A stretch of DNA of 64,000 nt from Acidocella aquatica (GTDB lineage Bacteria > Pseudomonadota > Alphaproteobacteria > Acetobacterales > Acetobacteraceae). The notes beneath the pieces are model-generated. The model saw only the letters and a program-made list of their open reading frames with translations, had not been told where the DNA came from and made no database searches. A program made the translations under genes and the position numbers. The stretch lies in NCBI RefSeq assembly GCF_030160635.1, contig NZ_BSOS01000067.1:248001-312000 (forward strand), read 5' to 3'. Within the stretch, counting starts at the first letter, position 1. Each line of letters begins with the position of its first letter. Below are positions 1-64,000 of this stretch, in pieces.

Positions 1-330
1 GAGACCATCCACGGCCTCGGCGCGCTGGATGCCGACATCGCCAGCCGCTTCGCCAGCCGCGCCACCATTCTCGCCGTCACCGGCGCCGCCGCCGGCGCGC
101 TGCTGGCGCTGCCCGTGCTGCTCTGGCTGGCCATGCTCGCGGCACCCTTCGCCAGCCCCATCCCGCAGCCCGGCCTAACAAGCGGCCTGACAAACGGCCT
201 CGCCCGCAGCCTGGCCAGCATGCCGCCCGCGCTGTGGACCGCAATGCCCTGTCTGCCGCTGGCTGCCGCCGTCATCGGGTGGTGCTCGGCACAGCTCACC
301 GTGCGGGGCTGGTTGCGGAAGCTGGTCTGA
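1..330 (+). CDS. ftsX: Cell division protein FtsX, C-terminal part (cut by window edge)
   Basis: The last 109 residues of a membrane protein that enters from the left edge. A helix rich in Arg and Ala leads into a hydrophobic segment (about residues 25-45), then a loop rich in Pro, Leu and Gly, then a final hydrophobic segment (about 80-97) and a short basic tail. This is how the permease domain of FtsX ends. In alphaproteobacteria ftsE-ftsX is commonly followed by a DUF218/YdcF gene and a plsC-like acyltransferase, and exactly that pair follows here. The stop TGA overlaps the next ATG (TGATG), so translation is probably coupled. FtsEX is an inner-membrane ABC-like complex that controls septal peptidoglycan hydrolysis. 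The call rests on the topology of the fragment and its neighbours; the diagnostic N-terminal half is outside the window. Confidence 0.62.
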   Translation, partial: ETIHGLGALDADIASRFASRATILAVTGAAAGALLALPVLLWLAMLAAPFASPIPQPGLTSGLTNGLARSLASMPPALWTAMPCLPLAAAVIGWCSAQLTVRGWLRKLV

Positions 331-959
331 TGCCCCGCGCCCGCCGCTTCCGCCGCCGCCGCTTCTCCATCCTGCGCCTGCTCGCCAATACATTGATCGC
401 GCTTTGCGGCCTCTGGCTGGCCGGTTTCCTCGTCTTCCTCGCCGTGGTCTTTACCGCCACGCCGCCCAACCCGATGCCGCATGCCGACGGCATCGTGGCG
501 CTCACCGGCGGCGATGATCGCGTCGGCGCCGCCCTCGCCCTGCTGGCTGACCGCGACGCCCCGCTGCTGCTCATCTCCGGCGCCGGGCGCGGCACCTATC
601 TGGGCGATTTCACCGCCGACGACGCCGCCGCCGCCACCCATTTCGCCAGCGCCATCACCCTGGGCCACATGGCCGGCACCACCCACGGCAACGCGCTGGA
701 GACCACCAACTGGGTCCGCGCCCACAACATGCACTCGCTCATCATCGTCACCGCCGACTACCACATGCCCCGCGCCATGCAGGAAATGCATCAGGCCCTG
801 CCCGATATCACCCTCATCCCCGCCCCCGTGCGCCCGCCCGCCATGCGCAAACTTCTCAGCCTGCCCACATTGCGGTTACTGGCCGGAGAATATAGCAAGT
901 ACCTCGTGGTCCGCTCCGGACTCCGCCGGCTCGCCGCCAGCCTCATAACCCAGGACTAA
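330..959 (+). CDS. YdcF/SanA-like (DUF218) membrane-anchored protein
   Basis: 209 residues. A basic N-terminus (many Arg) precedes one membrane segment (about 17-45), then a DUF218 domain. Visible family motifs are the first strand with ALTGGDDR, a conserved Glu in NALETTNW, and the TADYHMPRA block that corresponds to the T-x-x-H-x-x-R signature of SanA/YdcF proteins. The start is set by the TGATG overlap with ftsX; a longer reading frame upstream only overlaps ftsX. The family is linked to envelope maintenance, but its biochemical activity is not settled. Position between ftsX and plsC supports an envelope role. The family assignment is firm and the function is not. Confidence 0.82.
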   Translation: MPRARRFRRRRFSILRLLANTLIALCGLWLAGFLVFLAVVFTATPPNPMPHADGIVALTGGDDRVGAALALLADRDAPLLLISGAGRGTYLGDFTADDAAAATHFASAITLGHMAGTTHGNALETTNWVRAHNMHSLIIVTADYHMPRAMQEMHQALPDITLIPAPVRPPAMRKLLSLPTLRLLAGEYSKYLVVRSGLRRLAASLITQD

Positions 960-1000
960 TCAAGCTGCGCTTCCTCCGCTCCCTCGCCTTCAACGCCGTC

Positions 1001-1663
1001 ATGTTCGGCGCCGGCACCGTGCTCAGCCTCTGGGGCATCCTCATCTGGCAATTGGGCTTCCAGCGCCTCGATCGAATTCCCATCCGCTGGGCGAAAATCT
1101 GCCTCGGCGGGCTGCGTTTGTTCTGCGGCATCAAGCTGCGCATCGAAGGCCGGGAACACCTGCCCCCGCCCGGCGGCGCCATCGTCGCCGCGCAACATCA
1201 GTCAACGCTCGACGTCCTCATCTGGCTGACCCTGCTGCAACACCCCTCCTTCGTGTTCAAACGCGAGCTGACCAAAATCCCCCTGTTCGGCGTGCTGCTC
1301 GAGCCCACCGGCATGGTCCCGGTTGACCGCGGCGGCGCCGGCCAGGCCCTGCGCAAAATGGTCGCCGATTGCGGCAAGGCCCTCGCCGCCGGCCGCCAGA
1401 TCATCCTCTTCCCCGAAGGCACCCGCGTCGCCCACGGCAAATGCGCGCGCCTGCACCCCGGCATCATTGCCCTCGCCAAAGCCAGCAACCTGCCCCTCAT
1501 CCCCGCCGCCACCAATTCCGGCCTCTACTGGGGCGCCAAAGCCTTCCATATCGCGCCCGGCACCGTCATCGTCAGGCTCTACCCGCCAATCCCCACCGAA
1601 ACCCCGCAAGACCAAATCCTCAACCGCCTGGCTGTCACCTTCTACGATCAGGGCGTGAACTAG
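1001..1663 (+). CDS. plsC: 1-acyl-sn-glycerol-3-phosphate acyltransferase (PlsC-like)
   Basis: 220 residues from the first ATG. It carries the glycerolipid acyltransferase motifs in order: HQSTLD (the HX4D catalytic motif), GMVPVDRGG (block II), FPEGTR (block III, glycerol-phosphate binding) and a later NSGLYW stretch. It would acylate lysophosphatidate to phosphatidate at the inner membrane. The start is doubtful. Family-like sequence (LRFLRSLAFNAV) continues upstream of ATG 1001 back to the stop of the preceding gene, but only a CTG (965) or an ATC (959) is available there. The real start may therefore be non-standard and the gene translationally coupled. Third gene of an ftsX-ydcF-plsC run. 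Confidence 0.88.
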   Translation: MFGAGTVLSLWGILIWQLGFQRLDRIPIRWAKICLGGLRLFCGIKLRIEGREHLPPPGGAIVAAQHQSTLDVLIWLTLLQHPSFVFKRELTKIPLFGVLLEPTGMVPVDRGGAGQALRKMVADCGKALAAGRQIILFPEGTRVAHGKCARLHPGIIALAKASNLPLIPAATNSGLYWGAKAFHIAPGTVIVRLYPPIPTETPQDQILNRLAVTFYDQGVN

Positions 1664-1666
1664 AGT

Positions 1667-1716
1667 GCGATCGTTTGAGGTTCGCTCAACCGAGCGAGCC
1701 GAAAGCGTGAATCGCC
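1667..1716. repeat. Intergenic hairpin repeat, module A copy 1
   Basis: Imperfect inverted repeat of about 50 bp directly after plsC. It starts GCGATCG and ends GAATCGCC, and has a central stem GGTTCGCTC / GAGCGAGCC around an AACC loop. Near-identical copies lie at 1770, 10039 and 39714. It is followed by an A-rich spacer and then module B. Confidence 0.85.
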
Positions 1717-1730
1717 CTCAGAAAAACGGC

Positions 1731-1765
1731 CAGAGCCGGATCGCAGCTAAAGCGATCAGGCTCTG
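1731..1765. repeat. Intergenic hairpin repeat, module B copy 1
   Basis: Two 14-nt arms (starting CAGAGCC and ending GGCTCTG) with one mismatch around a 7-nt loop AGCTAAA. The same architecture recurs at 39778 and 61343. It may act as a terminator between plsC and the convergent Hint gene, although no T-run follows. Confidence 0.82.
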
Positions 1766-1769
1766 GCGC

Positions 1770-1820
1770 GCGATCGTTTGAGGTTCGCTCAACCGAGCGA
1801 ACCTCAAAGCGTTAATCGCC
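1770..1820. repeat. Intergenic hairpin repeat, module A copy 2
   Basis: Second copy of module A in the same gap, giving the order A-B-A. Here the central stem is TGAGGTTCGCTC / GAGCGAACCTCA, a perfect 12-bp stem. The right arm has changed to match the left arm, unlike copies 1 and 3. It ends 14 nt before the stop codon of the convergent Hint gene. Confidence 0.85.
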
Positions 1821-1834
1821 ATCAGAAAATGACC

Positions 1835-2815
1835 CTAGGCGGCGCGTTGCACCTCAGCCAGAGACCCGGCGCGGGCATTGAGCCGGGCGCGGATGGCGGC
1901 TGGCACCTGGCGGGCGGCTTTGGCGCGCGGGTATTCCATCTCGGTGATGGCGGTATCGCCAACCAGGGCCTGATGTTCGGCCCAGTTGTCGAAGCCCAGG
2001 CGGTCAACATTGTCGACGAAGGTTTCCGCCGGGGTGTTTTCGGCCAGGATCAGCGAGTGGTCCGCAACCTCGACATGGTAATAGGTGAACACGGCGGGAA
2101 CGTCTTCCTCACGGATGATCGAGACGCCGTTTACCAGCGCACCGGCCTGGATCAGCACATTGTCCACCAGCAGGGCATGGCAGGCGGAAAGCAGCAGGTC
2201 GCGCGCGGGCAGATTTTCACCCAGGGCGCCGGCTTTAACGCGGATGGGCAGCACACGCAGGCGGTCGGCGAAGACCATGGAAATGGTCTGGCGGCCGAGC
2301 CAGCAGATGGGGGCGGTGCGCCCGTCGCTCAAAGTGACCAGATCACCGGCTTTCAGGGTATCAACCGCAACGTCGCCCGAGGGGGTGCGGATGGCGGTTC
2401 CAGCCATGAAGCAGGCGGGGGTGCCGGTGGTGCCCAGAAGATCCCAGCCGATCGTGTTTTGCACGATGAGGGTGTTTGTGCTGGTCGTGCCGCCGAAGGT
2501 GCTGCCGGTGTCCTTGATGGTCAGGACATAATATTGCTTGCTGGTGGTGTCCTGAACCAGGATGCCGATATATTTGGTGCCCTGCTCGAGGGCGGCGACA
2601 TAGGTGAACCCGGCTTTAACGCCCTTGGCAGCGGTTGTGGTGCCGGTGAGCGCGGCACCAACCGGGACGGGGTTGGTGCCGGTGCCAGCGGTATAGGTCA
2701 TGGTCTCCGTTGCGTTTCGCCCGATTAACAAATTGCTGGTGTTGGGGGCAATGGTGATGTTCCCGCCGGTGTAGGTGACAGCGAACATGCCATTAAATGC
2801 TTCGGTCGAGGCCAT
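1835..2815 (-). CDS. Hint-domain (Hedgehog/intein-type) protein, paralogue 1
   Basis: 326 residues from the ATG at 2815, which has an AAGGA ribosome site about 9 nt upstream; a TTG start 18 nt earlier is possible. The N-terminal 130 residues form a repeat-like domain (FNGMFAVTYTGG at the start) of unknown role. After it comes the Hint_2 domain, opening at CFMAGTAIRTPSGD and continuing through LKAGDLVTLSDGR to FDNWAEHQAL. The Cys at the domain start is the expected self-cleavage nucleophile. The block that reads SPDHAVLV in paralogue 2 reads SACHALLV here, so this copy is altered in a conserved part. Hint_2 proteins are common in Acetobacteraceae and Rhodobacterales; their biological role is unknown. 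No signal peptide is seen. Confidence 0.85.
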   Translation of the reverse strand: MASTEAFNGMFAVTYTGGNITIAPNTSNLLIGRNATETMTYTAGTGTNPVPVGAALTGTTTAAKGVKAGFTYVAALEQGTKYIGILVQDTTSKQYYVLTIKDTGSTFGGTTSTNTLIVQNTIGWDLLGTTGTPACFMAGTAIRTPSGDVAVDTLKAGDLVTLSDGRTAPICWLGRQTISMVFADRLRVLPIRVKAGALGENLPARDLLLSACHALLVDNVLIQAGALVNGVSIIREEDVPAVFTYYHVEVADHSLILAENTPAETFVDNVDRLGFDNWAEHQALVGDTAITEMEYPRAKAARQVPAAIRARLNARAGSLAEVQRAA

Positions 2816-3280
2816 TGCGGAGAAATCCTTCAAATCAAGTTGCGAGCGGTTATCGATTAGAAGGGTCTTCTGTCATAAAATTAATAAAAATGTATGGTTT
2901 TTTAGCTTATTTCCGGTGAACACACTCAAAAGTGAATGTTGCTTCGGGACGATCCACGCAAAACATCTCATAAAAAGTCTTCAGCAAGATTTTATAAAAT
3001 TTTATCCAATTTTTATCTTACTGTCTTGCATGGCGCAGGTTGTCCCGGCGGCCGAGGCTGATTTAGCACCGGCAGAATTTCAGGATATCCTCTGCTGGCG
3101 TATATTCAGCGTTCTCACGCCAATGTGACGCTGGAATTTCATTCCGGAAGACAAAAACCAGATCGTTCTTGCCGCGCAAAATTTCCGGCGCCCACGAACG
3201 CCATTATTTTTGAACGACGATCAGCCATGAGATGAAATCGCAACGCGATTCCACCTCATGCCATCGTCAGCGCCGGGAGA
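2816..3280. other. AT-rich gap between the two Hint genes
   Basis: About 465 bp with clearly lower GC than its surroundings, especially 2870-3020. It serves as the upstream region of paralogue 1 and the downstream region of paralogue 2. A short open frame crosses 2775-3128 but overlaps paralogue 1 antisense and has no family features. No RNA gene or clear repeat was recognised. Confidence 0.5.
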
Positions 3281-4297
3281 TCAGGCGGCGGCGCTGCGGG
3301 CCGCCGCTGTTGCTTCAGCCCGGGCGCTGAGCCGCTGGCGGATGGCCTTTGGCACTTGGCGCGTGGCCTTGGCGCGCGGATAGTCCATCTCAATGATCGC
3401 GGTAGCGCCGGCCAGCGCCTCATGTTCGGCCCAGTTGTCGAAGCTCAGGCGGTCAATGTTGTCGACAAAGGTTTCCGCCGGGGTGTTTTCGGCCAGGATC
3501 AACGCATGATCCGCGATTTCAATGTGGTAATAGGTGAAGACGGTGGGAACATCGGTTTCGCGCAGGATCGAGACGCCGTTCACCAGCGCGCCTGCCTGGA
3601 TCAGTATGTTATCAACCAGCACCGCATGGTCGGGCGAGAGCAGCAGATCGCGCGCGGGGGCGCCGTCTTCCAGCGCATTGGCCCTGATGCGGATGGGCAG
3701 CACGCGCAGCGGGTCGGCAAAGACCATTGAGATGGTCTGGCGCCCAATCCAGGCCACGGTGGCGGCGCGGCCATCGTTCAGGCTCACCAGATCGCCGGTC
3801 TTCAATGTTTCAACCGCCACGTCGCCCGAGGGCGTGCGGATGGCCGTTCCGGCCATGAAGCAGGCGGGGGAGCCGGTGGCGCCGAGGAGGTTCCAGCCGA
3901 CGGTTGGCTGCAGGGTGAGCGTTGTGGCGCCGCCCTGGCCGTCATCCCCCTGCTGGCCGTCCTGCCCCCCGCCGCTGTTGAAGTGATTGCCGTTTCGCAC
4001 GGTTGTTAGCAGGAAGTATTGGCCGGAGGCCTGGCCGCGCACCAGAATGCCGATGTAGAGGCCACCTTTTTCCACCGCGCCGGCATAGGTGAAACTGCCT
4101 GTTAAGCCGCCGCCGCTGCCGGTGCCCGTGAGGATGGCGCCTTGCGTGACGGGGGTGGCGCTGGTGGCGCCAGGGAGGGTTATGATCTCGCCCCCGTCCT
4201 CCTCATGGAGCAGGTTGGCGGTGTTCCCGGCGGTTGTGATGCTGCCGTCAGCGTAGGTGACGGCGAACATTCCACGGAAAGTTTCGAAAACGGACAT
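3281..4297 (-). CDS. Hint-domain (Hedgehog/intein-type) protein, paralogue 2
   Basis: 338 residues and plainly paralogous to the gene at 1835-2815. The N-terminal domain opens FRGMFAVTYADGS, and the Hint_2 domain runs from CFMAGTAIRTPSGD to FDNWAEHEAL with the intact SPDHAVLVDN block. It differs by a Gly/Asp/Gln-rich low-complexity insert (around residues 108-125) just before the Hint domain. The C-terminus is Ala/Arg-rich in both copies. An AAGG sequence lies about 12 nt upstream of the ATG. The tandem same-strand arrangement points to a local duplication followed by divergence of the N-terminal part. Function unknown. Confidence 0.86.
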   Translation of the reverse strand: MSVFETFRGMFAVTYADGSITTAGNTANLLHEEDGGEIITLPGATSATPVTQGAILTGTGSGGGLTGSFTYAGAVEKGGLYIGILVRGQASGQYFLLTTVRNGNHFNSGGGQDGQQGDDGQGGATTLTLQPTVGWNLLGATGSPACFMAGTAIRTPSGDVAVETLKTGDLVSLNDGRAATVAWIGRQTISMVFADPLRVLPIRIRANALEDGAPARDLLLSPDHAVLVDNILIQAGALVNGVSILRETDVPTVFTYYHIEIADHALILAENTPAETFVDNIDRLSFDNWAEHEALAGATAIIEMDYPRAKATRQVPKAIRQRLSARAEATAAARSAAA

Positions 4298-4455
4298 GAG
4301 CGATGCAACCTTGCTGAAATGGCCGGAATCATCCCGGCGAATTTACGGATGCTCGCTTAAAACAGGTCTTTCGTTAAAAAATCGTAAACATTCGTCTGAA
4401 ATATTTGCAGGAAGGGAGCCGCACAAGAGAAAGTGATGAACGGCCGGGCGGCTTG

Positions 4456-5928
4456 TTATTTCGATAAAACAACAGAAACCCAGCGCGGGCCGGGGTCGGT
4501 GCCGTTCGCGGTGTCGCCGGTGATGAGCAGGGTGGCGGCGGGCAGGCTGGCCTGGATGAGCTGTTGCAGCTGGGCCTGCAGGGTCGCGGCGGTGACCGTC
4601 TGGCCGTTGATCTGCTCGATGATATTCCCGGCGACGATTCCGGCCTTCCCCGCCGGCCCCTTGGCGGTGACGGCGGTGATGGCGGCGCCGCCGCTATCGG
4701 CGGGTTTGGTGGAGATGGTGAGGCCGAGGCTGGCCAGGGTGATGGTGCCCGGGGCCGGCGGGGTTGCCGGGGCGATGGTTTCGTCCAGCGCCGGGGGCGG
4801 GGCGGTGATGCGCAGGCTGGCGCTGTGCGCGCCGCCGCCGCGCCAGAAGGTGATACCGGCCACGGTGCCCGCGGGGATTTGCGCGGTGCGGATGAACAGG
4901 GCGCGCGGGCTGGCGATGGCGGCGCCAGCGAGCGCGGTGATAACGTCGCCGGGTTGGAGGATGCCGCTGGCGGGGCCGTTGGGGGAGACGCTGCCAACCA
5001 GGGCGCCGGCGGTGCCGGGCAGGTTGAGGGTGCTCTGGATTTCCGGGGTGATTTCCTGCGTGGCGGCGCCGAGCCAGCCGCGGGTCATGCTGCCGGTGGT
5101 CATAAGCGCCTGCGCCACCGGCTGGGCCATGGCGGAGGGGATGGCGAAGCCGATGCCGACGGAGCCGCCCGAGGGGGAGTAGATGGCGGAATCAATCCCG
5201 ATGACCTCGCCTTTGGTATTGAACAGCGGGCCGCCGGAGTTGCCGCGGTTGATGGCGGCGTCGGTCTGGATGAAATCGTCGTAGGTGCCCTGGTTGATGT
5301 TGCGGTCCAGCGCGCTGACGATGCCCGCCGAGGTGCTGCCGGGCAGGCCGTAGGGGTTGCCGATGGCCAGCACCCAGTCGCCCACGCGCAGGGCGCCGGA
5401 ATCACCGAATTTGACGAAAGGCAGCGGGTGGCCGGTGTTGACCTTCAGCACCGCGATGTCGGCATCGGTGTCGCGGCCGATGACGGTGGCGGGGACGATG
5501 GTGCCATCCTGAAAGGTGACGCTGATGCTGGCGGAGCCCGCGATGACATGGGCGTTGGTGAGGATGTAGCCCGAAGGGGCGATGACGAAACCCGAGCCCA
5601 GCGCCTCGACCGCTTTGGGCGGCGGCAGCACGGTGCCCGAGGCATCCAGCGTGCCGGAGGTGTCCGCCGTGGGGTGGTAGGCGCTGTTGTCACCGGAGCC
5701 ATTGCTGCCTGAGCCGTCGCCGCTGTTGTCGCCGCTGTTGTCGCCGGCGCCGGGCGCGGCGGGGTTCACCGGGTCCGTGCTGGCGATGCTGACCACGGCG
5801 GGCATGACACGCGCGGCGAGATCGGCCAATTGCGGCAGGCTGGCGCTGCGGGCGGCGGGGCCGAGCGCCAGGGCGGTGGCGCCGGTGATGAATATCGCGG
5901 TGATGAGCAGGCGGCGGGGTGAGGTCAT
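4456..5928 (-). CDS. HtrA/Deg-type periplasmic serine protease
   Basis: 490 residues from the ATG at 5928; the frame stays open for another 1.2 kb upstream, but that part is only antisense to mrp. Signal peptide at 1-29, then a Gly/Asp/Ser/Asn-rich linker (60-95). The trypsin-like domain has His127 in NAHVIA, Asp157 in DTDADIAV and Ser231 in RGNSGGPL, so the triad is complete. Two PDZ domains follow (about 275-370 and 385-485), ending ITGDTANGTDPGPRW. Such proteases degrade or chaperone misfolded envelope proteins. Transcribed divergently from mrp with 75 nt between the starts. Whether it is orthologous to DegP, DegQ or DegS cannot be told from sequence reading alone. Confidence 0.88.
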   Translation of the reverse strand: MTSPRRLLITAIFITGATALALGPAARSASLPQLADLAARVMPAVVSIASTDPVNPAAPGAGDNSGDNSGDGSGSNGSGDNSAYHPTADTSGTLDASGTVLPPPKAVEALGSGFVIAPSGYILTNAHVIAGSASISVTFQDGTIVPATVIGRDTDADIAVLKVNTGHPLPFVKFGDSGALRVGDWVLAIGNPYGLPGSTSAGIVSALDRNINQGTYDDFIQTDAAINRGNSGGPLFNTKGEVIGIDSAIYSPSGGSVGIGFAIPSAMAQPVAQALMTTGSMTRGWLGAATQEITPEIQSTLNLPGTAGALVGSVSPNGPASGILQPGDVITALAGAAIASPRALFIRTAQIPAGTVAGITFWRGGGAHSASLRITAPPPALDETIAPATPPAPGTITLASLGLTISTKPADSGGAAITAVTAKGPAGKAGIVAGNIIEQINGQTVTAATLQAQLQQLIQASLPAATLLITGDTANGTDPGPRWVSVVLSK

Positions 5929-6003
5929 GGCCAAATTGTGTGGCGGGGCGGGCATCTCCGCAAGAGGGTGGACACGCCGGGGCGCTGCGCTAAAGCTTGG
6001 GGC

Positions 6004-7041
6004 ATGAATGAAGATGACATCCGCGCGGCGCTGGCGCCGTTCAATCTGGGTAAAATGCTCGATGGCCTGCATGTGGGCGATGGGCTGGTGCAGGTGACGC
6101 TGGCGATAAAACGTGAGGACGCCGCGGCGCGGGAGCCGTTGCGCCGGGATGTGGAGGCGGCGCTGGCCGCGATGCCGGGTGTAAAAAACGCCTCCGTGGT
6201 GTTCACCGCGCACAAGGCCCCGGCCGCGCCGCCGCCGCCGGTGGCGCCGGTGTTGCCGGGGGTGAAGTCGGTAATTGCGGTGGCCTCGGGCAAGGGCGGG
6301 GTCGGAAAATCCACCGTGGCGGTTAATCTGGCGGTGGCGCTGGCGCAGAGCGGGCTGAGCGTGGGGCTGCTGGATGCCGATATCTACGGCCCTTCGCTGC
6401 CCCGGATGCTCGGGCTGGCGCGCAAGCCCGAGGTGCGGGACGGCAAGATGATCCCGCTGGAGGCCTGGGGGGTGAAGTGCATGTCCATCGGGTTTCTGGT
6501 GGATGGCGACACCGCGATGGTATGGCGCGGGCCGATGGCAACCGGCGCGCTGACCCAGATGCTGGGCCAGGTGGAATGGGGCGCGCTGGATGTGCTGGTG
6601 GTGGATATGCCGCCGGGGACCGGGGATATTCAGCTCACCCTGGCGCAAAAGGCGCGGCTGGCGGGGGCGGTTGTGGTCTCCACGCCGCAGGATATCGCCC
6701 TGATCGACGCGCGCCGGGGGGTGAAGATGTTCGCCCAGGTGAATGTGCCGGTGCTGGGGATTGTGGAGAACATGTCCTATTTCTCCTGCCCGCATTGCGG
6801 CGGGCGGACCGATGTGTTCGGCCATGGCGGTGCCGCAGCCGAGGCGGCGCGCATAGGTGTCCCATTTTTGGGCGAAGTGCCGCTGCTGCTGGAAATCCGC
6901 GAGACCGGGGACGCGGGGACGCCGGTTTGCGCCGCCGCGCCGCAGGGCGTGGCGGCGGCGGCGTTCCGCGCCGTGGCCGCGGCGGTGGCCGGGGCGCTGG
7001 CGCCAGCAAGGCGGGCGCCGCCACGGATTGTCATCGACTGA
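6004..7041 (+). CDS. mrp: Iron-sulfur carrier Mrp/ApbC (P-loop NTPase)
   Basis: 345 residues. The N-terminal MIP18/DUF59-like domain (1-70) is followed by a Pro/Ala linker and the ParA/MinD-type ATPase domain. Walker A GKGGVGKST is at 96-104, LLDADIYGPS follows, and DMPPGTGD is the switch/Walker B region. The CPHC pair (Cys262 and Cys265) would bind the Fe-S cluster at the dimer interface. It assembles or transfers Fe-S clusters in the cytosol. The stop TGA overlaps the ATG of holC (TGATG). Confidence 0.93.
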   Translation: MNEDDIRAALAPFNLGKMLDGLHVGDGLVQVTLAIKREDAAAREPLRRDVEAALAAMPGVKNASVVFTAHKAPAAPPPPVAPVLPGVKSVIAVASGKGGVGKSTVAVNLAVALAQSGLSVGLLDADIYGPSLPRMLGLARKPEVRDGKMIPLEAWGVKCMSIGFLVDGDTAMVWRGPMATGALTQMLGQVEWGALDVLVVDMPPGTGDIQLTLAQKARLAGAVVVSTPQDIALIDARRGVKMFAQVNVPVLGIVENMSYFSCPHCGGRTDVFGHGGAAAEAARIGVPFLGEVPLLLEIRETGDAGTPVCAAAPQGVAAAAFRAVAAAVAGALAPARRAPPRIVID

Positions 7042-7484
7042 TGGCGGAGGCCGGGTTCTATCATCTGACCCGCACGGATATGGCCGCCGCGCTGCCAGCG
7101 CTGCTGGGGCGCACGCTGGCGGCGGGAGAGCGGGCGGTGGTGGTGTGCAAGGACGCGGCGCAACTGGCGGCGCTGGATGTTGCACTTTGGCACGCCCGCC
7201 AGCCGGACTGGCTGCCGCACGGCACCAAGGCCACGCCGCACCCGGAATGGCAGCCGGTTTTTTTGACGATTGAGGATGAAAACCCGGCCGGAGCGGCGTT
7301 TTTGTTCCGGCTTGGCGGGGCGGCGGCCGAGATGGCGCCTTATAAAAGAGTGTTCGACCTGTTCGACGGCACGGACGAGACCGAGGTGGCGGCGGCGCGG
7401 GCGCGCTGGCGCGCGGCGAAGGCGGCGGGGCACACCCTGACCTATTGGAAACAGGGCGAGGGCGGCTGGGAAAAGGCCGGTTGA
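7041..7484 (+). CDS. holC: DNA polymerase III chi subunit
   Basis: 147 residues, ATG overlapping the mrp stop. The sequence has the HolC pattern: FYHLTRTDM at the start, ALLGRTLAAGERAVVVCKD, then LDVALWHARQPDWLPHGTK, the LTIEDENPAGAAFLFRLGG stretch and VFDLFDGTDE. Chi links the clamp loader (through psi) to SSB at the replication fork. Usual length for the alphaproteobacterial form. Confidence 0.88.
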   Translation: MAEAGFYHLTRTDMAAALPALLGRTLAAGERAVVVCKDAAQLAALDVALWHARQPDWLPHGTKATPHPEWQPVFLTIEDENPAGAAFLFRLGGAAAEMAPYKRVFDLFDGTDETEVAAARARWRAAKAAGHTLTYWKQGEGGWEKAG

Positions 7485-7597
7485 AAACTTAATCGCCGTG
7501 ATTGTAACATTAGTCCCCTGGCATTCTTGACAGGCCAGGGGGGGATCGGTAGCAACCGCCCAACTCTCGGCGGCGCAGAACCGCTGAAAACAGGTGC

Positions 7598-7915
7598 ATG
7601 AACAACGGTCGCGACAAAGAGACTTTTGAGCAACGGCTTGCGGCAGCGCAGGCGGCGGCCAAAGGTCGGACAAAGCGGGATCCGGCGCAATCGGGCGCGG
7701 GGGCTGCCAGTCAAGCGGTCAATTTCGCCATGCGCCTGGGGGTTGAGCTGGTGGCCGCCATGGTCATCGCCGTGGTAATCGGGTGGGGGCTGGACAGGCT
7801 CTTTCACACCAAGCCGTGGCTGATGCTTGTGATGGTGCCGGTTGGCATGGCGGCCGGCTTGCGCAATCTGGTGCGGGCCGCTGGAAAAACTGACGGCGGA
7901 CGGGATAAAAAGTAA
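7598..7915 (+). CDS. atpI: ATP synthase accessory protein AtpI
   Basis: 105 residues. A charged N-terminal third is followed by two membrane segments (about 43-63 and 70-90) with the VIGWGLDRLFHTKPWLMLVMVPVGMAAGLRNL pattern split across them, typical of the AtpI/Mg2+-uptake-like family. First gene of the F0 operon; its stop overlaps the ATG of atpB. AtpI helps assemble the c-ring. Confidence 0.88.
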   Translation: MNNGRDKETFEQRLAAAQAAAKGRTKRDPAQSGAGAASQAVNFAMRLGVELVAAMVIAVVIGWGLDRLFHTKPWLMLVMVPVGMAAGLRNLVRAAGKTDGGRDKK

Positions 7916-8667
7916 TGGCAGGCCCATCGATCGACGCGCTTGGACAATTCAGCCTGACAACGGGCCTGGGCCCGCTTGGCCGCGCGGTGGACTTCACCAA
8001 TTCAAACGAGGCCATGCTGGCCGCCGCGGTGATCATCGTCGGCATTTTCGCCGTGGGCCTGCGCGCCCGCGCGCTGATCCCCGGCCGCGGGCAGGCGGTG
8101 GTCGAGCTGCTTTATGAATTCGTGCACAACATGTGCGTTGACACCATCGGCGAGGAAGGGCTGCGGTTCTTCCCCCTGGTGTTCACCATTTTCAGCTTTG
8201 TGCTGCTCGGCAACCTGCTCGGCCTGTTCCCTTATTTCTTCGCCTTCACCTCGCATATCGCGGTCACGCTGAGCCTGGCGCTGTTCGTGTTCGTGTTCTC
8301 CACCGGGGTGGGGTTCTATACGCACGGTTTCCGCTTCTTCAAATTCTTCGTGCCGCATGGCGTGCCAAGCTGGCTGCTGCCCCTGCTGGTGCCGATCGAG
8401 ATCATCTCCTATCTCTCCCGCCCTGTTTCACTCTCGGTTCGTTTGTTCGCCAACATGACCGCCGGGCATGTGATGTGGGAGGTTTTCGCCGGGTTCATGC
8501 TGATGCTCGTGGCGAGCTTCGGTGTTTTCGGGGCGTTTGCCTCGGTGGTGCCGCTGGGCCTGAACGTGGCGCTGGCGGCGCTGGAATTGCTGGTGGCGGG
8601 GCTGCAGGCCTATGTGTTTGCCATCCTCACCTGCCTGTATCTGCACGACGCCGTGCATATGCATTGA
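7915..8667 (+). CDS. atpB: F0F1 ATP synthase subunit a
   Basis: 250 residues with five to six membrane helices. The diagnostic helix contains SLSVRLFANMTAGH, carrying the essential Arg that faces the c-ring. The final helix ends LYLHDAVHMH. Subunit a forms the proton half-channels in the inner membrane. The ATG overlaps the end of atpI; atpE follows after 40 nt with a purine-rich ribosome site. Confidence 0.95.
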   Translation: MAGPSIDALGQFSLTTGLGPLGRAVDFTNSNEAMLAAAVIIVGIFAVGLRARALIPGRGQAVVELLYEFVHNMCVDTIGEEGLRFFPLVFTIFSFVLLGNLLGLFPYFFAFTSHIAVTLSLALFVFVFSTGVGFYTHGFRFFKFFVPHGVPSWLLPLLVPIEIISYLSRPVSLSVRLFANMTAGHVMWEVFAGFMLMLVASFGVFGAFASVVPLGLNVALAALELLVAGLQAYVFAILTCLYLHDAVHMH

Positions 8668-8707
8668 TGTTTTTTGCTTAAAAAAGTTTCGGAAAGGAAA
8701 GTTTACT

Positions 8708-8944
8708 ATGGATCCTCAGTCAGCCGCTCTGCTCGCCAAAGACATTGGCGCCGGTCTTGCCACCATCGGTGTTGCCGGTGCCGGCGTTGGTATCGGTAAC
8801 CTGTTTGGCGCGTTCGTGTCCTCCGTTGGCCGCAACCCGGCCGCGCGTGACACCATGTTCCGCGACGTTCTGCTCGGCTTCGCGCTGACCGAAGCGGTGG
8901 CGCTGTATGCGCTGGTTATCGCGCTGATCATCCTGTTCACCTGA
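8708..8944 (+). CDS. atpE: F0F1 ATP synthase subunit c
   Basis: 78 residues forming two hydrophobic hairpin helices joined by the polar loop SSVGRNPAAR. The proton-binding acid is Glu in FALTEAVALYAL, the usual residue for alphaproteobacterial c subunits. The AGGAAAG ribosome site sits just upstream. The stop overlaps the next gene (TGATG). Confidence 0.95.
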   Translation: MDPQSAALLAKDIGAGLATIGVAGAGVGIGNLFGAFVSSVGRNPAARDTMFRDVLLGFALTEAVALYALVIALIILFT

Positions 8945-9513
8945 TGCGCCGCATCGCCACCATCGCTCTGCTGAGCCTCAGCCCCGCCGCCGCGTTCGCG
9001 GGCGGGACAATGCCGCAGATGGATTTCGCCAACCCGCTCACCTCCTATCAGGTGTTGTGGATGGCGGTGATTCTGGTGGCGCTCTATCTGCTGCTGGCCC
9101 GCTGGGGCCTGCCGGAGATGGGGAAAGTGCTGGCAAACCGGGCAAGCGTCATCGCGCAGGATCTGGCGGCGGCGCGGGCGGCTAAAATCACGGCCGACCA
9201 GGCCGTGGCGGCGCTGAACGCGACGATGAGCCAGGCACGCGGCGCGGCGGGCGCCGAAGTGGCGCAGGCCGTGGCGAAGGCCAAGGCCGAGGCCACGGCA
9301 CAGGCAGCGGCGCTGGCCGCCAGCCTGGACCAGAAATTGGCCGAATCCGAGATGCGGATCACCGCGGCGCGGAATGCGGCGATGGCCGCGATCAAGCCGG
9401 TGGCGGCCGAGGCCGCCGCGAGTATATTGCAGAAGCTCACGGGCAGCGCGCCTGGGGCAGACATTCTGGGGCAGCGTGTTGACGACGCCCTGGCCGCGGG
9501 GAAGGCAGCTTAA
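8944..9513 (+). CDS. atpF2: F0F1 ATP synthase subunit b' (peripheral stalk)
   Basis: 189 residues. A signal-like N-terminus and one membrane helix (about 37-55, VLWMAVILVALYLLLARW) are followed by a long Ala-rich coiled-coil helix. With the b subunit encoded next door it forms the heterodimeric peripheral stalk, as in photosynthetic and other alphaproteobacteria. The start overlaps the atpE stop. Confidence 0.9.
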   Translation: MRRIATIALLSLSPAAAFAGGTMPQMDFANPLTSYQVLWMAVILVALYLLLARWGLPEMGKVLANRASVIAQDLAAARAAKITADQAVAALNATMSQARGAAGAEVAQAVAKAKAEATAQAAALAASLDQKLAESEMRITAARNAAMAAIKPVAAEAAASILQKLTGSAPGADILGQRVDDALAAGKAA

Positions 9514-9516
9514 GCG

Positions 9517-10035
9517 ATGGAATACCAGGCCCTGAGTTTTACCCCCTGGGAACATGGCTCGTTCTGGGTCTTTGTCGCGGTGGTTATTTTCGCGCTGCTG
9601 GCCGGCCGTAAAATTGCGGCACCCATCGCCGCGATGCTCGACGCCCGTGCCCAAAGCGTGCGCGACGCGCTGGAAGAAGCCGCGCGGCTGAAGGAAGAAG
9701 CGCAGGCGCTGCTGGCCGACGCCAAGGCGCGCCAGGCGCAGGCCACCGAGGACGCGAAACAGATCCTCGCCTCCGCCCATGCCGAAGCGGCGCGGATGTC
9801 AGCTGAGCTGGCCGAGGAAGCCCAGGCAACCGCCGCCCGGCGGGAACGCCTGGCGATGGAGCGCATCGCCGCGGCCGAAGCCGCCGCCGTGAAAGACGTG
9901 CGGGCCGCCGCCATTGATATCGCAACCGCCGCCAGCGCGCAGATTTTGCGCGACGGCTTTGGCGCGCCAACCGACGCCGCCAGAATCGACCAGGCAATCG
10001 CCAGCATCCCAACGGCCCTGCGCCGCGCGGGCTAG
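9517..10035 (+). CDS. atpF: F0F1 ATP synthase subunit b (peripheral stalk)
   Basis: 172 residues. One N-terminal membrane helix (about 12-32) is followed by a long charged Ala/Glu/Arg coiled coil, the usual b-subunit plan. Starts 3 nt after the b' stop. Last gene of the F0 operon; the F1 genes are not in this window. Module A copy 3 begins 4 nt after its stop. Confidence 0.9.
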   Translation: MEYQALSFTPWEHGSFWVFVAVVIFALLAGRKIAAPIAAMLDARAQSVRDALEEAARLKEEAQALLADAKARQAQATEDAKQILASAHAEAARMSAELAEEAQATAARRERLAMERIAAAEAAAVKDVRAAAIDIATAASAQILRDGFGAPTDAARIDQAIASIPTALRRAG

Positions 10036-10038
10036 GGT

Positions 10039-10088
10039 GCGATCGTTTGAGGTTCGCTCAACCGAGCGAGCCGAAAGCGTGAATCGCC
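10039..10088. repeat. Intergenic hairpin repeat, module A copy 3
   Basis: Nearly identical to copy 1 (GCGATCG to GAATCGCC, central stem GGTTCGCTC / GAGCGAGCC with G-T pairing). It lies directly behind the atpF stop, without an adjacent module B. Confidence 0.85.
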
Positions 10089-10224
10089 ATCAGAAAAACG
10101 GTCCTACCTCCCGGACACGCCCATCCCCAGCCGGTTGCCTGCAAGGTTGATTGCGTTAAGGTGACAAACGCTGCCTTCCGCCATGCGGGCGAAAGGGCGC
10201 GGACACTCTGTTTGGGAGATTTGC

Positions 10225-11031
10225 ATGAAGAAATTTTTTAGCGTGACGGCGTTTGCCGTTGCCGCCCTGGCCGCGCTGGCGCCTGTCGCGGCGGGTGCCA
10301 AAACCATGACCGAGATCAAATTCGGGGTGGATGCGACGTATCCGCCGTTTGAGAGTCTTTCCCCCAGCGGAGAGTTTGTTGGTTTTGACATTGACCTTGG
10401 CCGCGCCATCTGCGCCGAGCTGAAGGTGAAGTGTGTGATCGTGAGCCAGGGTTTTGACGGCATTATTCCGGCTTTGCAGGCGCGCAAGTTTGACGCGATT
10501 TTATCCTCGATGACCGTGACGCCCGAGCGGGCCAAACAGATCGATTTTTCCTCCGAGATGTATAACGAGCCGACCAGCCTGATCACCAAGAAGGGTGCGG
10601 GCCTGGAGCCGACGGCTGCGAGCCTCAAGGGCAAGACCGTGGGCGTGGAGTCCGGCACCATTCAGGAGAGCTACGCCAAAACCTATTGGCAGCCCAATGG
10701 CGTGAACGTGATCTCCTATCCCGGCCAGGACCAGGTGTATGCGGATCTGCTCTCGGGCCGGCTGGATGCCTCGTTGCAGGATTCCGTGGAGGCTGATTAT
10801 GGCTTCCTGAAGACGCCAAAAGGCGCCGATTATGCGCTGGCGGCCAACGTGACATATGACCCGAAGGATGTGCTGGGCTCGTATATCGCCATCGGTATCC
10901 GCAAGGATGAACCCGCGTTGAAGGCGAAGATCGACGCGGCGATTGCTGAGATCCTCAAGAACGGCACCTATAAAAAGATTGAATCACGCTACTTCAATTT
11001 TGACGTCTACGGCGCCAACCCGGCGCAGTGA
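10225..11031 (+). CDS. Amino-acid ABC transporter periplasmic binding protein
   Basis: 268 residues, with GGGAG about 8 nt upstream of the ATG. Signal peptide at 1-25. The mature part shows the family-3 solute-binding pattern: FGVDATYPPFESLSP, FDIDLGRAICAEL, QGFDGIIPALQARKFDAI and the MTVTPERAKQIDFSSEMY block, then GKTVGVESGTIQE. This is the HisJ/ArgT group, which usually binds basic amino acids. No permease or ATPase genes are adjacent, so it is an orphan that must pair with components elsewhere. Exact ligand is not decided by sequence. Confidence 0.9.
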   Translation: MKKFFSVTAFAVAALAALAPVAAGAKTMTEIKFGVDATYPPFESLSPSGEFVGFDIDLGRAICAELKVKCVIVSQGFDGIIPALQARKFDAILSSMTVTPERAKQIDFSSEMYNEPTSLITKKGAGLEPTAASLKGKTVGVESGTIQESYAKTYWQPNGVNVISYPGQDQVYADLLSGRLDASLQDSVEADYGFLKTPKGADYALAANVTYDPKDVLGSYIAIGIRKDEPALKAKIDAAIAEILKNGTYKKIESRYFNFDVYGANPAQ

Positions 11032-11039
11032 GTTCCGGC

Positions 11040-11065
11040 CCGGCCCCGCGCCAGCGCGGGGCCGG
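11040..11065 (+). terminator. GC-rich hairpin after the binding-protein gene
   Basis: A perfect 11-bp stem (CCGGCCCCGCG paired with CGCGGGGCCGG) around a 4-nt loop, 9 nt after the stop. No T-run follows, so it may be a weak or Rho-assisted terminator, or protect the 3' end of the mRNA. Confidence 0.55.
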
Positions 11066-11105
11066 TGGCTTGCAAATCCGGCTGAAGGCCATCACATGCT
11101 GAGGC

Positions 11106-13610
11106 ATGTCCGGATCATATTCCAAGGTGAGGGCGGTGTTGGGCCCCACCAATACCGGCAAGACGCATCTGGCGATGGAGCGTCTGCTGGGCCACTCCTC
11201 CGGGATGATCGGGTTTCCGCTGCGGCTGCTGGCGCGCGAGAATTACGAGCGCATGGTGGCGCGCAAGGGCGCTAAAAATGTCGGGCTGATCACCGGCGAG
11301 GAAAAAATCGTGCCGCCCGGGGCGCGCTGGTTCTCCTGCACGGTGGAGGCGATGCCGCTGGACCGGCGGGTCGAGTTCCTCGCGGTTGATGAAATTCAGT
11401 TATGCGCCGACCCTGACCGGGGGCATGTCTTCACCGACCGGCTGCTGCATGCGCGCGGCCTGGTGGAGACGATGTTTCTCGGCGCCGAGACGATCCGCCG
11501 TCTGCTGCTGCGGCTGGTGCCGGGGATAGAGGTTGAGACGCGGCCCCGGCTCTCCGAGCTTTCCTATGCCGGGCCGGTGAAGCTCTCGCGCCTGCCGCCG
11601 CGCTCGGCGATTGTGGCGTTCTCGGCGGCTGAGGTTTACGCCATTGCCGAGGCGGTGCGCCGCAGGCGGGGCGGCTGCGCGGTGGTGATGGGCCGGCTCT
11701 CGCCGCGCACCCGCAACGCGCAGGTGGCGCTGTATCAGGAAAAAGAGGTGGATTTTCTGGTCGCGACGGATGCCATCGGCATGGGGCTGAACATGGATGT
11801 GGACCATGTGGCCTTTGCCGGGCTCTCGAAATTTGATGGCCACCGGCCGCGGCCGCTGCTGGCGGCGGAGGTCGCGCAGATCGCCGGGCGGGCGGGGCGC
11901 GGGATGCGCGATGGCAGTTTTGGCGTCACCGGCGTTTGCCCGCCGCTGGGTGAGGAGCTGGTGGAGGCGGTGGAGGCGCATGCCTTCGAGCCGCTGGAAC
12001 AGCTGGCCTGGCGCAATTCGGCGCTGGATTTTACCTCGGTGGAGGCGCTGCTGGCCAGTTTGACCATGCCGCCCAGCCTGCCGGGGCTGGTGCGCGGGCA
12101 GGATGCCACGGATGTGCTGACCCTGGAGGCACTGCACCACGATGCGGATATCCGCAAAGCCGCGCAGGGGCGGGCGGCTACGCGGCTGTTGTGGGAGGCG
12201 TGCCAGATCCCCGATTTCCGCAAGCTGGCGACCGACGCGCATGTGAAATTATGCGCGAATGTGTTCACGCACCTGCGTGCGGGCAAAAATTTACCGGTGG
12301 ATTGGGTGCGCGGCGAGATCGAGGCGCTGGACAAAGTCGAAGGAGATATTGATACCCTTATGCAGCGGCTGACGGATGTGCGCGTTTGGGCGTATATAAC
12401 CGCCAGAGCTGATTGGATGCGCGATGCCACGCCCTGGGCGCGGCTGGCGCGCGAGATCGAGGATAGAATTTCAGATACGCTGCACATGAAGTTGATGGCG
12501 CGGTTTGTGGACAAGAGGGCGGCACATTTGACCAGACGGCTGGAAGACCAAGAAGCGGAAGAGTTGCAGGCGGTGGTGTCCAACCACGGCGTTGTGCTGG
12601 TGGAGGGCCATGAGGTGGGCCGCGTGGAGGGGTTCAATTTCCATCCTGACCCCGCGACGCAGGGGCAGGAGAAGAAATTTCTGCTGCGCGCCGCCCGCCG
12701 GGCCCTGGGGCAGGAGCTGCCGCGCCGGATTTTGCGCTGCGAGACCGCCGCCGATGAGGCTTTCAGCCTGACCGATGACCGCCAGGTGGTGTGGGAGGGC
12801 GCGAAGATCGCCCGGTTGAAGCGCAGCGAGAACCTGCTCAAGCCGGAAGTGGAGATTTTGCACTCCGAATTTCTCGACGGGCTGGCGCGCGAGCGGTTGC
12901 GCGCGCGCATCAGCGCGTTTGTGGCGGCGGAGGTGGAAAAACGCCTGGGCGCATTGCTGGTGGCGATGAAGGACCCCCCGGCGGAGCTGCGCGGCGTGAT
13001 GTACCGGCTGGGCGAGGCCTCTGGCGTGATGGAGGCGGAAAACGTGGCGCCGGAGTTGCGCCAGGTGCTCAAAAAACTGGGCGTGGAGGCGGGGCGCTTC
13101 GCGTTTTTTATGCCCGCCGTGTTGAAGCCGGGTTCGGCCAAGCTGCGCGCGCTGCTGTGGGGTGTCGCCAATGACCGCAATCCGCCGCCGCTGCCCGCCG
13201 CCGGGCTGGTCTCGGCGCCGATGCCGGGCAACTGGGGGGCGGATTTCGCGCTTTCCATGGGCTGGCTGCCGGCCGGGCCGGTGATGGTGCGGCTCGACGT
13301 GGCGGAGAAGCTGGTGCGCGAGATGCATTATCTGGTGCGCAAGCATCCGGTGTTTCTGCCGCCCAACCTGGGCTCGCGCATGGGGCTCAAGCCCGACCAG
13401 CTCGCCCCGGTGCTGAATGCGCTGGGGTTCAGGATTATTCCGGCGCAGGTTTTGGGCGAGAAGCGGTATGGCCCGGCGGCGCCCGCGATGTTGGCGCGCC
13501 GCAAGATGGAGCCAAAGCCGGTGGCCCCGCCACCGCCGCCGCCCGTGCCGGTCTCTGAGGATAACCCTTTTGCGGCGCTGGCGGCGCTGCGTCAGGCCGC
13601 CCGGCGCTGA
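11106..13610 (+). CDS. SUV3-like ATP-dependent RNA helicase
   Basis: 834 residues. Walker A GPTNTGKTH is at 13-21. Motif II is DEIQ rather than DEAD (in LAVDEIQLCADPDRGH), which together with VEAMPLD and the GLNMDVDHVAFAGLSKFDG and QIAGRAGRG blocks identifies the SUV3/MgpS group of superfamily 2. The remaining 450 residues are a long C-terminal region ending in a Pro-rich stretch and a short helix. Mitochondrial SUV3 works in RNA turnover; the bacterial alphaproteobacterial homologue is less studied. The stop overlaps the start of the S4 protein, a common pairing that suggests a joint RNA role. Confidence 0.88.
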   Translation: MSGSYSKVRAVLGPTNTGKTHLAMERLLGHSSGMIGFPLRLLARENYERMVARKGAKNVGLITGEEKIVPPGARWFSCTVEAMPLDRRVEFLAVDEIQLCADPDRGHVFTDRLLHARGLVETMFLGAETIRRLLLRLVPGIEVETRPRLSELSYAGPVKLSRLPPRSAIVAFSAAEVYAIAEAVRRRRGGCAVVMGRLSPRTRNAQVALYQEKEVDFLVATDAIGMGLNMDVDHVAFAGLSKFDGHRPRPLLAAEVAQIAGRAGRGMRDGSFGVTGVCPPLGEELVEAVEAHAFEPLEQLAWRNSALDFTSVEALLASLTMPPSLPGLVRGQDATDVLTLEALHHDADIRKAAQGRAATRLLWEACQIPDFRKLATDAHVKLCANVFTHLRAGKNLPVDWVRGEIEALDKVEGDIDTLMQRLTDVRVWAYITARADWMRDATPWARLAREIEDRISDTLHMKLMARFVDKRAAHLTRRLEDQEAEELQAVVSNHGVVLVEGHEVGRVEGFNFHPDPATQGQEKKFLLRAARRALGQELPRRILRCETAADEAFSLTDDRQVVWEGAKIARLKRSENLLKPEVEILHSEFLDGLARERLRARISAFVAAEVEKRLGALLVAMKDPPAELRGVMYRLGEASGVMEAENVAPELRQVLKKLGVEAGRFAFFMPAVLKPGSAKLRALLWGVANDRNPPPLPAAGLVSAPMPGNWGADFALSMGWLPAGPVMVRLDVAEKLVREMHYLVRKHPVFLPPNLGSRMGLKPDQLAPVLNALGFRIIPAQVLGEKRYGPAAPAMLARRKMEPKPVAPPPPPPVPVSEDNPFAALAALRQAARR

Positions 13611-13888
13611 TGCCCGAGGAGGATGCCGGCTGGCAACGGCTGGATAAATTCTTGTTTCATGCGCGGTTTTGCAGGACGCGCAATGTGGCGGGCGAGATGG
13701 TGGAAGCCGGTGGGGTGCGGATCAACCGTCAGCCGGTGGAGAAGGCCCATGCGCGGGTGCGGGTGGGCGATGTGCTGACCCTTGCGCTGCCGCGCGGGGT
13801 GGTGGTGGTTGAGGTTCTGGCACTGGCGCCGCGGCGCGAGGGTGCAGCCCAGGCGCAACAGCTGTATAAGGAAATTGCCGCGGATTGA
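13610..13888 (+). CDS. S4-domain RNA-binding protein (Hsp15/HslR-like)
   Basis: 92 residues. The S4 fold is plain: RLDKFLFHARFCRTR, AGEMVEAGGVRINRQ, then ARVRVGDVLTLAL. HslR proteins bind free 50S subunits carrying a stalled nascent chain. TGATG coupling to the helicase gene. Confidence 0.87.
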   Translation: MPEEDAGWQRLDKFLFHARFCRTRNVAGEMVEAGGVRINRQPVEKAHARVRVGDVLTLALPRGVVVVEVLALAPRREGAAQAQQLYKEIAAD

Positions 13889-13989
13889 TTTTCTCTATGT
13901 GCATTGCAATCGCATCGCTTGCCTTAATGCGCCGCCACGCGCATATCCGGGGCGGAATTGCCACCGTATTATCGTATTAGGAGTGCCTG

Positions 13990-14322
13990 ATGACCTATGT
14001 GGTCACCGAGAATTGCATCAAGTGCAAATATATGGATTGCGTTGAAGTCTGCCCCGTGGACTGCTTCTACGTTGGCGAGAACATGCTGGTGATCCATCCT
14101 GATGAATGCATCGACTGCGGCGTGTGCGAGCCGGAATGCCCGGCGGAAGCCATTTTGCCCGATAGCGATGACCGCGCGACGCCCTGGGTTGAGCGCAATC
14201 TGAGCTTCGCCAAGGTGTGGCCGAATATCACCCGCAAGGGCACCGCGCCGGCGGATGCCGACGAGTGGAAGGACAAGCCGGGCAAGGAAGCCCTGCTCTC
14301 GCCCGAGCCCGGCCAGCCGTAA
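13990..14322 (+). CDS. fdxA: Seven-iron ferredoxin FdxA
   Basis: 110 residues. The N-terminal half has [14 protein letters not shown] and a second cluster motif [12 protein letters not shown]; this spacing gives one 3Fe-4S and one 4Fe-4S cluster. The C-terminal tail ([13 protein letters not shown]) is characteristic of the FdxA family in alphaproteobacteria. A TAGGAG ribosome site precedes the ATG by about 8 nt. Its redox partner is not identifiable from the neighbourhood. Confidence 0.93.
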
Positions 14323-14328
14323 TCGCGC

Positions 14329-14349
14329 GGCCTCCCGTGACGGGAGGCC
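14329..14349 (+). terminator. Hairpin after fdxA
   Basis: A perfect 9-bp stem (GGCCTCCCG with CGGGAGGCC) and 3-nt loop begin 7 nt after the fdxA stop. Only a mixed A/T stretch follows. Confidence 0.6.
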
Positions 14350-14426
14350 AAAATTCTGCTACAGGATTATTTTTGAAACCGGGCCGCTAAACCGCGCGCC
14401 CGGTAATCGACTGTAGCGGAGTTGTC

Positions 14427-15188
14427 ATGAGCGAAAAACCGAAGACCGGGGCGGCAAAAAATCCCGCCAAACCCTTAGATGAAACGGCAGATGAAGTGAC
14501 AACCGCCAAACCAGCCGAAAAAACCACCGAAAAACCCGCCGTGAAGGCAAAAGCCATGAAGCTCGCAACCAAGCCGGTTGAGGATGTGCATGAGGCTGAA
14601 CCCGTGGCCCCGGCGCCCGCCGCGCCGCCGGTTATCAGCCATTCCGGCGTGCCCGCCGGGCCGATGCGCCCGATGACCCCGCCGCGCGCGATGGCGAAGG
14701 CCGAAATTTTTGTCGCGGGCGACTTCGTGGTCTACCCGACGCATGGCGTGGGCAAGGTGGAGCGGATCGCCACCGAGGAGATCGCGGGGCATACGCTGGA
14801 GCTGATCCATATCACCTTCGATGAAAACCGCATGAAGCTGCGGGTGCCGACCAACAAGGCGCGCACCGCGGGCTTGCGCAAGCTCGCCTCGCGCAAGCAG
14901 TTTGACGATGTGCTGGCCGTGCTCAAGGGCCGCGCGCGCATCAAGCGCACCATGTGGTCGCGCCGGGCGCAGGAATATGAGGCCAAGATCAACTCCGGCG
15001 ACCCGGCGGCGATCGCCGAGGTGGTGCGCGATTTGCACCGCAACGCCGGGCAGCCGGACCAGAGTTTCTCTGAGCGCCAGATTTATGAATCGGCGCTGGA
15101 CCGGCTGGCGGCTGAGTATGGGGCGCTGGAGCAGATTGATAAGCCGACCGCGATCGAACGGCTGATCGCGCATCTGAAGTCGGAATAA
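14427..15188 (+). CDS. CarD/CdnL family RNA polymerase-binding regulator
   Basis: 253 residues. The first 90 residues are a Lys/Ala/Pro/Thr-rich, presumably disordered extension. The CarD domain then starts (FVAGDFVVYPTHGVGKVE) and continues through LIHITFDENRMKLRVP and SRRAQEYEAKINSGD to a helical C-terminus. CarD proteins bind the RNA polymerase beta subunit and stabilise open complexes, notably at rRNA promoters. The N-terminal extension is longer than in CdnL of Caulobacter (about 160-170 residues) and resembles the Lys-rich tails seen in other acetic acid bacterial homologues; this comparison is from memory. Confidence 0.9.
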   Translation: MSEKPKTGAAKNPAKPLDETADEVTTAKPAEKTTEKPAVKAKAMKLATKPVEDVHEAEPVAPAPAAPPVISHSGVPAGPMRPMTPPRAMAKAEIFVAGDFVVYPTHGVGKVERIATEEIAGHTLELIHITFDENRMKLRVPTNKARTAGLRKLASRKQFDDVLAVLKGRARIKRTMWSRRAQEYEAKINSGDPAAIAEVVRDLHRNAGQPDQSFSERQIYESALDRLAAEYGALEQIDKPTAIERLIAHLKSE

Positions 15189-15206
15189 GCGCCGGGAGGC
15201 CGCCGT

Positions 15207-16292
15207 TCAGGCTTCGGCGTCTTCCTTGCGCAGAACATCGAGCGGCACCAGCGCGCCCTGGCGCTCGAAATGCCAGAAGGTCCAGCCGTTGCAGGAGGGG
15301 GCGTTTTGCACGGCGGCGCCGACCTGGTGGATGGAGCCGCGGTGCGGCCCGGAGGTGAGGTTGCCCTCGGCGGTGACCTCGGCGGCGATGCGGCGTTGTT
15401 TGTCGGTGAGCTGGGTGCCGGGTTTGATGATGCCGCGCTCGACAAAACTGCCAAAGGCGATGCGCGGCGTTTCGCGCCCGGTGGGCGGGGCGGTGATAGA
15501 GGCGAGCGGGACGGGAACTTCGGCGCGCAGGCGGCCCCAGGCGGCTTCCACATAGGCGGGGTGGCGCTCGATGCCGATGAAATGCCGGTGCAGGCGCTTG
15601 GCCACCGTGGCGGTGGTGCCGGTGCCGAGGAAGGGGTCGACGATGATGTCTCCGGGGCTGGTGGAGGACATGATGACGCGGTGGAGCAGCGCCTCGGGTT
15701 TTTGCGTGGGGTGGAGTTTTAGCCCATGCACATTGCGCAGGCGCTCACCCCCGGTGCAGAGCGGCATGGTCCAGTCCGAGCGCATCTGCAAATCGTCGTT
15801 GAGCGATTTCATGGCCTGGTAGTTGAATTTATAGCGCGCGGTTTTGGATTTGGCGGCCCAGATCATGGTCTCATGCGCGTTGGTGAAGCGCCGGCCGCGG
15901 AAATTGGGCATCGGGTTGGTTTTGCGCCAGATCACGTCGTTGAGGATCCAGAAGCCGAGGTCCTGCAAAATGGTGCCGATGCGGAAGATGTTGTGGTAGC
16001 TGCCGATGACCCAGAGCGTGCCGTCCTTGTTCAAAATGCGGTGGCACTGGCCCAGCCAGTCGCGGGTAAACGTGTCATAGGCGGCGAAATCGTTGAATTT
16101 GTCCCAATCGTCGTCAACGCCGTCGACCAGGCTGTCGTCTGGGCGGCGCAGTTCGCCGCGCAGTTGCAGGTTGTAGGGAGGGTCGGCGAAGACGCAGTTG
16201 ACCGAGGCATCGGGGAGCATGCGCAGCATCTGCCCGGCGTCGCCGAGCAGTATCTGGTCAAGCGGGAGTTCGCGCAGCATTTCCACGGGCAA
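15207..16292 (-). CDS. ccrM: Cell-cycle DNA adenine methyltransferase CcrM (GANTC)
   Basis: 361 residues from TTG 16292, which has GAGGG 6 nt upstream; GTG 16286 and ATG 16280 are alternatives. The beta-class N6-adenine methyltransferase motifs are clear: DPPYNLQL (motif IV) near the N-terminus, VIGSYHNIFR, WRKTNPMPNFRG, HPTQKPEALL, and DPFLGTGTT (SAM binding) in the middle. The C-terminal domain (PSCNGWTFWHFE) is the CcrM-specific DNA-binding extension. CcrM methylates GANTC at the end of replication and is a hallmark of alphaproteobacteria. Convergent with carD, with 18 nt between their stops. Confidence 0.94.
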   Translation of the reverse strand: MPVEMLRELPLDQILLGDAGQMLRMLPDASVNCVFADPPYNLQLRGELRRPDDSLVDGVDDDWDKFNDFAAYDTFTRDWLGQCHRILNKDGTLWVIGSYHNIFRIGTILQDLGFWILNDVIWRKTNPMPNFRGRRFTNAHETMIWAAKSKTARYKFNYQAMKSLNDDLQMRSDWTMPLCTGGERLRNVHGLKLHPTQKPEALLHRVIMSSTSPGDIIVDPFLGTGTTATVAKRLHRHFIGIERHPAYVEAAWGRLRAEVPVPLASITAPPTGRETPRIAFGSFVERGIIKPGTQLTDKQRRIAAEVTAEGNLTSGPHRGSIHQVGAAVQNAPSCNGWTFWHFERQGALVPLDVLRKEDAEA

Positions 16293-16346
16293 GGCAGACC
16301 CTCAAATTCGGTAAAGGTATAAACTGAAGGGAGGACCGTAGTCGCG

Positions 16347-16946
16347 TCAACTGTTGGATAGCAGCGGGCCGAATCCCATGCGGTGGTGCGGGGTGGGGCC
16401 GAGGCGGAGAATGGCGGCGCGGTGGAGGGGGGCGGCGTAGCCGGCGTTTTTGGCCCAGCCGTAGCCGGGGTAGCGGGCGTCCAGGCGGGCCATCAGCCGG
16501 TCCCGGGTGATTTTGGCGGCGATGGAGGCGGCGGCGATGGAGAGGCTGATGGCGTCGCCGCCGATGATGGTGGTGGTGGGGATTTGGCTGCCGGGGGGGC
16601 GGTTGCCGTCAACCAGCAGGTGGGTGGGGGTTTGCGGCAAAGCGGCGATGGCGCGGCGCATGGCGAGCAGGGAGGCGTGGAGGATGTTGAGGGTTTCGAT
16701 CTCGCGCACGGAGGCGGCGCCGAGGGCGATGAGCGCGCCCGAGGCCCGCAAGGCGGCCAGGGCGGCGGCGCGGCGGGGGGCGGTTAGTTTTTTGGAGTCG
16801 TCGATGAGGGCTTTGAGGCCGGGCGGCAGGGTGGCGGGCAGAATAACGGCGGCGGCGAGCACGGGGCCGGCCAGCGGGCCGCGGCCCACCTCGTCCACCC
16901 CGGCGATGATGCCGCCGATGCGGGATTCGTAGGAGAGGTCAGGCAT
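16347..16946 (-). CDS. rnhB: Ribonuclease HII
   Basis: 199 residues. The start motif [14 protein letters not shown] contains the first catalytic acids, followed by [20 protein letters not shown] and [18 protein letters not shown]. It removes ribonucleotides and RNA primers from DNA. The ATG lies inside the end of tadA (8-nt overlap), so the two genes form one transcription unit with ccrM downstream. Confidence 0.94.
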
Positions 16947-17385
16947 TGCGCAACCCGGCGAAGAAGGCGGCGAGCAGGGCGGAGCAATCGGAATCGCGCA
17001 CGCCGCCGATGATCTCGGGCTTGTGATGCGTGGTGGCGTGGGTGAACACCCGCGGGCCATGCTCGATCGCGCCGGTTTTGGGGTCGTAGGCGCCAAACAC
17101 CAGCCTGCGCACGCGCAAGGCGGCAATGGCGCCCGCGCAGAACACGCAGGGCTCCAGGGTGACGGTGATTGTGCAGTCCGCCAGGTATTTTTCGCCCCGC
17201 GTGGCGGCGGCGGCCTGGAGGGCCAGGAATTCGGCATGGGCGGTGGGGTTTTGCGTGGCCTCGGTTTGGTTATGGGCGGCGGCGATGATCGCGCCTGAAG
17301 CATCGGTGACCACGGCGCCGACCGGGATTTCACCTCTCGCGGCGGCGGCGCGGGCTTGGGCCAGGGCGTGTTCCATGGGGGTCAT
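16939..17385 (-). CDS. tadA: tRNA-specific adenosine deaminase TadA
   Basis: 148 residues. Zinc and catalytic motifs are HAEFLAL (HAE) and [10 protein letters not shown] (PCxxC), with [13 protein letters not shown] and the C-terminal FF pair expected for TadA. It converts A34 to I in tRNA-Arg(ACG). A second in-frame ATG three codons in is equally likely as the start. The Val-Phe in PCVFC replaces the commoner Pro-Met. Confidence 0.9.
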
Positions 17386-17395
17386 GCGAGGTTTC

Positions 17396-17449
17396 TTGCC
17401 TTGTGCGGATGCACAGGTCTAGTTGCCTTGTGCGGATGCACAGGTCTAG
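17396..17449. repeat. 27-bp tandem duplication upstream of tadA
   Basis: Two perfect head-to-tail copies of a 27-bp unit beginning TTGCCTTGTGCGGATGCACA, then a third, truncated start (TTGCCTTG). The unit contains TGCGGATGCACA, a partial inverted repeat. It lies between tadA and the divergent amidotransferase gene. Confidence 0.85.
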
Positions 17450-17484
17450 TTGCCTTGGTAGCGCCTGCGGGTCTAGGTGCGGGC

Positions 17485-18195
17485 ATGACAAAACGGCCTT
17501 TGATTGGTTTGACCCTGGATGCCGAGCCTGCGGGCGGGTGGTCCAAATATCCGTGGTATGCGCTGCGGCAGAATTATTGCGAGGCGGTGGCGGCGGCCGG
17601 CGGACTGGCGGTGGCGCTGCCGCATGATGCCGGGCTGGCGGAGGATTATCTCGGCCGGCTGGATGGGCTGATTGTGACCGGCGGCGCGTTTGATGTGGAC
17701 CCCGCACTTTATGGCGAGGCCGAGCGCCACGCCACGGTGGAGCTGAAGGCGGACCGCACCACGGCGGAGCTGGCCCTGCTCCAGGGCGCGTTGCGGCGGG
17801 ATATGCCGGTGCTGGGCATTTGCGGGGGTGAGCAGTTGCTGGCGGTGGTGCTGGGGGGGAGTTTGATCCAGCATATCCCCGATGCGATGGCCGGGGCGTT
17901 GGAGCATGAGCAGAAGACCCCGCATTATCAGCCTGGGCATGAGGTGGAGATTCTGCGGGGGACGCGATTGTATGATATCGTGGGGCCGCGGATGCTGGTG
18001 AACACCTCGCACCACCAGGCGGTGCGCGGTGCCGGGCGGTCGGTTGTGAACGCGGTGGCGCCGGATGGGGTGATTGAGGGCATCGAGGTGCCGGGACTGA
18101 AATTTTGTATCGGGGTGCAGTGGCATCCTGAGTATTTGATCGACAAAGGGGATACGGCGATTTTTGCGGCGATGATGGCGGCGGCCAATGGTTGA
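17485..18195 (+). CDS. Class-I amidotransferase-like hydrolase (peptidase C26, PuuD-like)
   Basis: 236 residues. The fold is that of gamma-glutamyl-gamma-aminobutyrate hydrolases: GLIVTGGAFDVDPALYGE, nucleophile Cys in LGICGGEQLLAVVLGGSL, the HH pair in VNTSHHQAV, and GVQWHPEY with the catalytic His followed by Glu. It would hydrolyse a gamma-glutamyl amide in the cytosol. No putrescine-degradation genes adjoin it, so the substrate is open. The stop overlaps the start of rluB by 8 nt. Confidence 0.85.
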   Translation: MTKRPLIGLTLDAEPAGGWSKYPWYALRQNYCEAVAAAGGLAVALPHDAGLAEDYLGRLDGLIVTGGAFDVDPALYGEAERHATVELKADRTTAELALLQGALRRDMPVLGICGGEQLLAVVLGGSLIQHIPDAMAGALEHEQKTPHYQPGHEVEILRGTRLYDIVGPRMLVNTSHHQAVRGAGRSVVNAVAPDGVIEGIEVPGLKFCIGVQWHPEYLIDKGDTAIFAAMMAAANG

Positions 18196-18922
18196 GGAAC
18201 AGCGCGGCGAGCGGATCGCCAAGTTTTTGTCACGCGCGGGGGTGGCGAGCAGGCGCGATGCGGAGGCGATGATCGCGGCGGGGCGGGTGCGGATGAACAA
18301 CGCGCCGGTGGAGCATCCGGCGGTGTTTGTGGGGCCCACGGATATTGTGGTGGTGGACGGCAAGGCCGTGGCGCAGCCCGAGCGCACCCGGCTGTGGCGC
18401 TACCACAAGCCCGACGGGCTGGTGACCACGCATAAGGACCCGGAAGGCCGGCCGACGGTGTTTGAGCATCTGCCGAAGGATTTGCCACGGGTGATCAGCG
18501 TCGGGCGGCTGGATCTGACCTCCGAGGGGTTGTTGCTGCTGACCAATGACGGCGCGCTGGCCCGCCAGCTGGAGCTGCCTTCAACCGGCTGGCTGCGGCG
18601 CTACCGCGTGCGCGTGCATGGCGGGGTGGACCCGAAGAAGCTGACGCGCCTCGCCGAGGGCATGGTGGTGGACGGGGTGAAGTTCGGGCCGATTGAGGCG
18701 TCTGTGGACTCGGTGCAGCGGGCGAATACATGGCTTAGTGTTTCATTGCGCGAGGGGAAGAACCGGGAAATCAGGCGCGTGATGGACGCGCTGCTGCTGC
18801 CGGTGACGCGGTTGATACGCGTGGCCTACGGGCCGTTTCAGCTTGGGCTGCTGGCCAAGGGCGAGGTTGAGGAAGTGAACGGCAAGATTCTGCGTGAACA
18901 GGTGCCGGGTTTGGGTAAATGA
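18188..18922 (+). CDS. rluB: rRNA pseudouridine synthase (RsuA/RluB family)
   Basis: 244 residues. An S4 domain (IAKFLSRAGVASRRDAE) is followed by the catalytic domain with VGRLDLTSEGLLLLTND, where the Asp is the nucleophile, and EGKNREIRRVMDAL. Family placement is firm; RluB (23S U2605) is the usual alphaproteobacterial member, but RluE/RsuA cannot be excluded by eye. The end overlaps rsmD by 4 nt. Confidence 0.88.
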   Translation: MVEEQRGERIAKFLSRAGVASRRDAEAMIAAGRVRMNNAPVEHPAVFVGPTDIVVVDGKAVAQPERTRLWRYHKPDGLVTTHKDPEGRPTVFEHLPKDLPRVISVGRLDLTSEGLLLLTNDGALARQLELPSTGWLRRYRVRVHGGVDPKKLTRLAEGMVVDGVKFGPIEASVDSVQRANTWLSVSLREGKNREIRRVMDALLLPVTRLIRVAYGPFQLGLLAKGEVEEVNGKILREQVPGLGK

Positions 18923-19473
18923 ATTTAGGCCCGCGGATAATTGCGGGGGCGTGGCGGGGGCGCAAGCTGGTGGCGCCGGAGGGGCTGGAGACGCGGCCGA
19001 CCGGAGCGCGGGCCAGGCAGGCGGTGTTTGATATTTTGATGCATGCGCCTTGGGCAGGGGCGGCGTTTTTGCGCGGCGTGCGGGTGTTGGATGTGTTCGC
19101 GGGCACCGGGGCCTATGGGCTGGAGGCGCTCTCGCGCGGGGCGGTGGCGGCGGATTTTATGGAGCAGGCGCCTGGGGCTTTGGCGGCGCTGCGGAAAAAT
19201 ATCAGCGCGTGCAAGGCGGAGGGGATGACGCGGGTATTTGCGGGCGATGTGCTGGCTGCGCGCGGGGGTGACCTGCATGATCTGGTGTTTTTGGACCCGC
19301 CGTATGGGCAGGATTTGGTGAACAAGGCGCTGGCGGTGTTGCGCGCGCGCGGGTGGCTGGCGCCGGGGGCCGTGGTGGTGGCGGAGCTGGGGCCGGGGGA
19401 TGAGGTGGTTTTGCCCGAGGTGCTGGCGGAGCGGGCGCATGGGAAGGCGCGGCTGGTGTTCGGGCGGGGGTGA
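18919..19473 (+). CDS. rsmD: 16S rRNA (guanine966-N2)-methyltransferase RsmD
   Basis: 184 residues. GAWRGRKLVAPEGLETRPT at the start is the RsmD signature, followed by the SAM motif DVFAGTGAYGLEALSRGA and the catalytic DPPYG. Works on 30S assembly intermediates. Co-transcribed with rluB (ATGA overlap). Confidence 0.92.
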   Translation: MNLGPRIIAGAWRGRKLVAPEGLETRPTGARARQAVFDILMHAPWAGAAFLRGVRVLDVFAGTGAYGLEALSRGAVAADFMEQAPGALAALRKNISACKAEGMTRVFAGDVLAARGGDLHDLVFLDPPYGQDLVNKALAVLRARGWLAPGAVVVAELGPGDEVVLPEVLAERAHGKARLVFGRG

Positions 19474-19477
19474 GGGG

Positions 19478-19493
19478 TGCTTCACGTGAAGCA
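19478..19493. other. parS-like 16-bp palindrome
   Basis: TGCTTCACGTGAAGCA, a perfect palindrome 4 nt after the rsmD stop. It differs from the consensus parS site TGTTTCACGTGAAACA only at the symmetric positions 3 and 14. It could be a ParB site, or a short hairpin acting on rsmD mRNA. Confidence 0.45.
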
Positions 19494-19612
19494 TTTGTGA
19501 GGAGTGGGGTGGAAGTGGTTGGGTTTGTGGGAGAATTTTTTGCTTGCACCCCAGTTTGTGCGGGTTTGTAACGGAAAAGGAATGAGTTGGCGGGGGTGAG
19601 GGGGTTTGGGCG

Positions 19613-19640
19613 TGATGGGTTACGCTTCGCTCACCCATCC
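19613..19640. repeat. Short dispersed inverted repeat
   Basis: GATGGGT and ACCCATC arms around TACGCTTCGCTC. This is the kind of short stem found as a dispersed element in many proteobacterial genomes. The gap 19494-19713 holds nothing else that could be recognised. Confidence 0.5.
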
Positions 19641-19713
19641 TACGCTTGCTGGAGGAAGTCCTAACGGCATTAGGTGGCCCATAAAGTTATTTTTGATCAA
19701 CGAGGAAGAGATT

Positions 19714-20052
19714 TCAAGGAAGAGGGACTTGGCCGTCTTGAATGAGGACTTGCTTCGTTTCAGCTTTTAAATGAGGAAAAATTAGGTTGGAATATGGTAT
19801 CGACGTAAGGTCGTCCTGCTCAGATTGGCATGCCTGAAATGCCATTTCGGCCGCCTCATTTTTATCGGGTGTTTGTGCCGCTTCAATAGGATACGATTGG
19901 TTCAAGCACTGGTTCCAGTTGTCTTGTAATGTCCGCGTGATCGTTGCTGTATCGGGTTGTGTCGACTGGGAAGCAATATTTGGCTGCGATGGTGAAACTA
20001 CCGTACAGCCGACGAGAGCTGAAGCGACAGCGAACATAAAGAATCGGCTCAT
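19714..20052 (-). CDS. Small predicted lipoprotein
   Basis: 112 residues. A short signal with lipobox ALVGC (Cys at residue 16) is followed by a Ser/Thr/Gln-rich stretch and a soluble domain with two Cys (in NQCLNQ and QACQSE) that could form a disulfide. No known family was recognised. Its GC content and codon use are clearly lower than those of the neighbours, and it is flanked by repeats, so it may be a recent arrival. Likely anchored in the envelope. Confidence 0.6.
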   Translation of the reverse strand: MSRFFMFAVASALVGCTVVSPSQPNIASQSTQPDTATITRTLQDNWNQCLNQSYPIEAAQTPDKNEAAEMAFQACQSEQDDLTSIPYSNLIFPHLKAETKQVLIQDGQVPLP

Positions 20053-20454
20053 TATTTATGATGCTTTCATAATGTAATTCTAGAAGATGTGCTTCTCATA
20101 TCAGATCTATGCCAGTGAATCACTATTTCATTACGAAACTTAGATACATTTGTGGCCTACCAAATAAAGATGCGGAAGTAGTGCGGGGTCAAGAACTATT
20201 GTTTTTATATCATATCAATCTAGTTCTGAATTGCCGCGCTTGCGTTTCGCGCGCTTGCAATATCTTCGCGGGGCATGGCGACAAAGGGCGGGGAGACGTC
20301 AGCTTACGCTGGCGTGGGTGGTGAAAAGGCGTGGGGATGGCGGGGGAGATGCCAGCTTGCGCTGGCATGACGAATAAGGACACGGGTGGTGACAAGGACG
20401 ATGGATTGCTTCACTGCGCTCGCAATGACGGTGGGGGTGGGGAGAAAGCGGGGC
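20053..20454. other. Gene-free gap with AT-rich part and REP-like elements
   Basis: The left half (20053-20230) is AT-rich; the right half is packed with three REP-like elements. An open frame at 20109-20324 runs from the AT-rich part into the first element and is judged not to be a gene. Confidence 0.55.
20291..20428. repeat. Cluster of three REP-like short repeats
   Basis: Element 1 (20291-20317) has GTCAGC-TTAC-GCTGGC. Element 2 (20343-20371) has the perfect arms ATGCCAGC and GCTGGCAT around TTGC. Element 3 (20402-20428) is ATTGCTTCACTGCGCTCGCAA, again an inverted repeat. When translated these give the MPACAGMT-type peptides often mis-annotated as proteins. Confidence 0.7.
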
Positions 20455-22224
20455 CTACATCCCCCTCCGGCCGAACATTTTTTCAAGCTCGGCTCGCGAG
20501 AGTTTTAAAAATGTGGGGCGGCCGTGGGAGCAGGTGGCGGCGCGGGGGGTGGATTCCATGTCGCGCAGGAGGGCGGACATTTCCTCTGGGGTGAGGCGGC
20601 GGCCGGCGCGGATGGAGCGGTGGCAGGCGAGGCGGGCGAGGGCGGAGTCTAGATGGGCTTCCAGCGCGGCGGGGGTGCCGTGTTCGGCGAATTCGTCCGC
20701 GAGGTCGCGCAAGAGGGTGGCGGCGTCAGGGTTTTTGAGGGCGGCGGGCAGCGCGCGGACCAATATGGCGCCGGGGCCGAAGGGTTCGATCTCCAGGCCG
20801 AGGCGCGAGAGGGTTTCGGATTGGGCGAGCAGGCGCATGGCGTCAGCCGGGGAGAGGTCGACCACGACCGGCACCAGCAGCGGCTGGCTGGCGACGCGCC
20901 CGGCGGTGAATTCGGCGCGCAGGCGTTCCTCGGTGAGGCGTTCGTGGGCGGCGTGCTGGTCGGTGATGACGAGGGCGCCGTCAGCGGCGACGGAGAGGAT
21001 GTAGGTATCGAGGATTTGCGCGACCGGGGCGCCGAGCGGGTGGGTGGTGAGCGTGTGGTCCGGGGTGATCTGACGGGCGGTGGGGGTGAAGCTGGCGAAC
21101 TCGGATTCCGCGAAGCCCCGCGCGGCGGCGCTGGGTGGGGCCGGGGCGTGCGCGGGCGGGGTGTAGGCGGCGTAAGAGGCGCTGGCGGGCGGGCGCAATG
21201 AGAGGCTGGGGAAGGCCTGGGGTGCGGTGGCCAGGGAGACCGGGCGGTCAAGCAGGCGGCCGATGGCGCCCATGACCAGGCTGCGGATGCCGCCCGCGTC
21301 GGCAAAGCGTAATTCGGTTTTGGCGGGGTGGACGTTGACGTCCAACGCTTCCTCGGGGACTTCGAGCCGCAATGCGGCGACCGGGTGGCGGCCTGAGGCG
21401 ATGACATCGCGGTAGGCGAGGCGCAGCGACATGCGTAGGTGAGGGTCGAGCACCGGGCGGCCGTTCACCACGAAGCTTTGCAGCGCCATGGTGGCGCGGG
21501 TGAGGCTGGCGGGGGCGGCGAGGCCGGTGAGGCGCACGCCCTCGCGCTGTGCATCGAGCGGGAGCATGGCGCTGGCGGTTTCGCGGCCGAACAGGGCGGC
21601 GACGCGGGCGGGCTCGCCCTGGGCGGGCACATCGAACATCACGCGCTCGCCGGAGACCAGGCGGAAGGCGACGCCGGGGGCGCTGAGGGCGAGGCGCCAC
21701 ACGGCGCGCTCGGCGGCGTCGGCCTCGGCGCGCGGGGTGCGGAGGAATTTTTTGCGGGCCGGGGTGGCGTAGAATAAATCCTCGACGATGGCGCGCGTGC
21801 CGGCCTCGCCGGCGGCGGGGGTGACCTCGCCCACGGCGCCGCCGGCCACGGTGATGCGCGCCGCGGAGTCCTGCCCCGGCGGGCGGCTGATGAGGGTGAG
21901 TTTGGCGGCGGCGCCGATGGAGGGCAGCGCCTCGCCGCGGAAGCCCAGGGTGGCGATGCGCACCAGGGCTTCATCAGCCAGCTTGGAGGTGGCGTGGCGC
22001 TCGATGGCCAGGGCGAGCTGGGATTGCGCGATGCCGCAGCCGTTGTCGATGACCTCGATGCGCTCGATGCCGCCGCTGGTGAGAATGACCTCGATGCGGG
22101 TGGCCCCGGAATCAAGGGCGTTTTCCACCAGCTCCTTCACCGCGGCGGCCGGGCGCTCGATCACCTCGCCGGCGGCGATGCGGTTGATGGTGGCGGGGGA
22201 GAGCAGGCGGATGGTGGGAGGCAT
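20455..22224 (-). CDS. mutL: DNA mismatch repair protein MutL
   Basis: 589 residues. The GHKL ATPase domain shows NRIAAGEVIERP, ELVENALDSGA (catalytic Glu), DNGCGI, and GFRGEALPSIGA. The transducer domain contains VNGRPV and NVHPAKTEL. The C-terminal domain keeps the endonuclease motif DQHAAHERLTEE, and CHRSIRAG and CSHGRPT blocks. It nicks the daughter strand in a MutH-independent mismatch repair system, as is usual outside the enterics. The start ATG is the first possible one after the divergent gap. Confidence 0.95.
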   Translation of the reverse strand: MPPTIRLLSPATINRIAAGEVIERPAAAVKELVENALDSGATRIEVILTSGGIERIEVIDNGCGIAQSQLALAIERHATSKLADEALVRIATLGFRGEALPSIGAAAKLTLISRPPGQDSAARITVAGGAVGEVTPAAGEAGTRAIVEDLFYATPARKKFLRTPRAEADAAERAVWRLALSAPGVAFRLVSGERVMFDVPAQGEPARVAALFGRETASAMLPLDAQREGVRLTGLAAPASLTRATMALQSFVVNGRPVLDPHLRMSLRLAYRDVIASGRHPVAALRLEVPEEALDVNVHPAKTELRFADAGGIRSLVMGAIGRLLDRPVSLATAPQAFPSLSLRPPASASYAAYTPPAHAPAPPSAAARGFAESEFASFTPTARQITPDHTLTTHPLGAPVAQILDTYILSVAADGALVITDQHAAHERLTEERLRAEFTAGRVASQPLLVPVVVDLSPADAMRLLAQSETLSRLGLEIEPFGPGAILVRALPAALKNPDAATLLRDLADEFAEHGTPAALEAHLDSALARLACHRSIRAGRRLTPEEMSALLRDMESTPRAATCSHGRPTFLKLSRAELEKMFGRRGM

Positions 22225-22365
22225 GCGCGATCATATCATACCACGGTCATAAAGGATGACCGGTGGTATGAGATTCTTTTTTGGCGCGCGGCCGCCCCGC
22301 CAACCCCGCGCGCGATATCAATGACCTACGATGATGAAGCATCATCTACGGCCATTGGTATCAGC

Positions 22366-24222
22366 TTACCCCCGTGACACCACAAGGGAGGGGCGCGGCG
22401 GGGGGGCCAGCACGGGGGGCTGGGCGATGGCGCGCGGGGTGGGCGGGCCAAGCAGCTGGCCCTGCACAAAATGGCAGCCATGGCGGCGCAGATAGGCAAG
22501 CTGCGCCTCGGTCTCGACGCCGACGGCGGTGACCTCCAGCCGCAAATTGGCGGCCAGCGCGATGATGGCGTTGACGATGGCCTCCGCGTTGGCATTTTCG
22601 CCGAGTTTCTGGATGAAGCGGCGGTCGATTTTCAGGTGGGAGAAGGGCTGCTCGGCGAGCGAGGTGAGGATGGAGTATCTGGCGCCGAAATGGTCGAGCA
22701 CCAGGCCGGCGCCGGTGGCCTGCAGGGCCTGGAGCACTTCCATGGTGCCGGGGCGGGGCTCGCTCAGCACGGATTCGGGGATTTCGAGGCCGAGGAATTC
22801 CGGTTGCAGCCCGGTTTTGCGCAATATGGCGCTGATGCGCGCGGGCAGGTTGATGTCGCGCAGCTGTGCGGGAGAGAGGTTGACCGAGATGCTGGTGTTG
22901 CCGGTGCGCGCGGCCTCGGCGCAGGCGGTCTCCAGCACGAAGCAGCCGATCTCGTGGGTCAGCCCGGCGGCGTCGGCCAGGGGGATGAAGCGGCCCGGCC
23001 CGATCAGGCCCTCGGAGGGGTGGTTCCAGCGGGCCAGGGCCTCGAACCCGGCCGGGGCGAGGTCGCCGGCGGTGAACACGGGTTGGAAGACGAGGCTGAT
23101 CTCGCCCCGGCCGAGGGCTGAGCGCAGGTCGCCGCCCAGGCGCAGCAGGTCAGCCGGGCTGCCGGGGGGGGCTTCGCGCTGCAGGGTCTGGCGCCGCAAC
23201 CCGGCCTCGTGATGGGAGTAGATATGCGCGGTGCCGCCCCCGGCCTGCGCCGCCTGGGTGAGGGCGAATTCGGCCGCCTTCATCAGCCCCAGCGTGTCGG
23301 CCGCGTGGTCCGGGTAGATGGCGAGGCCGATGGAGAGCCAGAGTTTGATTAGCTGGCCGTCAATGATGAAGGGTTCATGGAAGGCGGCGGCGATCTGGCC
23401 GCCGAGGCTCACCCCCCGGTTGGGCGGCCCGTTGCTGGGGATGAGCATGGCGAATTTGTCGCCGCCGATGCGCGCCAGGGTGTCTTCCTCCTGGGCCATG
23501 GCGGCGAGGCGGTTGGCGACCTGTTTGAGCAGCAGATCGCCGCCGGCGCGGCCAAGCAGGTCGTTCATTGGTTTGAACTGGTCAAGGTCCATGATGAGCA
23601 ACGTGGTGGTGCCGCTGGTGACGTTGTTGCGCGCCAGGGCGGCGGCCAGGGTTTCAGCGAAGAGGGTGCGGTTGGCCAGGCCTGTCAGAGCGTCATAATG
23701 CGTGAGGCGGGCGATGCGCGCGGCATCCGCGAGGCGCTGGCTGATGTCGCGGATGGCCATGACGATGGCGGGCTGGCCCTCGAATTCAATGTTATGGCTG
23801 TAGATTTCGACCGGGACCTCGGTTTTGTTGGCGCGCAGCAGGGTGATTTCGGTGGTTTGGGGCTGCGGCGCCTCCAGCTCGGCGCGCAGGGTGGCGGCAT
23901 GGCTGGGCCGGGCGAGGTTGACGAAGTTTTGCCCCAGCCATTCACGCTCACGCGTGCCCAGCATGCGCACCAGGGCGCGGTTCATCTGCAGGATGAGGCC
24001 CTGGCGGTGGATCAGCAGCCCGTCGAAGGATGCGTCGGCGAGGTTGCGGGTCCAGGCGCGGCGCAGGGCTTCATCCGCCTTGAGGCGGCCGCGCAGCCAC
24101 AGGCCGCCGGTGCGCAGGGTGAGCAGGGCGCCGGCCAGGATGAAGAGCAAGGCGAGCAGGAAGATCCAGGCCAGATCATCGGCGTGGGGGAAGGTCATTG
24201 AGGGCCCCGGGGTGAGTGACAT
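22366..24222 (-). CDS. Membrane PAS-GGDEF-EAL protein with degenerate GGDEF
   Basis: 618 residues. One membrane helix (about 17-37), a PAS domain (60-180; FDGLLIHRQGLILQMNRAL), a GGDEF domain (190-350) and an EAL domain (about 365-610). The GGDEF signature reads GGDKF, lacking the acidic residue needed for cyclase activity. In the EAL domain the catalytic FEALARW, SVNLSP, EIPES and KIDR blocks are present, but the usual DDFG reads DHFG. It is therefore probably not a cyclase, and phosphodiesterase activity is uncertain; it may be a c-di-GMP sensor or weak hydrolase. An ATG eight codons into the frame is an alternative start. Confidence 0.87.
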   Translation of the reverse strand: MSLTPGPSMTFPHADDLAWIFLLALLFILAGALLTLRTGGLWLRGRLKADEALRRAWTRNLADASFDGLLIHRQGLILQMNRALVRMLGTREREWLGQNFVNLARPSHAATLRAELEAPQPQTTEITLLRANKTEVPVEIYSHNIEFEGQPAIVMAIRDISQRLADAARIARLTHYDALTGLANRTLFAETLAAALARNNVTSGTTTLLIMDLDQFKPMNDLLGRAGGDLLLKQVANRLAAMAQEEDTLARIGGDKFAMLIPSNGPPNRGVSLGGQIAAAFHEPFIIDGQLIKLWLSIGLAIYPDHAADTLGLMKAAEFALTQAAQAGGGTAHIYSHHEAGLRRQTLQREAPPGSPADLLRLGGDLRSALGRGEISLVFQPVFTAGDLAPAGFEALARWNHPSEGLIGPGRFIPLADAAGLTHEIGCFVLETACAEAARTGNTSISVNLSPAQLRDINLPARISAILRKTGLQPEFLGLEIPESVLSEPRPGTMEVLQALQATGAGLVLDHFGARYSILTSLAEQPFSHLKIDRRFIQKLGENANAEAIVNAIIALAANLRLEVTAVGVETEAQLAYLRRHGCHFVQGQLLGPPTPRAIAQPPVLAPPPRPSLVVSRG

Positions 24223-24319
24223 GCGGGGCAGGTTGGCCGGAAAATGCTTAACCGGTGCTCAATAGTTTGCCGCGGGGCAAGATAAATTCGCGGCAATGAT
24301 TAATGGGAGGGGAAGAACC

Positions 24320-24396
24320 TGGGGCGAACGACGGGGATTGAACCCGCGACAACCGGTACCACAAACCGGCGCTCTACCAACTGAGCTACGTCCGCC
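24320..24396 (-). tRNA. tRNA-His (GUG)
   Basis: Read on the minus strand, the clover-leaf is complete: G-1, acceptor arm GCGGACG pairing with CGTTCGC, D-arm GCTCAGTTGGTAGAGC, anticodon arm CGGTT-TGTGGTA-CCGG with anticodon GTG, T-arm GCGGG-TTCAATC-CCCGT, C73 and an encoded CCA. The extra G-1 opposite C73 is the histidine identity element. Confidence 0.95.
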
Positions 24397-24462
24397 ATCC
24401 AGGGTAGGGGCGTCGTACTGCGGCGGGGTATCCGGCGTCAACGTCTTGTTGGCGATAAAGGT

Positions 24463-25629
24463 TCAGCCTGTGGCGTTTATCCAGCGTTGCAGGCGGGCCA
24501 GGGCCTCATGGAGGATGTCCGGCTGCTTGCAGAAGGCGAAGCGGACGTAATTGCGGGGCGGGGTGGCGGCGTAGAAGGCGGAGACCGGGATGGCCGCGAC
24601 CCCGGCCTGGGTGGTGATGGCGCGGCAGAATTCCACATCATCACCCGGAAAACGTAAGGGGGAGATATCGGCGGTGATGAAATAGCTGCCATCGGCGGGC
24701 AGGGTGAGGAAGCCAAGGCGCTGCAGCCCGGTGTTCAGAATATCGCGGCGCTCCATCAGCGCCCCGGCCAGGGCGGTGAAATAATCGTCCGGTTTGGCGA
24801 GGCCGAGGGCGACGGCGCGCTGCAGATTGGGGGCGGTGGTGAAGGTGAGGTTCTGGTGCGCCTTGGCGGCCAGGGCGATCAGGTTTTCGGGGCCGGAGAT
24901 GTAGCCGACCTTCCAGCCGGTGAGCGAGAAGGTTTTGCCGGCGCTGCCGATGCGCAGGGAGCGCGCGGCCATGCCGGGCAGGGTCATCAGCGGGATATGC
25001 CGGGCGGGGGGGAAGACCAGATGCTCGTACACCTCGTCGCACACCGCATAGGCATCGTGTTGCGTCAGCAGCCCGGCGATGAAGCCCAGCTCATCGGCGG
25101 TGAAGACCTTGCCGGTTGGGTTCATCGGCGAGTTGAGCAGCAGCAGCTTGGTTTTGGGGCTGAAGGCGGCGGCGAGTTCGGCGCGGGGGAGGTGCCAGTC
25201 CGGCGGCTCGAGGCGGACCAGGCGCGCGGTGGCGCCGAGCAGCTTCACCACCGGCAGATAGGTGTCGTAGAGCGGCTCGATGAGGATGGCCTCGTCGCCG
25301 GGGTTGAGCAGCGCCATAAGGCAGGCGGTGATTGCCTCGGTGGCGCCGGAGGTGACGCAGACGCCGGCGGCGGGGTCTATGGGTAGGCCGTAGAACCGCT
25401 GGTTGGCGGCGGCGACGGCGGATTTAAGCTCCGGCAGGCCGGTGAGGGGGGGATATTGGTTGCGGTGGTCAAGCAGCGCACCGGCCGCCGCCTGCACGAT
25501 ATCGGCCGGGCCTTCGGTATCAGGGAAGCCCTGGCCGAGGTTGATGGCGCCGTGTTGCAGGCTGAGCGCCGACATCACGGTGAAGATGGTGGTGCCAGTT
25601 TGTTCGAGCAGTTTGTTGGCAGGTTTCAA
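24463..25629 (-). CDS. Class I/II PLP-dependent aminotransferase
   Basis: 388 residues from TTG 25629, chosen because AGAGGA lies 8 nt upstream and the homologous region begins there; the frame is open 18 codons further. Features: GTTIFTVMSALS and NLGQGFPDTEGP near the start, VTSGATEAI, NSPMNPTGKVF, DEVYEHL, and the PLP lysine in GSAGKTFSLTGWKVGY. The GQGFPD start is typical of the methionine/kynurenine aminotransferase-like group (YbdL, KAT). Substrate is not fixed by sequence. tRNA-His lies directly downstream on the same strand. Confidence 0.85.
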   Translation of the reverse strand: MKPANKLLEQTGTTIFTVMSALSLQHGAINLGQGFPDTEGPADIVQAAAGALLDHRNQYPPLTGLPELKSAVAAANQRFYGLPIDPAAGVCVTSGATEAITACLMALLNPGDEAILIEPLYDTYLPVVKLLGATARLVRLEPPDWHLPRAELAAAFSPKTKLLLLNSPMNPTGKVFTADELGFIAGLLTQHDAYAVCDEVYEHLVFPPARHIPLMTLPGMAARSLRIGSAGKTFSLTGWKVGYISGPENLIALAAKAHQNLTFTTAPNLQRAVALGLAKPDDYFTALAGALMERRDILNTGLQRLGFLTLPADGSYFITADISPLRFPGDDVEFCRAITTQAGVAAIPVSAFYAATPPRNYVRFAFCKQPDILHEALARLQRWINATG

Positions 25630-25788
25630 TTCATGCGTCCTCTTTGGGGCTGGAGCGTAACGCGTGGCGGGGTGGGGCGGCAAGTCTGCTTAAAAATTAG
25701 GCAAAAGCCGCTGCCCGATAGGCAAATCGAATCGTGATACGCCGCAAACCCCTGTGCAACCTAGCTCTTGCTTGTGGTTTGCGCGGCT

Positions 25789-25803
25789 GGCACGGTGCGT
25801 GCA
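25789..25803 (+). promoter_or_regulatory. Sigma-54 promoter of glnBA
   Basis: TGGCAC-GGTGC-GTGC: GG at 25790-25791 and GC at 25802-25803, exactly 10 nt between them, as required for -24/-12 promoters. It lies about 75 nt before glnB. A sigma-54/NtrC-driven glnBA operon is well known in alphaproteobacteria. One consensus T of the -12 box is a G here. Confidence 0.65.
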
Positions 25804-25863
25804 AGACTGTTTACGCCAGCCCGTTGGCTGGCGCGCAATTGCGCTGTCCGAACGAACACTTAA

Positions 25864-26235
<372 letters not shown>

Positions 26236-26357
26236 ACAGGCATTGTCCTGGCGTTCATGCACGGTTAACATGCTGCGCTTGCAACAGGGTTGTTCGGGGC
26301 CGCGTGGTGTGGCGCCGTGGAATTACGATTAACTTCTTTATATTACGGGGATAAAGC

Positions 26358-27791
26358 ATGGCGAAGAAGCCCGCTGAGAGCGCCGACGGCGTAGCGAAGG
26401 TTCTTGAACTGATTAAGGAAAACGGGGTCGAGTATGTGGACCTGCGTTTTACGGACCCGAAAGGCAAGTGGCAGCACACGGCGCAGCACGTCTCCACGGT
26501 CGATGCGGACACGCTGAAGGACGGCTTCATGTTTGACGGCTCGTCGATCGCCGGTTGGAAGGCGATTAACGAGTCCGACATGATTTTGCAGCCGGACCTG
26601 GAAACGGCGGTGATGGACCCCTTCGCGGCCAAGCCGAGCCTGATCCTGTTTTGCGACATCATCGAGCCCGCGACCGGCCAGGGCTATGCCCGTGACCCGC
26701 GCTCGACCGCGAAGAAGGTGGAAGCCTATGTGAAGTCAACCGGCATCGGCGACACCATTTTCATCGGCGCGGAAGCTGAGTTCTTCATTTTCGACAGCGT
26801 GAAGTTTGGCACCGGCGGCAATTTCGGCACCTACCAGCTGGATTCCATCGAGGGCCCCGGCTCTTCGATGAAGGATTATCCGGAAGGCAACATGGGCCAC
26901 CGCCCGGCGGTTAAGGGCGGCTATTTCCCCGTTCCGCCCGTGGATGGCGATAGCGACCTGCGCGCCGAGATGCTCTCCGCCATGGGCGAGATGGGCCTGC
27001 CGATTGAGAAGCATCACCATGAGGTGGCGCAGAGCCAGCACGAACTGGGAACCCGGTTCAACTCGCTCACCAAGATGGCCGACCAGATGCAGATTTATAA
27101 ATACTGCGTCCACAACGTCGCGCATTCCTATGGCAAGACCGCGACCTTTATGCCCAAGCCGATTTATGGCGATAACGGCTCGGGCATGCACACGCACGCC
27201 TCGATCTGGAAGGCTGGCAAGCCGCTGTTCGCGGGCAATGGCTATGCGGACCTCTCCGAGATGTGCCTGTATTTCATCGGCGGCGTGATCAAGCACGCCA
27301 AGGCGATCAACGCGTTCACCAACCCCGCGACCAACAGCTACAAGCGGTTGATTCCGGGTTTTGAGGCGCCGGTGCTGCTGGCCTATTCGGCGCGCAACCG
27401 CTCGGCTTCGTGCCGTATTCCCTACACCACGAGCCCGAAGGCCAAGCGCGTGGAAGTGCGCTTCCCCGATCCGACCGCCAACCCCTATCTCTCCTTCGCG
27501 GCGATCGCGATGGCGGGGCTCGATGGCATCAAGAACAAGATCCACCCCGGCGACCCGATGGACAAGGATCTCTACGAGCTGCCGCCCGAGGAGCTGAAGG
27601 GCATCCCGACGGTTTGCGGTTCGCTCCGCGAGGCGCTGCAGTCGCTCGAAGCCGATCATGAGTTCCTGTTGCAGGGCGATGTGTTCAGCAAGGAGCAGAT
27701 CGAGAGCTACATGGAGATCAAATGGAAGGAAGTGTACCGCTTCGAGCACACGCCGCACCCGGTTGAGTTCGAGATGTATTACTCCGCGTAA
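26358..27791 (+). CDS. glnA: Glutamine synthetase, type I
   Basis: 477 residues. Signatures: [17 protein letters not shown], the metal site [13 protein letters not shown], and the ATP-binding region ending [20 protein letters not shown] split by conserved Gly and Pro. The adenylylation Tyr lies in [11 protein letters not shown]. It condenses ammonia and glutamate in the cytosol and is regulated by GlnE through P-II. Length fits the GSI-beta group. A strong intrinsic terminator follows. Confidence 0.96.
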
Positions 27792-27810
27792 GAGACGGAT
27801 TGTTACGGAA

Positions 27811-27836
27811 AACGGCGCCTTCGGGCGCCGTTTTTT
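27811..27836 (+). terminator. Intrinsic terminator of glnBA
   Basis: Stem AACGGCGCC / GGCGCCGTT with a TTCG tetraloop, followed by six T. Starts 19 nt after the glnA stop. Confidence 0.92.
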
Positions 27837-27856
27837 GTTGGCCGGGCGCGGGCGGT

Positions 27857-28675
27857 TCAGCCGGTGCGCGCGAAGGCGGCGGCCTGCTCCACCTGGGCGG
27901 GCGTGGGCGTTACGCCGGTGTAGAGCTCAAACTGCGCCAGCGCCTGCAATACGGCGACATCCCCGCCCGTGATCAGGCGCTTGCCGGCGGCGCGGGCGGC
28001 GGCGAGCAGGGGCGTTTCCAGCGGCACGGCCACCACGTCGAACACCACGGCGGCGGCGGCGATCTGCGCCGGGGTGAAGGCCAGCACCGCCTCGTCCGCC
28101 CCGGCCATGCCAAGCGGGCTTGCGTTTATAAGAAATGGCGCGCTCAGCCCCTCGGACGCTGCCTGCCAGCGCAAGCCGTAGCGCGCTGCCAGTGCTGGCC
28201 CGCTCTGCGCGTTGCGGGCGAGGATGGTGCCGTTGTGGAACCCGCCATCGCGCAGCGCGGCGGCCACCGCCTTGGCCATGCCCCCGCTGCCGCGCAGGAT
28301 GAAGGGCGCCGCCCGGTCAAGCCCGGATTGCTCAGCTAGCGTGCGGACCGCGCTGTAATCGGTGTTGTAGCCGGTTAGCCGCCCATCGTCGTTGACGATG
28401 GTGTTGATGGACCGGATGGCGCGCGCCGAGGCTTCCAGCGTGTCGATGAGCGGAATCACGGCTTCCTTGAAGGGCATGGAAATGGCGCAGCCGCGAATGC
28501 CCAGGGCGCGGATTCCGCCAATGGCGGCGGGGAGGTTTTGCGTGGTGAAGGATTTGTAGACGTAATCCAGCCCCAGCGCCTCGTATAAATGATTTTGGAA
28601 GCGCGAGCCGAAGTTGCCCGGCCGGGCTGAGAGCGACATGCAGAGCCTGGTATCCCGGCCGATCGGTGGTTTCAT
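27857..28675 (-). CDS. Shikimate dehydrogenase-like protein (SDH-L group)
   Basis: 272 residues. The AroE fold is clear: catalytic Lys in SMPFKEAV, Asp in GYNTDYSAV, and the nucleotide-binding loop GSGGMAKAVAAAL. Canonical AroE has an N-terminal S-x-S-P motif; here the block is CMSLSARPGNFGSRFQN, as in Haemophilus HI0607, the type member of the SDH-L subgroup. That subgroup reduces or oxidises shikimate poorly, and its physiological substrate is unknown. The gene is therefore probably not the biosynthetic aroE. Convergent with glnA. Confidence 0.82.
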   Translation of the reverse strand: MKPPIGRDTRLCMSLSARPGNFGSRFQNHLYEALGLDYVYKSFTTQNLPAAIGGIRALGIRGCAISMPFKEAVIPLIDTLEASARAIRSINTIVNDDGRLTGYNTDYSAVRTLAEQSGLDRAAPFILRGSGGMAKAVAAALRDGGFHNGTILARNAQSGPALAARYGLRWQAASEGLSAPFLINASPLGMAGADEAVLAFTPAQIAAAAVVFDVVAVPLETPLLAAARAAGKRLITGGDVAVLQALAQFELYTGVTPTPAQVEQAAAFARTG

Positions 28676-28837
28676 CGCGAATTATCCTTTGTCATCTGAA
28701 TATGAAGGTTTATTTATGCGGCCGCCGCGCTTGTGCAACGCGTAAAGCGCGCCCGGCGCCGGGCGCTGGGTGTGTTTCACTTGCGGGCGGCGGGAAACGA
28801 GCGTATAAGCGGGCCAAATAAACCCGGATTTCCCAAG

Positions 28838-28863
28838 GGTGGCCCTAACCGGCCGCCTTTTTT
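28838..28863 (+). terminator. Intrinsic terminator or attenuator ahead of rimP
   Basis: Stem GGTGGCC / GGCCGCC (one G-T pair), 6-nt loop, then TTTTTTATT. It ends about 18 nt before the rimP ATG and points into the operon. No gene lies upstream on this strand, so it most likely sits in the rimP-nusA leader and acts as an attenuator. Confidence 0.6.
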
Positions 28864-28880
28864 ATTGGATTTTTGCCTGA

Positions 28881-29405
28881 ATGACCGCCAACCGCCCGAA
28901 CCATACCGGCCTTGAGGGCCGCATTGCTGAACTGATCGTCGAACCGCTGGAAGCCCAGGGGTATGAGCTGGTGCGGGTGCAGATTATGGGCACTGAATCG
29001 CCGACTGTGCAGATTATGGCCGACCGGGCGGATAATGCTGCTTTTACCCTTGATGACTGCACTGCGGTGAGCCATCTGCTCTCCGCCGTGCTGGATGTGG
29101 AAGACCCGATCACCTCCGCCTGGACGCTGGAGGTAAGCTCCGCGGGGATTGACCGGCCGCTGACCCGGACCAAGGATTTTGTCCGCTACGCCGGGTTTGA
29201 GGCGAAGATTGAGCTGAATTTTCCGGGCCCTGGCAACCGCAAGCGCTTTAGCGGCGTGCTGGTGGGGGCTGATGAGGAGAGTGTGCAGTTGAAGGTGGAA
29301 AAGGGCGAGGTGCTCAACCTCAAACGCGCTGACTTCAAGAAGGCCAAGCTGATCCTCACCGATGCGCTGATCGCGTTCTCAACGCCGGAAGCGCCGTTGC
29401 AGTGA
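28881..29405 (+). CDS. rimP: Ribosome maturation factor RimP
   Basis: 174 residues. DUF150 pattern: ELIVEPLEAQGYELVRVQI, DDCTAVSHLLSAVLDVEDPI, and LEVSSAGIDRPLTRTKDF. Needed for 30S subunit maturation. First gene of the conserved rimP-nusA-ylxR-infB-rbfA operon. Confidence 0.95.
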   Translation: MTANRPNHTGLEGRIAELIVEPLEAQGYELVRVQIMGTESPTVQIMADRADNAAFTLDDCTAVSHLLSAVLDVEDPITSAWTLEVSSAGIDRPLTRTKDFVRYAGFEAKIELNFPGPGNRKRFSGVLVGADEESVQLKVEKGEVLNLKRADFKKAKLILTDALIAFSTPEAPLQ

Positions 29406-29448
29406 CGCAATATATGACACGTAAATTATACATAATTGGAGACTGACG

Positions 29449-30963
29449 ATGGATACCGCAGTTAACCGCCCGGAATTGCTGCTTGTTGCCGATGCCGTCG
29501 CGCGCGAAAAGCAGATTGAGCGCGATGATGTGCTGGAGGCGATGGAGCAGGCGATTCAGAAAGCCGGCCGCGCCAAATATGGGCATGAGAAGGACATCCG
29601 CGCCACCATCGACCGCAAGACCGGCGATGTGAGGCTCTCGCGCTGGACCGAGATCGTCGAGACGGTGGAGAACGAGGAAACGCAGATCCCCGTTGCCATC
29701 TCGAAGAAATTCGCGCCCGAGAAGGAGGTTGGCGATTTTATCGTCGATCCGCTGCCGCCGATCGATTTTGGCCGCATCGCGGCGCAGACCGCCAAGCAGG
29801 TGATCGTGCAGCGCGTGCGCGAGTATGAGCGCTCCAAGCAGTATAACGAGTTCAAGGACCGGGTGGGCGAGATCATCAACGGTGTGGTCAAGCGCACCGA
29901 GTATGGCAATTTGATGGTGGACCTTGGCCGCGCCGAGGCGCTGTTGCGCCGCGATGAGACCATTCCGCGCGAGAATTTGCGCAATGGCGATCGCGTGCGC
30001 GCGTTTATTTATGACGTGCGGGAAGAGCAAAGAGGCCCGCAGATTTTTCTCTCGCGCACGCATCCTGGGTTTTTGGCGAAACTGTTCGCGCAGGAGGTGC
30101 CGGAGATTTATGATGGCATCATCGAGATCAAGGCGGTGGCCCGCGATCCGGGGAGCCGTGCGAAAATGGCGGTGATTTCGCGGGATCAGTCGATTGATCC
30201 GGTGGGCGCCTGCGTGGGTATGCGCGGGTCGCGCGTGCAGGCGGTGGTGGCTGAGTTGCAGGGCGAGAAGATTGATATCATCCCCTGGTCGCCCAATGTC
30301 GCGACATTCGTGGTGAACGCGCTGGCGCCGGCGGAAGTGTCCAAGGTGGTGATGGATGAGGAAGCCGGGCGGGTTGAGGTTGTGGTGCCTGACAGCCAGC
30401 TCTCGCTCGCCATCGGGCGGCGCGGCCAGAATGTGCGCCTGGCTTCGCAGCTGACGCGCTGGGATATTGATATTCTGACCGAGGCTGAGGAATCTGAGCG
30501 CCGCCAGGAGGAGTTCCGCCGCAAAACCGGGCTGTTCGTGGAAGCGCTCGATGTGGATGACGTGATTGCCGGCCTGCTGGTGGCCGAAGGATTCGAGACG
30601 ATAGAGGATTTGAGCATGACACCGTTGGATGAAATCGCCTCGATTGAGGGCTTTGACGAGACCGTGGCCGCCGAGCTGCAGCGCCGGGCGGAAGCCTCGC
30701 TGGCCAAGCAGGCGGGTGAGCAGGAAGAGAAGCGCGTGGCGCTGGGCGTGAGCGACGAGGTTGCCGCGATCGAGGCGCTGAGTGCCAAAGACCTGATCGC
30801 GCTGGGCGAGAAGGGCGTGAAGACGCTGGATGATCTGGCCGATCTGGCCGGTGATGAGCTGGTGGAAATCGTCGGCGCCGAGGCGCTGAGCGAGGAGGCC
30901 GCCAACGAGATCATCATGGCGGCGCGCGCGCACTGGTTCGAGGAAGACGGCAACGCAGCCTGA
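29449..30963 (+). CDS. nusA: Transcription elongation/termination factor NusA
   Basis: 504 residues. An N-terminal RNAP-binding domain (1-125), S1 domain (ending about 200), two KH domains ([19 protein letters not shown], then [17 protein letters not shown]) and two C-terminal acidic helix-hairpin-helix repeats. Controls pausing, termination and antitermination. GGAG-rich ribosome site 8 nt upstream. The following gene begins immediately after or inside its end. Confidence 0.95.
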
Positions 30964-31054
30964 ACCGGACATCGCTGAGAGCGAAGACGAGGCGCCGGAG
31001 CGTGGACCGCTGCGGCGCTGCCTGGTCAGACGCGAGAGTTTTGCGCGCGAGGCC

Positions 31055-31576
31055 ATGTTGCGGTTTGTGGCGGGGCCTGAGCGCCAGCTGGTGTTCGATG
31101 TCAGCGCAACCCTGCCTGGGCGTGGAATGTGGTTGAGTGCGTCTGGGGATGTGATAGAGACAGCGCTGAAACGTGGTGTTTTTCCCCGTGCGGCGAAGCA
31201 GCAGCTGGTTGTGGCGCCCAACTTGGCCTCCCAGGTGGAAACAGCGTTGATACAACGGATTTTCGACCTGGTTGGGCTGGCGCGGCGGAGTGGGGCGGCG
31301 ATTGCGGGCTTTGAGAAGGCCCGGGAGTGGCTGACCTCTGGCAAGGCCGGGCTGGTGTTGCAGGCGGTGGATGGCAGTGTTGAGGAGCGGGCGCGATTTG
31401 TGGGCGGCCGTGAGGTGCCGGTGGTGGCGGTTTTTTCCGCCGCCAGGCTGGGTAAAATTTTCGGGAGAGAGCAGGCGGTGCATGTGGTAATTGCCCCCGG
31501 CCGGCTGGCGAAAATGATTGAAATTGAGGCGGGCCGTCTCGCAGGTGTTGCGGGCGGCGTTTTAAGCGGGCAGTAG
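31055..31576 (+). CDS. YlxR-type (DUF448) RNA-binding protein fused to L7Ae-like domain
   Basis: 173 residues from the first standard start codon, ATG 31055. The YlxR domain (LRFVAGPERQLVFDVSATL, GRGMWLSASGDVI) is followed by an L7Ae-like domain (IFDLVGLARRSGAAIAGFEK). The conserved N-terminal part of Ylx[15 protein letters not shown], lies upstream in the same open frame (about 30990-31054) but has no ATG, GTG or TTG; the frame opens at 30890 inside nusA. Either translation starts at a rare codon coupled to nusA, or the annotated protein is shortened. YlxR-L7Ae fusions between nusA and infB are normal in alphaproteobacteria. Confidence 0.78.
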   Translation: MLRFVAGPERQLVFDVSATLPGRGMWLSASGDVIETALKRGVFPRAAKQQLVVAPNLASQVETALIQRIFDLVGLARRSGAAIAGFEKAREWLTSGKAGLVLQAVDGSVEERARFVGGREVPVVAVFSAARLGKIFGREQAVHVVIAPGRLAKMIEIEAGRLAGVAGGVLSGQ

Positions 31577-31633
31577 TGCCCAATCAGGCTGGGGTAGTAC
31601 TCAGCCACGATTGTTGAATGGACCGGATTACGC

Positions 31634-34342
31634 ATGACTGACGGCAACGACCAGACTGAAACCAAAGGCAGGCTCTCGCTGCGCCCGGCTGCGCGTGGTG
31701 ATGCGGGGCATACGGTCGACGCCGGATCGGTGCGGCAGAGCTTCTCGCATGGCCGGTCCAAGGTGGTTCAGGTTGAGGTGCGCAAAAAGCGCGGCCTGGG
31801 GGCGGCGCCCGCTCCGGCTGCTCCGGTGGCGCCTACACCGGCGCCGACGCTCTCATTGAGCAAGCCCCCGGCTGAACGCCCGGCCGCGGCCAGCCCGCCG
31901 CCGGCCGCCGCCGCTCCGGCCCCCGCTCCCGCCCCGGTAAGGCCGGTTGGCCGCCCCGGCGTTGCGCCGCGCGCGCTTACCGCCGCCGAGCAGGCAACCC
32001 GCCAGCGCGTGCTGGCCGAGCAGCAGCGCCTCGCCGCGCAGCGCGAGGCCGAGCGCCGCGAGCAGGAAAAGATTTCCATTCTCTCGGCGGCCGAGGAAGC
32101 GCGCCGCCGCGAGGAAGAGGCGCTGTTGGCGCCGCCGCCCCCGCCCGAACCTGAGCCCGAACCGGCCCCGGTTGAGGCCGCGGCCAGCGAGACGGCCGAG
32201 ACCAGCGAGACCAAGCCTGCTGCCCCCGTGGCGGCTGGCCCCGCCCCGGCGCGCCCCGCGGCGGCTCCGGCGAAACCCGCCGTGCCCTCGCGCGAGACCT
32301 TGCAGCTGAAACCCGGCCAGCGCCCTGGCGCGCGGGCCGAGGAAGAAGACGAAGCCCCGCGCGGCGTGAAGCGCCCGAGTGTTGGCCCCGCGCCCAAGCG
32401 CGGCGTGCCCGTGGTGGCGCCGAAGAAAATTGGCGATGACCGCCGCCGCGCCGGCAAGATCGACGTGCTGGCCGCCATCGAGGGTGAGGACGAGAAGGTG
32501 CGTTCGCTCGCCTCCGTGCGCCGCCAGCGCGAGCGTGAGCGCCGCCAGGCCGAGCTGGAGCTGCTGCGCTCCGACGGCGTGAAGGTGGTGCGCGAGGTGA
32601 TTTTGCCGGAGACCATCACGGTGCAGGAGCTGGCCAACCGTATGGCCGCGCGCGGCAACGAGGTGGTGCGCGCCCTGATGAAGATGGGCGTGATGGCGAA
32701 TATCACCCAGGTGATCGACGCTGACACCGCCGAGCTGGTGGTGGCCGAGTTTGGCCACAAGGCGCGCCGCGTGTCTGACGCGGATGTGGAAGTGGGCCTC
32801 GAAGGCGAGGAAGATACCGACACCGAGCTGCTGCCGCGCCCGCCCGTGGTGACCATTATGGGCCATGTCGACCATGGCAAGACCAGCCTGCTCGATGCGT
32901 TGCGCCATACCGATGTTGCGGCCAGCGAGGCCGGGGGCATTACCCAGCATATCGGCGCCTACACAGTGAAGCTGCCTTCGGGCGCGCAGATCACCTTCCT
33001 CGACACGCCGGGCCATGAGGCGTTCACCGCCATGCGCGCGCGCGGCGCCGGGGTGACTGATATCGTGGTGCTGGTGGTCGCCGCCGATGACGGTGTGATG
33101 CCGCAGACGATCGAGGCGATTAAACACGCCAAGGCGGCGCAGGTGCCGATTATCGTGGCTGTCAACAAGATCGACCGTCCGGGTGCTGACGCCAACCGCG
33201 TGCGCCAGGAGCTGCTGCAACACGAGATCGTGGTTGAGGAAATGGGCGGCGAGACCCAGGATGTTGAAGTCTCCGCGCTGAAGAAGCTCGGGCTGGACAA
33301 GCTTGAGGAAGCGATTTTGCTCCAGGCCGAAGTTTTGGAGCTGCGCGCCAATCCGGACCGTTCGGCCGAGGGTGCGGTGATCGAGAGCCGGCTTGATCGT
33401 GGCCGTGGCCCGGTGGCGACCGTGCTGGTGCAAAAGGGCACGCTGCATGCGGGGGATATCGTGGTGGCGGGCGCCCAGTGGGGCCGCGTGCGCGCCATGC
33501 AGGATGACAAGGGCAAGGCTGTGAAAGAGGCCGGACCCTCGACGCCGGTTGAAATCCTTGGCCTGTCCGCCGCCCCGGTTGCGGGTGAGCCGTTCGTGGT
33601 TGTGGAGAGCGATGTGCGGGCGCGCGAGATTGTGGAATATCGCCAGCAGAAGCTGCGCGAGCGTTCCGCCGCCAGCGCCACCGCCGCGCGCGGCACGATG
33701 GAGGAGATGCTGGCCCGGATTCAGGCCGGGGCGCAGAAGGAAGTGGCCCTTGTGGTCAAGGCCGATGTGCAGGGTTCCGCCGAGGCGATCTCGGTGGTGG
33801 TCACCAAGGTGGGCAACGAGGAAGTGCGCGTGCGCGTGATCTATTCCGGTGTCGGCCAGATCACCGAAAGCGATGTGCAGCTGGCGAAGGCGTCGGACGC
33901 GATTGTTGTCGGCTTCAACGTGCGTGCGAATACGCAGGCGCGCGAGCTGGCGCACCGCGATGGCGTGGACATCCGCTATTACTCGATCATCTATGAGGTC
34001 GCGGATGATATCGAGAAGCTGGTCAAGGGCAAGCTCGCCCCGGTGCATCGCGAGAAATTCCTCGGCTATGCGGAAATCCGCCAGGTGTTCAACATCACCA
34101 AGACCGGCAAGGTCGCGGGTTGTTATGTTACCGAGGGCGTGGTCAAGCGCGGCTGCGGCGTGCGCCTGCTGCGCGACAATGTGGTCATCCATCAGGGCGA
34201 TCTCTCGCAGCTCAAGCGCTTCAAGGACGATGTGAAGGAAGTGGCGCGCGGGTATGAATGCGGCCTGTCGTTCGCCGGGTTCCAGGATCTGCGCGAAGGC
34301 GATGTGGTGGAATGCTATGAAACCGAAATCGTCGCTCCGTAA
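31634..34342 (+). CDS. infB: Translation initiation factor IF-2
   Basis: 902 residues. A long Ala/Pro/Glu-rich N-terminus (about 1-300) with an IF2-associated segment is followed by the IF2_N domain and then the GTPase: [14 protein letters not shown] (G1, near residue 411), DTPGHEAF (G3), NKIDRPG (G4). Two beta-barrel domains and the IF2-C fMet-tRNA-binding domain complete the protein. The end overlaps rbfA by 26 nt. Confidence 0.96.
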
Positions 34343-34748
34343 GGAGGGGCCGTCTCAGCGGCAGCTGCGGGTCGGGGAAGAAATCCGCCATGCGCTGGCG
34401 GAGATTTTCCTGCGCACCGAGTTCCATGAGAAGGCGCTGGCCAAGGCGCATCTGACGATCTCGGAGGTCCGCATGTCGCCGGATTTGAAGCACGCGACGG
34501 TGTTTACCACCGCGCTGGGGGGCAAGGATATCACGCCGCTGCTGCCCTCGCTCAAGCGCGTGTCGCCGTTTTTGCGGGCGCAGATCGCGCCGAAGCTCGG
34601 GCTGCGCGTGACGCCGGATTTGAAATTCCTGGCCGATGAGGCGCTGGAAGAGGCGACGCGGATCAACAAGCTGTTGCATCAGCCGGAAGTGGCGCGGGAT
34701 TTGGAAACAGGCGCCAAGCCGCAGGCCAGCGCCCCGGACGAAGAATAA
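34317..34748 (+). CDS. rbfA: 30S ribosome-binding factor RbfA
   Basis: 143 residues starting inside the infB end. [16 protein letters not shown] opens the KH-like fold, followed by [15 protein letters not shown] and the [19 protein letters not shown] block. Cold-shock 30S maturation factor. ATG 34317 is preferred because homologous sequence begins there; the frame is open further upstream within infB. Confidence 0.9.
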
Positions 34749-34768
34749 CTGGATACTGCCGGGGTCAA

Positions 34769-35740
34769 GTGAGCGTCATCCTGCATCCAACCGCGCCGGA
34801 GATTGCCCGTGCCGCGGCGCTGCTGGCGGCGGGGGAGCTGGTCGCCTTCGGCACCGAGACAGTCTACGGGCTGGGGGCCGATGCGCGCAACGGCGAGGCA
34901 GTCGCAAAAATTTATGTGGCCAAGGGAAGGCCCAGTTTTAATCCGTTGATCTGCCATTACGCCAGCGCGCGGGCCGCGTTCGCGGATGTGGTGCCCAACG
35001 CCATGGCGGAGAAACTGGCGGCGGCATTCTGGCCGGGGCCGCTGACCATGGTGTTGCCGCGCGCGGCGGCCTGCGCGGTCTCGCGGTTGGCGGGGGCGGG
35101 GCTGGAGACGCTGGCGGTGAGGGTTCCGGCGCATCGCGTTGCGTTGCAATTGCTGGCCGCGTTCGGCGGGCCGGTGGCGGCGCCCTCGGCCAACCGCTCG
35201 GGGCAGATCAGCCCGACCACGCCTTCGCATGTGCTGGCGGGGCTGGGCGGAAAAATCGCGGCGGTGATTGATTGCGGGCCTTGCGCGGTCGGGCTGGAAT
35301 CCACGGTGCTGGACCTCTCCGGCCCGGCGCCGGTGCTTTTGCGCCCCGGCGGGGTGAGTGTGGAGGCGCTGGAGGCGGTGATCGGCCCGGTGGGGACCGG
35401 CGCGCCGATTACCCAGGGGGAGGCGATGGCATCGCCGGGGATGCTGGCCTCGCATTACGCGCCGGGGCTGCCGGTGCGGCTCGATGCCGGCGCGGTGGCG
35501 GCGGATGAGGCGTTATTGGCGTTCGGCCCGCCACTGCCGGGTGCAAAGCTCGTGTTTCAGCTCTCGGAGAGGAAAAACCTCACCGAGGCGGCGGCGCGCC
35601 TGTTCGAGGCCCTGCATGAGCTGGACGCCACGGCGCCCGCCCTCGGCCTGACGCGTATCGCGGTGATGCCCATCCCCAGCACCGGGCTGGGCCGGGCGAT
35701 TAACGACCGGCTGAGCCGGGCGGCGGCGCCTCGGGGCTGA
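34769..35740 (+). CDS. Threonylcarbamoyl-AMP synthase, Sua5 type
   Basis: 323 residues from GTG 34769. The YrdC domain (VAFGTETVYGLGADA, KGRPSFNPLICH, FWPGPLTMVL, APSANRSGQ) is followed by a C-terminal Sua5 domain after the linker around residue 210 (MASPGMLASHYAP). It makes threonylcarbamoyl-AMP for t6A37 of tRNAs reading ANN codons. Placed at the end of the nusA-infB run, 20 nt after rbfA. Confidence 0.92.
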   Translation: MSVILHPTAPEIARAAALLAAGELVAFGTETVYGLGADARNGEAVAKIYVAKGRPSFNPLICHYASARAAFADVVPNAMAEKLAAAFWPGPLTMVLPRAAACAVSRLAGAGLETLAVRVPAHRVALQLLAAFGGPVAAPSANRSGQISPTTPSHVLAGLGGKIAAVIDCGPCAVGLESTVLDLSGPAPVLLRPGGVSVEALEAVIGPVGTGAPITQGEAMASPGMLASHYAPGLPVRLDAGAVAADEALLAFGPPLPGAKLVFQLSERKNLTEAAARLFEALHELDATAPALGLTRIAVMPIPSTGLGRAINDRLSRAAAPRG

Positions 35741-35750
35741 GGGAGCCGTT

Positions 35751-35783
35751 TAGAGTGTCTTTCATCCGATGAAAAACACTCTA
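35751..35783. terminator. Inverted repeat after sua5
   Basis: Arms TAGAGTGT...ACACTCTA extended by TTTCAT / ATGAAA, 14 paired positions with one mismatch and a CCG loop. It starts 10 nt after the sua5 stop and is part of a double hairpin in the convergent gap. Confidence 0.7.
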
Positions 35784-35806
35784 ACTTTGTTTGAGCGAGC
35801 AATTTC

Positions 35807-35846
35807 AATCATCTGATATGAACCGGCCGGTTCATATCAGATGATT
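35807..35846. terminator. 40-bp perfect palindrome between convergent genes
   Basis: Arms of 20 bp without a loop, centred on CCGG/CCGG (35826/35827), reading ATCATCTGATATGAACCGG and its complement. It sits at the convergent ends of sua5 and the Nudix gene. A bidirectional terminator is the simplest role. The lack of any loop is unusual: it would extrude as a cruciform or fold as a very stable RNA stem. Confidence 0.65.
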
Positions 35847-36675
35847 ATTGCTCTAGCGCGGCGCGCAGCCTGTCCGCCGCCGCGCCCTTGATCATGCCAA
35901 AGCGGATCAGCAGGTCGATGAGCACCAGGTTGACGTTGAATTTGAAGTCATCGGTGGTGGAGGCTACCGCCAGCACGCGGGCCAGCGGCCAGAGGGCGAA
36001 GCTTTCCACTTCGCCGTCCGCTGGTTCGGGGATGAAGGATTCCGGCAGTTCCAGGTCGTAGGCGTAGACCACGTCGCGGCGCAGGCCCTCCGGGCGCTCC
36101 ATGTTGTAGGTGAACTGTGCGACCTGGCGCGCATTGGCGGCCAGCGCGGCGGGCAGCGCGGCTTCTTCCTCGGATTCCTTGATGATGGTCTCGAAGGGCG
36201 TATGCCCGGCGGCGACCCCGCCGGCGACCAGATTGTCAAACTTGCCGGGGTCGAGTTTTTTATTGGCGGCGCGCTTGGCGATCCACAGATGCCAGCCGTC
36301 CGCGCGGCGGACCAGCCCGTTCATGTGCACACCCACGCCGATGACGCCGAAACTGGGCAGGGCGCCACGGTCAAGCACGGCGAGGACGGGGCCGCCGGGG
36401 GTCTCGCGCACGTCAAAATTTTCCGCCCGCAGCGGCAGGCCTGCGGCATGGGCCAGTTTGTTCAGCTCCGGCAGGGCCTCGGGCGCGAGGAAGACATTGT
36501 TTTCACGCAAGGTTATCGCCGGGCTGGCGGCGGCGAGGCGGGCCGCGAAATCGGGTTTCAGATAGCCGAAATGGTGCGTGCCGGACCATAACTTAAGCCG
36601 CGCGCCCGGCAGCACCGCGGAATGACAGGCAGAGATGTGCGAGAGGAGCTTTGCAATTTGCGTATCAGATGCCAT
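35845..36675 (-). CDS. Nudix hydrolase with DUF4743 N-terminal domain
   Basis: 276 residues from ATG 36675; ATG 36687 would add four. The N-terminal DUF4743-like region includes KLWSGTHHFGYLKPDFA. The Nudix box is GGVAAGHTPFETIIKESEEEAAL, matching the form with the Lys-Glu-x-x-Glu-Glu core. This two-domain layout is shared with the Nudix part of fungal thiamine pyrophosphokinase Tnr3, which acts on damaged oxo-thiamine diphosphate; whether this protein does so is inference. The start overlaps that of the divergent ABC exporter. Confidence 0.85.
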   Translation of the reverse strand: MASDTQIAKLLSHISACHSAVLPGARLKLWSGTHHFGYLKPDFAARLAAASPAITLRENNVFLAPEALPELNKLAHAAGLPLRAENFDVRETPGGPVLAVLDRGALPSFGVIGVGVHMNGLVRRADGWHLWIAKRAANKKLDPGKFDNLVAGGVAAGHTPFETIIKESEEEAALPAALAANARQVAQFTYNMERPEGLRRDVVYAYDLELPESFIPEPADGEVESFALWPLARVLAVASTTDDFKFNVNLVLIDLLIRFGMIKGAAADRLRAALEQ

Positions 36676-36685
36676 GTGCGGTGAC

Positions 36686-38554
36686 ATGACCCGTAATGCC
36701 GCCCGTGCCAACCCCCATCTTGCTCCCACCCCCGGCGCCCCGAAGGCGCCGCGTGATTCCTGGGCCACCCTGCGCTCGCTGCTGCCGTATTTATGGCCGA
36801 AGCATGAGTTCGGCCTGCGCCTGAGGCTGGTGCTGGCCAGCATCGCGATGGTGCTGGCCAAGGTGGCGACCGTTTATGTGCCCATCCTCTACGGCCATGC
36901 GGTGGACCGGCTGGCGCACGGCGCCAATGCCATTGTGGTGCCCGCCGCGCTGATCGTGGGTTATGCGCTGGTGCGCGTCGCCGCGGCCGGGTTTGGCGAG
37001 TTGCGCGACGCGATTTTCGCCGCGGTGCAGATGCGCGCCTCGCGCGTGGTGGCGCGCCAGACTTTTGAGCATCTGCATGGCCTCTCCATGCGCTTCCACC
37101 TGGACCGCCAGACCGGCGGGCTCTCGGGCATTATTCTGCGCGGCACGCTGGGGATCCAGAACGTGTTGCGGCTGGCCACGTTCAACGTGTTGCCCACCAT
37201 CATCGAGCTGGTGCTGACGGTTGGCATCCTTTGGCACTTGTTCAGCTTCTGGTACGCGCTCATCACCTTTGTCGCGGTCGGGTTCTACATGGCGTTCACC
37301 TTTGGCGTGACCGCGTGGCGCACCAAGTTCCGCCGTATCATGAACGAGACCGATAACGAGGCGCAGACCAAGGCGATCGACAGCCTGCTCAACTTCGAGA
37401 CGGTTAAATATTTCGGCAATGAGGGGCATGAGTCCCGCCGCTATGATGAGAGTCTGGCGCGCTATGAGGCGGCTTCGGTGAAGGCGCAGGTTTCGCTCAA
37501 CGGGCTGAACATCGGCCAGGCGGTGATTATCTCGGCGGCGCTGGGCGTGATGATGCTGATGGCGGCAACCGGCGTTGCGCATCACACCATGACGGTCGGC
37601 CAGTTTGTGCTGGTTAACACCTATCTCATGCAGCTTTATGTGCCGCTTAATTTTCTGGGCTTTGTGTACTGGCAGATCAACCAGGGCATGATCGATATGG
37701 AGCAGATGTTCTCCCTGATGCGGGTGAATTACGAGGTGAGGGACAAACCCGGCGCCATTGAGCTGGCGCCGCAGGGCGCGCCGGTGGAGGTGCGTTTCGA
37801 GGATGTGCATTTCGGCTACAACCCGGATCGCGATATTCTCAAGGGGGTGAGCTTCACGGTGGCGGCGGGCCAGAAAGTGGCCATCGTCGGGCCGACGGGC
37901 TCGGGCAAATCGACCATCTCGCGCCTGTTGTTCCGTTTCTACGACACGGTTTCGGGTTGCGTGCTGGTGGATGGGCATGATGTGCGCGACTACACCCAGC
38001 ACAGCCTGCGCGCGGCCATCGGCGTGGTGCCGCAGGATACGGTGCTCTTTAACGACACGATTTTCTACAACATCGCCTATGGGCGGCCGGGCGCCAGCGT
38101 TGAGGAGATTGAGCAGGCGGCGCGGCTGGCGCAGATCCATGACTTTATCATCACCCTGCCGCAGGGCTATAAAACCAAGGTCGGCGAGCGCGGGTTGAAA
38201 CTTTCGGGCGGCGAGAAACAGCGTGTGGCGATTGCGCGGACGATTTTGAAGAATCCGCGCGTGCTGATCCTCGATGAGGCGACCAGCGCGCTGGATACCG
38301 CGACGGAGCAGGAGATTGGCTCGGCGCTGCGCTCGGTGGCGTATGATCGTACGACGCTGGTGATCGCGCACCGGCTCTCAACCGTGACGGATGCCGATGA
38401 GATATTGGTGTTGCGCGAGGGTGTGATTGTGGAACGCGGCAGCCATGCGGCGCTGCTGGAGGCTGATGGCGTGTATGCCGGCATGTGGGCGGCGCAGCAG
38501 GCGGAGCAGGAAGAGGCCGTGCAGAGCAAAACATTCGACGAAGTTGCGCAATAA
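36686..38554 (+). CDS. Atm1/HMT1-type ABC exporter, half-transporter
   Basis: 622 residues from ATG 36686; ATG 36674 is an alternative. Six membrane helices, then the ATPase with GPTGSGKSTISRLL (Walker A), LKLSGGEKQRVAIARTI (signature) and VLILDEATSAL (Walker B). The membrane part has the NFETVKYFGNEGHE segment typical of Atm1/ABCB7/HMT1 exporters, which move glutathione conjugates or Fe-S precursors from the cytosol. Works as a homodimer in the inner membrane. Confidence 0.9.
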   Translation: MTRNAARANPHLAPTPGAPKAPRDSWATLRSLLPYLWPKHEFGLRLRLVLASIAMVLAKVATVYVPILYGHAVDRLAHGANAIVVPAALIVGYALVRVAAAGFGELRDAIFAAVQMRASRVVARQTFEHLHGLSMRFHLDRQTGGLSGIILRGTLGIQNVLRLATFNVLPTIIELVLTVGILWHLFSFWYALITFVAVGFYMAFTFGVTAWRTKFRRIMNETDNEAQTKAIDSLLNFETVKYFGNEGHESRRYDESLARYEAASVKAQVSLNGLNIGQAVIISAALGVMMLMAATGVAHHTMTVGQFVLVNTYLMQLYVPLNFLGFVYWQINQGMIDMEQMFSLMRVNYEVRDKPGAIELAPQGAPVEVRFEDVHFGYNPDRDILKGVSFTVAAGQKVAIVGPTGSGKSTISRLLFRFYDTVSGCVLVDGHDVRDYTQHSLRAAIGVVPQDTVLFNDTIFYNIAYGRPGASVEEIEQAARLAQIHDFIITLPQGYKTKVGERGLKLSGGEKQRVAIARTILKNPRVLILDEATSALDTATEQEIGSALRSVAYDRTTLVIAHRLSTVTDADEILVLREGVIVERGSHAALLEADGVYAGMWAAQQAEQEEAVQSKTFDEVAQ

Positions 38555-38601
38555 GGGTTTAGCTTGGTAACGGGGCAGGAATCACCAGATAGAAGGCCCG
38601 G

Positions 38602-38871
38602 ATGGAAAATATGATGAATGAGACACAATCCCCGCCAGAGCGCGATCTGAGCCATGCTGGTTCTGTCGTGGACAAGGCGATTGAGTATATGATGGGCCAG
38701 CAGATCAACTCGCTGGCGGTGGCCTCGGCGCTGCTTGGCGGGGCCATGGGCCTGCTGACGCGCACCTTGCCCGATGATGTGGTGGTGCAGATTCTCCGCC
38801 AGGCGATGGAGAGCGTGGAATCAGGCGAAATGCGCTCCACCGTGGGCAAGGATCACGCTGGCGAGGCTTGA
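38602..38871 (+). CDS. Small conserved-looking protein of unknown function
   Basis: 89 residues. The middle (SLAVASALLGGAMGLLTRTLPDD) is moderately hydrophobic but too polar for a sure membrane helix; the ends are acidic. No family recognised. It lies 47 nt after the ABC exporter and 84 nt before rpmB on the same strand, with codon use like its neighbours, which supports a real gene. Confidence 0.6.
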   Translation: MENMMNETQSPPERDLSHAGSVVDKAIEYMMGQQINSLAVASALLGGAMGLLTRTLPDDVVVQILRQAMESVESGEMRSTVGKDHAGEA

Positions 38872-38955
38872 CCGGGGCGAGGCTTTTAGCCATAACCCGG
38901 CCTGGATTTCGGGCTGGCATCCGCCGGCCCGCTTTGCGTATTTGAGGATTGTACT

Positions 38956-39255
38956 ATGGCCCGCCGTTGTGAACTGACCGGAAAGACCGTGCAAGCTGGC
39001 AATAATGTCAGCCATGCTAACAACAAGACCCGCCGCCGGTTTCTGCCGAACCTGCAGGAAACCTCGCTGTTGTCTGACGTTCTGGGCAATGTCCGGCTGC
39101 GCCTTTCGACCCGGGCGATCCGCACGATTGAGCATAATGGCGGCCTGGATGCGTTTCTGCTGAGCCAGAACGACAGCAAGATGACCACCGAGGGCCTGGC
39201 GCTGAAGCGCCGCCTGGAGCGCGCGACCGCTAAAAAGGCAGCCAAGGCCGCCTAA
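38956..39255 (+). CDS. rpmB: 50S ribosomal protein L28
   Basis: 99 residues. [29 protein letters not shown] and [23 protein letters not shown] are diagnostic of L28 in alphaproteobacteria. Basic C-terminus. Confidence 0.96.
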
Positions 39256-39288
39256 AGCCGCGCGGCCTGGCAGTGAAGGCTGGGCCGG

Positions 39289-39711
39289 ATGTTGATACAG
39301 GTTACCCCGAAACTCGGGATCAGCGAGGCTGATCTCGAGGAGAGCTTTATTGCCGCCTCCGGCCCTGGGGGGCAGAATGTCAATAAAGTCGCCACCGCGG
39401 TGCAGCTGAGGTTTAATTTATTAAAATGTGAAACGCTGCCGGGCGCCGTGAAGTCGCGCATGAGGGTGCTGGCTGGGCGGCGGCTGAGCAATGATGGGGT
39501 GATTGTGATCACCGCCAACCGGTTTCGCACGCAGTTACAGAACCGGGCGGATGCGCGCGAGCGCCTGTTTGAGATTATCCGCGAGGCCGCGGTGGCGCCG
39601 GTGTTCCGTAAGCCGACGCGGCCGACCAAGGCATCCAAGACGCGCCGGCTGGAGGCGAAAAGCCAGCGCTCGGATACGAAAAAGCTGCGGCGGCGTGGCG
39701 ATGATTTTTAA
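39289..39711 (+). CDS. arfB: Peptidyl-tRNA hydrolase ArfB (stalled-ribosome rescue)
   Basis: 140 residues. The GGQ motif (27-29, in ASGPGGQNVNK) is that of class I release-factor-like proteins, and the C-terminal basic tail (TKASKTRRLEAKSQRS) is the ArfB/YaeJ extension that enters the empty mRNA channel. Rescues ribosomes stalled on non-stop mRNA. Confidence 0.93.
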   Translation: MLIQVTPKLGISEADLEESFIAASGPGGQNVNKVATAVQLRFNLLKCETLPGAVKSRMRVLAGRRLSNDGVIVITANRFRTQLQNRADARERLFEIIREAAVAPVFRKPTRPTKASKTRRLEAKSQRSDTKKLRRRGDDF

Positions 39712-39713
39712 GC

Positions 39714-39763
39714 GCGATCGTTTGAGGCTCGCTCAACCGAGCGAGCCGGAAGCGTGAATCGCC
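39714..39763. repeat. Intergenic hairpin repeat, module A copy 4
   Basis: Module A directly after arfB. Its central stem is GGCTCGCTC / GAGCGAGCC, perfect; both arms have changed from copy 2 while remaining complementary. Followed by module B at 39778. Confidence 0.85.
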
Positions 39764-39777
39764 TTTAGAAAAATGGG

Positions 39778-39812
39778 TAGCGCCTGATCGCATTTAAAGC
39801 GACCAGGCGCTA
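39778..39812. repeat. Intergenic hairpin repeat, module B copy 2
   Basis: 14-nt arms TAGCGCCTGATCGC / GCGACCAGGCGCTA (one A-C mismatch) around a 7-nt loop. Same plan as 1731 and 61343. It lies between convergent arfB and the outer-membrane protein gene. Confidence 0.82.
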
Positions 39813-39823
39813 GGGCGGCGGGG

Positions 39824-41257
39824 TTAGAACCGTATCGGCACCTCAAACAAAATTTTGGCAACCGGGGCATTGGGGCCAGCGCCTATGCCGACGCCGATGT
39901 TGAAATTGGTGCGGGCGTTGATGGCGTAGCCCAGCCCAAAGTTGAAGGTCCCAAAATCATACGCGGAACCGGGGATGGAGCGGTTGCTCACCGAGGAGCC
40001 GAACACATGCTCCTGCTGGTAACTTAAGGTCATCGAGGCCTTGTCATTCAGCGCGAAGCCCATGCCGAATGTTGCCGCGACTGCGCTGCCGGGTTGCAGA
40101 TTTTCGCGCACGGATACGCCGGAGCTGCCGAGAATATTAAAAGTCCGGCTGAAATTATAGATGTATTGCAGATTCCCGAATAACACGCCGGGAGCGGTTG
40201 GGTAGAAAATGGTGACGCTGGGTTCAAGCGAATAAAAGCCGGTGCCTGTCGGGAGTTTTTTTTGGATGCCGCCGAGGAAACTTCCGCCGCTATCATACAC
40301 TGTGTAAATTGGAACCGAGTAGGGGCTTACGCCGGTGGCGGTTTTGAAGGTGAGGTTGCCTACGAAAACCGGCCATCCGTCATTGCCGCTGTTGAACTGG
40401 TAGGAGCCGCCAAGCTGAATATCGCCGATATTCACATTGTTCGCGCTGGTGTTGAGCGGCTGCGCATTTGGCCCCACTGCCTGGGCCGTGAAGGTTCCGT
40501 AGCCGGCCACGAGAGGAATTTTCGCGTTGATCTCCAGCCGGTCTGTGAGGCCATACCGCGCTGTGACGGCGGCGGTGAGAAAATTTTGATCGACACGCGC
40601 AATGAAAATATTGCCGAAGGTGATGCCTGGGATAATGGTGAAACCATTCAACGCCAGTTGATTTTGTGCCCAGTAGTCATATTCGAGCGAGGGATCGATA
40701 ACGAATGTGCCTTTTGGCGTTAGTACGCCACCTGTGTTGGCGAGCACGGTGGATGACTGGAGTATGACCTTTGTTTGTTCCTGCTGGTTTTGTTGTTGCT
40801 GCTGCTGCTGCTCCTCGCCCACTGTTCCGCTGGCGGGCGCTGCTTGCGTAGATGAGGCTGGAGCGGTTGTGGCGCTGTTGGCGGTTGAATCAGCCGCAGG
40901 TTGTGCCTGGCTGGTTGGGCTTGTTCCTGTTCCCCGCAGTTTGGCCATTTGGCTGTCGAGCAGGCGCTGTTGCTGATCCAGCTCAAGTGATTGCTGTTCC
41001 AGCTGGATCTCTTCCTGTTGCAGCTTGGCTTCTTGTGCCGCGATGGCGGCTTGTAGCGTGGCTAAACTCTCAGGCCCGCTCTGCGCCGCCTGGGCATTGC
41101 CACCTGCAGCAACCATAAGGATGAATGCGCCACTGGCGGAGAGTTGTAGGACAGATTTGAGATGGCTGAAAAATTTTATCGTCTTAATTGAAGCGGTTTC
41201 GTCTGGATGAAATTTTTTTACATAATCATTTGAAAAATAATAGGATTTGGCAGCCAT
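39824..41257 (-). CDS. Outer-membrane beta-barrel protein with periplasmic coiled coil (FapF-like candidate)
   Basis: 477 residues. The GGGAGG ribosome site supports ATG 41257. An unusually long N-region precedes the signal (cleavage expected near residue 57, AQA). A Gln/Glu/Leu-rich coiled coil follows (62-107), then a Ser/Thr/Ala/Pro linker with a run of seven Gln (150-156). From about 165 the sequence alternates beta strands and short turns and ends in Phe (PIRF), as outer-membrane barrels do. A coiled coil joined to a barrel is the plan of FapF, which exports Fap amyloid subunits in Pseudomonas. It is divergent to the secreted proteins described next, and the pairing supports that role. 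Homology to FapF is inferred from layout, not from a search. Confidence 0.7.
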   Translation of the reverse strand: MAAKSYYFSNDYVKKFHPDETASIKTIKFFSHLKSVLQLSASGAFILMVAAGGNAQAAQSGPESLATLQAAIAAQEAKLQQEEIQLEQQSLELDQQQRLLDSQMAKLRGTGTSPTSQAQPAADSTANSATTAPASSTQAAPASGTVGEEQQQQQQQNQQEQTKVILQSSTVLANTGGVLTPKGTFVIDPSLEYDYWAQNQLALNGFTIIPGITFGNIFIARVDQNFLTAAVTARYGLTDRLEINAKIPLVAGYGTFTAQAVGPNAQPLNTSANNVNIGDIQLGGSYQFNSGNDGWPVFVGNLTFKTATGVSPYSVPIYTVYDSGGSFLGGIQKKLPTGTGFYSLEPSVTIFYPTAPGVLFGNLQYIYNFSRTFNILGSSGVSVRENLQPGSAVAATFGMGFALNDKASMTLSYQQEHVFGSSVSNRSIPGSAYDFGTFNFGLGYAINARTNFNIGVGIGAGPNAPVAKILFEVPIRF

Positions 41258-41354
41258 TTTAGCGCCTCCCTGATTTTGCGTCTCATATTTATCAGATACA
41301 TACGGTTTGTAAACTATTATTTGGCGTGCGTGCGGGTTTGTGTTTCATTTGAAG

Positions 41355-41367
41355 TGTAAACGTTACA
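41355..41367. promoter_or_regulatory. Candidate activator-binding inverted repeat
   Basis: TGTAA-ACG-TTACA, a perfect 5+5 inverted repeat located 121 bp upstream of the -24 element at 41488. That is the usual distance for enhancer sites of sigma-54 activators. The proposed link to the activator at 44611 is inference. Confidence 0.4.
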
Positions 41368-41487
41368 GTGAAACTTAACAGCTTTACAAGACATGACACA
41401 CAGGCGGCGATGATGAGCGCGCCAGAAATTTTCCTTAATCGTATGAATTTTAAGTAAATCCAATTATCTCACGTTACCTCGGAAACT

Positions 41488-41502
41488 TGGCACGGCGTTT
41501 GC
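41488..41502 (+). promoter_or_regulatory. Sigma-54 (-24/-12) promoter
   Basis: TGGCAC-GGCGT-TTGC, a full match to the core consensus with 10 nt between GG and GC. About 88 nt upstream of the first secreted-protein ATG. The sigma-54 activator gene four genes downstream makes it functionally plausible. Confidence 0.75.
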
Positions 41503-41589
41503 GTAGTGTTGTTCATGGCGAAGTTGCGCAGTCAACCGTCATAAGAGTCCAGGCTTTAATCTTTCACAAATTAAAAACGGAGGGCTATC

Positions 41590-42192
41590 ATGCGTAACAT
41601 TCTTCTCGCGGGTTCGGCTGTATTTCTTCTGTCGGCGGGCATGGCATTTGCTGGTGGCGGCGGTGACGGTGGTGGTTATGGCGGTCATGGCGGCTTGTCC
41701 GTGAATGTGCCCATTGTTAAAAACGCCTTGGTGGGTGGAAATGGCCAGTCGGCAACCACAGGTGGCACGAATGTTAGCGCGAGCCTGACCAACTCCGCCA
41801 ATCCGACCACGACCAATTCGAACAACACGGCCAACTCAAACAACAGCAGTGAATCAGTAGCATTCACCAAAAATCTCAACAATGTTGGCAATGAGACAAT
41901 GGTAAGCACCAACACTGACACGCATATCACCGTTGCCTCGACCAGAAACGAAGGATCGGTCAAGGATATTACGATTGGTGGCGGTGGCGGCGGCGGCTAT
42001 GGCGAAGACCGCAAAGGCGGGTCTGGCGTAACCGTGAGCAGCGGCAGCAACACCATGAACACCGTGAATGGCGGCAACGGCATCAACACCGCCATGCAGA
42101 ACTCCGGTGCGGCATCGTTGCAGCAGAGTTCTGTGGCTCTTGGTTCCGTCGTCAGCGGCAGCAGCGGCGGCACGGGAATCAGCGGCTTCTAA
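41590..42192 (+). CDS. Secreted Asn/Ser/Thr/Gly-rich protein, candidate amyloid subunit
   Basis: 200 residues. Sec signal peptide (1-21, ending FAGGGG), then a Gly-rich segment and a long stretch very rich in Asn, Ser and Thr with few charged residues and no Cys. Near the C-terminus NGINTAMQNSGAASLQQSS resembles curlin-type strand-loop-strand units (N-x-G-x-x-S-x-x-Q) and matches the ends of the two following secreted proteins. Composition, signal and neighbours fit a fibre-forming subunit; no family could be named with certainty. The CGGAGGG ribosome site sits 8 nt upstream, and a sigma-54 promoter and a terminator frame the gene, so it may be the abundantly made component. Confidence 0.65.
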   Translation: MRNILLAGSAVFLLSAGMAFAGGGGDGGGYGGHGGLSVNVPIVKNALVGGNGQSATTGGTNVSASLTNSANPTTTNSNNTANSNNSSESVAFTKNLNNVGNETMVSTNTDTHITVASTRNEGSVKDITIGGGGGGGYGEDRKGGSGVTVSSGSNTMNTVNGGNGINTAMQNSGAASLQQSSVALGSVVSGSSGGTGISGF

Positions 42193-42217
42193 TCTGCGCT
42201 GCAGATCGGTATGTTTG

Positions 42218-42268
42218 GGCTCCGCATTGCGCGATTTGCCGGCGCAATGCGGAGCCAGCATATTTTTA
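42218..42268 (+). terminator. Strong intrinsic terminator after the major secreted protein
   Basis: A perfect 15-bp stem (GGCTCCGCATTGCGC and its complement, 42218-42232 and 42242-42256), 9-nt loop, followed by AGCATATTTTTAATT. It lies inside the presumed operon and would limit expression of downstream genes relative to the first. Confidence 0.8.
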
Positions 42269-42318
42269 ATTGGCGCTTTAGGCGCGTGAGATGTAGGCTA
42301 GTATTATAGGAGCGTCCA

Positions 42319-42672
42319 ATGAACGTGATGACAGCGGCGATATTTACAGTCGCAGCAAGCTGCGCATTGTTTTCAGCTTCTCAACCTGCTTTCGCATCTG
42401 GTTCCGGCGGTCAGGGAGATGCGGCCATCGGCGGTCTTGCGGGCATGGCGGTTTCGAATGCGCAACTCGAAAAACTACGTGGTGGAAGTTTTGTGGTATC
42501 TTCGACAAATGTCGGAATCGACACCGGGAACAGCGCGAACAATACCACCACGGGTAATATCGCCAATACGCAATCCATCAATAATAATACAGGTATAACA
42601 ACAATATTTGAGAATACTGGAAACAATTCATTGTTTCAGAGTAGCACCACGGTGAACATCTCTCTTAAATAA
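42319..42672 (+). CDS. Small secreted protein with double-glycine motif, candidate minor amyloid subunit
   Basis: 117 residues. Signal peptide at 1-27 (AFA). Then VSNAQLEKLRGG (GG at 55-56), which fits the double-glycine leader consensus L-S-x-x-E-L-x-x-I-x-G-G. The remaining 60 residues are Asn/Thr/Ser-rich and end with IFENTGNNSLFQSSTTVNI, related to the ends of the proteins at 41590 and 43430. The next gene encodes a C39 protease, the enzyme type that cuts after GG. TAGGAG ribosome site upstream of ATG 42319, preceded by TAGTATTAT, a possible -10 element for its own promoter. Confidence 0.65.
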   Translation: MNVMTAAIFTVAASCALFSASQPAFASGSGGQGDAAIGGLAGMAVSNAQLEKLRGGSFVVSSTNVGIDTGNSANNTTTGNIANTQSINNNTGITTIFENTGNNSLFQSSTTVNISLK

Positions 42673-42685
42673 AGGACTGCCAGGC

Positions 42686-43402
42686 ATGAGCGTTTTACGC
42701 AGGGCCGGTGTATTTGCAATTTTTGCTGTTTGTTGGGGATGGCTCGGAATATCCGGCGCGCGGGCTGGACAGGTTTTTTTGAACGGGCTCGCGGTAGGTG
42801 GCGGTGATATAGATGTCAACGTGTTGAGCTTTCAGGAGCGGAAATTTAGTACAACGGTTAGACAGGAATATGATTTCTCCTGCGGCTCGGCCGCTCTGGC
42901 GACATTGCTTACTTTTACCTACCACCGGCCTTCGACTGAATCTGGTGTGTTTACGAGCATGTTTGTTAATGGGGACCAGCCGGTTATTGAGAAGCAAGGT
43001 TTTTCGCTGCTGGATATGAAAAATTATCTAAGCAGAATCGGTCTGCCGTCTGGCGGATTCAAGGCATCGTTGGCGAAGCTCGCGGAGATAAGGATGCCTG
43101 CCATTGTTCTGATTAATGAACATGGCTTCCGGCACTTCGTCGTTATCCGCGGTATCCAGGATGGACAGGTTTTATTGGCGGACCCGGCCATTGGTCTGAG
43201 GACCGAATCGGCACATGATTTTCAACAGCAATGGTCTGGAATTTTTTTAATCATTTTAGCGAATGTTCAAGCTGCGCAGGCTAGCTTCAACGGTGAGAGG
43301 GATTGGTCTGGAGAGCCTGGCGCGCCGCTTGATCTTAGCCGCTTTGCGGTCAATCTTTCAACGCTTCAGCAGGTTATGCTTCCAAATCCATATAAATTCT
43401 GA
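42686..43402 (+). CDS. Periplasmic C39-family cysteine protease (FapD-like)
   Basis: 238 residues. N-terminal signal or anchor (1-27). The C39 catalytic residues are Cys66 in EYDFSCGSAALATLL, His150 in GFRHFVVIRG and Asp166 in LADPAIGL. There is no ABC transporter attached, unlike bacteriocin exporters, so the protease acts alone, probably in the periplasm. The same stand-alone C39 protease is FapD in the Pseudomonas Fap operon. Starts 13 nt after the previous gene. Its likely substrates are the double-glycine proteins on either side. Confidence 0.8.
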   Translation: MSVLRRAGVFAIFAVCWGWLGISGARAGQVFLNGLAVGGGDIDVNVLSFQERKFSTTVRQEYDFSCGSAALATLLTFTYHRPSTESGVFTSMFVNGDQPVIEKQGFSLLDMKNYLSRIGLPSGGFKASLAKLAEIRMPAIVLINEHGFRHFVVIRGIQDGQVLLADPAIGLRTESAHDFQQQWSGIFLIILANVQAAQASFNGERDWSGEPGAPLDLSRFAVNLSTLQQVMLPNPYKF

Positions 43403-43429
43403 TGCGTCCAATTAGAGGAGTATCGGTCA

Positions 43430-44074
43430 ATGTCTTTCAACCGTTTTACAAAATGGAGTTCACATACAGTTTTCGTGACGGCGGTTTTGTTCAGCCCGCT
43501 TGCATATGCCGCACCGCCTGTGAGCAGTGCGCCCGATAATAATGAGATCAATTCGCTTCAGCTCGCGGCCTTGCAGCTTCCGTATCAGGCGCTTGGCCAA
43601 ATTCGTGGTGGATTTGATGTGAAGCCGGGGCTCTCCATCAGTTTTGCTTTCCAGCAGGTGGATTATCAGGGGAAAACGGTTATTCAGAGCATTCTGGTGC
43701 CGTTGACCACACTGACCAGCGGCTCTGGCGGGGCAATTGCCAGCGTAACCGGTGGCGGCACGACGACCTTGACGCAGCAGGGGGCGGGTGATCCGACGGT
43801 GATAAATGTTGGCGGCAATACAATTCAGGTGCCGGCCGGCACGTCTTCCATCACCCTTTCATCGAGCATCAATCAGGGGGCCAGCGTTGTTATTTCGTCG
43901 CTGGGTGGAGGTGGTATCAGCAATATCATCTCGAACACCGCGAATAATATGATGTTGAGCCAGGTTACCACCATGAATGTTGAAATTACCGGGATGTCGC
44001 AGTGGTTGGCCCAGCAAGGCTCTGGCCTTGGTGCCGTGGGCGGCGCTTTTGGCAACCTAGGGTTTTCTCGTTGA
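43430..44074 (+). CDS. Secreted protein with double-glycine motif
   Basis: 214 residues. Signal peptide at 1-27 (AYA). LPYQALGQIRGG places GG at 60-61, then FDVKPGLSISFAFQQVDYQGK, a beta-rich start of the mature part. The rest is Gly/Ser/Thr-rich. Near the end ISNTANNMMLSQVTTMNVEI resembles the C-terminal motif of the neighbouring secreted proteins. GAGGAG ribosome site. It is a plausible second substrate of the C39 protease; its precise job (nucleator, chaperone or subunit) is unknown. Confidence 0.62.
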   Translation: MSFNRFTKWSSHTVFVTAVLFSPLAYAAPPVSSAPDNNEINSLQLAALQLPYQALGQIRGGFDVKPGLSISFAFQQVDYQGKTVIQSILVPLTTLTSGSGGAIASVTGGGTTTLTQQGAGDPTVINVGGNTIQVPAGTSSITLSSSINQGASVVISSLGGGGISNIISNTANNMMLSQVTTMNVEITGMSQWLAQQGSGLGAVGGAFGNLGFSR

Positions 44075-44188
44075 CGGGATTACCAGCAGAGGGTATAATA
44101 AGACTTATAAGAATAATAAGTTTGCTGTTCCGGGTTACGTGTTTGGCCGATTGGAATATTTTGCGGTGTTGTGCTCTGTGAGAGTGTC

Positions 44189-44545
44189 ATGAAACAGTTT
44201 TCTGCTTTGCAATTTAGGTTGGCGATTTCGGGAAAACGGCTTTGCGGATGTGTGGCTGTTGTGACTGTTTTATCGGCGGCCGCAATTGTGGTGACGCCCG
44301 GCGTTGGCTACGCCAAAGCTGGGACATCTGATTTTATTTTGCCGGCCGCGGTAACGAATCTGACGGCTCTGCCAGACTCAACGATAGCTGTTATAACCGG
44401 AACCGGGCTGAAGGCTCCATCGATAAATGGAGCAGGCGAACCGCGCGCGACAATTACTCTATGGGATGAACTCCGCCCGGCGGTTCAGCAGAATAGCCTC
44501 AGCAATAGCAATTCCACCATAACGGTGAATGGTGTCGTGCAATAA
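44189..44545 (+). CDS. Small secreted or membrane-attached protein of the amyloid-like locus
   Basis: 118 residues from ATG 44189; an earlier in-frame ATG at 44171 has no ribosome site. A signal-like hydrophobic stretch (about 18-43) includes two Cys (CGC), then a short soluble part ending in QQNSLSNSNSTITVNGVVQ, Asn/Ser-rich like the other locus members. No family recognised. Follows the GG protein after 114 nt that include a weak hairpin around 44103-44121. Confidence 0.5.
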   Translation: MKQFSALQFRLAISGKRLCGCVAVVTVLSAAAIVVTPGVGYAKAGTSDFILPAAVTNLTALPDSTIAVITGTGLKAPSINGAGEPRATITLWDELRPAVQQNSLSNSNSTITVNGVVQ

Positions 44546-44610
44546 TATTTTATATGAATATTTTATATGCTGGGCGTTGGAGCATGGCCGCACTTGAAGC
44601 GATCGTGCTC

Positions 44611-45720
44611 TTAATGTTCGCGGATGTGTAATGTTCCGCCGAATTCCGCGTGACGCTTTGCCATGCGATAAAGTGTGACCCTTGAAACTCCCAGCTCTGC
44701 CGCAGCCTTGGTGACATTATGGTGGTTGCGGGCGAGGGCTTGCTGTAGCGCGTTGCGCTCTTGAAGGGAGCCGGCGCGCAGCCGTTGTGTCGCGAGTTTA
44801 CGCGGCGGCGCTGGCTGACCAGAGGGGTGGGGTTGGAGGCCGAGGTCTTCCTCCGAGATCAGCGGTTCGCAGCCCATGACCACGCCACGCCGGATGGCGG
44901 CGATGAGTTCGCGCACATTTCCCGGCCAGGGATAGGAGCGGATAAGATTTTGGGTGGCTGCTGTGAAGCCGGAAACGTCACGGCCAAATTCCGCGGAAAT
45001 CTTGCGCAGGAAAAAAGTGGCCATCAATTCAATGTCGCTTTCGCGCTCCCGCAGGGCCGGCATGTGCAGGGGAAGGACGTTGAGGCGGTAGAACAGGTCA
45101 TGACGGAAGGTGCCGGCAATCATGGCTTCATCGAGTTGCACATGGCTGGCGGAAATGACCCGGGCATCCACCTGGATGGGTAGATGCCCGCCTATGCGGG
45201 TAATTGTTTGCTCCTGAAGAAATCTGAGCAAATGCCCCTGCAGATCCAAGGGTAGATCGCCAATTTCATCCAGGAATAATGTGCCGCCGTTGGCTTGCTC
45301 GATGAGGCCGATTTTTCTTCCCGCCGCGCCGGTGAACGCGCCTTTCTCGTAGCCAAACAGCTCCGATGCGATAAGGCTCGCGGGAAGGGCGGCGCAATTG
45401 ATCGCGATGAAAGGCCCTTTGGCGCGTGAGGATCGTTGATGAACGGCCTGTGCCGCCAGTTCCTTTCCTGTTCCGGTTTCTCCGGAGATGAGAATTGGCG
45501 CGTCGCATTGAGCGAAACGGCGAATGCGATAGAACACTTCCTTCATGGCGGGACATTCACCAACCATGAACTCCTGGTGATCTGATTTTTCAAATTGTCC
45601 GGCGGTTAGGGAATCATTGGACACCGCGGAGGAACTATTATCAGGAATAGGCTGTAAATGCCTGTTGTCCGAGGAGGAGTTCCAAGCAGCACCGCTGCTA
45701 TTCCGATGATAGGTAACCAT
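44611..45720 (-). CDS. Sigma-54-dependent activator without sensor domain
   Basis: 369 residues. The first 50 are Ser/Asn-rich with no receiver, GAF or PAS domain. The AAA+ domain follows: [10 protein letters not shown] (Walker A), [12 protein letters not shown] (the sigma-54-contacting GAFTGA loop), [12 protein letters not shown] (Walker B), and [10 protein letters not shown] Fis-type helix-turn-helix ([21 protein letters not shown]) ends the protein. Convergent with the secreted-protein genes, and the best target is the -24/-12 promoter at 41488. Activity control is unknown; like PspF it would need a partner or be regulated by its level. Confidence 0.88.
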
Positions 45721-46449
45721 TAGTGTTCAGTCCTAACCAAATGAACTGGCAGAAGAAACTTCCGCTTGTCCTTATGAAATAATCCATTTTTATCAGTCAC
45801 GAAATAATCAGAAAATTCACTTAGGTTTGCTTGCGCATCAGGTTTGTTTACACATCCATGGCATCAATGGTTTTGGGGCCGGAAAGCTGCTCCAGGGATC
45901 ACAATTTCTTGAGAAATTGTGACTGTAACTGCAATGCTCAGCCAAGTTTTAATACAAGCTTTGATACCAGGCGCGGTAAAAAAACCTTATCAAGGAAAAC
46001 CGAATTTAAGATAACATCGTTAATATTTTAATTGAAGCAATTACACGTCAATGTGAAGTCAATACACGAGTTTATGAACGCCATCCAATAATCAACAATA
46101 CATTTCCAGATCACACTAAACTGTAACCTAGTTGCATGGCGGATAATTAATTAAATTTTTATTGCTGTACTGCAATTTATTTTGCTCTTCAATGATAGCG
46201 TCACATACGAAAAATGTCAAGGTGAGATCAGATGGCGCAGGGGAACCTGTGCGCTGGATGAAGATTCCGGCGGGTGATTTTATATGTTTGTTTGCGCGCG
46301 CTCGGTTCGAATTGACGCACGTGCGCCAGCTGAGAACGATCAGACTCTGGTGGCTGTCTGATTTTTGAAATTGGGGTTTTTCAGCGTGTTGCGGGCGGTT
46401 GTTCTACACGGATTGGAGCTTTTCCGGGCGGCGGGGTTCCGGCGCCCTG
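45721..46449. other. 729-bp gap without recognised genes
   Basis: AT-rich over most of its length (45760-46200). Short open frames at 45831-46031 and 46162-46368 lack ribosome sites and family features. Around 46337 ACGATCAGACTCTGG resembles half of a decayed module B repeat. The gap separates the amyloid-like and microcompartment loci and may mark an old insertion boundary. Confidence 0.5.
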
Positions 46450-47166
46450 CTATGGCTTGGGTTGCTGGCCCAGATGCATGATCTCGATTAGTTCGGCGCT
46501 GCTCATGACATGGCAATAGATCATGTTGATGATTTCCAGTTCTTTGTGGTGCAGCGTCTCTGAGCCGGCGGCGCAGCAATCTTCCAGCACGATCACATCA
46601 TAGCTTTCGTCGGCCAGGCTGCGCACGGTTGAGGATACGCATTGGTCTGTGAAAATTCCGGTGCAGATTACATGCCGGATTCCGAGATTATGCAGAATCA
46701 GGCGCAGGTTTGTGCCGGTCAACGCGGAATCGGTGGTTTTGGTCAGCGTGATCTCGTCGCCTGCCGGGGCAAGCTGCGGGACAATCTGTGATGGTAATCC
46801 GGATTTGGGCAGGAGCAGGTTGTTCCACCCGGGCATTTTCTGCGAAAGTGACCTGTCGCGGCCATCCTCCGTCTGGCAGGCGATGCGCACGAAGAGGCAT
46901 TCCATTCCGGCGGCCCGCGCCAGCTTCAGGAGCGCGGCGGTTCGCGGAATCACCTGATTGTGCATCCGTTCATGGAAAGGTGTCCAGGCATCGTAATGGG
47001 CCTGTTGCGCGGGGGTGAGCGTCGCGCGCGCGGGCCGTTCCAGATATACATTCTGGACATCGATCACGAGCAATGCGGTTTCCTTCAGCGGCAGGTGCGG
47101 GTCATCGGGGGCGGGCGCGTCCGCGTAATAGATTGACCGGTAAGAATTTTTCCATGATGTGGGCAT
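46450..47166 (-). CDS. Isochorismatase-family cysteine hydrolase
   Basis: 238 residues from ATG 47166, chosen for the AGGGGAC ribosome site. Catalytic triad visible as Asp in LLVIDVQNVYL, Lys in TLTKTTDSAL and Cys in FTDQCVSSTVRSL. The family includes nicotinamidase, RutB and N-carbamoylsarcosine hydrolases, which cut C-N bonds. Lies at the edge of the microcompartment locus, 27 nt downstream of the TIM-barrel gene and apparently in the same unit. Substrate unknown; a carbamoyl or amide-linked amine would suit the pathway. Confidence 0.82.
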   Translation of the reverse strand: MPTSWKNSYRSIYYADAPAPDDPHLPLKETALLVIDVQNVYLERPARATLTPAQQAHYDAWTPFHERMHNQVIPRTAALLKLARAAGMECLFVRIACQTEDGRDRSLSQKMPGWNNLLLPKSGLPSQIVPQLAPAGDEITLTKTTDSALTGTNLRLILHNLGIRHVICTGIFTDQCVSSTVRSLADESYDVIVLEDCCAAGSETLHHKELEIINMIYCHVMSSAELIEIMHLGQQPKP

Positions 47167-47193
47167 ATTTACGTCCCCTGGCCGCATTTGGCG

Positions 47194-47871
47194 CTAGATG
47201 TTGTGGGTGCAATCGGCGATCACGGCGGCCAGTTGCGAGAGGGTGGAGCCTTTGTCGGGCGCGTAGGCGCCATTGAAAACCGCCGAGCCGATGGTGAAGG
47301 CATCCGCCCCGCGCGCGGCGACCTCGGCAATGCGGGCCGCGGAGTCTATGTTGCCGGCGATGATCAGCCGCCCATCGGCAAGGCCGCGGCGGGCTGCCTC
47401 CACGAGGCGCAACGGGTCATCCTGCGTTGCCCGGTAGGCCAGCAGGTCGGCGCCCGCGCAGCCCTTTTGCATGAACTGCCGGCATTGTGCCTCCACCTGC
47501 GCGGCGCTGCCGCCCAGCCGCGTCGGGTGGCCCTCGGGCGCGCCTGGGAAAGGATAATAGCGGATTGGCGTGCCGCGGATGATCTCCAGCGTTGCGTCAA
47601 TTTCCGTGCCGCCCAGCAGATGGCCGACACCCAGCGCGACCGCCATTTTCGCGGAATTGAGGCAATCCTGCGCGGTGGTGCTCACCACCTCCATGTAACT
47701 CTGGGCCCCCATGGCGTGGATTTTTGCGGTCAGGGCCTGCAATGCCGCAAAATCAACGCCGATGTCCTTGAACCCCACATGCCGCAAGCGCAGCGGACGG
47801 ATCAGGTCGCATACGTCCAGGCAATCCGTCACGGTTTGATCGTTGCGAGTCAGCATGAAGATAAAATCCAT
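47194..47871 (-). CDS. TIM-barrel protein of unknown function in the BMC locus
   Basis: 225 residues from ATG 47871, with a near-perfect AAAGGAGG 7 nt upstream; the frame is open a little further. Strand-loop pattern of a (beta/alpha)8 barrel: FIFMLTRND, HVGFKDIGVD, SYMEVVSTT, HLLGGTEID, YYPFPGAPEGH, and a C-terminal phosphate-gripper-like ADAFTIGSAVF after IIAGNIDS. Similar small barrels bind phosphorylated sugars. The conserved residues KD, E and GG suggest an enzyme, but no known reaction could be assigned. Confidence 0.65.
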   Translation of the reverse strand: MDFIFMLTRNDQTVTDCLDVCDLIRPLRLRHVGFKDIGVDFAALQALTAKIHAMGAQSYMEVVSTTAQDCLNSAKMAVALGVGHLLGGTEIDATLEIIRGTPIRYYPFPGAPEGHPTRLGGSAAQVEAQCRQFMQKGCAGADLLAYRATQDDPLRLVEAARRGLADGRLIIAGNIDSAARIAEVAARGADAFTIGSAVFNGAYAPDKGSTLSQLAAVIADCTHNI

Positions 47872-48120
47872 CGGCGTTCCTCCTTTGTTGGTCTCATACC
47901 ACTTAATTTGTGGAAATTCACACAGAGTATGTTGCAAGTATAGCATTTTTTAGCCTAAATCCGGCTGGTGCGGCGGTTGATGAATTCGTATGCGCGGGCA
48001 GCGGCTGTTTGGAAATTTCAGGACCGTTCGCCGCGCTGAAGATCGAGGTTTGCGAATGTCCTTCTGGATTGCGACATTGGTGTCAGGCATGATTCAGCAC
48101 CGGTTTGCGCGGCCTCGCTC

Positions 48121-49656
48121 GTGGAGCGGGGTGTGAGACGGCACGGGCCTGTCGTTATTGGCGTGGACCAGGGGACGACCAATACCAAGGCTGTCGCGGT
48201 GGACGCTAACGGCCGGATCCTGGCCCAGGCGGTGCGGCCGATTGCCACCGCCTCGCCTTATCCGGGCTGGGTGGAGCAGGATCCGCTGGTGATGAGCGCC
48301 AATGTCATCGCCTGCATCCGTGACGTGCTGGTCCAGTCGGATTGTCCGGCACATGAGGTTGCCGGGCTTGGCATCGCCAACCAGACCGAGACGCTGGTGA
48401 TCTGGGACCCTGCCACCGGCAAACCGGCATTGCCCGCCATGGTCTGGCAGTGCCGCCGCGGGGAGGCCGAGATCGCGCATCTGATGCGCCCGGAATTCGG
48501 CGGTTTTATACGCGCGCAGACAGGGCTTGATCTGGACCCCACCTTCACGGCGGCCAAGCTGCTATGGGTCGTGCGGCACCATCCGCATTTGGCTGCCGGG
48601 CTGCGCTCCGGCGCGCTGCTGTTTGGCACGGTGGATTGCTGGCTCATCTGGCACCTGAGCGGCGGCAGAGTTTATGCGAGCGAACCTGGCAATGCTTCGC
48701 GCACCATGCTGTTCAGCCTGGCGCGGAACGGCTGGGACCCGCAATTGTTTGAGATGTTCGGCCTGGACATTGCCCGGTTACCCGAAACCGGCCCCTCGGC
48801 GCGCCGGTTCGGCGCCACGCGCGCCGGGCTGTTTGATGCGGAAATTCCGATCACGGCGGCGATGGGCGACCAGCAGGCCTCGCTGTTCGGGCATGGCTGT
48901 TTCAGCCAGGGCGATTTGAAGGTGACCTACGGCACGGGGGCTTTCGTGTGGGCCAATGCCGGGCCGTTGCCGCCGGCGGGGCAGGCTGATGGGCTGGTCC
49001 GCACCATTGCCTGGGACCTTGGCGCGCCGGTTTATGCGGTTGAGGGGTTTGTGATGTCGGCGGGCGGGGTGTTGAACTGGCTGGCCCGGCATTTTGGCAT
49101 TGCCGGGGGCGGCGCCGGGGTGGTGGAGGTGGCTCGCGCGGCGCCGGGGGCGGGTGGCGTTGTGCTGGTTCCGGCATTCCAGGGGCTGGCCTCGCCCTGG
49201 TGGCGCGCGGATGTCCGCGCTGTGCTTTCGGGCATGACCGAGGCGACCACAACGGCGGAAATCTGCCATGCCGGGCTGGAGGCGATCTGCCTGAACATCC
49301 GGGCGGTGTTGGAGGGCATGGCGGCGGCGGGAATACGCCCGGGGCTGGTGCGCGCCGATGGCGGGCCAACGCGTTCGGATTATTTGATGCAGTTGCAGGC
49401 AGACATTTTGCAGACCCCGCTGGCCCTGGCAACCACCGGCGCGCTGACCCCCTTTGGGGTTGCGCTGATGGCGGGTCTGGGGGCTGGGGTGTGGCCCGGC
49501 CTTGACGCCTTGCGCCCTCTCACGGGCCATGCCACTCAGCTCAGCCCCGACCCGGGGGCGGCCGCGCGCTGGAACAAGGCGCATCGCAACTGGCTGGCGG
49601 CTGTTGCCGCTTCACTCACCGCCGCCGATGCGGCCCGGCTGGAAGACACGCCATGA
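48121..49656 (+). CDS. FGGY-family carbohydrate/polyol kinase
   Basis: 511 residues from GTG 48121; GTG 48133 is an alternative. FGGY fold: GVDQGTTNTKAVAVD (phosphate 1), TETLVIWD, GTGAFVWAN, and GDQQASLFGHG with the catalytic-base Asp. It is closest in feel to glycerol kinases, but two substrate-contact positions differ: NQRET of E. coli GlpK is NQTET here and DPYFS is DPTFT. A substrate other than glycerol is therefore likely. The end overlaps the next gene (ATGA). Confidence 0.8.
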   Translation: MERGVRRHGPVVIGVDQGTTNTKAVAVDANGRILAQAVRPIATASPYPGWVEQDPLVMSANVIACIRDVLVQSDCPAHEVAGLGIANQTETLVIWDPATGKPALPAMVWQCRRGEAEIAHLMRPEFGGFIRAQTGLDLDPTFTAAKLLWVVRHHPHLAAGLRSGALLFGTVDCWLIWHLSGGRVYASEPGNASRTMLFSLARNGWDPQLFEMFGLDIARLPETGPSARRFGATRAGLFDAEIPITAAMGDQQASLFGHGCFSQGDLKVTYGTGAFVWANAGPLPPAGQADGLVRTIAWDLGAPVYAVEGFVMSAGGVLNWLARHFGIAGGGAGVVEVARAAPGAGGVVLVPAFQGLASPWWRADVRAVLSGMTEATTTAEICHAGLEAICLNIRAVLEGMAAAGIRPGLVRADGGPTRSDYLMQLQADILQTPLALATTGALTPFGVALMAGLGAGVWPGLDALRPLTGHATQLSPDPGAAARWNKAHRNWLAAVAASLTAADAARLEDTP

Positions 49657-51176
49657 CACGCGCCCCCGGCGATATTTATGACCTGTTTGTGATTGGCGGC
49701 GGCATCAACGGTGCCGCGATCGCCTGTGCCGCTGCTGACCGGGGGCTTGGGGTCGCCCTGGCCGACGCGCGGGACTTCGCGGAGGGCACCTCCTCGCGTT
49801 CCTCCAAGCTGATCCACGGCGGATTGCGTTATCTGGAAACCTATGACTTCCGCCTGGTGCGCCATGCGTTGCTGGAGCGTGAGATATTGATGGCCCGCAC
49901 GCCGCATCTGGTCTGGCCGATAAGGCTGGTGCTGCCGCATGTGCCCGCCCTGCGGCCGCGCTGGCTCATCCGCCTCGGGTTGTTTTTATACGATCATCTG
50001 GCGCGCCGCAAAACGCTTCCGGCCTCGCGGATGGTGCGGCTGGCGGGGCATGAATTCGGCGCGCCGCTCAAGCCGGAATATCGATTTGCCTTCGCCTATT
50101 CCGATTGCCGGGGCGATGATGCGCGGCTGGTGATCGCCAATCTGCTCGGCGCGCAGGCGCGGGGGGCCAGTATTTTGCCGCGCCGGCGCGTGACCGGCGC
50201 CAGGCGGACGGGTGAGGTGTGGCAAATTGAGCTGGCGGATGCGCAAACCGGGGAGACCAGCACGGTGGCGGCGCGCGCGCTGGTGAACGCGGCCGGCCCA
50301 TGGGTGGCGCAGGTGGCGCATACCCTGGAGGGTGCCGCCACCGGGCGGCGGCCCCGGCTGGTGCGGGGCAGCCATATTGTCGTGCCCCGGCTGTGGGAGG
50401 GGGAGCACGGGTATTTTTTGCAGACCACCGACAACCGGACGATGGAGATGTTCCCCTACGAGAACGGCTTCACCTCCATCGGCACCACTGACACGCCTTG
50501 GGAGCAACCGCCCGAGGAGATCGCGGTGTCCGAGGCGGAGGTCAGCTATATGCTCGAACAGGTGAACCGGTATTTGCGCAATCCGGTCCGGCCCGAGGAT
50601 ATTGTGTGGCGCTATGCGGGCGTGCGGCCGCTGTTCGAGGTGGGGGGCGGGCGCGATAGCGATTTATCGACGTTGACGCGGGATTATTCCTTCGAGATCG
50701 GCGGAGGGAGGGATGCTGCGCCCGTGCTCACCGTGTTTGGAGGCAAGCTGACCACGCACCGGCGCATGGCCGAGGATGCGCTGGCGCGGCTGGCGGTGGT
50801 GTTCCCCATGCCGGAGCCCGCGCACCCCGCGGATGCCCCGCTGCCGGGCGGGGAATTTGGCCCGGCCGGGTTGGCTGGTTTCGAAGCTGGGATGGCCCGC
50901 CGCCACGCCTGGCTGCCCGCCGGTTTACGGACGCGGCTGGCGCGGCTCTATGGCACGAGGATGGAAATTCTGCTCGAATCGGTGACCAGCCTCTCAGGGC
51001 TTGGCCGCTGCTTTGGCGCGGATCTGTATCAGCGCGAGGTGGATTTTTTGATCCGTACCGAGTGGGCGCGCACGGCGGAGGATATTCTCTGGCGGCGCAC
51101 CAAGCTTGGCCTGTGGCTCAGCCCTGGGCAGGCATTGGAGCTGGCGGAATATATCGCCGGGCGCGGTGGCGCCTGA
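49653..51176 (+). CDS. FAD-dependent glycerol-3-phosphate dehydrogenase-like protein (GlpD family)
   Basis: 507 residues. FAD-binding GGGINGAAIACAAADRGL, TSSRSSKLIHGGLRYLE (GlpD signature), GTTDTPW, VWRYAGVRPL and GGKLTTHRRMAEDAL. The C-terminal helical domain is present. It oxidises a polyol phosphate at the membrane and feeds electrons to quinone. Coupled to the FGGY kinase, so the pair should phosphorylate then oxidise the same polyol. Glycerol is the default; erythritol-type pathways use the same gene pair. Confidence 0.85.
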   Translation: MTRAPGDIYDLFVIGGGINGAAIACAAADRGLGVALADARDFAEGTSSRSSKLIHGGLRYLETYDFRLVRHALLEREILMARTPHLVWPIRLVLPHVPALRPRWLIRLGLFLYDHLARRKTLPASRMVRLAGHEFGAPLKPEYRFAFAYSDCRGDDARLVIANLLGAQARGASILPRRRVTGARRTGEVWQIELADAQTGETSTVAARALVNAAGPWVAQVAHTLEGAATGRRPRLVRGSHIVVPRLWEGEHGYFLQTTDNRTMEMFPYENGFTSIGTTDTPWEQPPEEIAVSEAEVSYMLEQVNRYLRNPVRPEDIVWRYAGVRPLFEVGGGRDSDLSTLTRDYSFEIGGGRDAAPVLTVFGGKLTTHRRMAEDALARLAVVFPMPEPAHPADAPLPGGEFGPAGLAGFEAGMARRHAWLPAGLRTRLARLYGTRMEILLESVTSLSGLGRCFGADLYQREVDFLIRTEWARTAEDILWRRTKLGLWLSPGQALELAEYIAGRGGA

Positions 51177-51185
51177 TAGACCCCG

Positions 51186-51557
51186 TCAATCGCGCGGGAG
51201 CAGGTCCATCTCGTGGATATAGCGGCAGATCTGGGTGCGCCGGTGCAGGTTCAGCTTGTGCAGGATGAGTGAGATGTTGCCCTTCACCGTGCCCTGGCTC
51301 ACACGCAGGAACACTGCAATTTCCTTGTCGGCCAGGCCCAGGGCGACCATCTGGGCCACGGTAAGCTGGCGCCCGGTCAGCGGGCTGTAATTGGGGGCAT
51401 AGCCAATGGCGCGGGCGGCGCGCAGGTCGGGCTCGTGAGCCGGGGTGGCTGAGCATAGGCGCGTAGCCCCCAGGGTATCGTCCAAGAGCTTGAATTGCGG
51501 CTTCACCCGCAGGGGGCGCGCCCGTTGAGGCGATTTCAGACCGGTTTCACTCATCAC
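51186..51557 (-). CDS. Stand-alone LuxR-type helix-turn-helix protein
   Basis: 123 residues. A short N-terminal region without receiver domain, then the LuxR HTH (LTGRQLTVAQMVALGLADKEIAVFLRVSQGTVKGNISLIL split over two helices and a recognition helix). It lies at the downstream end of the BMC operon, 86 nt after the kinase gene. Likely a local regulator; no ligand domain is visible. Confidence 0.78.
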   Translation of the reverse strand: MMSETGLKSPQRARPLRVKPQFKLLDDTLGATRLCSATPAHEPDLRAARAIGYAPNYSPLTGRQLTVAQMVALGLADKEIAVFLRVSQGTVKGNISLILHKLNLHRRTQICRYIHEMDLLPRD

Positions 51558-51643
51558 AAGGCCCTCGCTTTAGAGCAATATGCGCTTCGATTGACGCGGA
51601 GTGTTCAGGCCACAGGCATGAAATTTCTCGTTCAAACGAAACG

Positions 51644-52657
51644 CTAGCCGTATTTTGCCAAATAGGCGTCGCACAACCCCGCCGTACCCTGCGTATAGGC
51701 AATGCCCATCGCCTGCGCCGTTTCGGTTTCGGCGTGGGAGCCGATCCATGCCAGCAGCAGTATCCGGCGCAGCATGATGAAGGTCGGGATCTCGTCCTCG
51801 TCAGCCCGCGCCAGCGGCGTCACCCTGCGGTAGCCGGTTTTCCATGCCTCCAGCAGTTCGGGCACCTGCGGATCGTGCTCGTAGAATGATACCGGCGTTG
51901 CCGCATCATACATGAACCAGCTGAAGCCGCAGTCATCAAAATCAATCACCTTAACCACCGGGCCATCGACCAGCAGGTTCGCCAGCCGCAGATCGCAATG
52001 GATGAGGCCGAAACGGTCAGGCGGCTGCCCGTAGGCGGCAAGGCGCTTGCCGATGGCCGCCACGGTGCGGCCAAAGAGCGCGGCCAGGGGGGCATCAACG
52101 CCCATGCCGTCGCGCCAGCGCCCCCAATGCGGGTTGGTTTCGCCCAGCGCGGTTTCAAAATTCCAGATTGGGCGGGTGAACCAGACGGGGCGCTGCCACT
52201 GGCGGCTGTGCAGATGCATCCGGGCGGTTACCTCGCCCAGCACCTCGAAAGGTCCGGTGAGATTTTGCGTGATGCTCGGCTCCACCCCGTTTTCCCAATG
52301 GGAGAGAACCACGTTGCGCGCCTCTCCCATGCGCGGGTGGCGCAGGGTCTGGATCAATTCACCGTCCTTGCCGGGAACCGGTGCGGGTGTGACCACTACA
52401 TGCTTCTCGCGCAGGTCGTTCAACCAGGCCAGCTCCGAGGCGATGGCCTGGCGGGAATGATAGCCAGCGCGATGCAGCCGCAGCGCCCAGCGCCGCCCGT
52501 CAGGCGCGCGCACGCGGTAGGTGGCGTTTTCGGAGAGATTGAGCAGATCAACTTCCAGCCCCTCGGGAAGATCGTAATGCCGCGTTGCCTGGCGGGCGAG
52601 TTCCAGAAGAATGTTCAGTTGCTGATCGTGGGAAAGTTTGTCGAACATCTCGGTCAT
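51644..52657 (-). CDS. APH-fold kinase, probable (S)-1-amino-2-propanol kinase
   Basis: 337 residues. Aminoglycoside-phosphotransferase fold: ATYRVRAPDGRRWALRLHR (nucleotide loop and Lys/Arg), Brenner motif IHCDLRLANLL with catalytic Asp, and KVIDFDDCGFS for metal binding. In the mycobacterial RMM locus an APH-fold kinase phosphorylates (S)-1-amino-2-propanol before the phospholyase step, and the same neighbours occur here. Located 12 nt after a BMC-T gene in the shell operon. Assignment rests on fold plus context. Confidence 0.78.
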   Translation of the reverse strand: MTEMFDKLSHDQQLNILLELARQATRHYDLPEGLEVDLLNLSENATYRVRAPDGRRWALRLHRAGYHSRQAIASELAWLNDLREKHVVVTPAPVPGKDGELIQTLRHPRMGEARNVVLSHWENGVEPSITQNLTGPFEVLGEVTARMHLHSRQWQRPVWFTRPIWNFETALGETNPHWGRWRDGMGVDAPLAALFGRTVAAIGKRLAAYGQPPDRFGLIHCDLRLANLLVDGPVVKVIDFDDCGFSWFMYDAATPVSFYEHDPQVPELLEAWKTGYRRVTPLARADEDEIPTFIMLRRILLLAWIGSHAETETAQAMGIAYTQGTAGLCDAYLAKYG

Positions 52658-52669
52658 TTCTGGATTCTC

Positions 52670-53323
52670 CTACGCTGCCCGGCCTTGGATGGCACCGAGG
52701 ACCCGTTCGATTTCAGCCAGCCCCTTGTGCACATCCGCGGTTTTGCCGGACATATAAAGCCGGCCGGCCGCGCCGATCATCTGCACGTCGACCAGGGTTA
52801 ATCCAGGCGCTGCCCTCTCCGCCTCATTGGCCGCGATCGCCGCGTAAAGTGCTGGCACCATCTCGACAATCAGCAAGGTATCACCGGGCAGAATCATCGA
52901 GGCCTGGCGGTTGCGGTTGATGATGACGGCGTGCTGGTCGGCGATGTCCTCGATGACATCGGTGTAGACGATTTTCGGCGCCAGCTGGTCTCCGGCCGCG
53001 AGGCCAAGGCCCGAGAGCATCGCCTGACCCGCCTGCAGAAGCTTCTCCTTGCTGTTGCCGTGAATTTCAAGAATCCCGAACTGGCGTTCAACGAAGAGGA
53101 TTCCCGGCTCCAGGTCAGGGTCGGCCTTCAGCGCCAGGTCGATCACCCGCTCGATCATCAGGCCGGGGGCGATTTCGATGATGAGCGAATGCTGGCCGGC
53201 AAAGGGTGGATATCCGCGCGCCCGCGTGGGCGTGCCGAGATAGGCCGCGAATTGTGGCTGCAAGGTCTCCAGCAGGAGATAAACCCGCAGGTCTCCGCGC
53301 GCGGAATTCATCGATGCCGCCAT
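52670..53323 (-). CDS. BMC-T shell protein (tandem domain) 1
   Basis: 217 residues with two BMC folds: IIEIAPGLMIERVIDLALK ... VERQFGILEIHG (domain 1), and LLIVEMVPALYAAIAANEAERAA ... DVQMIGAAGRLYMSG (domain 2). It forms trimers that act as hexagon-shaped tiles, possibly gated. Paralogue of the protein at 54303-54902. Part of the 8-gene minus-strand operon. Confidence 0.92.
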   Translation of the reverse strand: MAASMNSARGDLRVYLLLETLQPQFAAYLGTPTRARGYPPFAGQHSLIIEIAPGLMIERVIDLALKADPDLEPGILFVERQFGILEIHGNSKEKLLQAGQAMLSGLGLAAGDQLAPKIVYTDVIEDIADQHAVIINRNRQASMILPGDTLLIVEMVPALYAAIAANEAERAAPGLTLVDVQMIGAAGRLYMSGKTADVHKGLAEIERVLGAIQGRAA

Positions 53324-53332
53324 GGCGCGCGA

Positions 53333-53617
53333 TTATTTCGCGGGGGATGTAAGGAAGTATTTGGACACATCGGCGTGGGGGCGCGCGATGACGTGTACCG
53401 AGACCAAGGAGCCGACCTGCCCGGCGACTTCGGCCCCTGCTTCCGTGGCGGCCTTCACGGCGCCGACATCCCCGGCGATGACGACGGCGACGAGCCCGTC
53501 GCCCACTTCCTCGCGGCCGATGATGTTGACATTGGCCGCTTTGACCATGGCATCCGCGGCGGCGAGTGCGGCGACATAGCCTTTGGTTTCGATCATTCCG
53601 AGTGCGTTGCCTGACAT
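53333..53617 (-). CDS. BMC-H shell protein
   Basis: 94 residues, one BMC domain: [26 protein letters not shown], pore-region [22 protein letters not shown], ending [16 protein letters not shown]. Hexamers tile the shell faces. An Asp precedes the Gly-Leu of the pore loop, where many BMC-H proteins have Ser or small residues; this would make the pore mouth acidic. The only BMC-H in the locus. Confidence 0.94.
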
Positions 53618-53644
53618 GATATGCTCCTTGATGGTTTTAAGAGG

Positions 53645-53902
53645 TTAGGCGTTGGGATTGAGAGTTTCGTCGATCAGCCCGACGATTAAGGCGTCGACCG
53701 GCGGCGCCTTGCCGGGGAACCAGGATGCGGCGACCGAGCCGGTCGCCACGATGACCTTCTCGCCGATGCCGCAGCTCAAAGGATCGAAAGCCAGCATGGT
53801 CGAGGATGTGCCTTCAACCTGCACTTCGAGAATGGAACCGGCGGGCATCTCGCGCAGTTTTTTGGTGGACCAGATCCGGCCGGTCACCGTTGCTTTTATC
53901 AT
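53645..53902 (-). CDS. BMC-P pentameric vertex protein (EutN/CcmL)
   Basis: 85 residues. MIKATVTGRIWSTKKLREMPAGSIL and GIGEKVIVATGSVAASWF are diagnostic of EutN/CcmL, which caps the shell vertices. ATG overlaps the stop of the upstream gene (ATGA). One copy, enough to close the shell. Confidence 0.94.
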   Translation of the reverse strand: MIKATVTGRIWSTKKLREMPAGSILEVQVEGTSSTMLAFDPLSCGIGEKVIVATGSVAASWFPGKAPPVDALIVGLIDETLNPNA

Positions 53903-54300
53903 CAGCCTCTCCTCTCGAATCTAAGACTCATGCGGCGGGCGAAATCCTTGGCCAGGGGGGTCAGCACCGCGCCGGGCGCCAGGATGACATGCGCCCCGGC
54001 GGCAAGGCCGGTTAACCTGCGCTCGGAGACCACGCCCTCCAGCGGGGCCTGCGCGGGTGGGGGTATTTCACGGCTGGCGGGGCCGCAGGCCAGGGTGAAG
54101 CGCAGGGCGCCGGCGCGGATCGCCTCGATGGTGCCGGGGCTGGCAAGCCGCGCGATGAAGCCTTGCAGGTCGGCATCGGTGGCGATCCGCACGGGTTGCG
54201 GCGCGGGCGCGCTGCTTGCGGGTTTTTTCCCCGCCACCTCGCGCAGAATATCGCGGATCATCGCGCGCAGGTCAGATTCGGATAATGCGAGCCCGTTCAT
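53902..54300 (-). CDS. BMC-associated protein with N-terminal targeting-like helix
   Basis: 132 residues from ATG 54300 (GGGAG 7 nt upstream); GTG 54306 would add two. The N-terminal amphipathic helix ALSESDLRAMIRDILREVA followed by a Pro/Ala linker matches encapsulation peptides. The body ends GVVSERRLTGLAAGAHVILAPG and a basic tail, resembling PduM-type proteins found inside BMC loci. Catalytic residues are not obvious; it may organise the core or bind the shell. Overlaps both neighbours by a few bases. Confidence 0.65.
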   Translation of the reverse strand: MNGLALSESDLRAMIRDILREVAGKKPASSAPAPQPVRIATDADLQGFIARLASPGTIEAIRAGALRFTLACGPASREIPPPAQAPLEGVVSERRLTGLAAGAHVILAPGAVLTPLAKDFARRMSLRFERRG

Positions 54301-54302
54301 CC

Positions 54303-54902
54303 TCACGCTCCCAATGCCTGTTGCGCCGCCAGGGCCGCGGCCTTTACGTCGGATTCCGCCCCGGACAGGTAGAGCCTGCCCGTGGCGCCGATCATCCGGT
54401 AATCAACGAGCTTGATATTGGCGGCCTTTTCGGCGGCATTGGAGGCCAGGATCACATGGGCGGCCGGTTCTGTTTCGAGCACGAACAGGCTTTCTCCCGA
54501 GAGCACCATCGACCCGCCCTTGTTACGGTTGATTAAAAACGCATGGCCGGGATCGATGCGGCTGATGATCTTGGCGGCGAGGACTTTGGGTTTCATCGCA
54601 TCGGCCGGGGATTTTTCCATGGCGGCCAGTACACTCGCCGCCGCCGCCTTGACCGCGGCAATGTCGCGCGAATGAATTTCCAGATAGCCGAACTGGCGTT
54701 CCACCACCAGGATTCCGCCCTGCACGTCGGCTGCCTTCAACGCGATATCCGTCAAGGCCTCAATATCGAGGCCAGGCGCCACCTCGATGATCTGCGCCGC
54801 CATGTTGCGGCGGGGCAGGGAACCTTTGATCCAGCTGCCCAGGTAGCACATGGTCTGTGGTTGCAGCTGGTCGAGGAAAATGAAGGAGCGGAGTGTTGCC
54901 AT
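54303..54902 (-). CDS. BMC-T shell protein (tandem domain) 2
   Basis: 199 residues with two BMC folds (QIIEVAPGLDIEALTDIALK ... GILVVERQFGYLEIHS, and SLFVLETEPAAHVILASNAAEKAA ... DYRMIGATGRLYLSG). It shares its plan with the protein at 52670. Starts 2 nt after the aldehyde dehydrogenase stop. Confidence 0.92.
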   Translation of the reverse strand: MATLRSFIFLDQLQPQTMCYLGSWIKGSLPRRNMAAQIIEVAPGLDIEALTDIALKAADVQGGILVVERQFGYLEIHSRDIAAVKAAAASVLAAMEKSPADAMKPKVLAAKIISRIDPGHAFLINRNKGGSMVLSGESLFVLETEPAAHVILASNAAEKAANIKLVDYRMIGATGRLYLSGAESDVKAAALAAQQALGA

Positions 54903-54904
54903 GA

Positions 54905-56419
54905 CTATGCCGCCAACACCGCGCTGAGTTCTTCCAGGATGATCTGCCGCAGCTTCTGGCGCAGCGCCGTGCTGTCCTGCTCCAGGATCGCCGCGGCGGG
55001 CGGGGCGGCTGTGGGTTGCGGCAGGTTCAGCGGGTCGAGCCCTGCGAAATTGCCGAAAATCTCTGAACTTTCCCTATTGTAGGCAATGCGCGCGAACTGC
55101 ACGAGATGGCGCGGTGTCAGATTTTCGGAAAGCGATGAGCCGCCCGCGAAGCCGGTGCCGATGGTCATTGATGGCCCTAGATAGGTCTCAAAGCCTGATG
55201 CACCGAGCGAGCAGCCCGCATTCACCGCCACGCGCAAGGCGGGGAGGGCGGCGCTGAAGGCCATGATATGCGCCTCATTATGTGAATGTATGGCGGCGGA
55301 ATGGCCGCGCCCGGCGGTGCGCATCATGGACCGCGCGGAGGAGATTGCCTGGCCGATGCCGCCCACGCGCGCGAAGGCCAGCACCGGGCAGAGTTTTTCG
55401 CGAACCAGTTTTTCCTCGGGCTGCACCAGATCCACCGGTGTTACGAGAATTTTCGCGCCGGGCGCCGTGAAGCCAGCCTCGCGCGCGATGATGCCGGCGT
55501 CCTTGCCGATTATCGCGGTATTGAAGCCGTCATCGGTGAAAAGCAGGTTGCGTAGCTTGCTGGTTTCCTCCGGGGTGCAGATATGCGCGCCTTCCGCCCG
55601 CAGGGCCGTTAGCAGCGCATCGGCGATGGCGCTGAAGGCGAGCAGGGTGGATTCATTGGTGCATAGAATCGAATTATCGAAGGATTTTGAGGCAACAATC
55701 CGCTTCGCCGCCAGTTTTAAATCCGCCGTGTCGTCGACCAGCACCGGGGCGTTGCCGGGGCCGACCCCCAAGGCCGGATTGCCCGAGCGGTAGGCTGCCT
55801 TGACCACGGCCGGGCCGCCGGTTGCCACCACCAGATCAACCCGCGCATCCGCGATGAGTTTTTCGATCAGCGGGATGTTCGGCTCATCGATCACCTGGAT
55901 GGCGCCCTCGGGCGCGCCCGCGGCCTGGGCGGCTTGCGCCAGCATCCGCGCGGCATCGGCGCAGACGGATTTGCCTCCGGGGTGCGGCGAGAGGATGATG
56001 GCATTGCGGGTCATCAGCGCCATGAGCGTTTTGAAATAGATGGTGGAGACCGGATTGGTCACCGGGATCAGCGCGAAAATAACGCCGGCGGGGCGTGGCA
56101 ACTCAACGATTTTGCTGGCGGCGTCGATGCGGGGGGAGACGAAATCCTCCGCCCCGTAAAGCTCCACCAGCCCTTTTGAGCAGGCCTCGTTTTTTTGGCG
56201 TTTGTGCGCGGCCACGCCCATGCCGGTTTCGCGCACCGCCCATTCGGCGTAGAATTGCGACTTGGCATAGGCGGCGGCGGCGGCGGCCTGAACCACGCGC
56301 GCGGTTGCGGTGTGATCCATCATCTGGAACCGCGACACCGCCCAGCGCGCGCGCTCTATTTTGAGCATGGCTTGTTCGTAGGCTGCGTCTGGAATTTTCA
56401 GCAGAGCTTGTTCTGGCAC
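54905..56419 (-). CDS. CoA-acylating aldehyde dehydrogenase of the microcompartment
   Basis: 504 residues. Acylating ALDH (PduP/EutE type): IPVTNPVSTIYFKTLMAL, VGPGNAPVLVDD, catalytic Cys in DNSILCTNES, and SGFETYLGPSMTIG. After a Pro/Ala linker (around 470-480) comes DSTALRQKLRQIILEELSAVL, an amphipathic C-terminal helix typical of encapsulation peptides. It would turn propionaldehyde, made by the adjacent phospholyase, into propionyl-CoA with NADH formation inside the compartment. Confidence 0.9.
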   Translation of the reverse strand: MPEQALLKIPDAAYEQAMLKIERARWAVSRFQMMDHTATARVVQAAAAAAYAKSQFYAEWAVRETGMGVAAHKRQKNEACSKGLVELYGAEDFVSPRIDAASKIVELPRPAGVIFALIPVTNPVSTIYFKTLMALMTRNAIILSPHPGGKSVCADAARMLAQAAQAAGAPEGAIQVIDEPNIPLIEKLIADARVDLVVATGGPAVVKAAYRSGNPALGVGPGNAPVLVDDTADLKLAAKRIVASKSFDNSILCTNESTLLAFSAIADALLTALRAEGAHICTPEETSKLRNLLFTDDGFNTAIIGKDAGIIAREAGFTAPGAKILVTPVDLVQPEEKLVREKLCPVLAFARVGGIGQAISSARSMMRTAGRGHSAAIHSHNEAHIMAFSAALPALRVAVNAGCSLGASGFETYLGPSMTIGTGFAGGSSLSENLTPRHLVQFARIAYNRESSEIFGNFAGLDPLNLPQPTAAPPAAAILEQDSTALRQKLRQIILEELSAVLAA

Positions 56420-56432
56420 GAATAAACCCCCT

Positions 56433-57707
56433 TTATTTGGTGGCGGCGCGAATCAGCTCGCGCGCGCGCGGCATCGCCGCATCGAACCGGTCGATGATTT
56501 CCTCGCACATCGCGTGGCTGAGCAAAACGCCAGGTTTCCACTGCAACACCCGTTTGTCGAGCGAGGAGAAGATCGCCCATATGCCATGCTCATACAGCGC
56601 CCGCGAGGCATAGACGGCGCCTTCGGGGTGGTTGAATTCCAGCCCCAGAATGACCCCGCGCTGGCGCACGCCGGTGAAGATGTCGCCATGGCGGCGCATC
56701 ATCTCCGCCATCATTTCGTGGAAAAACGCGCTCACGGCGTGAACATTGGCGATTGTCTCGGGGCGCAGCAGCATCTCCAGCACTTTGTGCCCGACCACGC
56801 AGCCAAGCTCCGCCCCGCCGGAGGTGGAAATATGCGCGGCGCCATCCTCGTTTAGCCAGCCGCCGGCGCGCTCGTTCACCAGGCAGGCGGAAATCGGGTA
56901 TAGCCCGCCCGAGAGGCCCTTTGCCGTGACCATGATATCCGGCTGGATGCCGTAGGTCTGCCAGCCCCAGAGTTCGCCGCAGCGCATCAGCCCGGTTTGG
57001 ACCTCGTCGGCGATATAGAGAGCACCGTATTTTTCGCAGAGCGCCTTGCACGCGGCGAGGTAGCCCTCATTGGGCAGGGGAAAACCGTAGGTGGCTGGAA
57101 TCGTCTCCATGATCAGCGCCGCGATGTCGCCTGATTTCAGCGCCTGTTCCATGGCGCCAATGTCGTTGAAGGGCACATGGAAAAAGACATCAGGCTGGTC
57201 GGCGAGGAAGATTTTGCTGAAACGCTCGTCGCCGGTGGCGACGGAAAGCCCGCCGTGGCCGTGGTAGCCTTTGATGATCGAGACGATCTTGCGCCGTTTG
57301 GTGGCGTAGCGCGCGGATTTGATGGCGATGTCGACCGCTTCAGCGCCACCGGCGCCAAAAATGGCGTATTTCATGCCGGGCGTGGCCTTGATCAGCGCCT
57401 CGGACAAGGCCGCGCGCGCCACCGAGGGGAACCAGTGGTTGCCGATGTCAAAATAGTCGAGCGCGCCCTTCAGCGTCTCGATCAGCTCTGGATGGCGATG
57501 ACCGAAATTAAAGGTGCCGCCGTTGAGATGAAGGTCGATGAGGCGGCGGCCGTCCATGTCATAGAGGCAATAGCCCTCGCGCCGGCCGATGACGAGGTCG
57601 ATACCGGCTTTTTGCCAGAACAGGGTTTTGTCCGGATTCCAGTAGCGGATCGCGGTATCGAGGCATTCCTGTTTGTTCTCAAACTTGAAGTGGCCGTAGT
57701 CGAACAT
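56433..57707 (-). CDS. Class-III aminotransferase-fold enzyme, probable amino-alcohol phosphate phospholyase
   Basis: 424 residues. PLP lysine in VTAKGLSGGLYP, with FGAGGAEAVDIAIKSAR, DEVQTGLMRCG and GYHGHGGLSVATG. The family includes ethanolamine-phosphate phospholyase, which eliminates ammonia and phosphate rather than transferring an amino group. In the RMM pathway this enzyme converts 1-amino-2-propanol phosphate to propionaldehyde. First gene of the minus-strand operon. A plain aminotransferase is the alternative. Confidence 0.82.
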   Translation of the reverse strand: MFDYGHFKFENKQECLDTAIRYWNPDKTLFWQKAGIDLVIGRREGYCLYDMDGRRLIDLHLNGGTFNFGHRHPELIETLKGALDYFDIGNHWFPSVARAALSEALIKATPGMKYAIFGAGGAEAVDIAIKSARYATKRRKIVSIIKGYHGHGGLSVATGDERFSKIFLADQPDVFFHVPFNDIGAMEQALKSGDIAALIMETIPATYGFPLPNEGYLAACKALCEKYGALYIADEVQTGLMRCGELWGWQTYGIQPDIMVTAKGLSGGLYPISACLVNERAGGWLNEDGAAHISTSGGAELGCVVGHKVLEMLLRPETIANVHAVSAFFHEMMAEMMRRHGDIFTGVRQRGVILGLEFNHPEGAVYASRALYEHGIWAIFSSLDKRVLQWKPGVLLSHAMCEEIIDRFDAAMPRARELIRAATK

Positions 57708-57736
57708 GGGCGCGTCCTTTGGGATTTTTTTGCGCG

Positions 57737-57789
57737 ACTTACAATAGAAAATGTTTGAAGCATGTCATTTTATACTTGTCAACTTACAA
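57737..57789. promoter_or_regulatory. Candidate operator region of the BMC locus
   Basis: Direct repeats ACTTACAA at 57737-57744 and 57782-57789, 45 bp apart (about four helical turns), lie in the divergent gap between the phospholyase gene and the DeoR gene. TTATACTT at 57770 recurs inverted at 58809 (AAGTATAA) ahead of the permease gene. Binding by the DeoR protein is inference. Confidence 0.35.
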
Positions 57790-57880
57790 ATATTGGTTGT
57801 TCCTGGCGATGAATGTTGGCAAGCCGGGTAAAAATGCGTCAGGCTGGTGTTGGGCTTTTGGGTTGTGCCATAAAGCGGGC

Positions 57881-58696
57881 ATGACCAGCCCATTCCCCCG
57901 CCTGAGCAAGGCCGAACGTCAGTCGCGGATCATCGCCGAATTACGCGCCACGCCCAGCCTGCGTGTGAACATGCTCTCCGAGCGCCTCAGGGTGTCGACA
58001 GAGACTGTGCGGCGCGATCTGGCGGAGCTTGATGATGCCGGGCTGATCAGCCGCACCTATGGGGGCGCCATGCGTTCGGTGCCGTTCGAGCCGGCCATTT
58101 CCGTGCGCGAGGGGCTGATGATCGCCGAACGCGAGAGCATTGCGCAAGCCGCGGTTCAGCTGGTGGAGCGCAATGATATATTGATGATCGGTGGCGGCGC
58201 CACGACCTTGCATGTGGCCCGGCGCCTGTCGGTGGCCTTTAATGACCTCACCGTCATTACCCATGCTTTCTCCATCGCCGCCGCCATCGCGGCCAACCCC
58301 ACGCATAAGGTGCTGATGCTCCCCGGGCAGTTTGAGGGACGCGAGGGGTTGATCCATGGCCCGGAGACCATTGATGCGTTGCAACGGTTTCATGCCAACA
58401 AGGCGTTTTTGGGCGCCAGCGGCCTTACGGCCGAGGGGCCGAATGATGCCGGAATCGGCCCGGGGCTGACCTATGGCACCATGATGCGGCGGGCGGCGCA
58501 CAGCATCATCGTGGCGGACCATTCCAAGTTCGAGAAACCCTCGCTGACGGTTTATGGCCGCTGGTCGGCCGCAACCACACTGGTGACAGACCAGCGCCCC
58601 AAGGGGAAACTCGCCGCCGCACTGTTGCATGCCAATACCAATGTCATCGAGGCGGCGCCCGAGCCGGTGCAAAAACCGGCGCAAAAACCGGATTAA
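57881..58696 (+). CDS. DeoR-family transcriptional repressor
   Basis: 271 residues from ATG 57881. N-terminal winged HTH (RQSRIIAELRATPSLRVNMLSERLRVSTETVRRDLAEL) with the usual Gly-Gly after it, then the sugar-phosphate/small-molecule domain (MIGGGATTLHVARRL, ASGLTAEGPNDAGIG, ADHSKFEKP). Divergent from the shell operon and next to the permease, so it should sense a pathway intermediate, perhaps a phosphorylated amino alcohol. The C-terminus ends in a short PVQKPAQKP repeat. Confidence 0.87.
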   Translation: MTSPFPRLSKAERQSRIIAELRATPSLRVNMLSERLRVSTETVRRDLAELDDAGLISRTYGGAMRSVPFEPAISVREGLMIAERESIAQAAVQLVERNDILMIGGGATTLHVARRLSVAFNDLTVITHAFSIAAAIAANPTHKVLMLPGQFEGREGLIHGPETIDALQRFHANKAFLGASGLTAEGPNDAGIGPGLTYGTMMRRAAHSIIVADHSKFEKPSLTVYGRWSAATTLVTDQRPKGKLAAALLHANTNVIEAAPEPVQKPAQKPD

Positions 58697-58823
58697 ACCG
58701 GGGGCCATTCGCGCCAGAACAGTAAAAATCCACCGTGCGTGGAATAAATGCGGGCTGGAGGGCTTTTTAGCCGAACGACCAGCTAGACAAACGGTTCTCG
58801 CTCAAATTAAGTATAACGAAGAC

Positions 58824-58892
58824 ATGAACCCAATTAATTTGGGGATAAACAACATCAACAACACAGCATCAATAAAAGACTTTAATAAATAA
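58824..58892 (+). CDS. Possible 22-residue leader peptide
   Basis: A short frame with ATG and TAA, Asn/Ile-rich, 12 nt upstream of the permease start. The ribosome site (GAAG) is weak. Could be a leader or chance. The remainder of the gap 58697-58904 is AT-rich and holds nothing else certain. Confidence 0.25.
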   Translation: MNPINLGINNINNTASIKDFNK

Positions 58893-58904
58893 AAGGGCAT
58901 TTTG

Positions 58905-60428
58905 ATGGAAAAAAAACAAGCGGCCGGCGCAATTGATATTTCGACGGATACCAAGGTTAACAAACTACACGGCAAGGCTGTTGGGCTGATCGGTGTTCTC
59001 TTCCTCACCGTTACGGGTGCCGCGCCGGAATCGGCCATGTTGGGCAATGTGCCTTTCGCCGCCGGGTACGGCAACGGAATTTATGCTCCCTCGGCTTTTG
59101 TGCTTGCCACCATCGTGCTGGTCATTTTCTGTGTCGGCTATGCCACCATGGCCGGCAGGGTTTCCTCGGTCGGCGGATTCTATTCCTACATCTCTCAGGG
59201 GCTTGGGCGCGAAGTCGGCATGGCGGCGGGGTTCACCTCGCTGGCCTGCTACTCCATCTTCGAAGCTTCGCTGTATGGGCTTTTCGCTTATTTCGCCAAT
59301 CTGTGGCTTACCACAAATCTCGGCATCAATATCGGCTGGGCCTGGCTGGCCATGGCGGCGCTGGTGGGGGCTGGTGTGCTCTCGGTGCGCGATGTCAAGC
59401 TCAGCGCAAAGGTTCTGGGCGTGTCGCTGGTGCTGGAAACATTGGTGCTGTTGATTTTCGGCTTCGGTGTGCTGTTTGCCCATAAGGGCACCAGCCTTTC
59501 GGCGGAATCCTTCAATCTGTTGCAGGTCACCAAGGCGGTGGCGGCGCAGAAGGTGGGGAGCACGGTGATCCCGGCGGGTGCCGCGGCGGTTGGGATTTTC
59601 ATGGCCTTCTGGTCTTGGGTCGGCTTTGAGATGGCGCCGAACTATGCCGAGGAAAGCCATGCCCCAAAGCGGGTGGTGCCGCTCTCGCTCTATATCTCCG
59701 TTGTATTTTTGGGCGTGTTCTACACCTTTATTTGCTGGTGCGCGGTTTCAGCCTACCCTGACCAGGGCAGCATGCTGGCTCAGGCGGTCAATGACTCGGG
59801 AGATTTCTTTCTCGCACCCATGCGCCAGTTTGTCGGGCCCTGGGGATCGCAGCTGATGAGCATTCTGATTATTACCAGCTCATTTGCCTGCGGCATGGCC
59901 TTCCACAACACCGCGGCGCGCTACATGTACTCTTTGGGCCGTGAGGGCGTGTTGCCAAGCCATTTGGGCAAGACCCACGACATTGTGCACAGCCCGCATA
60001 TTGCTTCGGTGACACAATCGGTTCTGGCGGCGGCGTGGATTCTGTTGTTTGGTGTGTTCAACGGTTTTGATAATCCGATGAACCAGGCTTATCTCGGTGT
60101 TTATACCTTGTTCGCGGTGCTGGGCACGGGCATGTTGCTAGTGTTGCAGGCGCTGGTTTCGGTGGCGATCTGGAATTACTTCCGCAAGAATGGTGGCGGC
60201 AGTGTGTTCAAGACGGTCATCGCGCCCTGGTTCTCGTTTTTTGCGCAGATATGGCTGGTTTATCTGCTGGTGGCGAATCTGGTTACCTTCGCCGGCACCA
60301 GCGCCTTTGCCAATGCCATCCCGATGATCGGGCTCGCGATTATTGTTATCGGACTGGTTTGGGGGTTTGTGCTCAAGCACATCAACCCGGAAGGATACAA
60401 AAACATCGGGCATATGGTGAACGAATAA
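58905..60428 (+). CDS. APC-superfamily amino acid/amine permease
   Basis: 507 residues, about 12 membrane segments. Opening GVLFLTVTGAAPESAMLGNVPF (helix 1 with the broken-helix Gly-Ala) and FYSYISQGLGREVGMAAGF are APC signatures; WSWVGFEMAPNYAEES is the helix 6 region. In RMM loci an APC permease is thought to import the amine substrate. ATG 58905 is preceded by AAGGG. Same direction as the SDR gene, separated by a hairpin. Confidence 0.9.
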   Translation: MEKKQAAGAIDISTDTKVNKLHGKAVGLIGVLFLTVTGAAPESAMLGNVPFAAGYGNGIYAPSAFVLATIVLVIFCVGYATMAGRVSSVGGFYSYISQGLGREVGMAAGFTSLACYSIFEASLYGLFAYFANLWLTTNLGINIGWAWLAMAALVGAGVLSVRDVKLSAKVLGVSLVLETLVLLIFGFGVLFAHKGTSLSAESFNLLQVTKAVAAQKVGSTVIPAGAAAVGIFMAFWSWVGFEMAPNYAEESHAPKRVVPLSLYISVVFLGVFYTFICWCAVSAYPDQGSMLAQAVNDSGDFFLAPMRQFVGPWGSQLMSILIITSSFACGMAFHNTAARYMYSLGREGVLPSHLGKTHDIVHSPHIASVTQSVLAAAWILLFGVFNGFDNPMNQAYLGVYTLFAVLGTGMLLVLQALVSVAIWNYFRKNGGGSVFKTVIAPWFSFFAQIWLVYLLVANLVTFAGTSAFANAIPMIGLAIIVIGLVWGFVLKHINPEGYKNIGHMVNE

Positions 60429-60441
60429 TCCGTGACGAAAT

Positions 60442-60471
60442 GGTCAGGCCGCCAATTTGCGCGGCCTGACC
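60442..60471 (+). terminator. Hairpin between permease and SDR genes
   Basis: Perfect 11-bp stem GGTCAGGCCGC / GCGGCCTGACC with an 8-nt loop, 13 nt after the permease stop, followed by a weak T-rich tract (TTGTTATTTTG). Confidence 0.65.
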
Positions 60472-60551
60472 GGGTGTCCTTGTTATTTTGAAATTCGCAA
60501 GACCCTGAATAAGGCGATTGCGAACATGCGAAGCGGGGTACGGAAGAAAAC

Positions 60552-61316
60552 ATGACAGCATCGTTGAACGGACGTAGCGTTGCCGTGACGGGCGGTTCAA
60601 AAGGCATCGGGCGCGGCATCGCCGAGGTATTTGCAAAGTCCGGTGCGAAAGTCGCCATTTTGGCCCGCGACGGCGAACAAGCCGCAGCCGCGGCCCGGGC
60701 CATCGGGCATGGCGCGTTTGGCATCTCGGGGGATATCACCTCGGCCCAGAGCCTGGCCGCGGCTTTCGCCGAAATCGCCCGGCGCAATGGCGGCATGGAT
60801 GTGCTTTGCGCCAATGCGGGAATATTCCCGCCCGCCCCGTTGGAGGAAATGACCGAAGCGCAGTGGGATTTGGTGAACAATACCAACCTCAAAGGCACGT
60901 TTCTCTCGGTGCAGGCGGCGCTGCCCTACCTCAAGAAATCCAGCCAGGGGCGCATCGTGCTCACATCCTCCATCACCGGCCCGGTAACCGGCTATCCAGG
61001 CTGGGCGCATTACGGCGCCACCAAGGCGGGGCAACTCGGCTTTATGAGAACCGCGTGCCTGGAGCTGGCAAAATATGGCATCACCGTAAACGCCGTGCTG
61101 CCGGGCAATATCCTTACCGAAGGTTTGGCCGGCATGGGCGAGGATTATCAGAAATCGATGGCGGCCGCGGTGCCGCTCAAGCGCCTGGGCACGGTGGAGG
61201 ATATCGGCCACGCCGCGCTTTATTTCGCCTCGAAGGAGGCTGGTTATGTCACCGGCCAAACGATCATTGTTGATGGGGGGCAGATTTTGCCGGAGAGCCA
61301 GGACGCTTTGGCGTAA
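60552..61316 (+). CDS. Short-chain dehydrogenase, probable aminoacetone/1-amino-2-propanol dehydrogenase
   Basis: 254 residues. Nucleotide motif TGGSKGIGRGI, NAG motif, catalytic Ser in LTSSITGP and Tyr-x-x-x-Lys in HYGATKAGQ, and the C-terminal TGQTIIVDGGQ. SDRs in RMM loci and the Rhodococcus amino-alcohol dehydrogenase belong to this type and interconvert aminoacetone and 1-amino-2-propanol. That would regenerate NAD+ for the ALDH. No targeting helix is visible. Generic FabG-like function is the alternative. Confidence 0.8.
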   Translation: MTASLNGRSVAVTGGSKGIGRGIAEVFAKSGAKVAILARDGEQAAAAARAIGHGAFGISGDITSAQSLAAAFAEIARRNGGMDVLCANAGIFPPAPLEEMTEAQWDLVNNTNLKGTFLSVQAALPYLKKSSQGRIVLTSSITGPVTGYPGWAHYGATKAGQLGFMRTACLELAKYGITVNAVLPGNILTEGLAGMGEDYQKSMAAAVPLKRLGTVEDIGHAALYFASKEAGYVTGQTIIVDGGQILPESQDALA

Positions 61317-61342
61317 TGAGCGATATCAGATTTTTCCGGGGT

Positions 61343-61377
61343 TAGAGCCTGATCGCCTTAAGTGCGATCAGGCTCTA
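61343..61377. repeat. Intergenic hairpin repeat, module B copy 3
   Basis: Perfect 14-bp arms TAGAGCCTGATCGC / GCGATCAGGCTCTA with 7-nt loop CTTAAGT. It ends inside the stop codon of the emrB-like gene and lies between convergent genes, where a bidirectional terminator is expected. Confidence 0.85.
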
Positions 61378-62937
61378 GTGCGCGCCGGGGGCGGCGCGGC
61401 CGGAGGGTTTGTGCAGGAACAGCGCCACGGCGCTGGCGGCGACCATGCCGGTACCCAGCATGGCGAAGGCGTCGCCATACGCCAGATAAAACGACTGCGC
61501 CTGCACGCTGCGCCCCAGGGCCAGGATGGCGGCGTGGCGGGCGCTCTGGGGGGCCACCATGCCGCGCGTGGCGAAATAGTGTTGTAGCAGGCCCAGGCGC
61601 TGGCGGGTGGCCGGGTTGAGCAGGCTGATATGGGGCATTATGATCGCGGAATGGAATTTTTCGCGGTTGGTGACAAAGGTCTGGACCACCGCGATGCCGA
61701 TGGCGCCGCCGAGATTGCGCAGCATGTTGAAGAGGGAAGACGCCGAACCCGCATCCCGGAACGGAATGCCGGCGGTGACGATCTGGGTGATCGGCGGGAA
61801 AACCAGTGCCTGACCGACGGCGCGGATGATATTGGGGATGAGCAGCTGCGGGCCGCTGTCGTCGGGCCCCAGATGCATGTTCATGAAGGAGCTGATGGCG
61901 AACAGGATGAAACCGGTGAGCAGCAGGCGCCGGGAGTCGAACAGGCGCATCAGATAGGGCATGAAGGGTATGATGAGGAGCTGGGGCAGGCCGATCCAGG
62001 CCATGACCATGCCGGTCTGGCGGGCGCCGTAGCCATGCGCCTCGGCCAGATAGATGGGGATAAGATAAACCGCGGCATACAGCACGAAACCGAGCAGCGT
62101 GTTGCAGATGCTGGAAAGCGCGAAATTGCGCCGCGCGAACAGGCGCAGGTTGAGCAGCGGCGCCTTGTTGCCTGGCCGCAGCTCCTGAAACAGAAACAAG
62201 CTTAATGAAACGGCGGAGATAATGGAGAGGCGTGTGATGAAGGACGAGCCGAACCAGTCATCCTTATTGCCCTCCTCCAGCACCACCTGCAGCGTCCCCA
62301 GCCCGAGGCCCATGCTGACAATGCCCAGCCAGTCGCCCTTGGCGAATTTTTTGAGCTGCATCGGCGCCGGGGCCAGGCCCCAGATGAGCGCGCTCAGCAT
62401 GACCGCGCCTGGCACCAGGTTGAGGAAGAAAATATAACGCCAACCGTAAACATCGGTGATGAGGCCGCCAATGGAGGGGCCGATGGCCGGAGCAAAGGTG
62501 GCCGAAAGCGCGCTGCCGGCGAAACCGATGGGGCGCACATGCTCGGGCAGCAATGTGATGACGCACATCAGCGCCAGCGGGATGAGCACGCCGCCGGAAA
62601 AGCCCTGGATCGCACGCAGCGTCACCATCTCGGGGAAATTGGTCGCGAGGCCGCAGGCGACAGAAAACAGCAGAAACATCACGGTACTGCCGATTAAATA
62701 CCGGCGCAGCGAAAAAACCTCTGACAGCCAGCCCGATAAAGGAATCACGGTGATCTCGCCCACCAGATAGGCGGTCGAAATCCAGCCGCCATTATCCAGC
62801 CCCGTGCCGATGCCGCCCTGAATATCGGGCAGCGAGGTGTTCACCACCTGAATATTCAAAATCGCCATGAACGCGCCAATCAAGGCCCCGCCGACCGCCA
62901 CCCGTGTCCGTAACGGAACAGTGCTGGGCACGATCAC
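61375..62937 (-). CDS. emrB: EmrB/QacA-type MFS efflux pump (DHA2)
   Basis: 520 residues and 14 predicted membrane segments. MFS motif A-like SGWLSEVFSLRRYL, motif C region GPSIGGLITDVYGWRYIFFLN and N-terminal FMAILNIQVVNTSLPDI are typical of DHA2 pumps. GTG start overlaps the emrA stop (GTGA). With EmrA and an outer-membrane channel it exports hydrophobic drugs or acids. Gene symbol is by family. Confidence 0.9.
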   Translation of the reverse strand: MIVPSTVPLRTRVAVGGALIGAFMAILNIQVVNTSLPDIQGGIGTGLDNGGWISTAYLVGEITVIPLSGWLSEVFSLRRYLIGSTVMFLLFSVACGLATNFPEMVTLRAIQGFSGGVLIPLALMCVITLLPEHVRPIGFAGSALSATFAPAIGPSIGGLITDVYGWRYIFFLNLVPGAVMLSALIWGLAPAPMQLKKFAKGDWLGIVSMGLGLGTLQVVLEEGNKDDWFGSSFITRLSIISAVSLSLFLFQELRPGNKAPLLNLRLFARRNFALSSICNTLLGFVLYAAVYLIPIYLAEAHGYGARQTGMVMAWIGLPQLLIIPFMPYLMRLFDSRRLLLTGFILFAISSFMNMHLGPDDSGPQLLIPNIIRAVGQALVFPPITQIVTAGIPFRDAGSASSLFNMLRNLGGAIGIAVVQTFVTNREKFHSAIIMPHISLLNPATRQRLGLLQHYFATRGMVAPQSARHAAILALGRSVQAQSFYLAYGDAFAMLGTGMVAASAVALFLHKPSGRAAPGAH

Positions 62938-63947
62938 GGTTCCGGGCGGGTGTTGATGGTTGGCTCGACCGAGAGGCCGGGGCGCAGGGCGCCGATTGCG
63001 GCAGGGGTCAGGTTGAGGACGATTTTAACCGGGACACGCTGGATGACCTTGGTGAAGTTGCCGGTGGCGTTATCCGGCGGCAGGAGCGCGAATTCCTGGG
63101 CGGAGGCCGGGGCGATGGAGTCGACGGTTCCGGTGACTTTCAGATCGGGGAAGGCATCCACGGTAAGGCTGACGGGCTGGCCCGGCTGGATGCTGGTGAT
63201 CTGGTTTTCCTTGTAGTTGGCGATGACATAGACCTGGGAAAGCGGCACGACGGCCATGATCTGGGTGCCGGGCTGCAGGTAGTCGCCCACGGCGACAGAT
63301 TTGGCGCCGATCGTGCCATCGAACGGGCTGGTGATTTTGGTATGGCTGAGGTCGAGCGCGGCCTGGGTGGCGGCGGCGCTGGCCTGGGCGAGCGATGCCT
63401 TGAGAACGTCAACCTCGGTGATGGCCCCCTCGAGCGCGGCCTGGCCGGCGCTGAGGGTGGCCTGGGCGATGGTGAGGTCGCTATTGGCCTGTTCGCGCGC
63501 CTGTTCGGGGCTGGCGCCTGAGGCTGAGAGGCTGGCGTAGCGGTGCTGGTTTTTTTGGGCGAAGGCGAGGCGGGCCGCATCGCCCTGAATCTGCGCCTGC
63601 GCCGCGGCGATTTTGGCCTGTTGGAGGGTGAGTTGGGCCGCCGCGGTGATCTGGGCGGCGCGGGCGGCGGCGCGGGCGATCTGGTAGTCGCGCGGGTCGA
63701 GGCTCACGAGCAGGTCGCCCTGGTGGACGTTCTGGCCGTCGCGCACGGCGACGCCGGTGACATAACCGCTGATTTTCGGGGCGATGAGGCTGGAGTCCGC
63801 CGCGATATAGGCATCATCGGTGCTGACGAGATATTGCCCGATGAGCAGGTAGTGGACCAGCCAGGCGAGGAAGGCGATGAGGGCAATGACGCCGGCCGCG
63901 ACAAAGGGCCAGCGTTTGGCGGGGGGCGATGCAGTCACGTCAGACAC
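62934..63947 (-). CDS. emrA: EmrA/HlyD-type membrane fusion protein
   Basis: 337 residues from GTG 63947, with AAGGGG about 5 nt upstream; TTG 63962 is the longer option. One membrane helix (about 16-40), STDDAYIAADSSLIAPKISGYV (lipoyl half), a long Ala/Gln-rich helical hairpin (75-200), KITSPFDGTIGAKSV (second lipoyl half) and the beta-barrel part. Periplasmic adaptor between the MFS pump and an outer-membrane channel. The 53 bp to the window end hold nothing recognised. Confidence 0.9.
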   Translation of the reverse strand: MSDVTASPPAKRWPFVAAGVIALIAFLAWLVHYLLIGQYLVSTDDAYIAADSSLIAPKISGYVTGVAVRDGQNVHQGDLLVSLDPRDYQIARAAARAAQITAAAQLTLQQAKIAAAQAQIQGDAARLAFAQKNQHRYASLSASGASPEQAREQANSDLTIAQATLSAGQAALEGAITEVDVLKASLAQASAAATQAALDLSHTKITSPFDGTIGAKSVAVGDYLQPGTQIMAVVPLSQVYVIANYKENQITSIQPGQPVSLTVDAFPDLKVTGTVDSIAPASAQEFALLPPDNATGNFTKVIQRVPVKIVLNLTPAAIGALRPGLSVEPTINTRPEP

Positions 63948-64000
63948 AGGAACCCCTTGCAATCATTATGGTTCCGCAGATGGGGCCGCCCCCGGAAATT

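Follow-up and report, generated by a model that had tools for sequence, protein, structure and literature searches.

A Fap-like amyloid-secretion operon of Acidocella with predicted double-glycine leaders beside a stand-alone, Sec-exported C39 protease

The Fap system, which exports functional amyloid in Pseudomonas, is the closest described counterpart of the genes analyzed here. Its FapD protein is a periplasmic C39 protease whose Cys38 is required for secretion of FapC, and the C38A substitution abolishes secretion (PMC5557850). Sec export followed by periplasmic cutting by a C39 protease is therefore not new; in outline it is already established for amyloid secretion, because FapD is known as such a protease and is needed for secretion. 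The 2017 study left the substrate of FapD open and stated that the Fap proteins have no canonical C39 sites (PMC5557850). Mass spectrometry in that study found FapB and FapC intact and peptides of FapA-D throughout their sequences, whereas the N-terminus of FapE was missing, with no FapE peptides for approximately the first 70 residues (PMC5557850). GG/GA motifs at the junction of coiled coil and barrel in Pseudomonas FapF were noted as well, together with missing linker peptides (PMC5557850). Papers of 2017, 2018 and 2025 give the FapD substrate and cleavage site as unknown or only suspected, and a December 2025 review says that FapD is 'thought to' process FapE and FapF (PMC12822426).

The bacteriocin transporters of the PCAT/AMS type (LahT, PCAT1, ComA) share the C39 fold and catalytic residues with the protease described here, and their substrates, like the leaders described here, have hydrophobic residues at -12, -7 and -4 and end in a double glycine. 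LahT recognises leaders by Leu-12, Leu-7, Val-4 and GG, GA or GS, and its catalytic positions are 21/27 (Gln/Cys) and 101/117 (His/Asp) (PMC6363468). Unlike these transporters, the system described here has no ABC transporter; its protease and putative substrates bear Sec signals, and cutting would therefore be periplasmic and post-export. Its leaders also have a conserved Arg at -3 and Phe or Tyr at +1. In the Acinetobacter-type Fil system (FilB, FilC) a C39 peptidase adjoins a FapF-like barrel, as it does here, but Fil-type loci have no RGG leader proteins and carry DUF6160 proteins beginning MDDSSLSSVTGQAG. Our genes match the Fil families (FilB, E 8.1e-36; FilC, E 1.2e-17) more weakly than they match FapD and FapF. 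Curli (type VIII secretion) resembles Fap in exporting amyloid-type subunits through an outer-membrane channel; to our knowledge it involves no C39 protease or double-glycine leader.

We have analyzed a gene cluster within a 64 kb stretch of Acidocella DNA (the window), the features of which are listed in Table 1. As judged by homology, this cluster is related to the Pseudomonas system and constitutes a Fap-like operon for the secretion of functional amyloid, an identity that the initial annotation had missed. The predicted roles are those of a FapD relative for the protease, a FapE relative for the 43430 product and a FapF-like outer-membrane channel for the product of 39824-41257; the channel protein scored 164.6 bits against the FapF family, under the family cut-off of 700. 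We call the locus Fap-like in the wider sense, on the adjacency of fapD-like and fapF-like genes (profile matches) and on the FapE homologue that adjoins the protease. The FapE homologue matched the Pseudomonas FapE profile in hhalign (probability 85%, E 5.7e-6) with a shared invariant RG in the alignment, and the Pseudomonas reference is itself a clear FapE (351 bits). Since the same protein gave no match to NCBIfam FapE by hmmscan, it is regarded as a remote homologue.

Table 1. Features of the Fap-like operon (positions in the window; predicted functions are from homology or motif)
Feature	Position	Strand	Evidence
Predicted FapF-like outer-membrane channel, N-terminal coiled coil, 477 aa	39824..41257	-	NCBIfam FapF NF058560, E 3e-48
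Leader-like site LLDSQMAKLRGT(G), aa 99-110, end of FapF-like coiled coil	40928..40963	-	LxxxRGxG pattern
Sigma-54 type -24/-12 promoter TGGCACGGCGTTTGC	41488..41502	+	Exact consensus match
Sec-signal Gly/Asn-rich protein without GG leader, candidate fibre subunit	41590..42192	+	Sequence composition
Leader protein: Sec signal, LEKLRGG leader, GN-rich domain, 117 aa	42319..42672	+	Translation, leader motif
Double-glycine leader VSNAQLEKLRGG, aa 45-56 of 42319 protein	42451..42486	+	Hydrophobic -12, -7, -4 and GG
FapD-family stand-alone C39 protease, predicted periplasmic, 238 aa	42686..43402	+	Pfam C39, NCBIfam FapD
Predicted FapE homologue: Sec signal, LGQIRGG leader, beta-rich domain, 214 aa	43430..44074	+	hhalign to Pseudomonas FapE
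Double-glycine leader LPYQALGQIRGG, aa 50-61 of 43430 protein	43577..43612	+	Conserved in FapE-type alignment
Small Sec-signal protein, Acidocella-type, degenerate leader, 118 aa from ATG	44189..44545	+	Translation
Degenerate leader LPDSTIAVITGT(G) in 44189 protein	44369..44404	+	IKGG in several relatives
Sigma-54 dependent activator, AAA+ domain and Fis-type HTH	44611..45720	-	Pfam Sigma54_activat E 3.4e-68, HTH_8 E 9.9e-11

The locus has in common with Pseudomonas Fap a Sec-exported C39 protease, a FapE homologue directly after the protease, a FapF-like channel with a coiled coil, and GN-rich Sec-exported proteins. It differs in that its protease belongs to a sister clade of FapD, its leaders are canonical RGG rather than RGR or RGK, an extra leader protein precedes the protease, the fapF-like gene is divergently oriented, an NtrC-type activator is present, and FapA is not recognisable. 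A sigma-54 promoter and the activator gene frame the operon. The promoter is the sole exact sigma-54 match in the window, where 0.33 would be expected, and all 12 of 12 same-genus loci have a matching site 90-133 bp ahead of their first gene. The activator gene, too, adjoins the operon in most same-genus loci. The 41590 protein has no significant profile match to FapB or FapC; its C-terminal repeat, GIxTxxQNxGxxSLQQ, is common to the 42319 family (hhalign probability 72%, E 3.3e-5), which itself shows no significant match to the Pseudomonas FapE or FapB/C profiles. This GN-rich protein is the best candidate for the main fibre subunit. Elsewhere in the window, a small ORF at 39289-39711 (+) with a GPGGQNVNK motif resembles, by eye, the ribosome-rescue factor ArfB. 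A viral origin was rejected, the viral contigs searched containing no relatives.

The protease has a highly significant match to Pfam Peptidase_C39 (PF03412, E 3.2e-20; 72.7 bits against a cut-off of 22) and to NCBIfam FapD (E 2.8e-42), although its 144.5 bits do not reach the cut-off of 330 bits for the FapD equivalog NF058616. Because of this score and its position in a sister clade, we class the protein as a FapD-family relative and not as FapD proper. The initial annotation described it as a C39 protease with its own signal, a complete Cys-His-Asp triad and no ABC exporter, and the present results bear this out: it is a stand-alone protein without the fused exporter of PCAT/AMS proteins. 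Cys66, His150 and Asp166, as well as Gln60 (oxyanion), do not vary in alignments of 26 and of 63 sequences, and the Gln-Cys and His-Asp spacings (6 and 16) are those of LahT. An AlphaFold2 model of the protease (mean pLDDT 86.5) aligns with peptidase domains of known structure, those of PCAT1, ComA and the LahT-leader complex, with Z scores of 16-17 and an rmsd of ~2 A over ~130 residues. In a maximum-likelihood tree FapD proper (SH-aLRT 84) is separated from a larger sister clade (95) that includes the window protease. FapE-type partners end in RGR or RGK, or were undetected, in the FapD proper clade, and in RGG in the sister clade. Only one other C39-like domain occurs in the genome, on a 760-aa ABC transporter (L191 430-2712), and no catalytic Cys was seen in it by eye; thus no cytosolic double-glycine protease was found in this genome. 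A bacteriocin or microcin cluster was rejected on the grounds that the genome has no C39-ABC exporter bearing a catalytic Cys and that Fap homologues surround the gene.

In both proteins flanking the protease a Sec-like signal is followed by a GG motif, as the initial annotation reported with correct coordinates. Signal peptides were called by eye together with composition or a simple hydrophobicity rule, not by SignalP. That of the 42319 protein ends in QPAFA, followed by SG, and the GG lies ~29 residues past this predicted cleavage point; that of the 43430 protein ends in PLAYA, followed by APP, with GG ~33 residues farther on. The n-region of the 42319 protein has no Lys or Arg in the window species, while several relatives have one there. 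The two leaders, VSNAQLEKLRGG and LPYQALGQIRGG, obey the rules for double-glycine leaders, with hydrophobic residues at -12, -7 and -4 and GG, GA or GS at -2/-1. The logo of the downstream leaders reads [VL]-[SD]-D-x-[EQ]-L-x-x-[MIL]-R-G-G-[FY], its positions coinciding with those by which LahT reads leaders. In this logo R-3 and G-2 were imposed by the search pattern and -7 and -1 were restricted to a few residues, +1 being free; within those limits L occurs at -7 in 55 of 57 sequences, G at -1 in 49 of 57, and F or Y at +1 in 55 of 57. Among 35 FapE-type proteins, whose mean column identity is 16%, R59 and G61 never vary, and conservation of L55 and G60 is 90% or higher. In another alignment, of 22 proteins with Pseudomonas FapE among them, the sole invariant columns are the starting Met, R59, G60 and one Pro. 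In these alignments the leader motif is the most conserved part of the putative substrates and nearly the sole fixed feature of FapE proteins.

A search with the FapD profile of 398 genomes of the phylum and of same-genus genomes, with a scan of GTDB genomes, yielded 136 loci in which the C39 gene was usable; at less than 70% identity these reduce to 79 representatives. A FapF-like gene was present in 57 of 57 first-round C39 loci and went undetected in 6 of 137 loci overall, most of those on short contigs. The LxxxRG motif occurs in a signal-bearing protein directly downstream of the protease in 54 of 66 diverged loci and directly upstream in 28 of 66; shuffling within proteins gave means of 2.2 (maximum 6) and 0.9 (maximum 4), respectively, and distant signal-bearing ORFs contained the motif in 3 of 229 cases. 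These counts are by gene position because the iterated FapE search also collected some shadow ORFs. The regular expression was chosen after part of the data had been inspected, a point that weighs against our interpretation, but the excess is far beyond what such a post hoc choice could produce. Of 23 near-complete same-genus genomes, 11 have the C39 gene, and the same 11 have both leader families. Two lower-quality genomes (G001, G025) gave a FapE-type match only; they were rejected as cases of leader proteins without protease, since their contigs end inside the operon. Profile searches for further copies of the 42319 and 43430 families in the same genome found only those of the operon. In two loci the entire fap-like cassette is tandemly duplicated, the copies being near-identical in one (L085 6988-12370) and diverged in the other (L072 3967-14439).

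Two additional leader-like sites, overlooked in the initial annotation, are weaker cases. The first, in the FapF-like protein, is LLDSQMAKLRGTG at the end of the coiled coil. The pattern LxxxRGxG is present in 15 of 54 FapF N-terminal extensions, compared with a shuffled mean of 1.1 (maximum 5), and is absent from Pseudomonas FapF. The second, in the 44189 protein, is supported within the genus only, with IKGG in relatives. One FapF-like protein (L090) has two successive LxxLRGTG sites in a single linker (SQLDRLRGTG and SLDVLRGTG).

The sequences themselves show the gene content, the catalytic residues, and the leader motifs with their conservation and their co-occurrence with the protease. 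In our view all this is probably best explained by a Fap-like operon in which periplasmic C39 cutting at RGG leaders licenses export. We infer the following course. All envelope proteins of the operon would leave the cytoplasm unfolded, by way of Sec, each shedding an ordinary signal peptide. Once they are in the periplasm, the groove of the FapD-family protease would bind the amphipathic leader helix, with its hydrophobic residues at -12, -7 and -4 and its R-G-G end, and cut after R-G-G, so that a second leader of ~29-33 residues would be removed from the FapE homologue and from its neighbour 42319. The FapF-like channel might also be cut, at LRGT between coiled coil and barrel. Processing would then license export of the GN-rich subunits through this channel, a gating role taken from Pseudomonas. 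The order of events proposed in the initial annotation, Sec export and then periplasmic GG cleavage, thus survives as the best reading, favoured by the FapD homology and by the fact that nothing else in the putative substrates is as well conserved as the leader motif, although in outline it is that of the Fap system. Its suggested purpose, simply releasing aggregation-prone domains, does not fare as well: licensing of secretion via the FapF-like channel is likelier, and the candidate fibre subunit 41590 has no leader.

In Pseudomonas FapE the motif takes the form LRGR or LRGK and follows immediately on the signal peptide, and FapB and FapC have no LxxxRG, a pattern that agrees with the published mass spectrometry. 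Some observations fit cutting at RGG less well. The gap of ~70 residues in FapE exceeds what the predicted cut alone accounts for. In the FapD-proper clade -1 is R or K, which the narrow C39 S1 site may refuse, and the cut in that clade could therefore be elsewhere. Degenerate forms (RARG, SGRQG) are frequent among the upstream leaders, and the FapF site is limited to a minority that does not include Pseudomonas.

The chief alternative, which we consider unlikely, is that LxxxRGG is a recognition or targeting signal that is bound, in the manner of a chaperone, by either the C39 protein or the coiled coil of FapF, which then passes the substrate on to the channel. The C39-like domain of HlyB would be an analogue, non-cleaving domains of this kind being found in type I secretion (PMC6363468); the same motif closes the FapF coiled coil, and the position that follows G-2 is not fixed (G, R, K, A or T). 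A protein that only binds does not, however, fit well with the invariance of the catalytic Cys, His, Asp and Gln, nor with the loss of secretion in FapD C38A and the loss of the FapE N-terminus in vivo (PMC5557850). It is less probable still that FapF, severed between its coiled coil and its barrel, is the essential substrate of FapD, with the FapE-type leaders secondary. The LxxxRG[TA]G form of the motif that closes the coiled coil in the FapF extensions counted above, and the junction motifs and missing linker peptides of Pseudomonas (PMC5557850), would suit this proposal, but the site is lacking in Pseudomonas and most other FapF proteins and the FapE leader is nearly universal. It is very improbable that the motif has nothing to do with the protease and is a conserved structural element of mature FapE, a turn or the start of a strand. 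A conserved beta-region does directly follow RGGF, but the same motif with the same hydrophobic spacing stands ahead of different domains in FapF and the 42319 family, it obeys the C39 leader rules at each position, and the FapE-type AlphaFold2 model (pLDDT 71) is of low confidence and mostly unstructured where the motif lies. That model matched nothing significant in the PDB (best E 4e-3).

A broader, Sec-dependent double-glycine pathway can be put forward, quite tentatively. A single periplasmic C39 protease would recognise one and the same leader helix on exported proteins of two or three kinds and, for some lineages, on the coiled coil of FapF too; coiled coil and leaders would be interchangeable ligands, and proteolysis would be the gate that couples arrival of the subunit to opening or closing of the channel. 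The -1 residue (G versus R/K) and the neighbours of the active-site Cys66 differ together between the two protease clades, Y62 and S68 being replaced by T and A in FapD proper. These residues follow the phylogeny and are only a lead on specificity.

The matching double-glycine signals in neighbouring exported proteins would answer the question of what FapD cuts. The predicted site is L-x-x-x-R-G-(G/R/K) in FapE and, outside Pseudomonas, also in the second flanking protein; this is a prediction at the level of residues and testable by peptide assays. The identification of probable substrates and site at this resolution, across a wide and mostly uncharacterised sister clade, is likely to be new, as judged from a literature search mostly confined to papers outside subscription journals. 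Double-glycine leaders, familiar from cytosolic export of bacteriocins, would gain a place in the periplasm, in the export of amyloid, and Acidocella and other Alphaproteobacteria join the lineages with Fap-like loci.

Substrates of this kind may also exist for the Fil protease. Small Sec-signal proteins stand beside FilB-type C39 genes in Fil-type loci (L101 8197-8640, L102, L104, L105 and L106), and their mature N-terminus begins like KAMDDSSLSSVTGQAGI, resembling a double-glycine leader with GQ. The one tested, from L101, is a DUF6160 protein.
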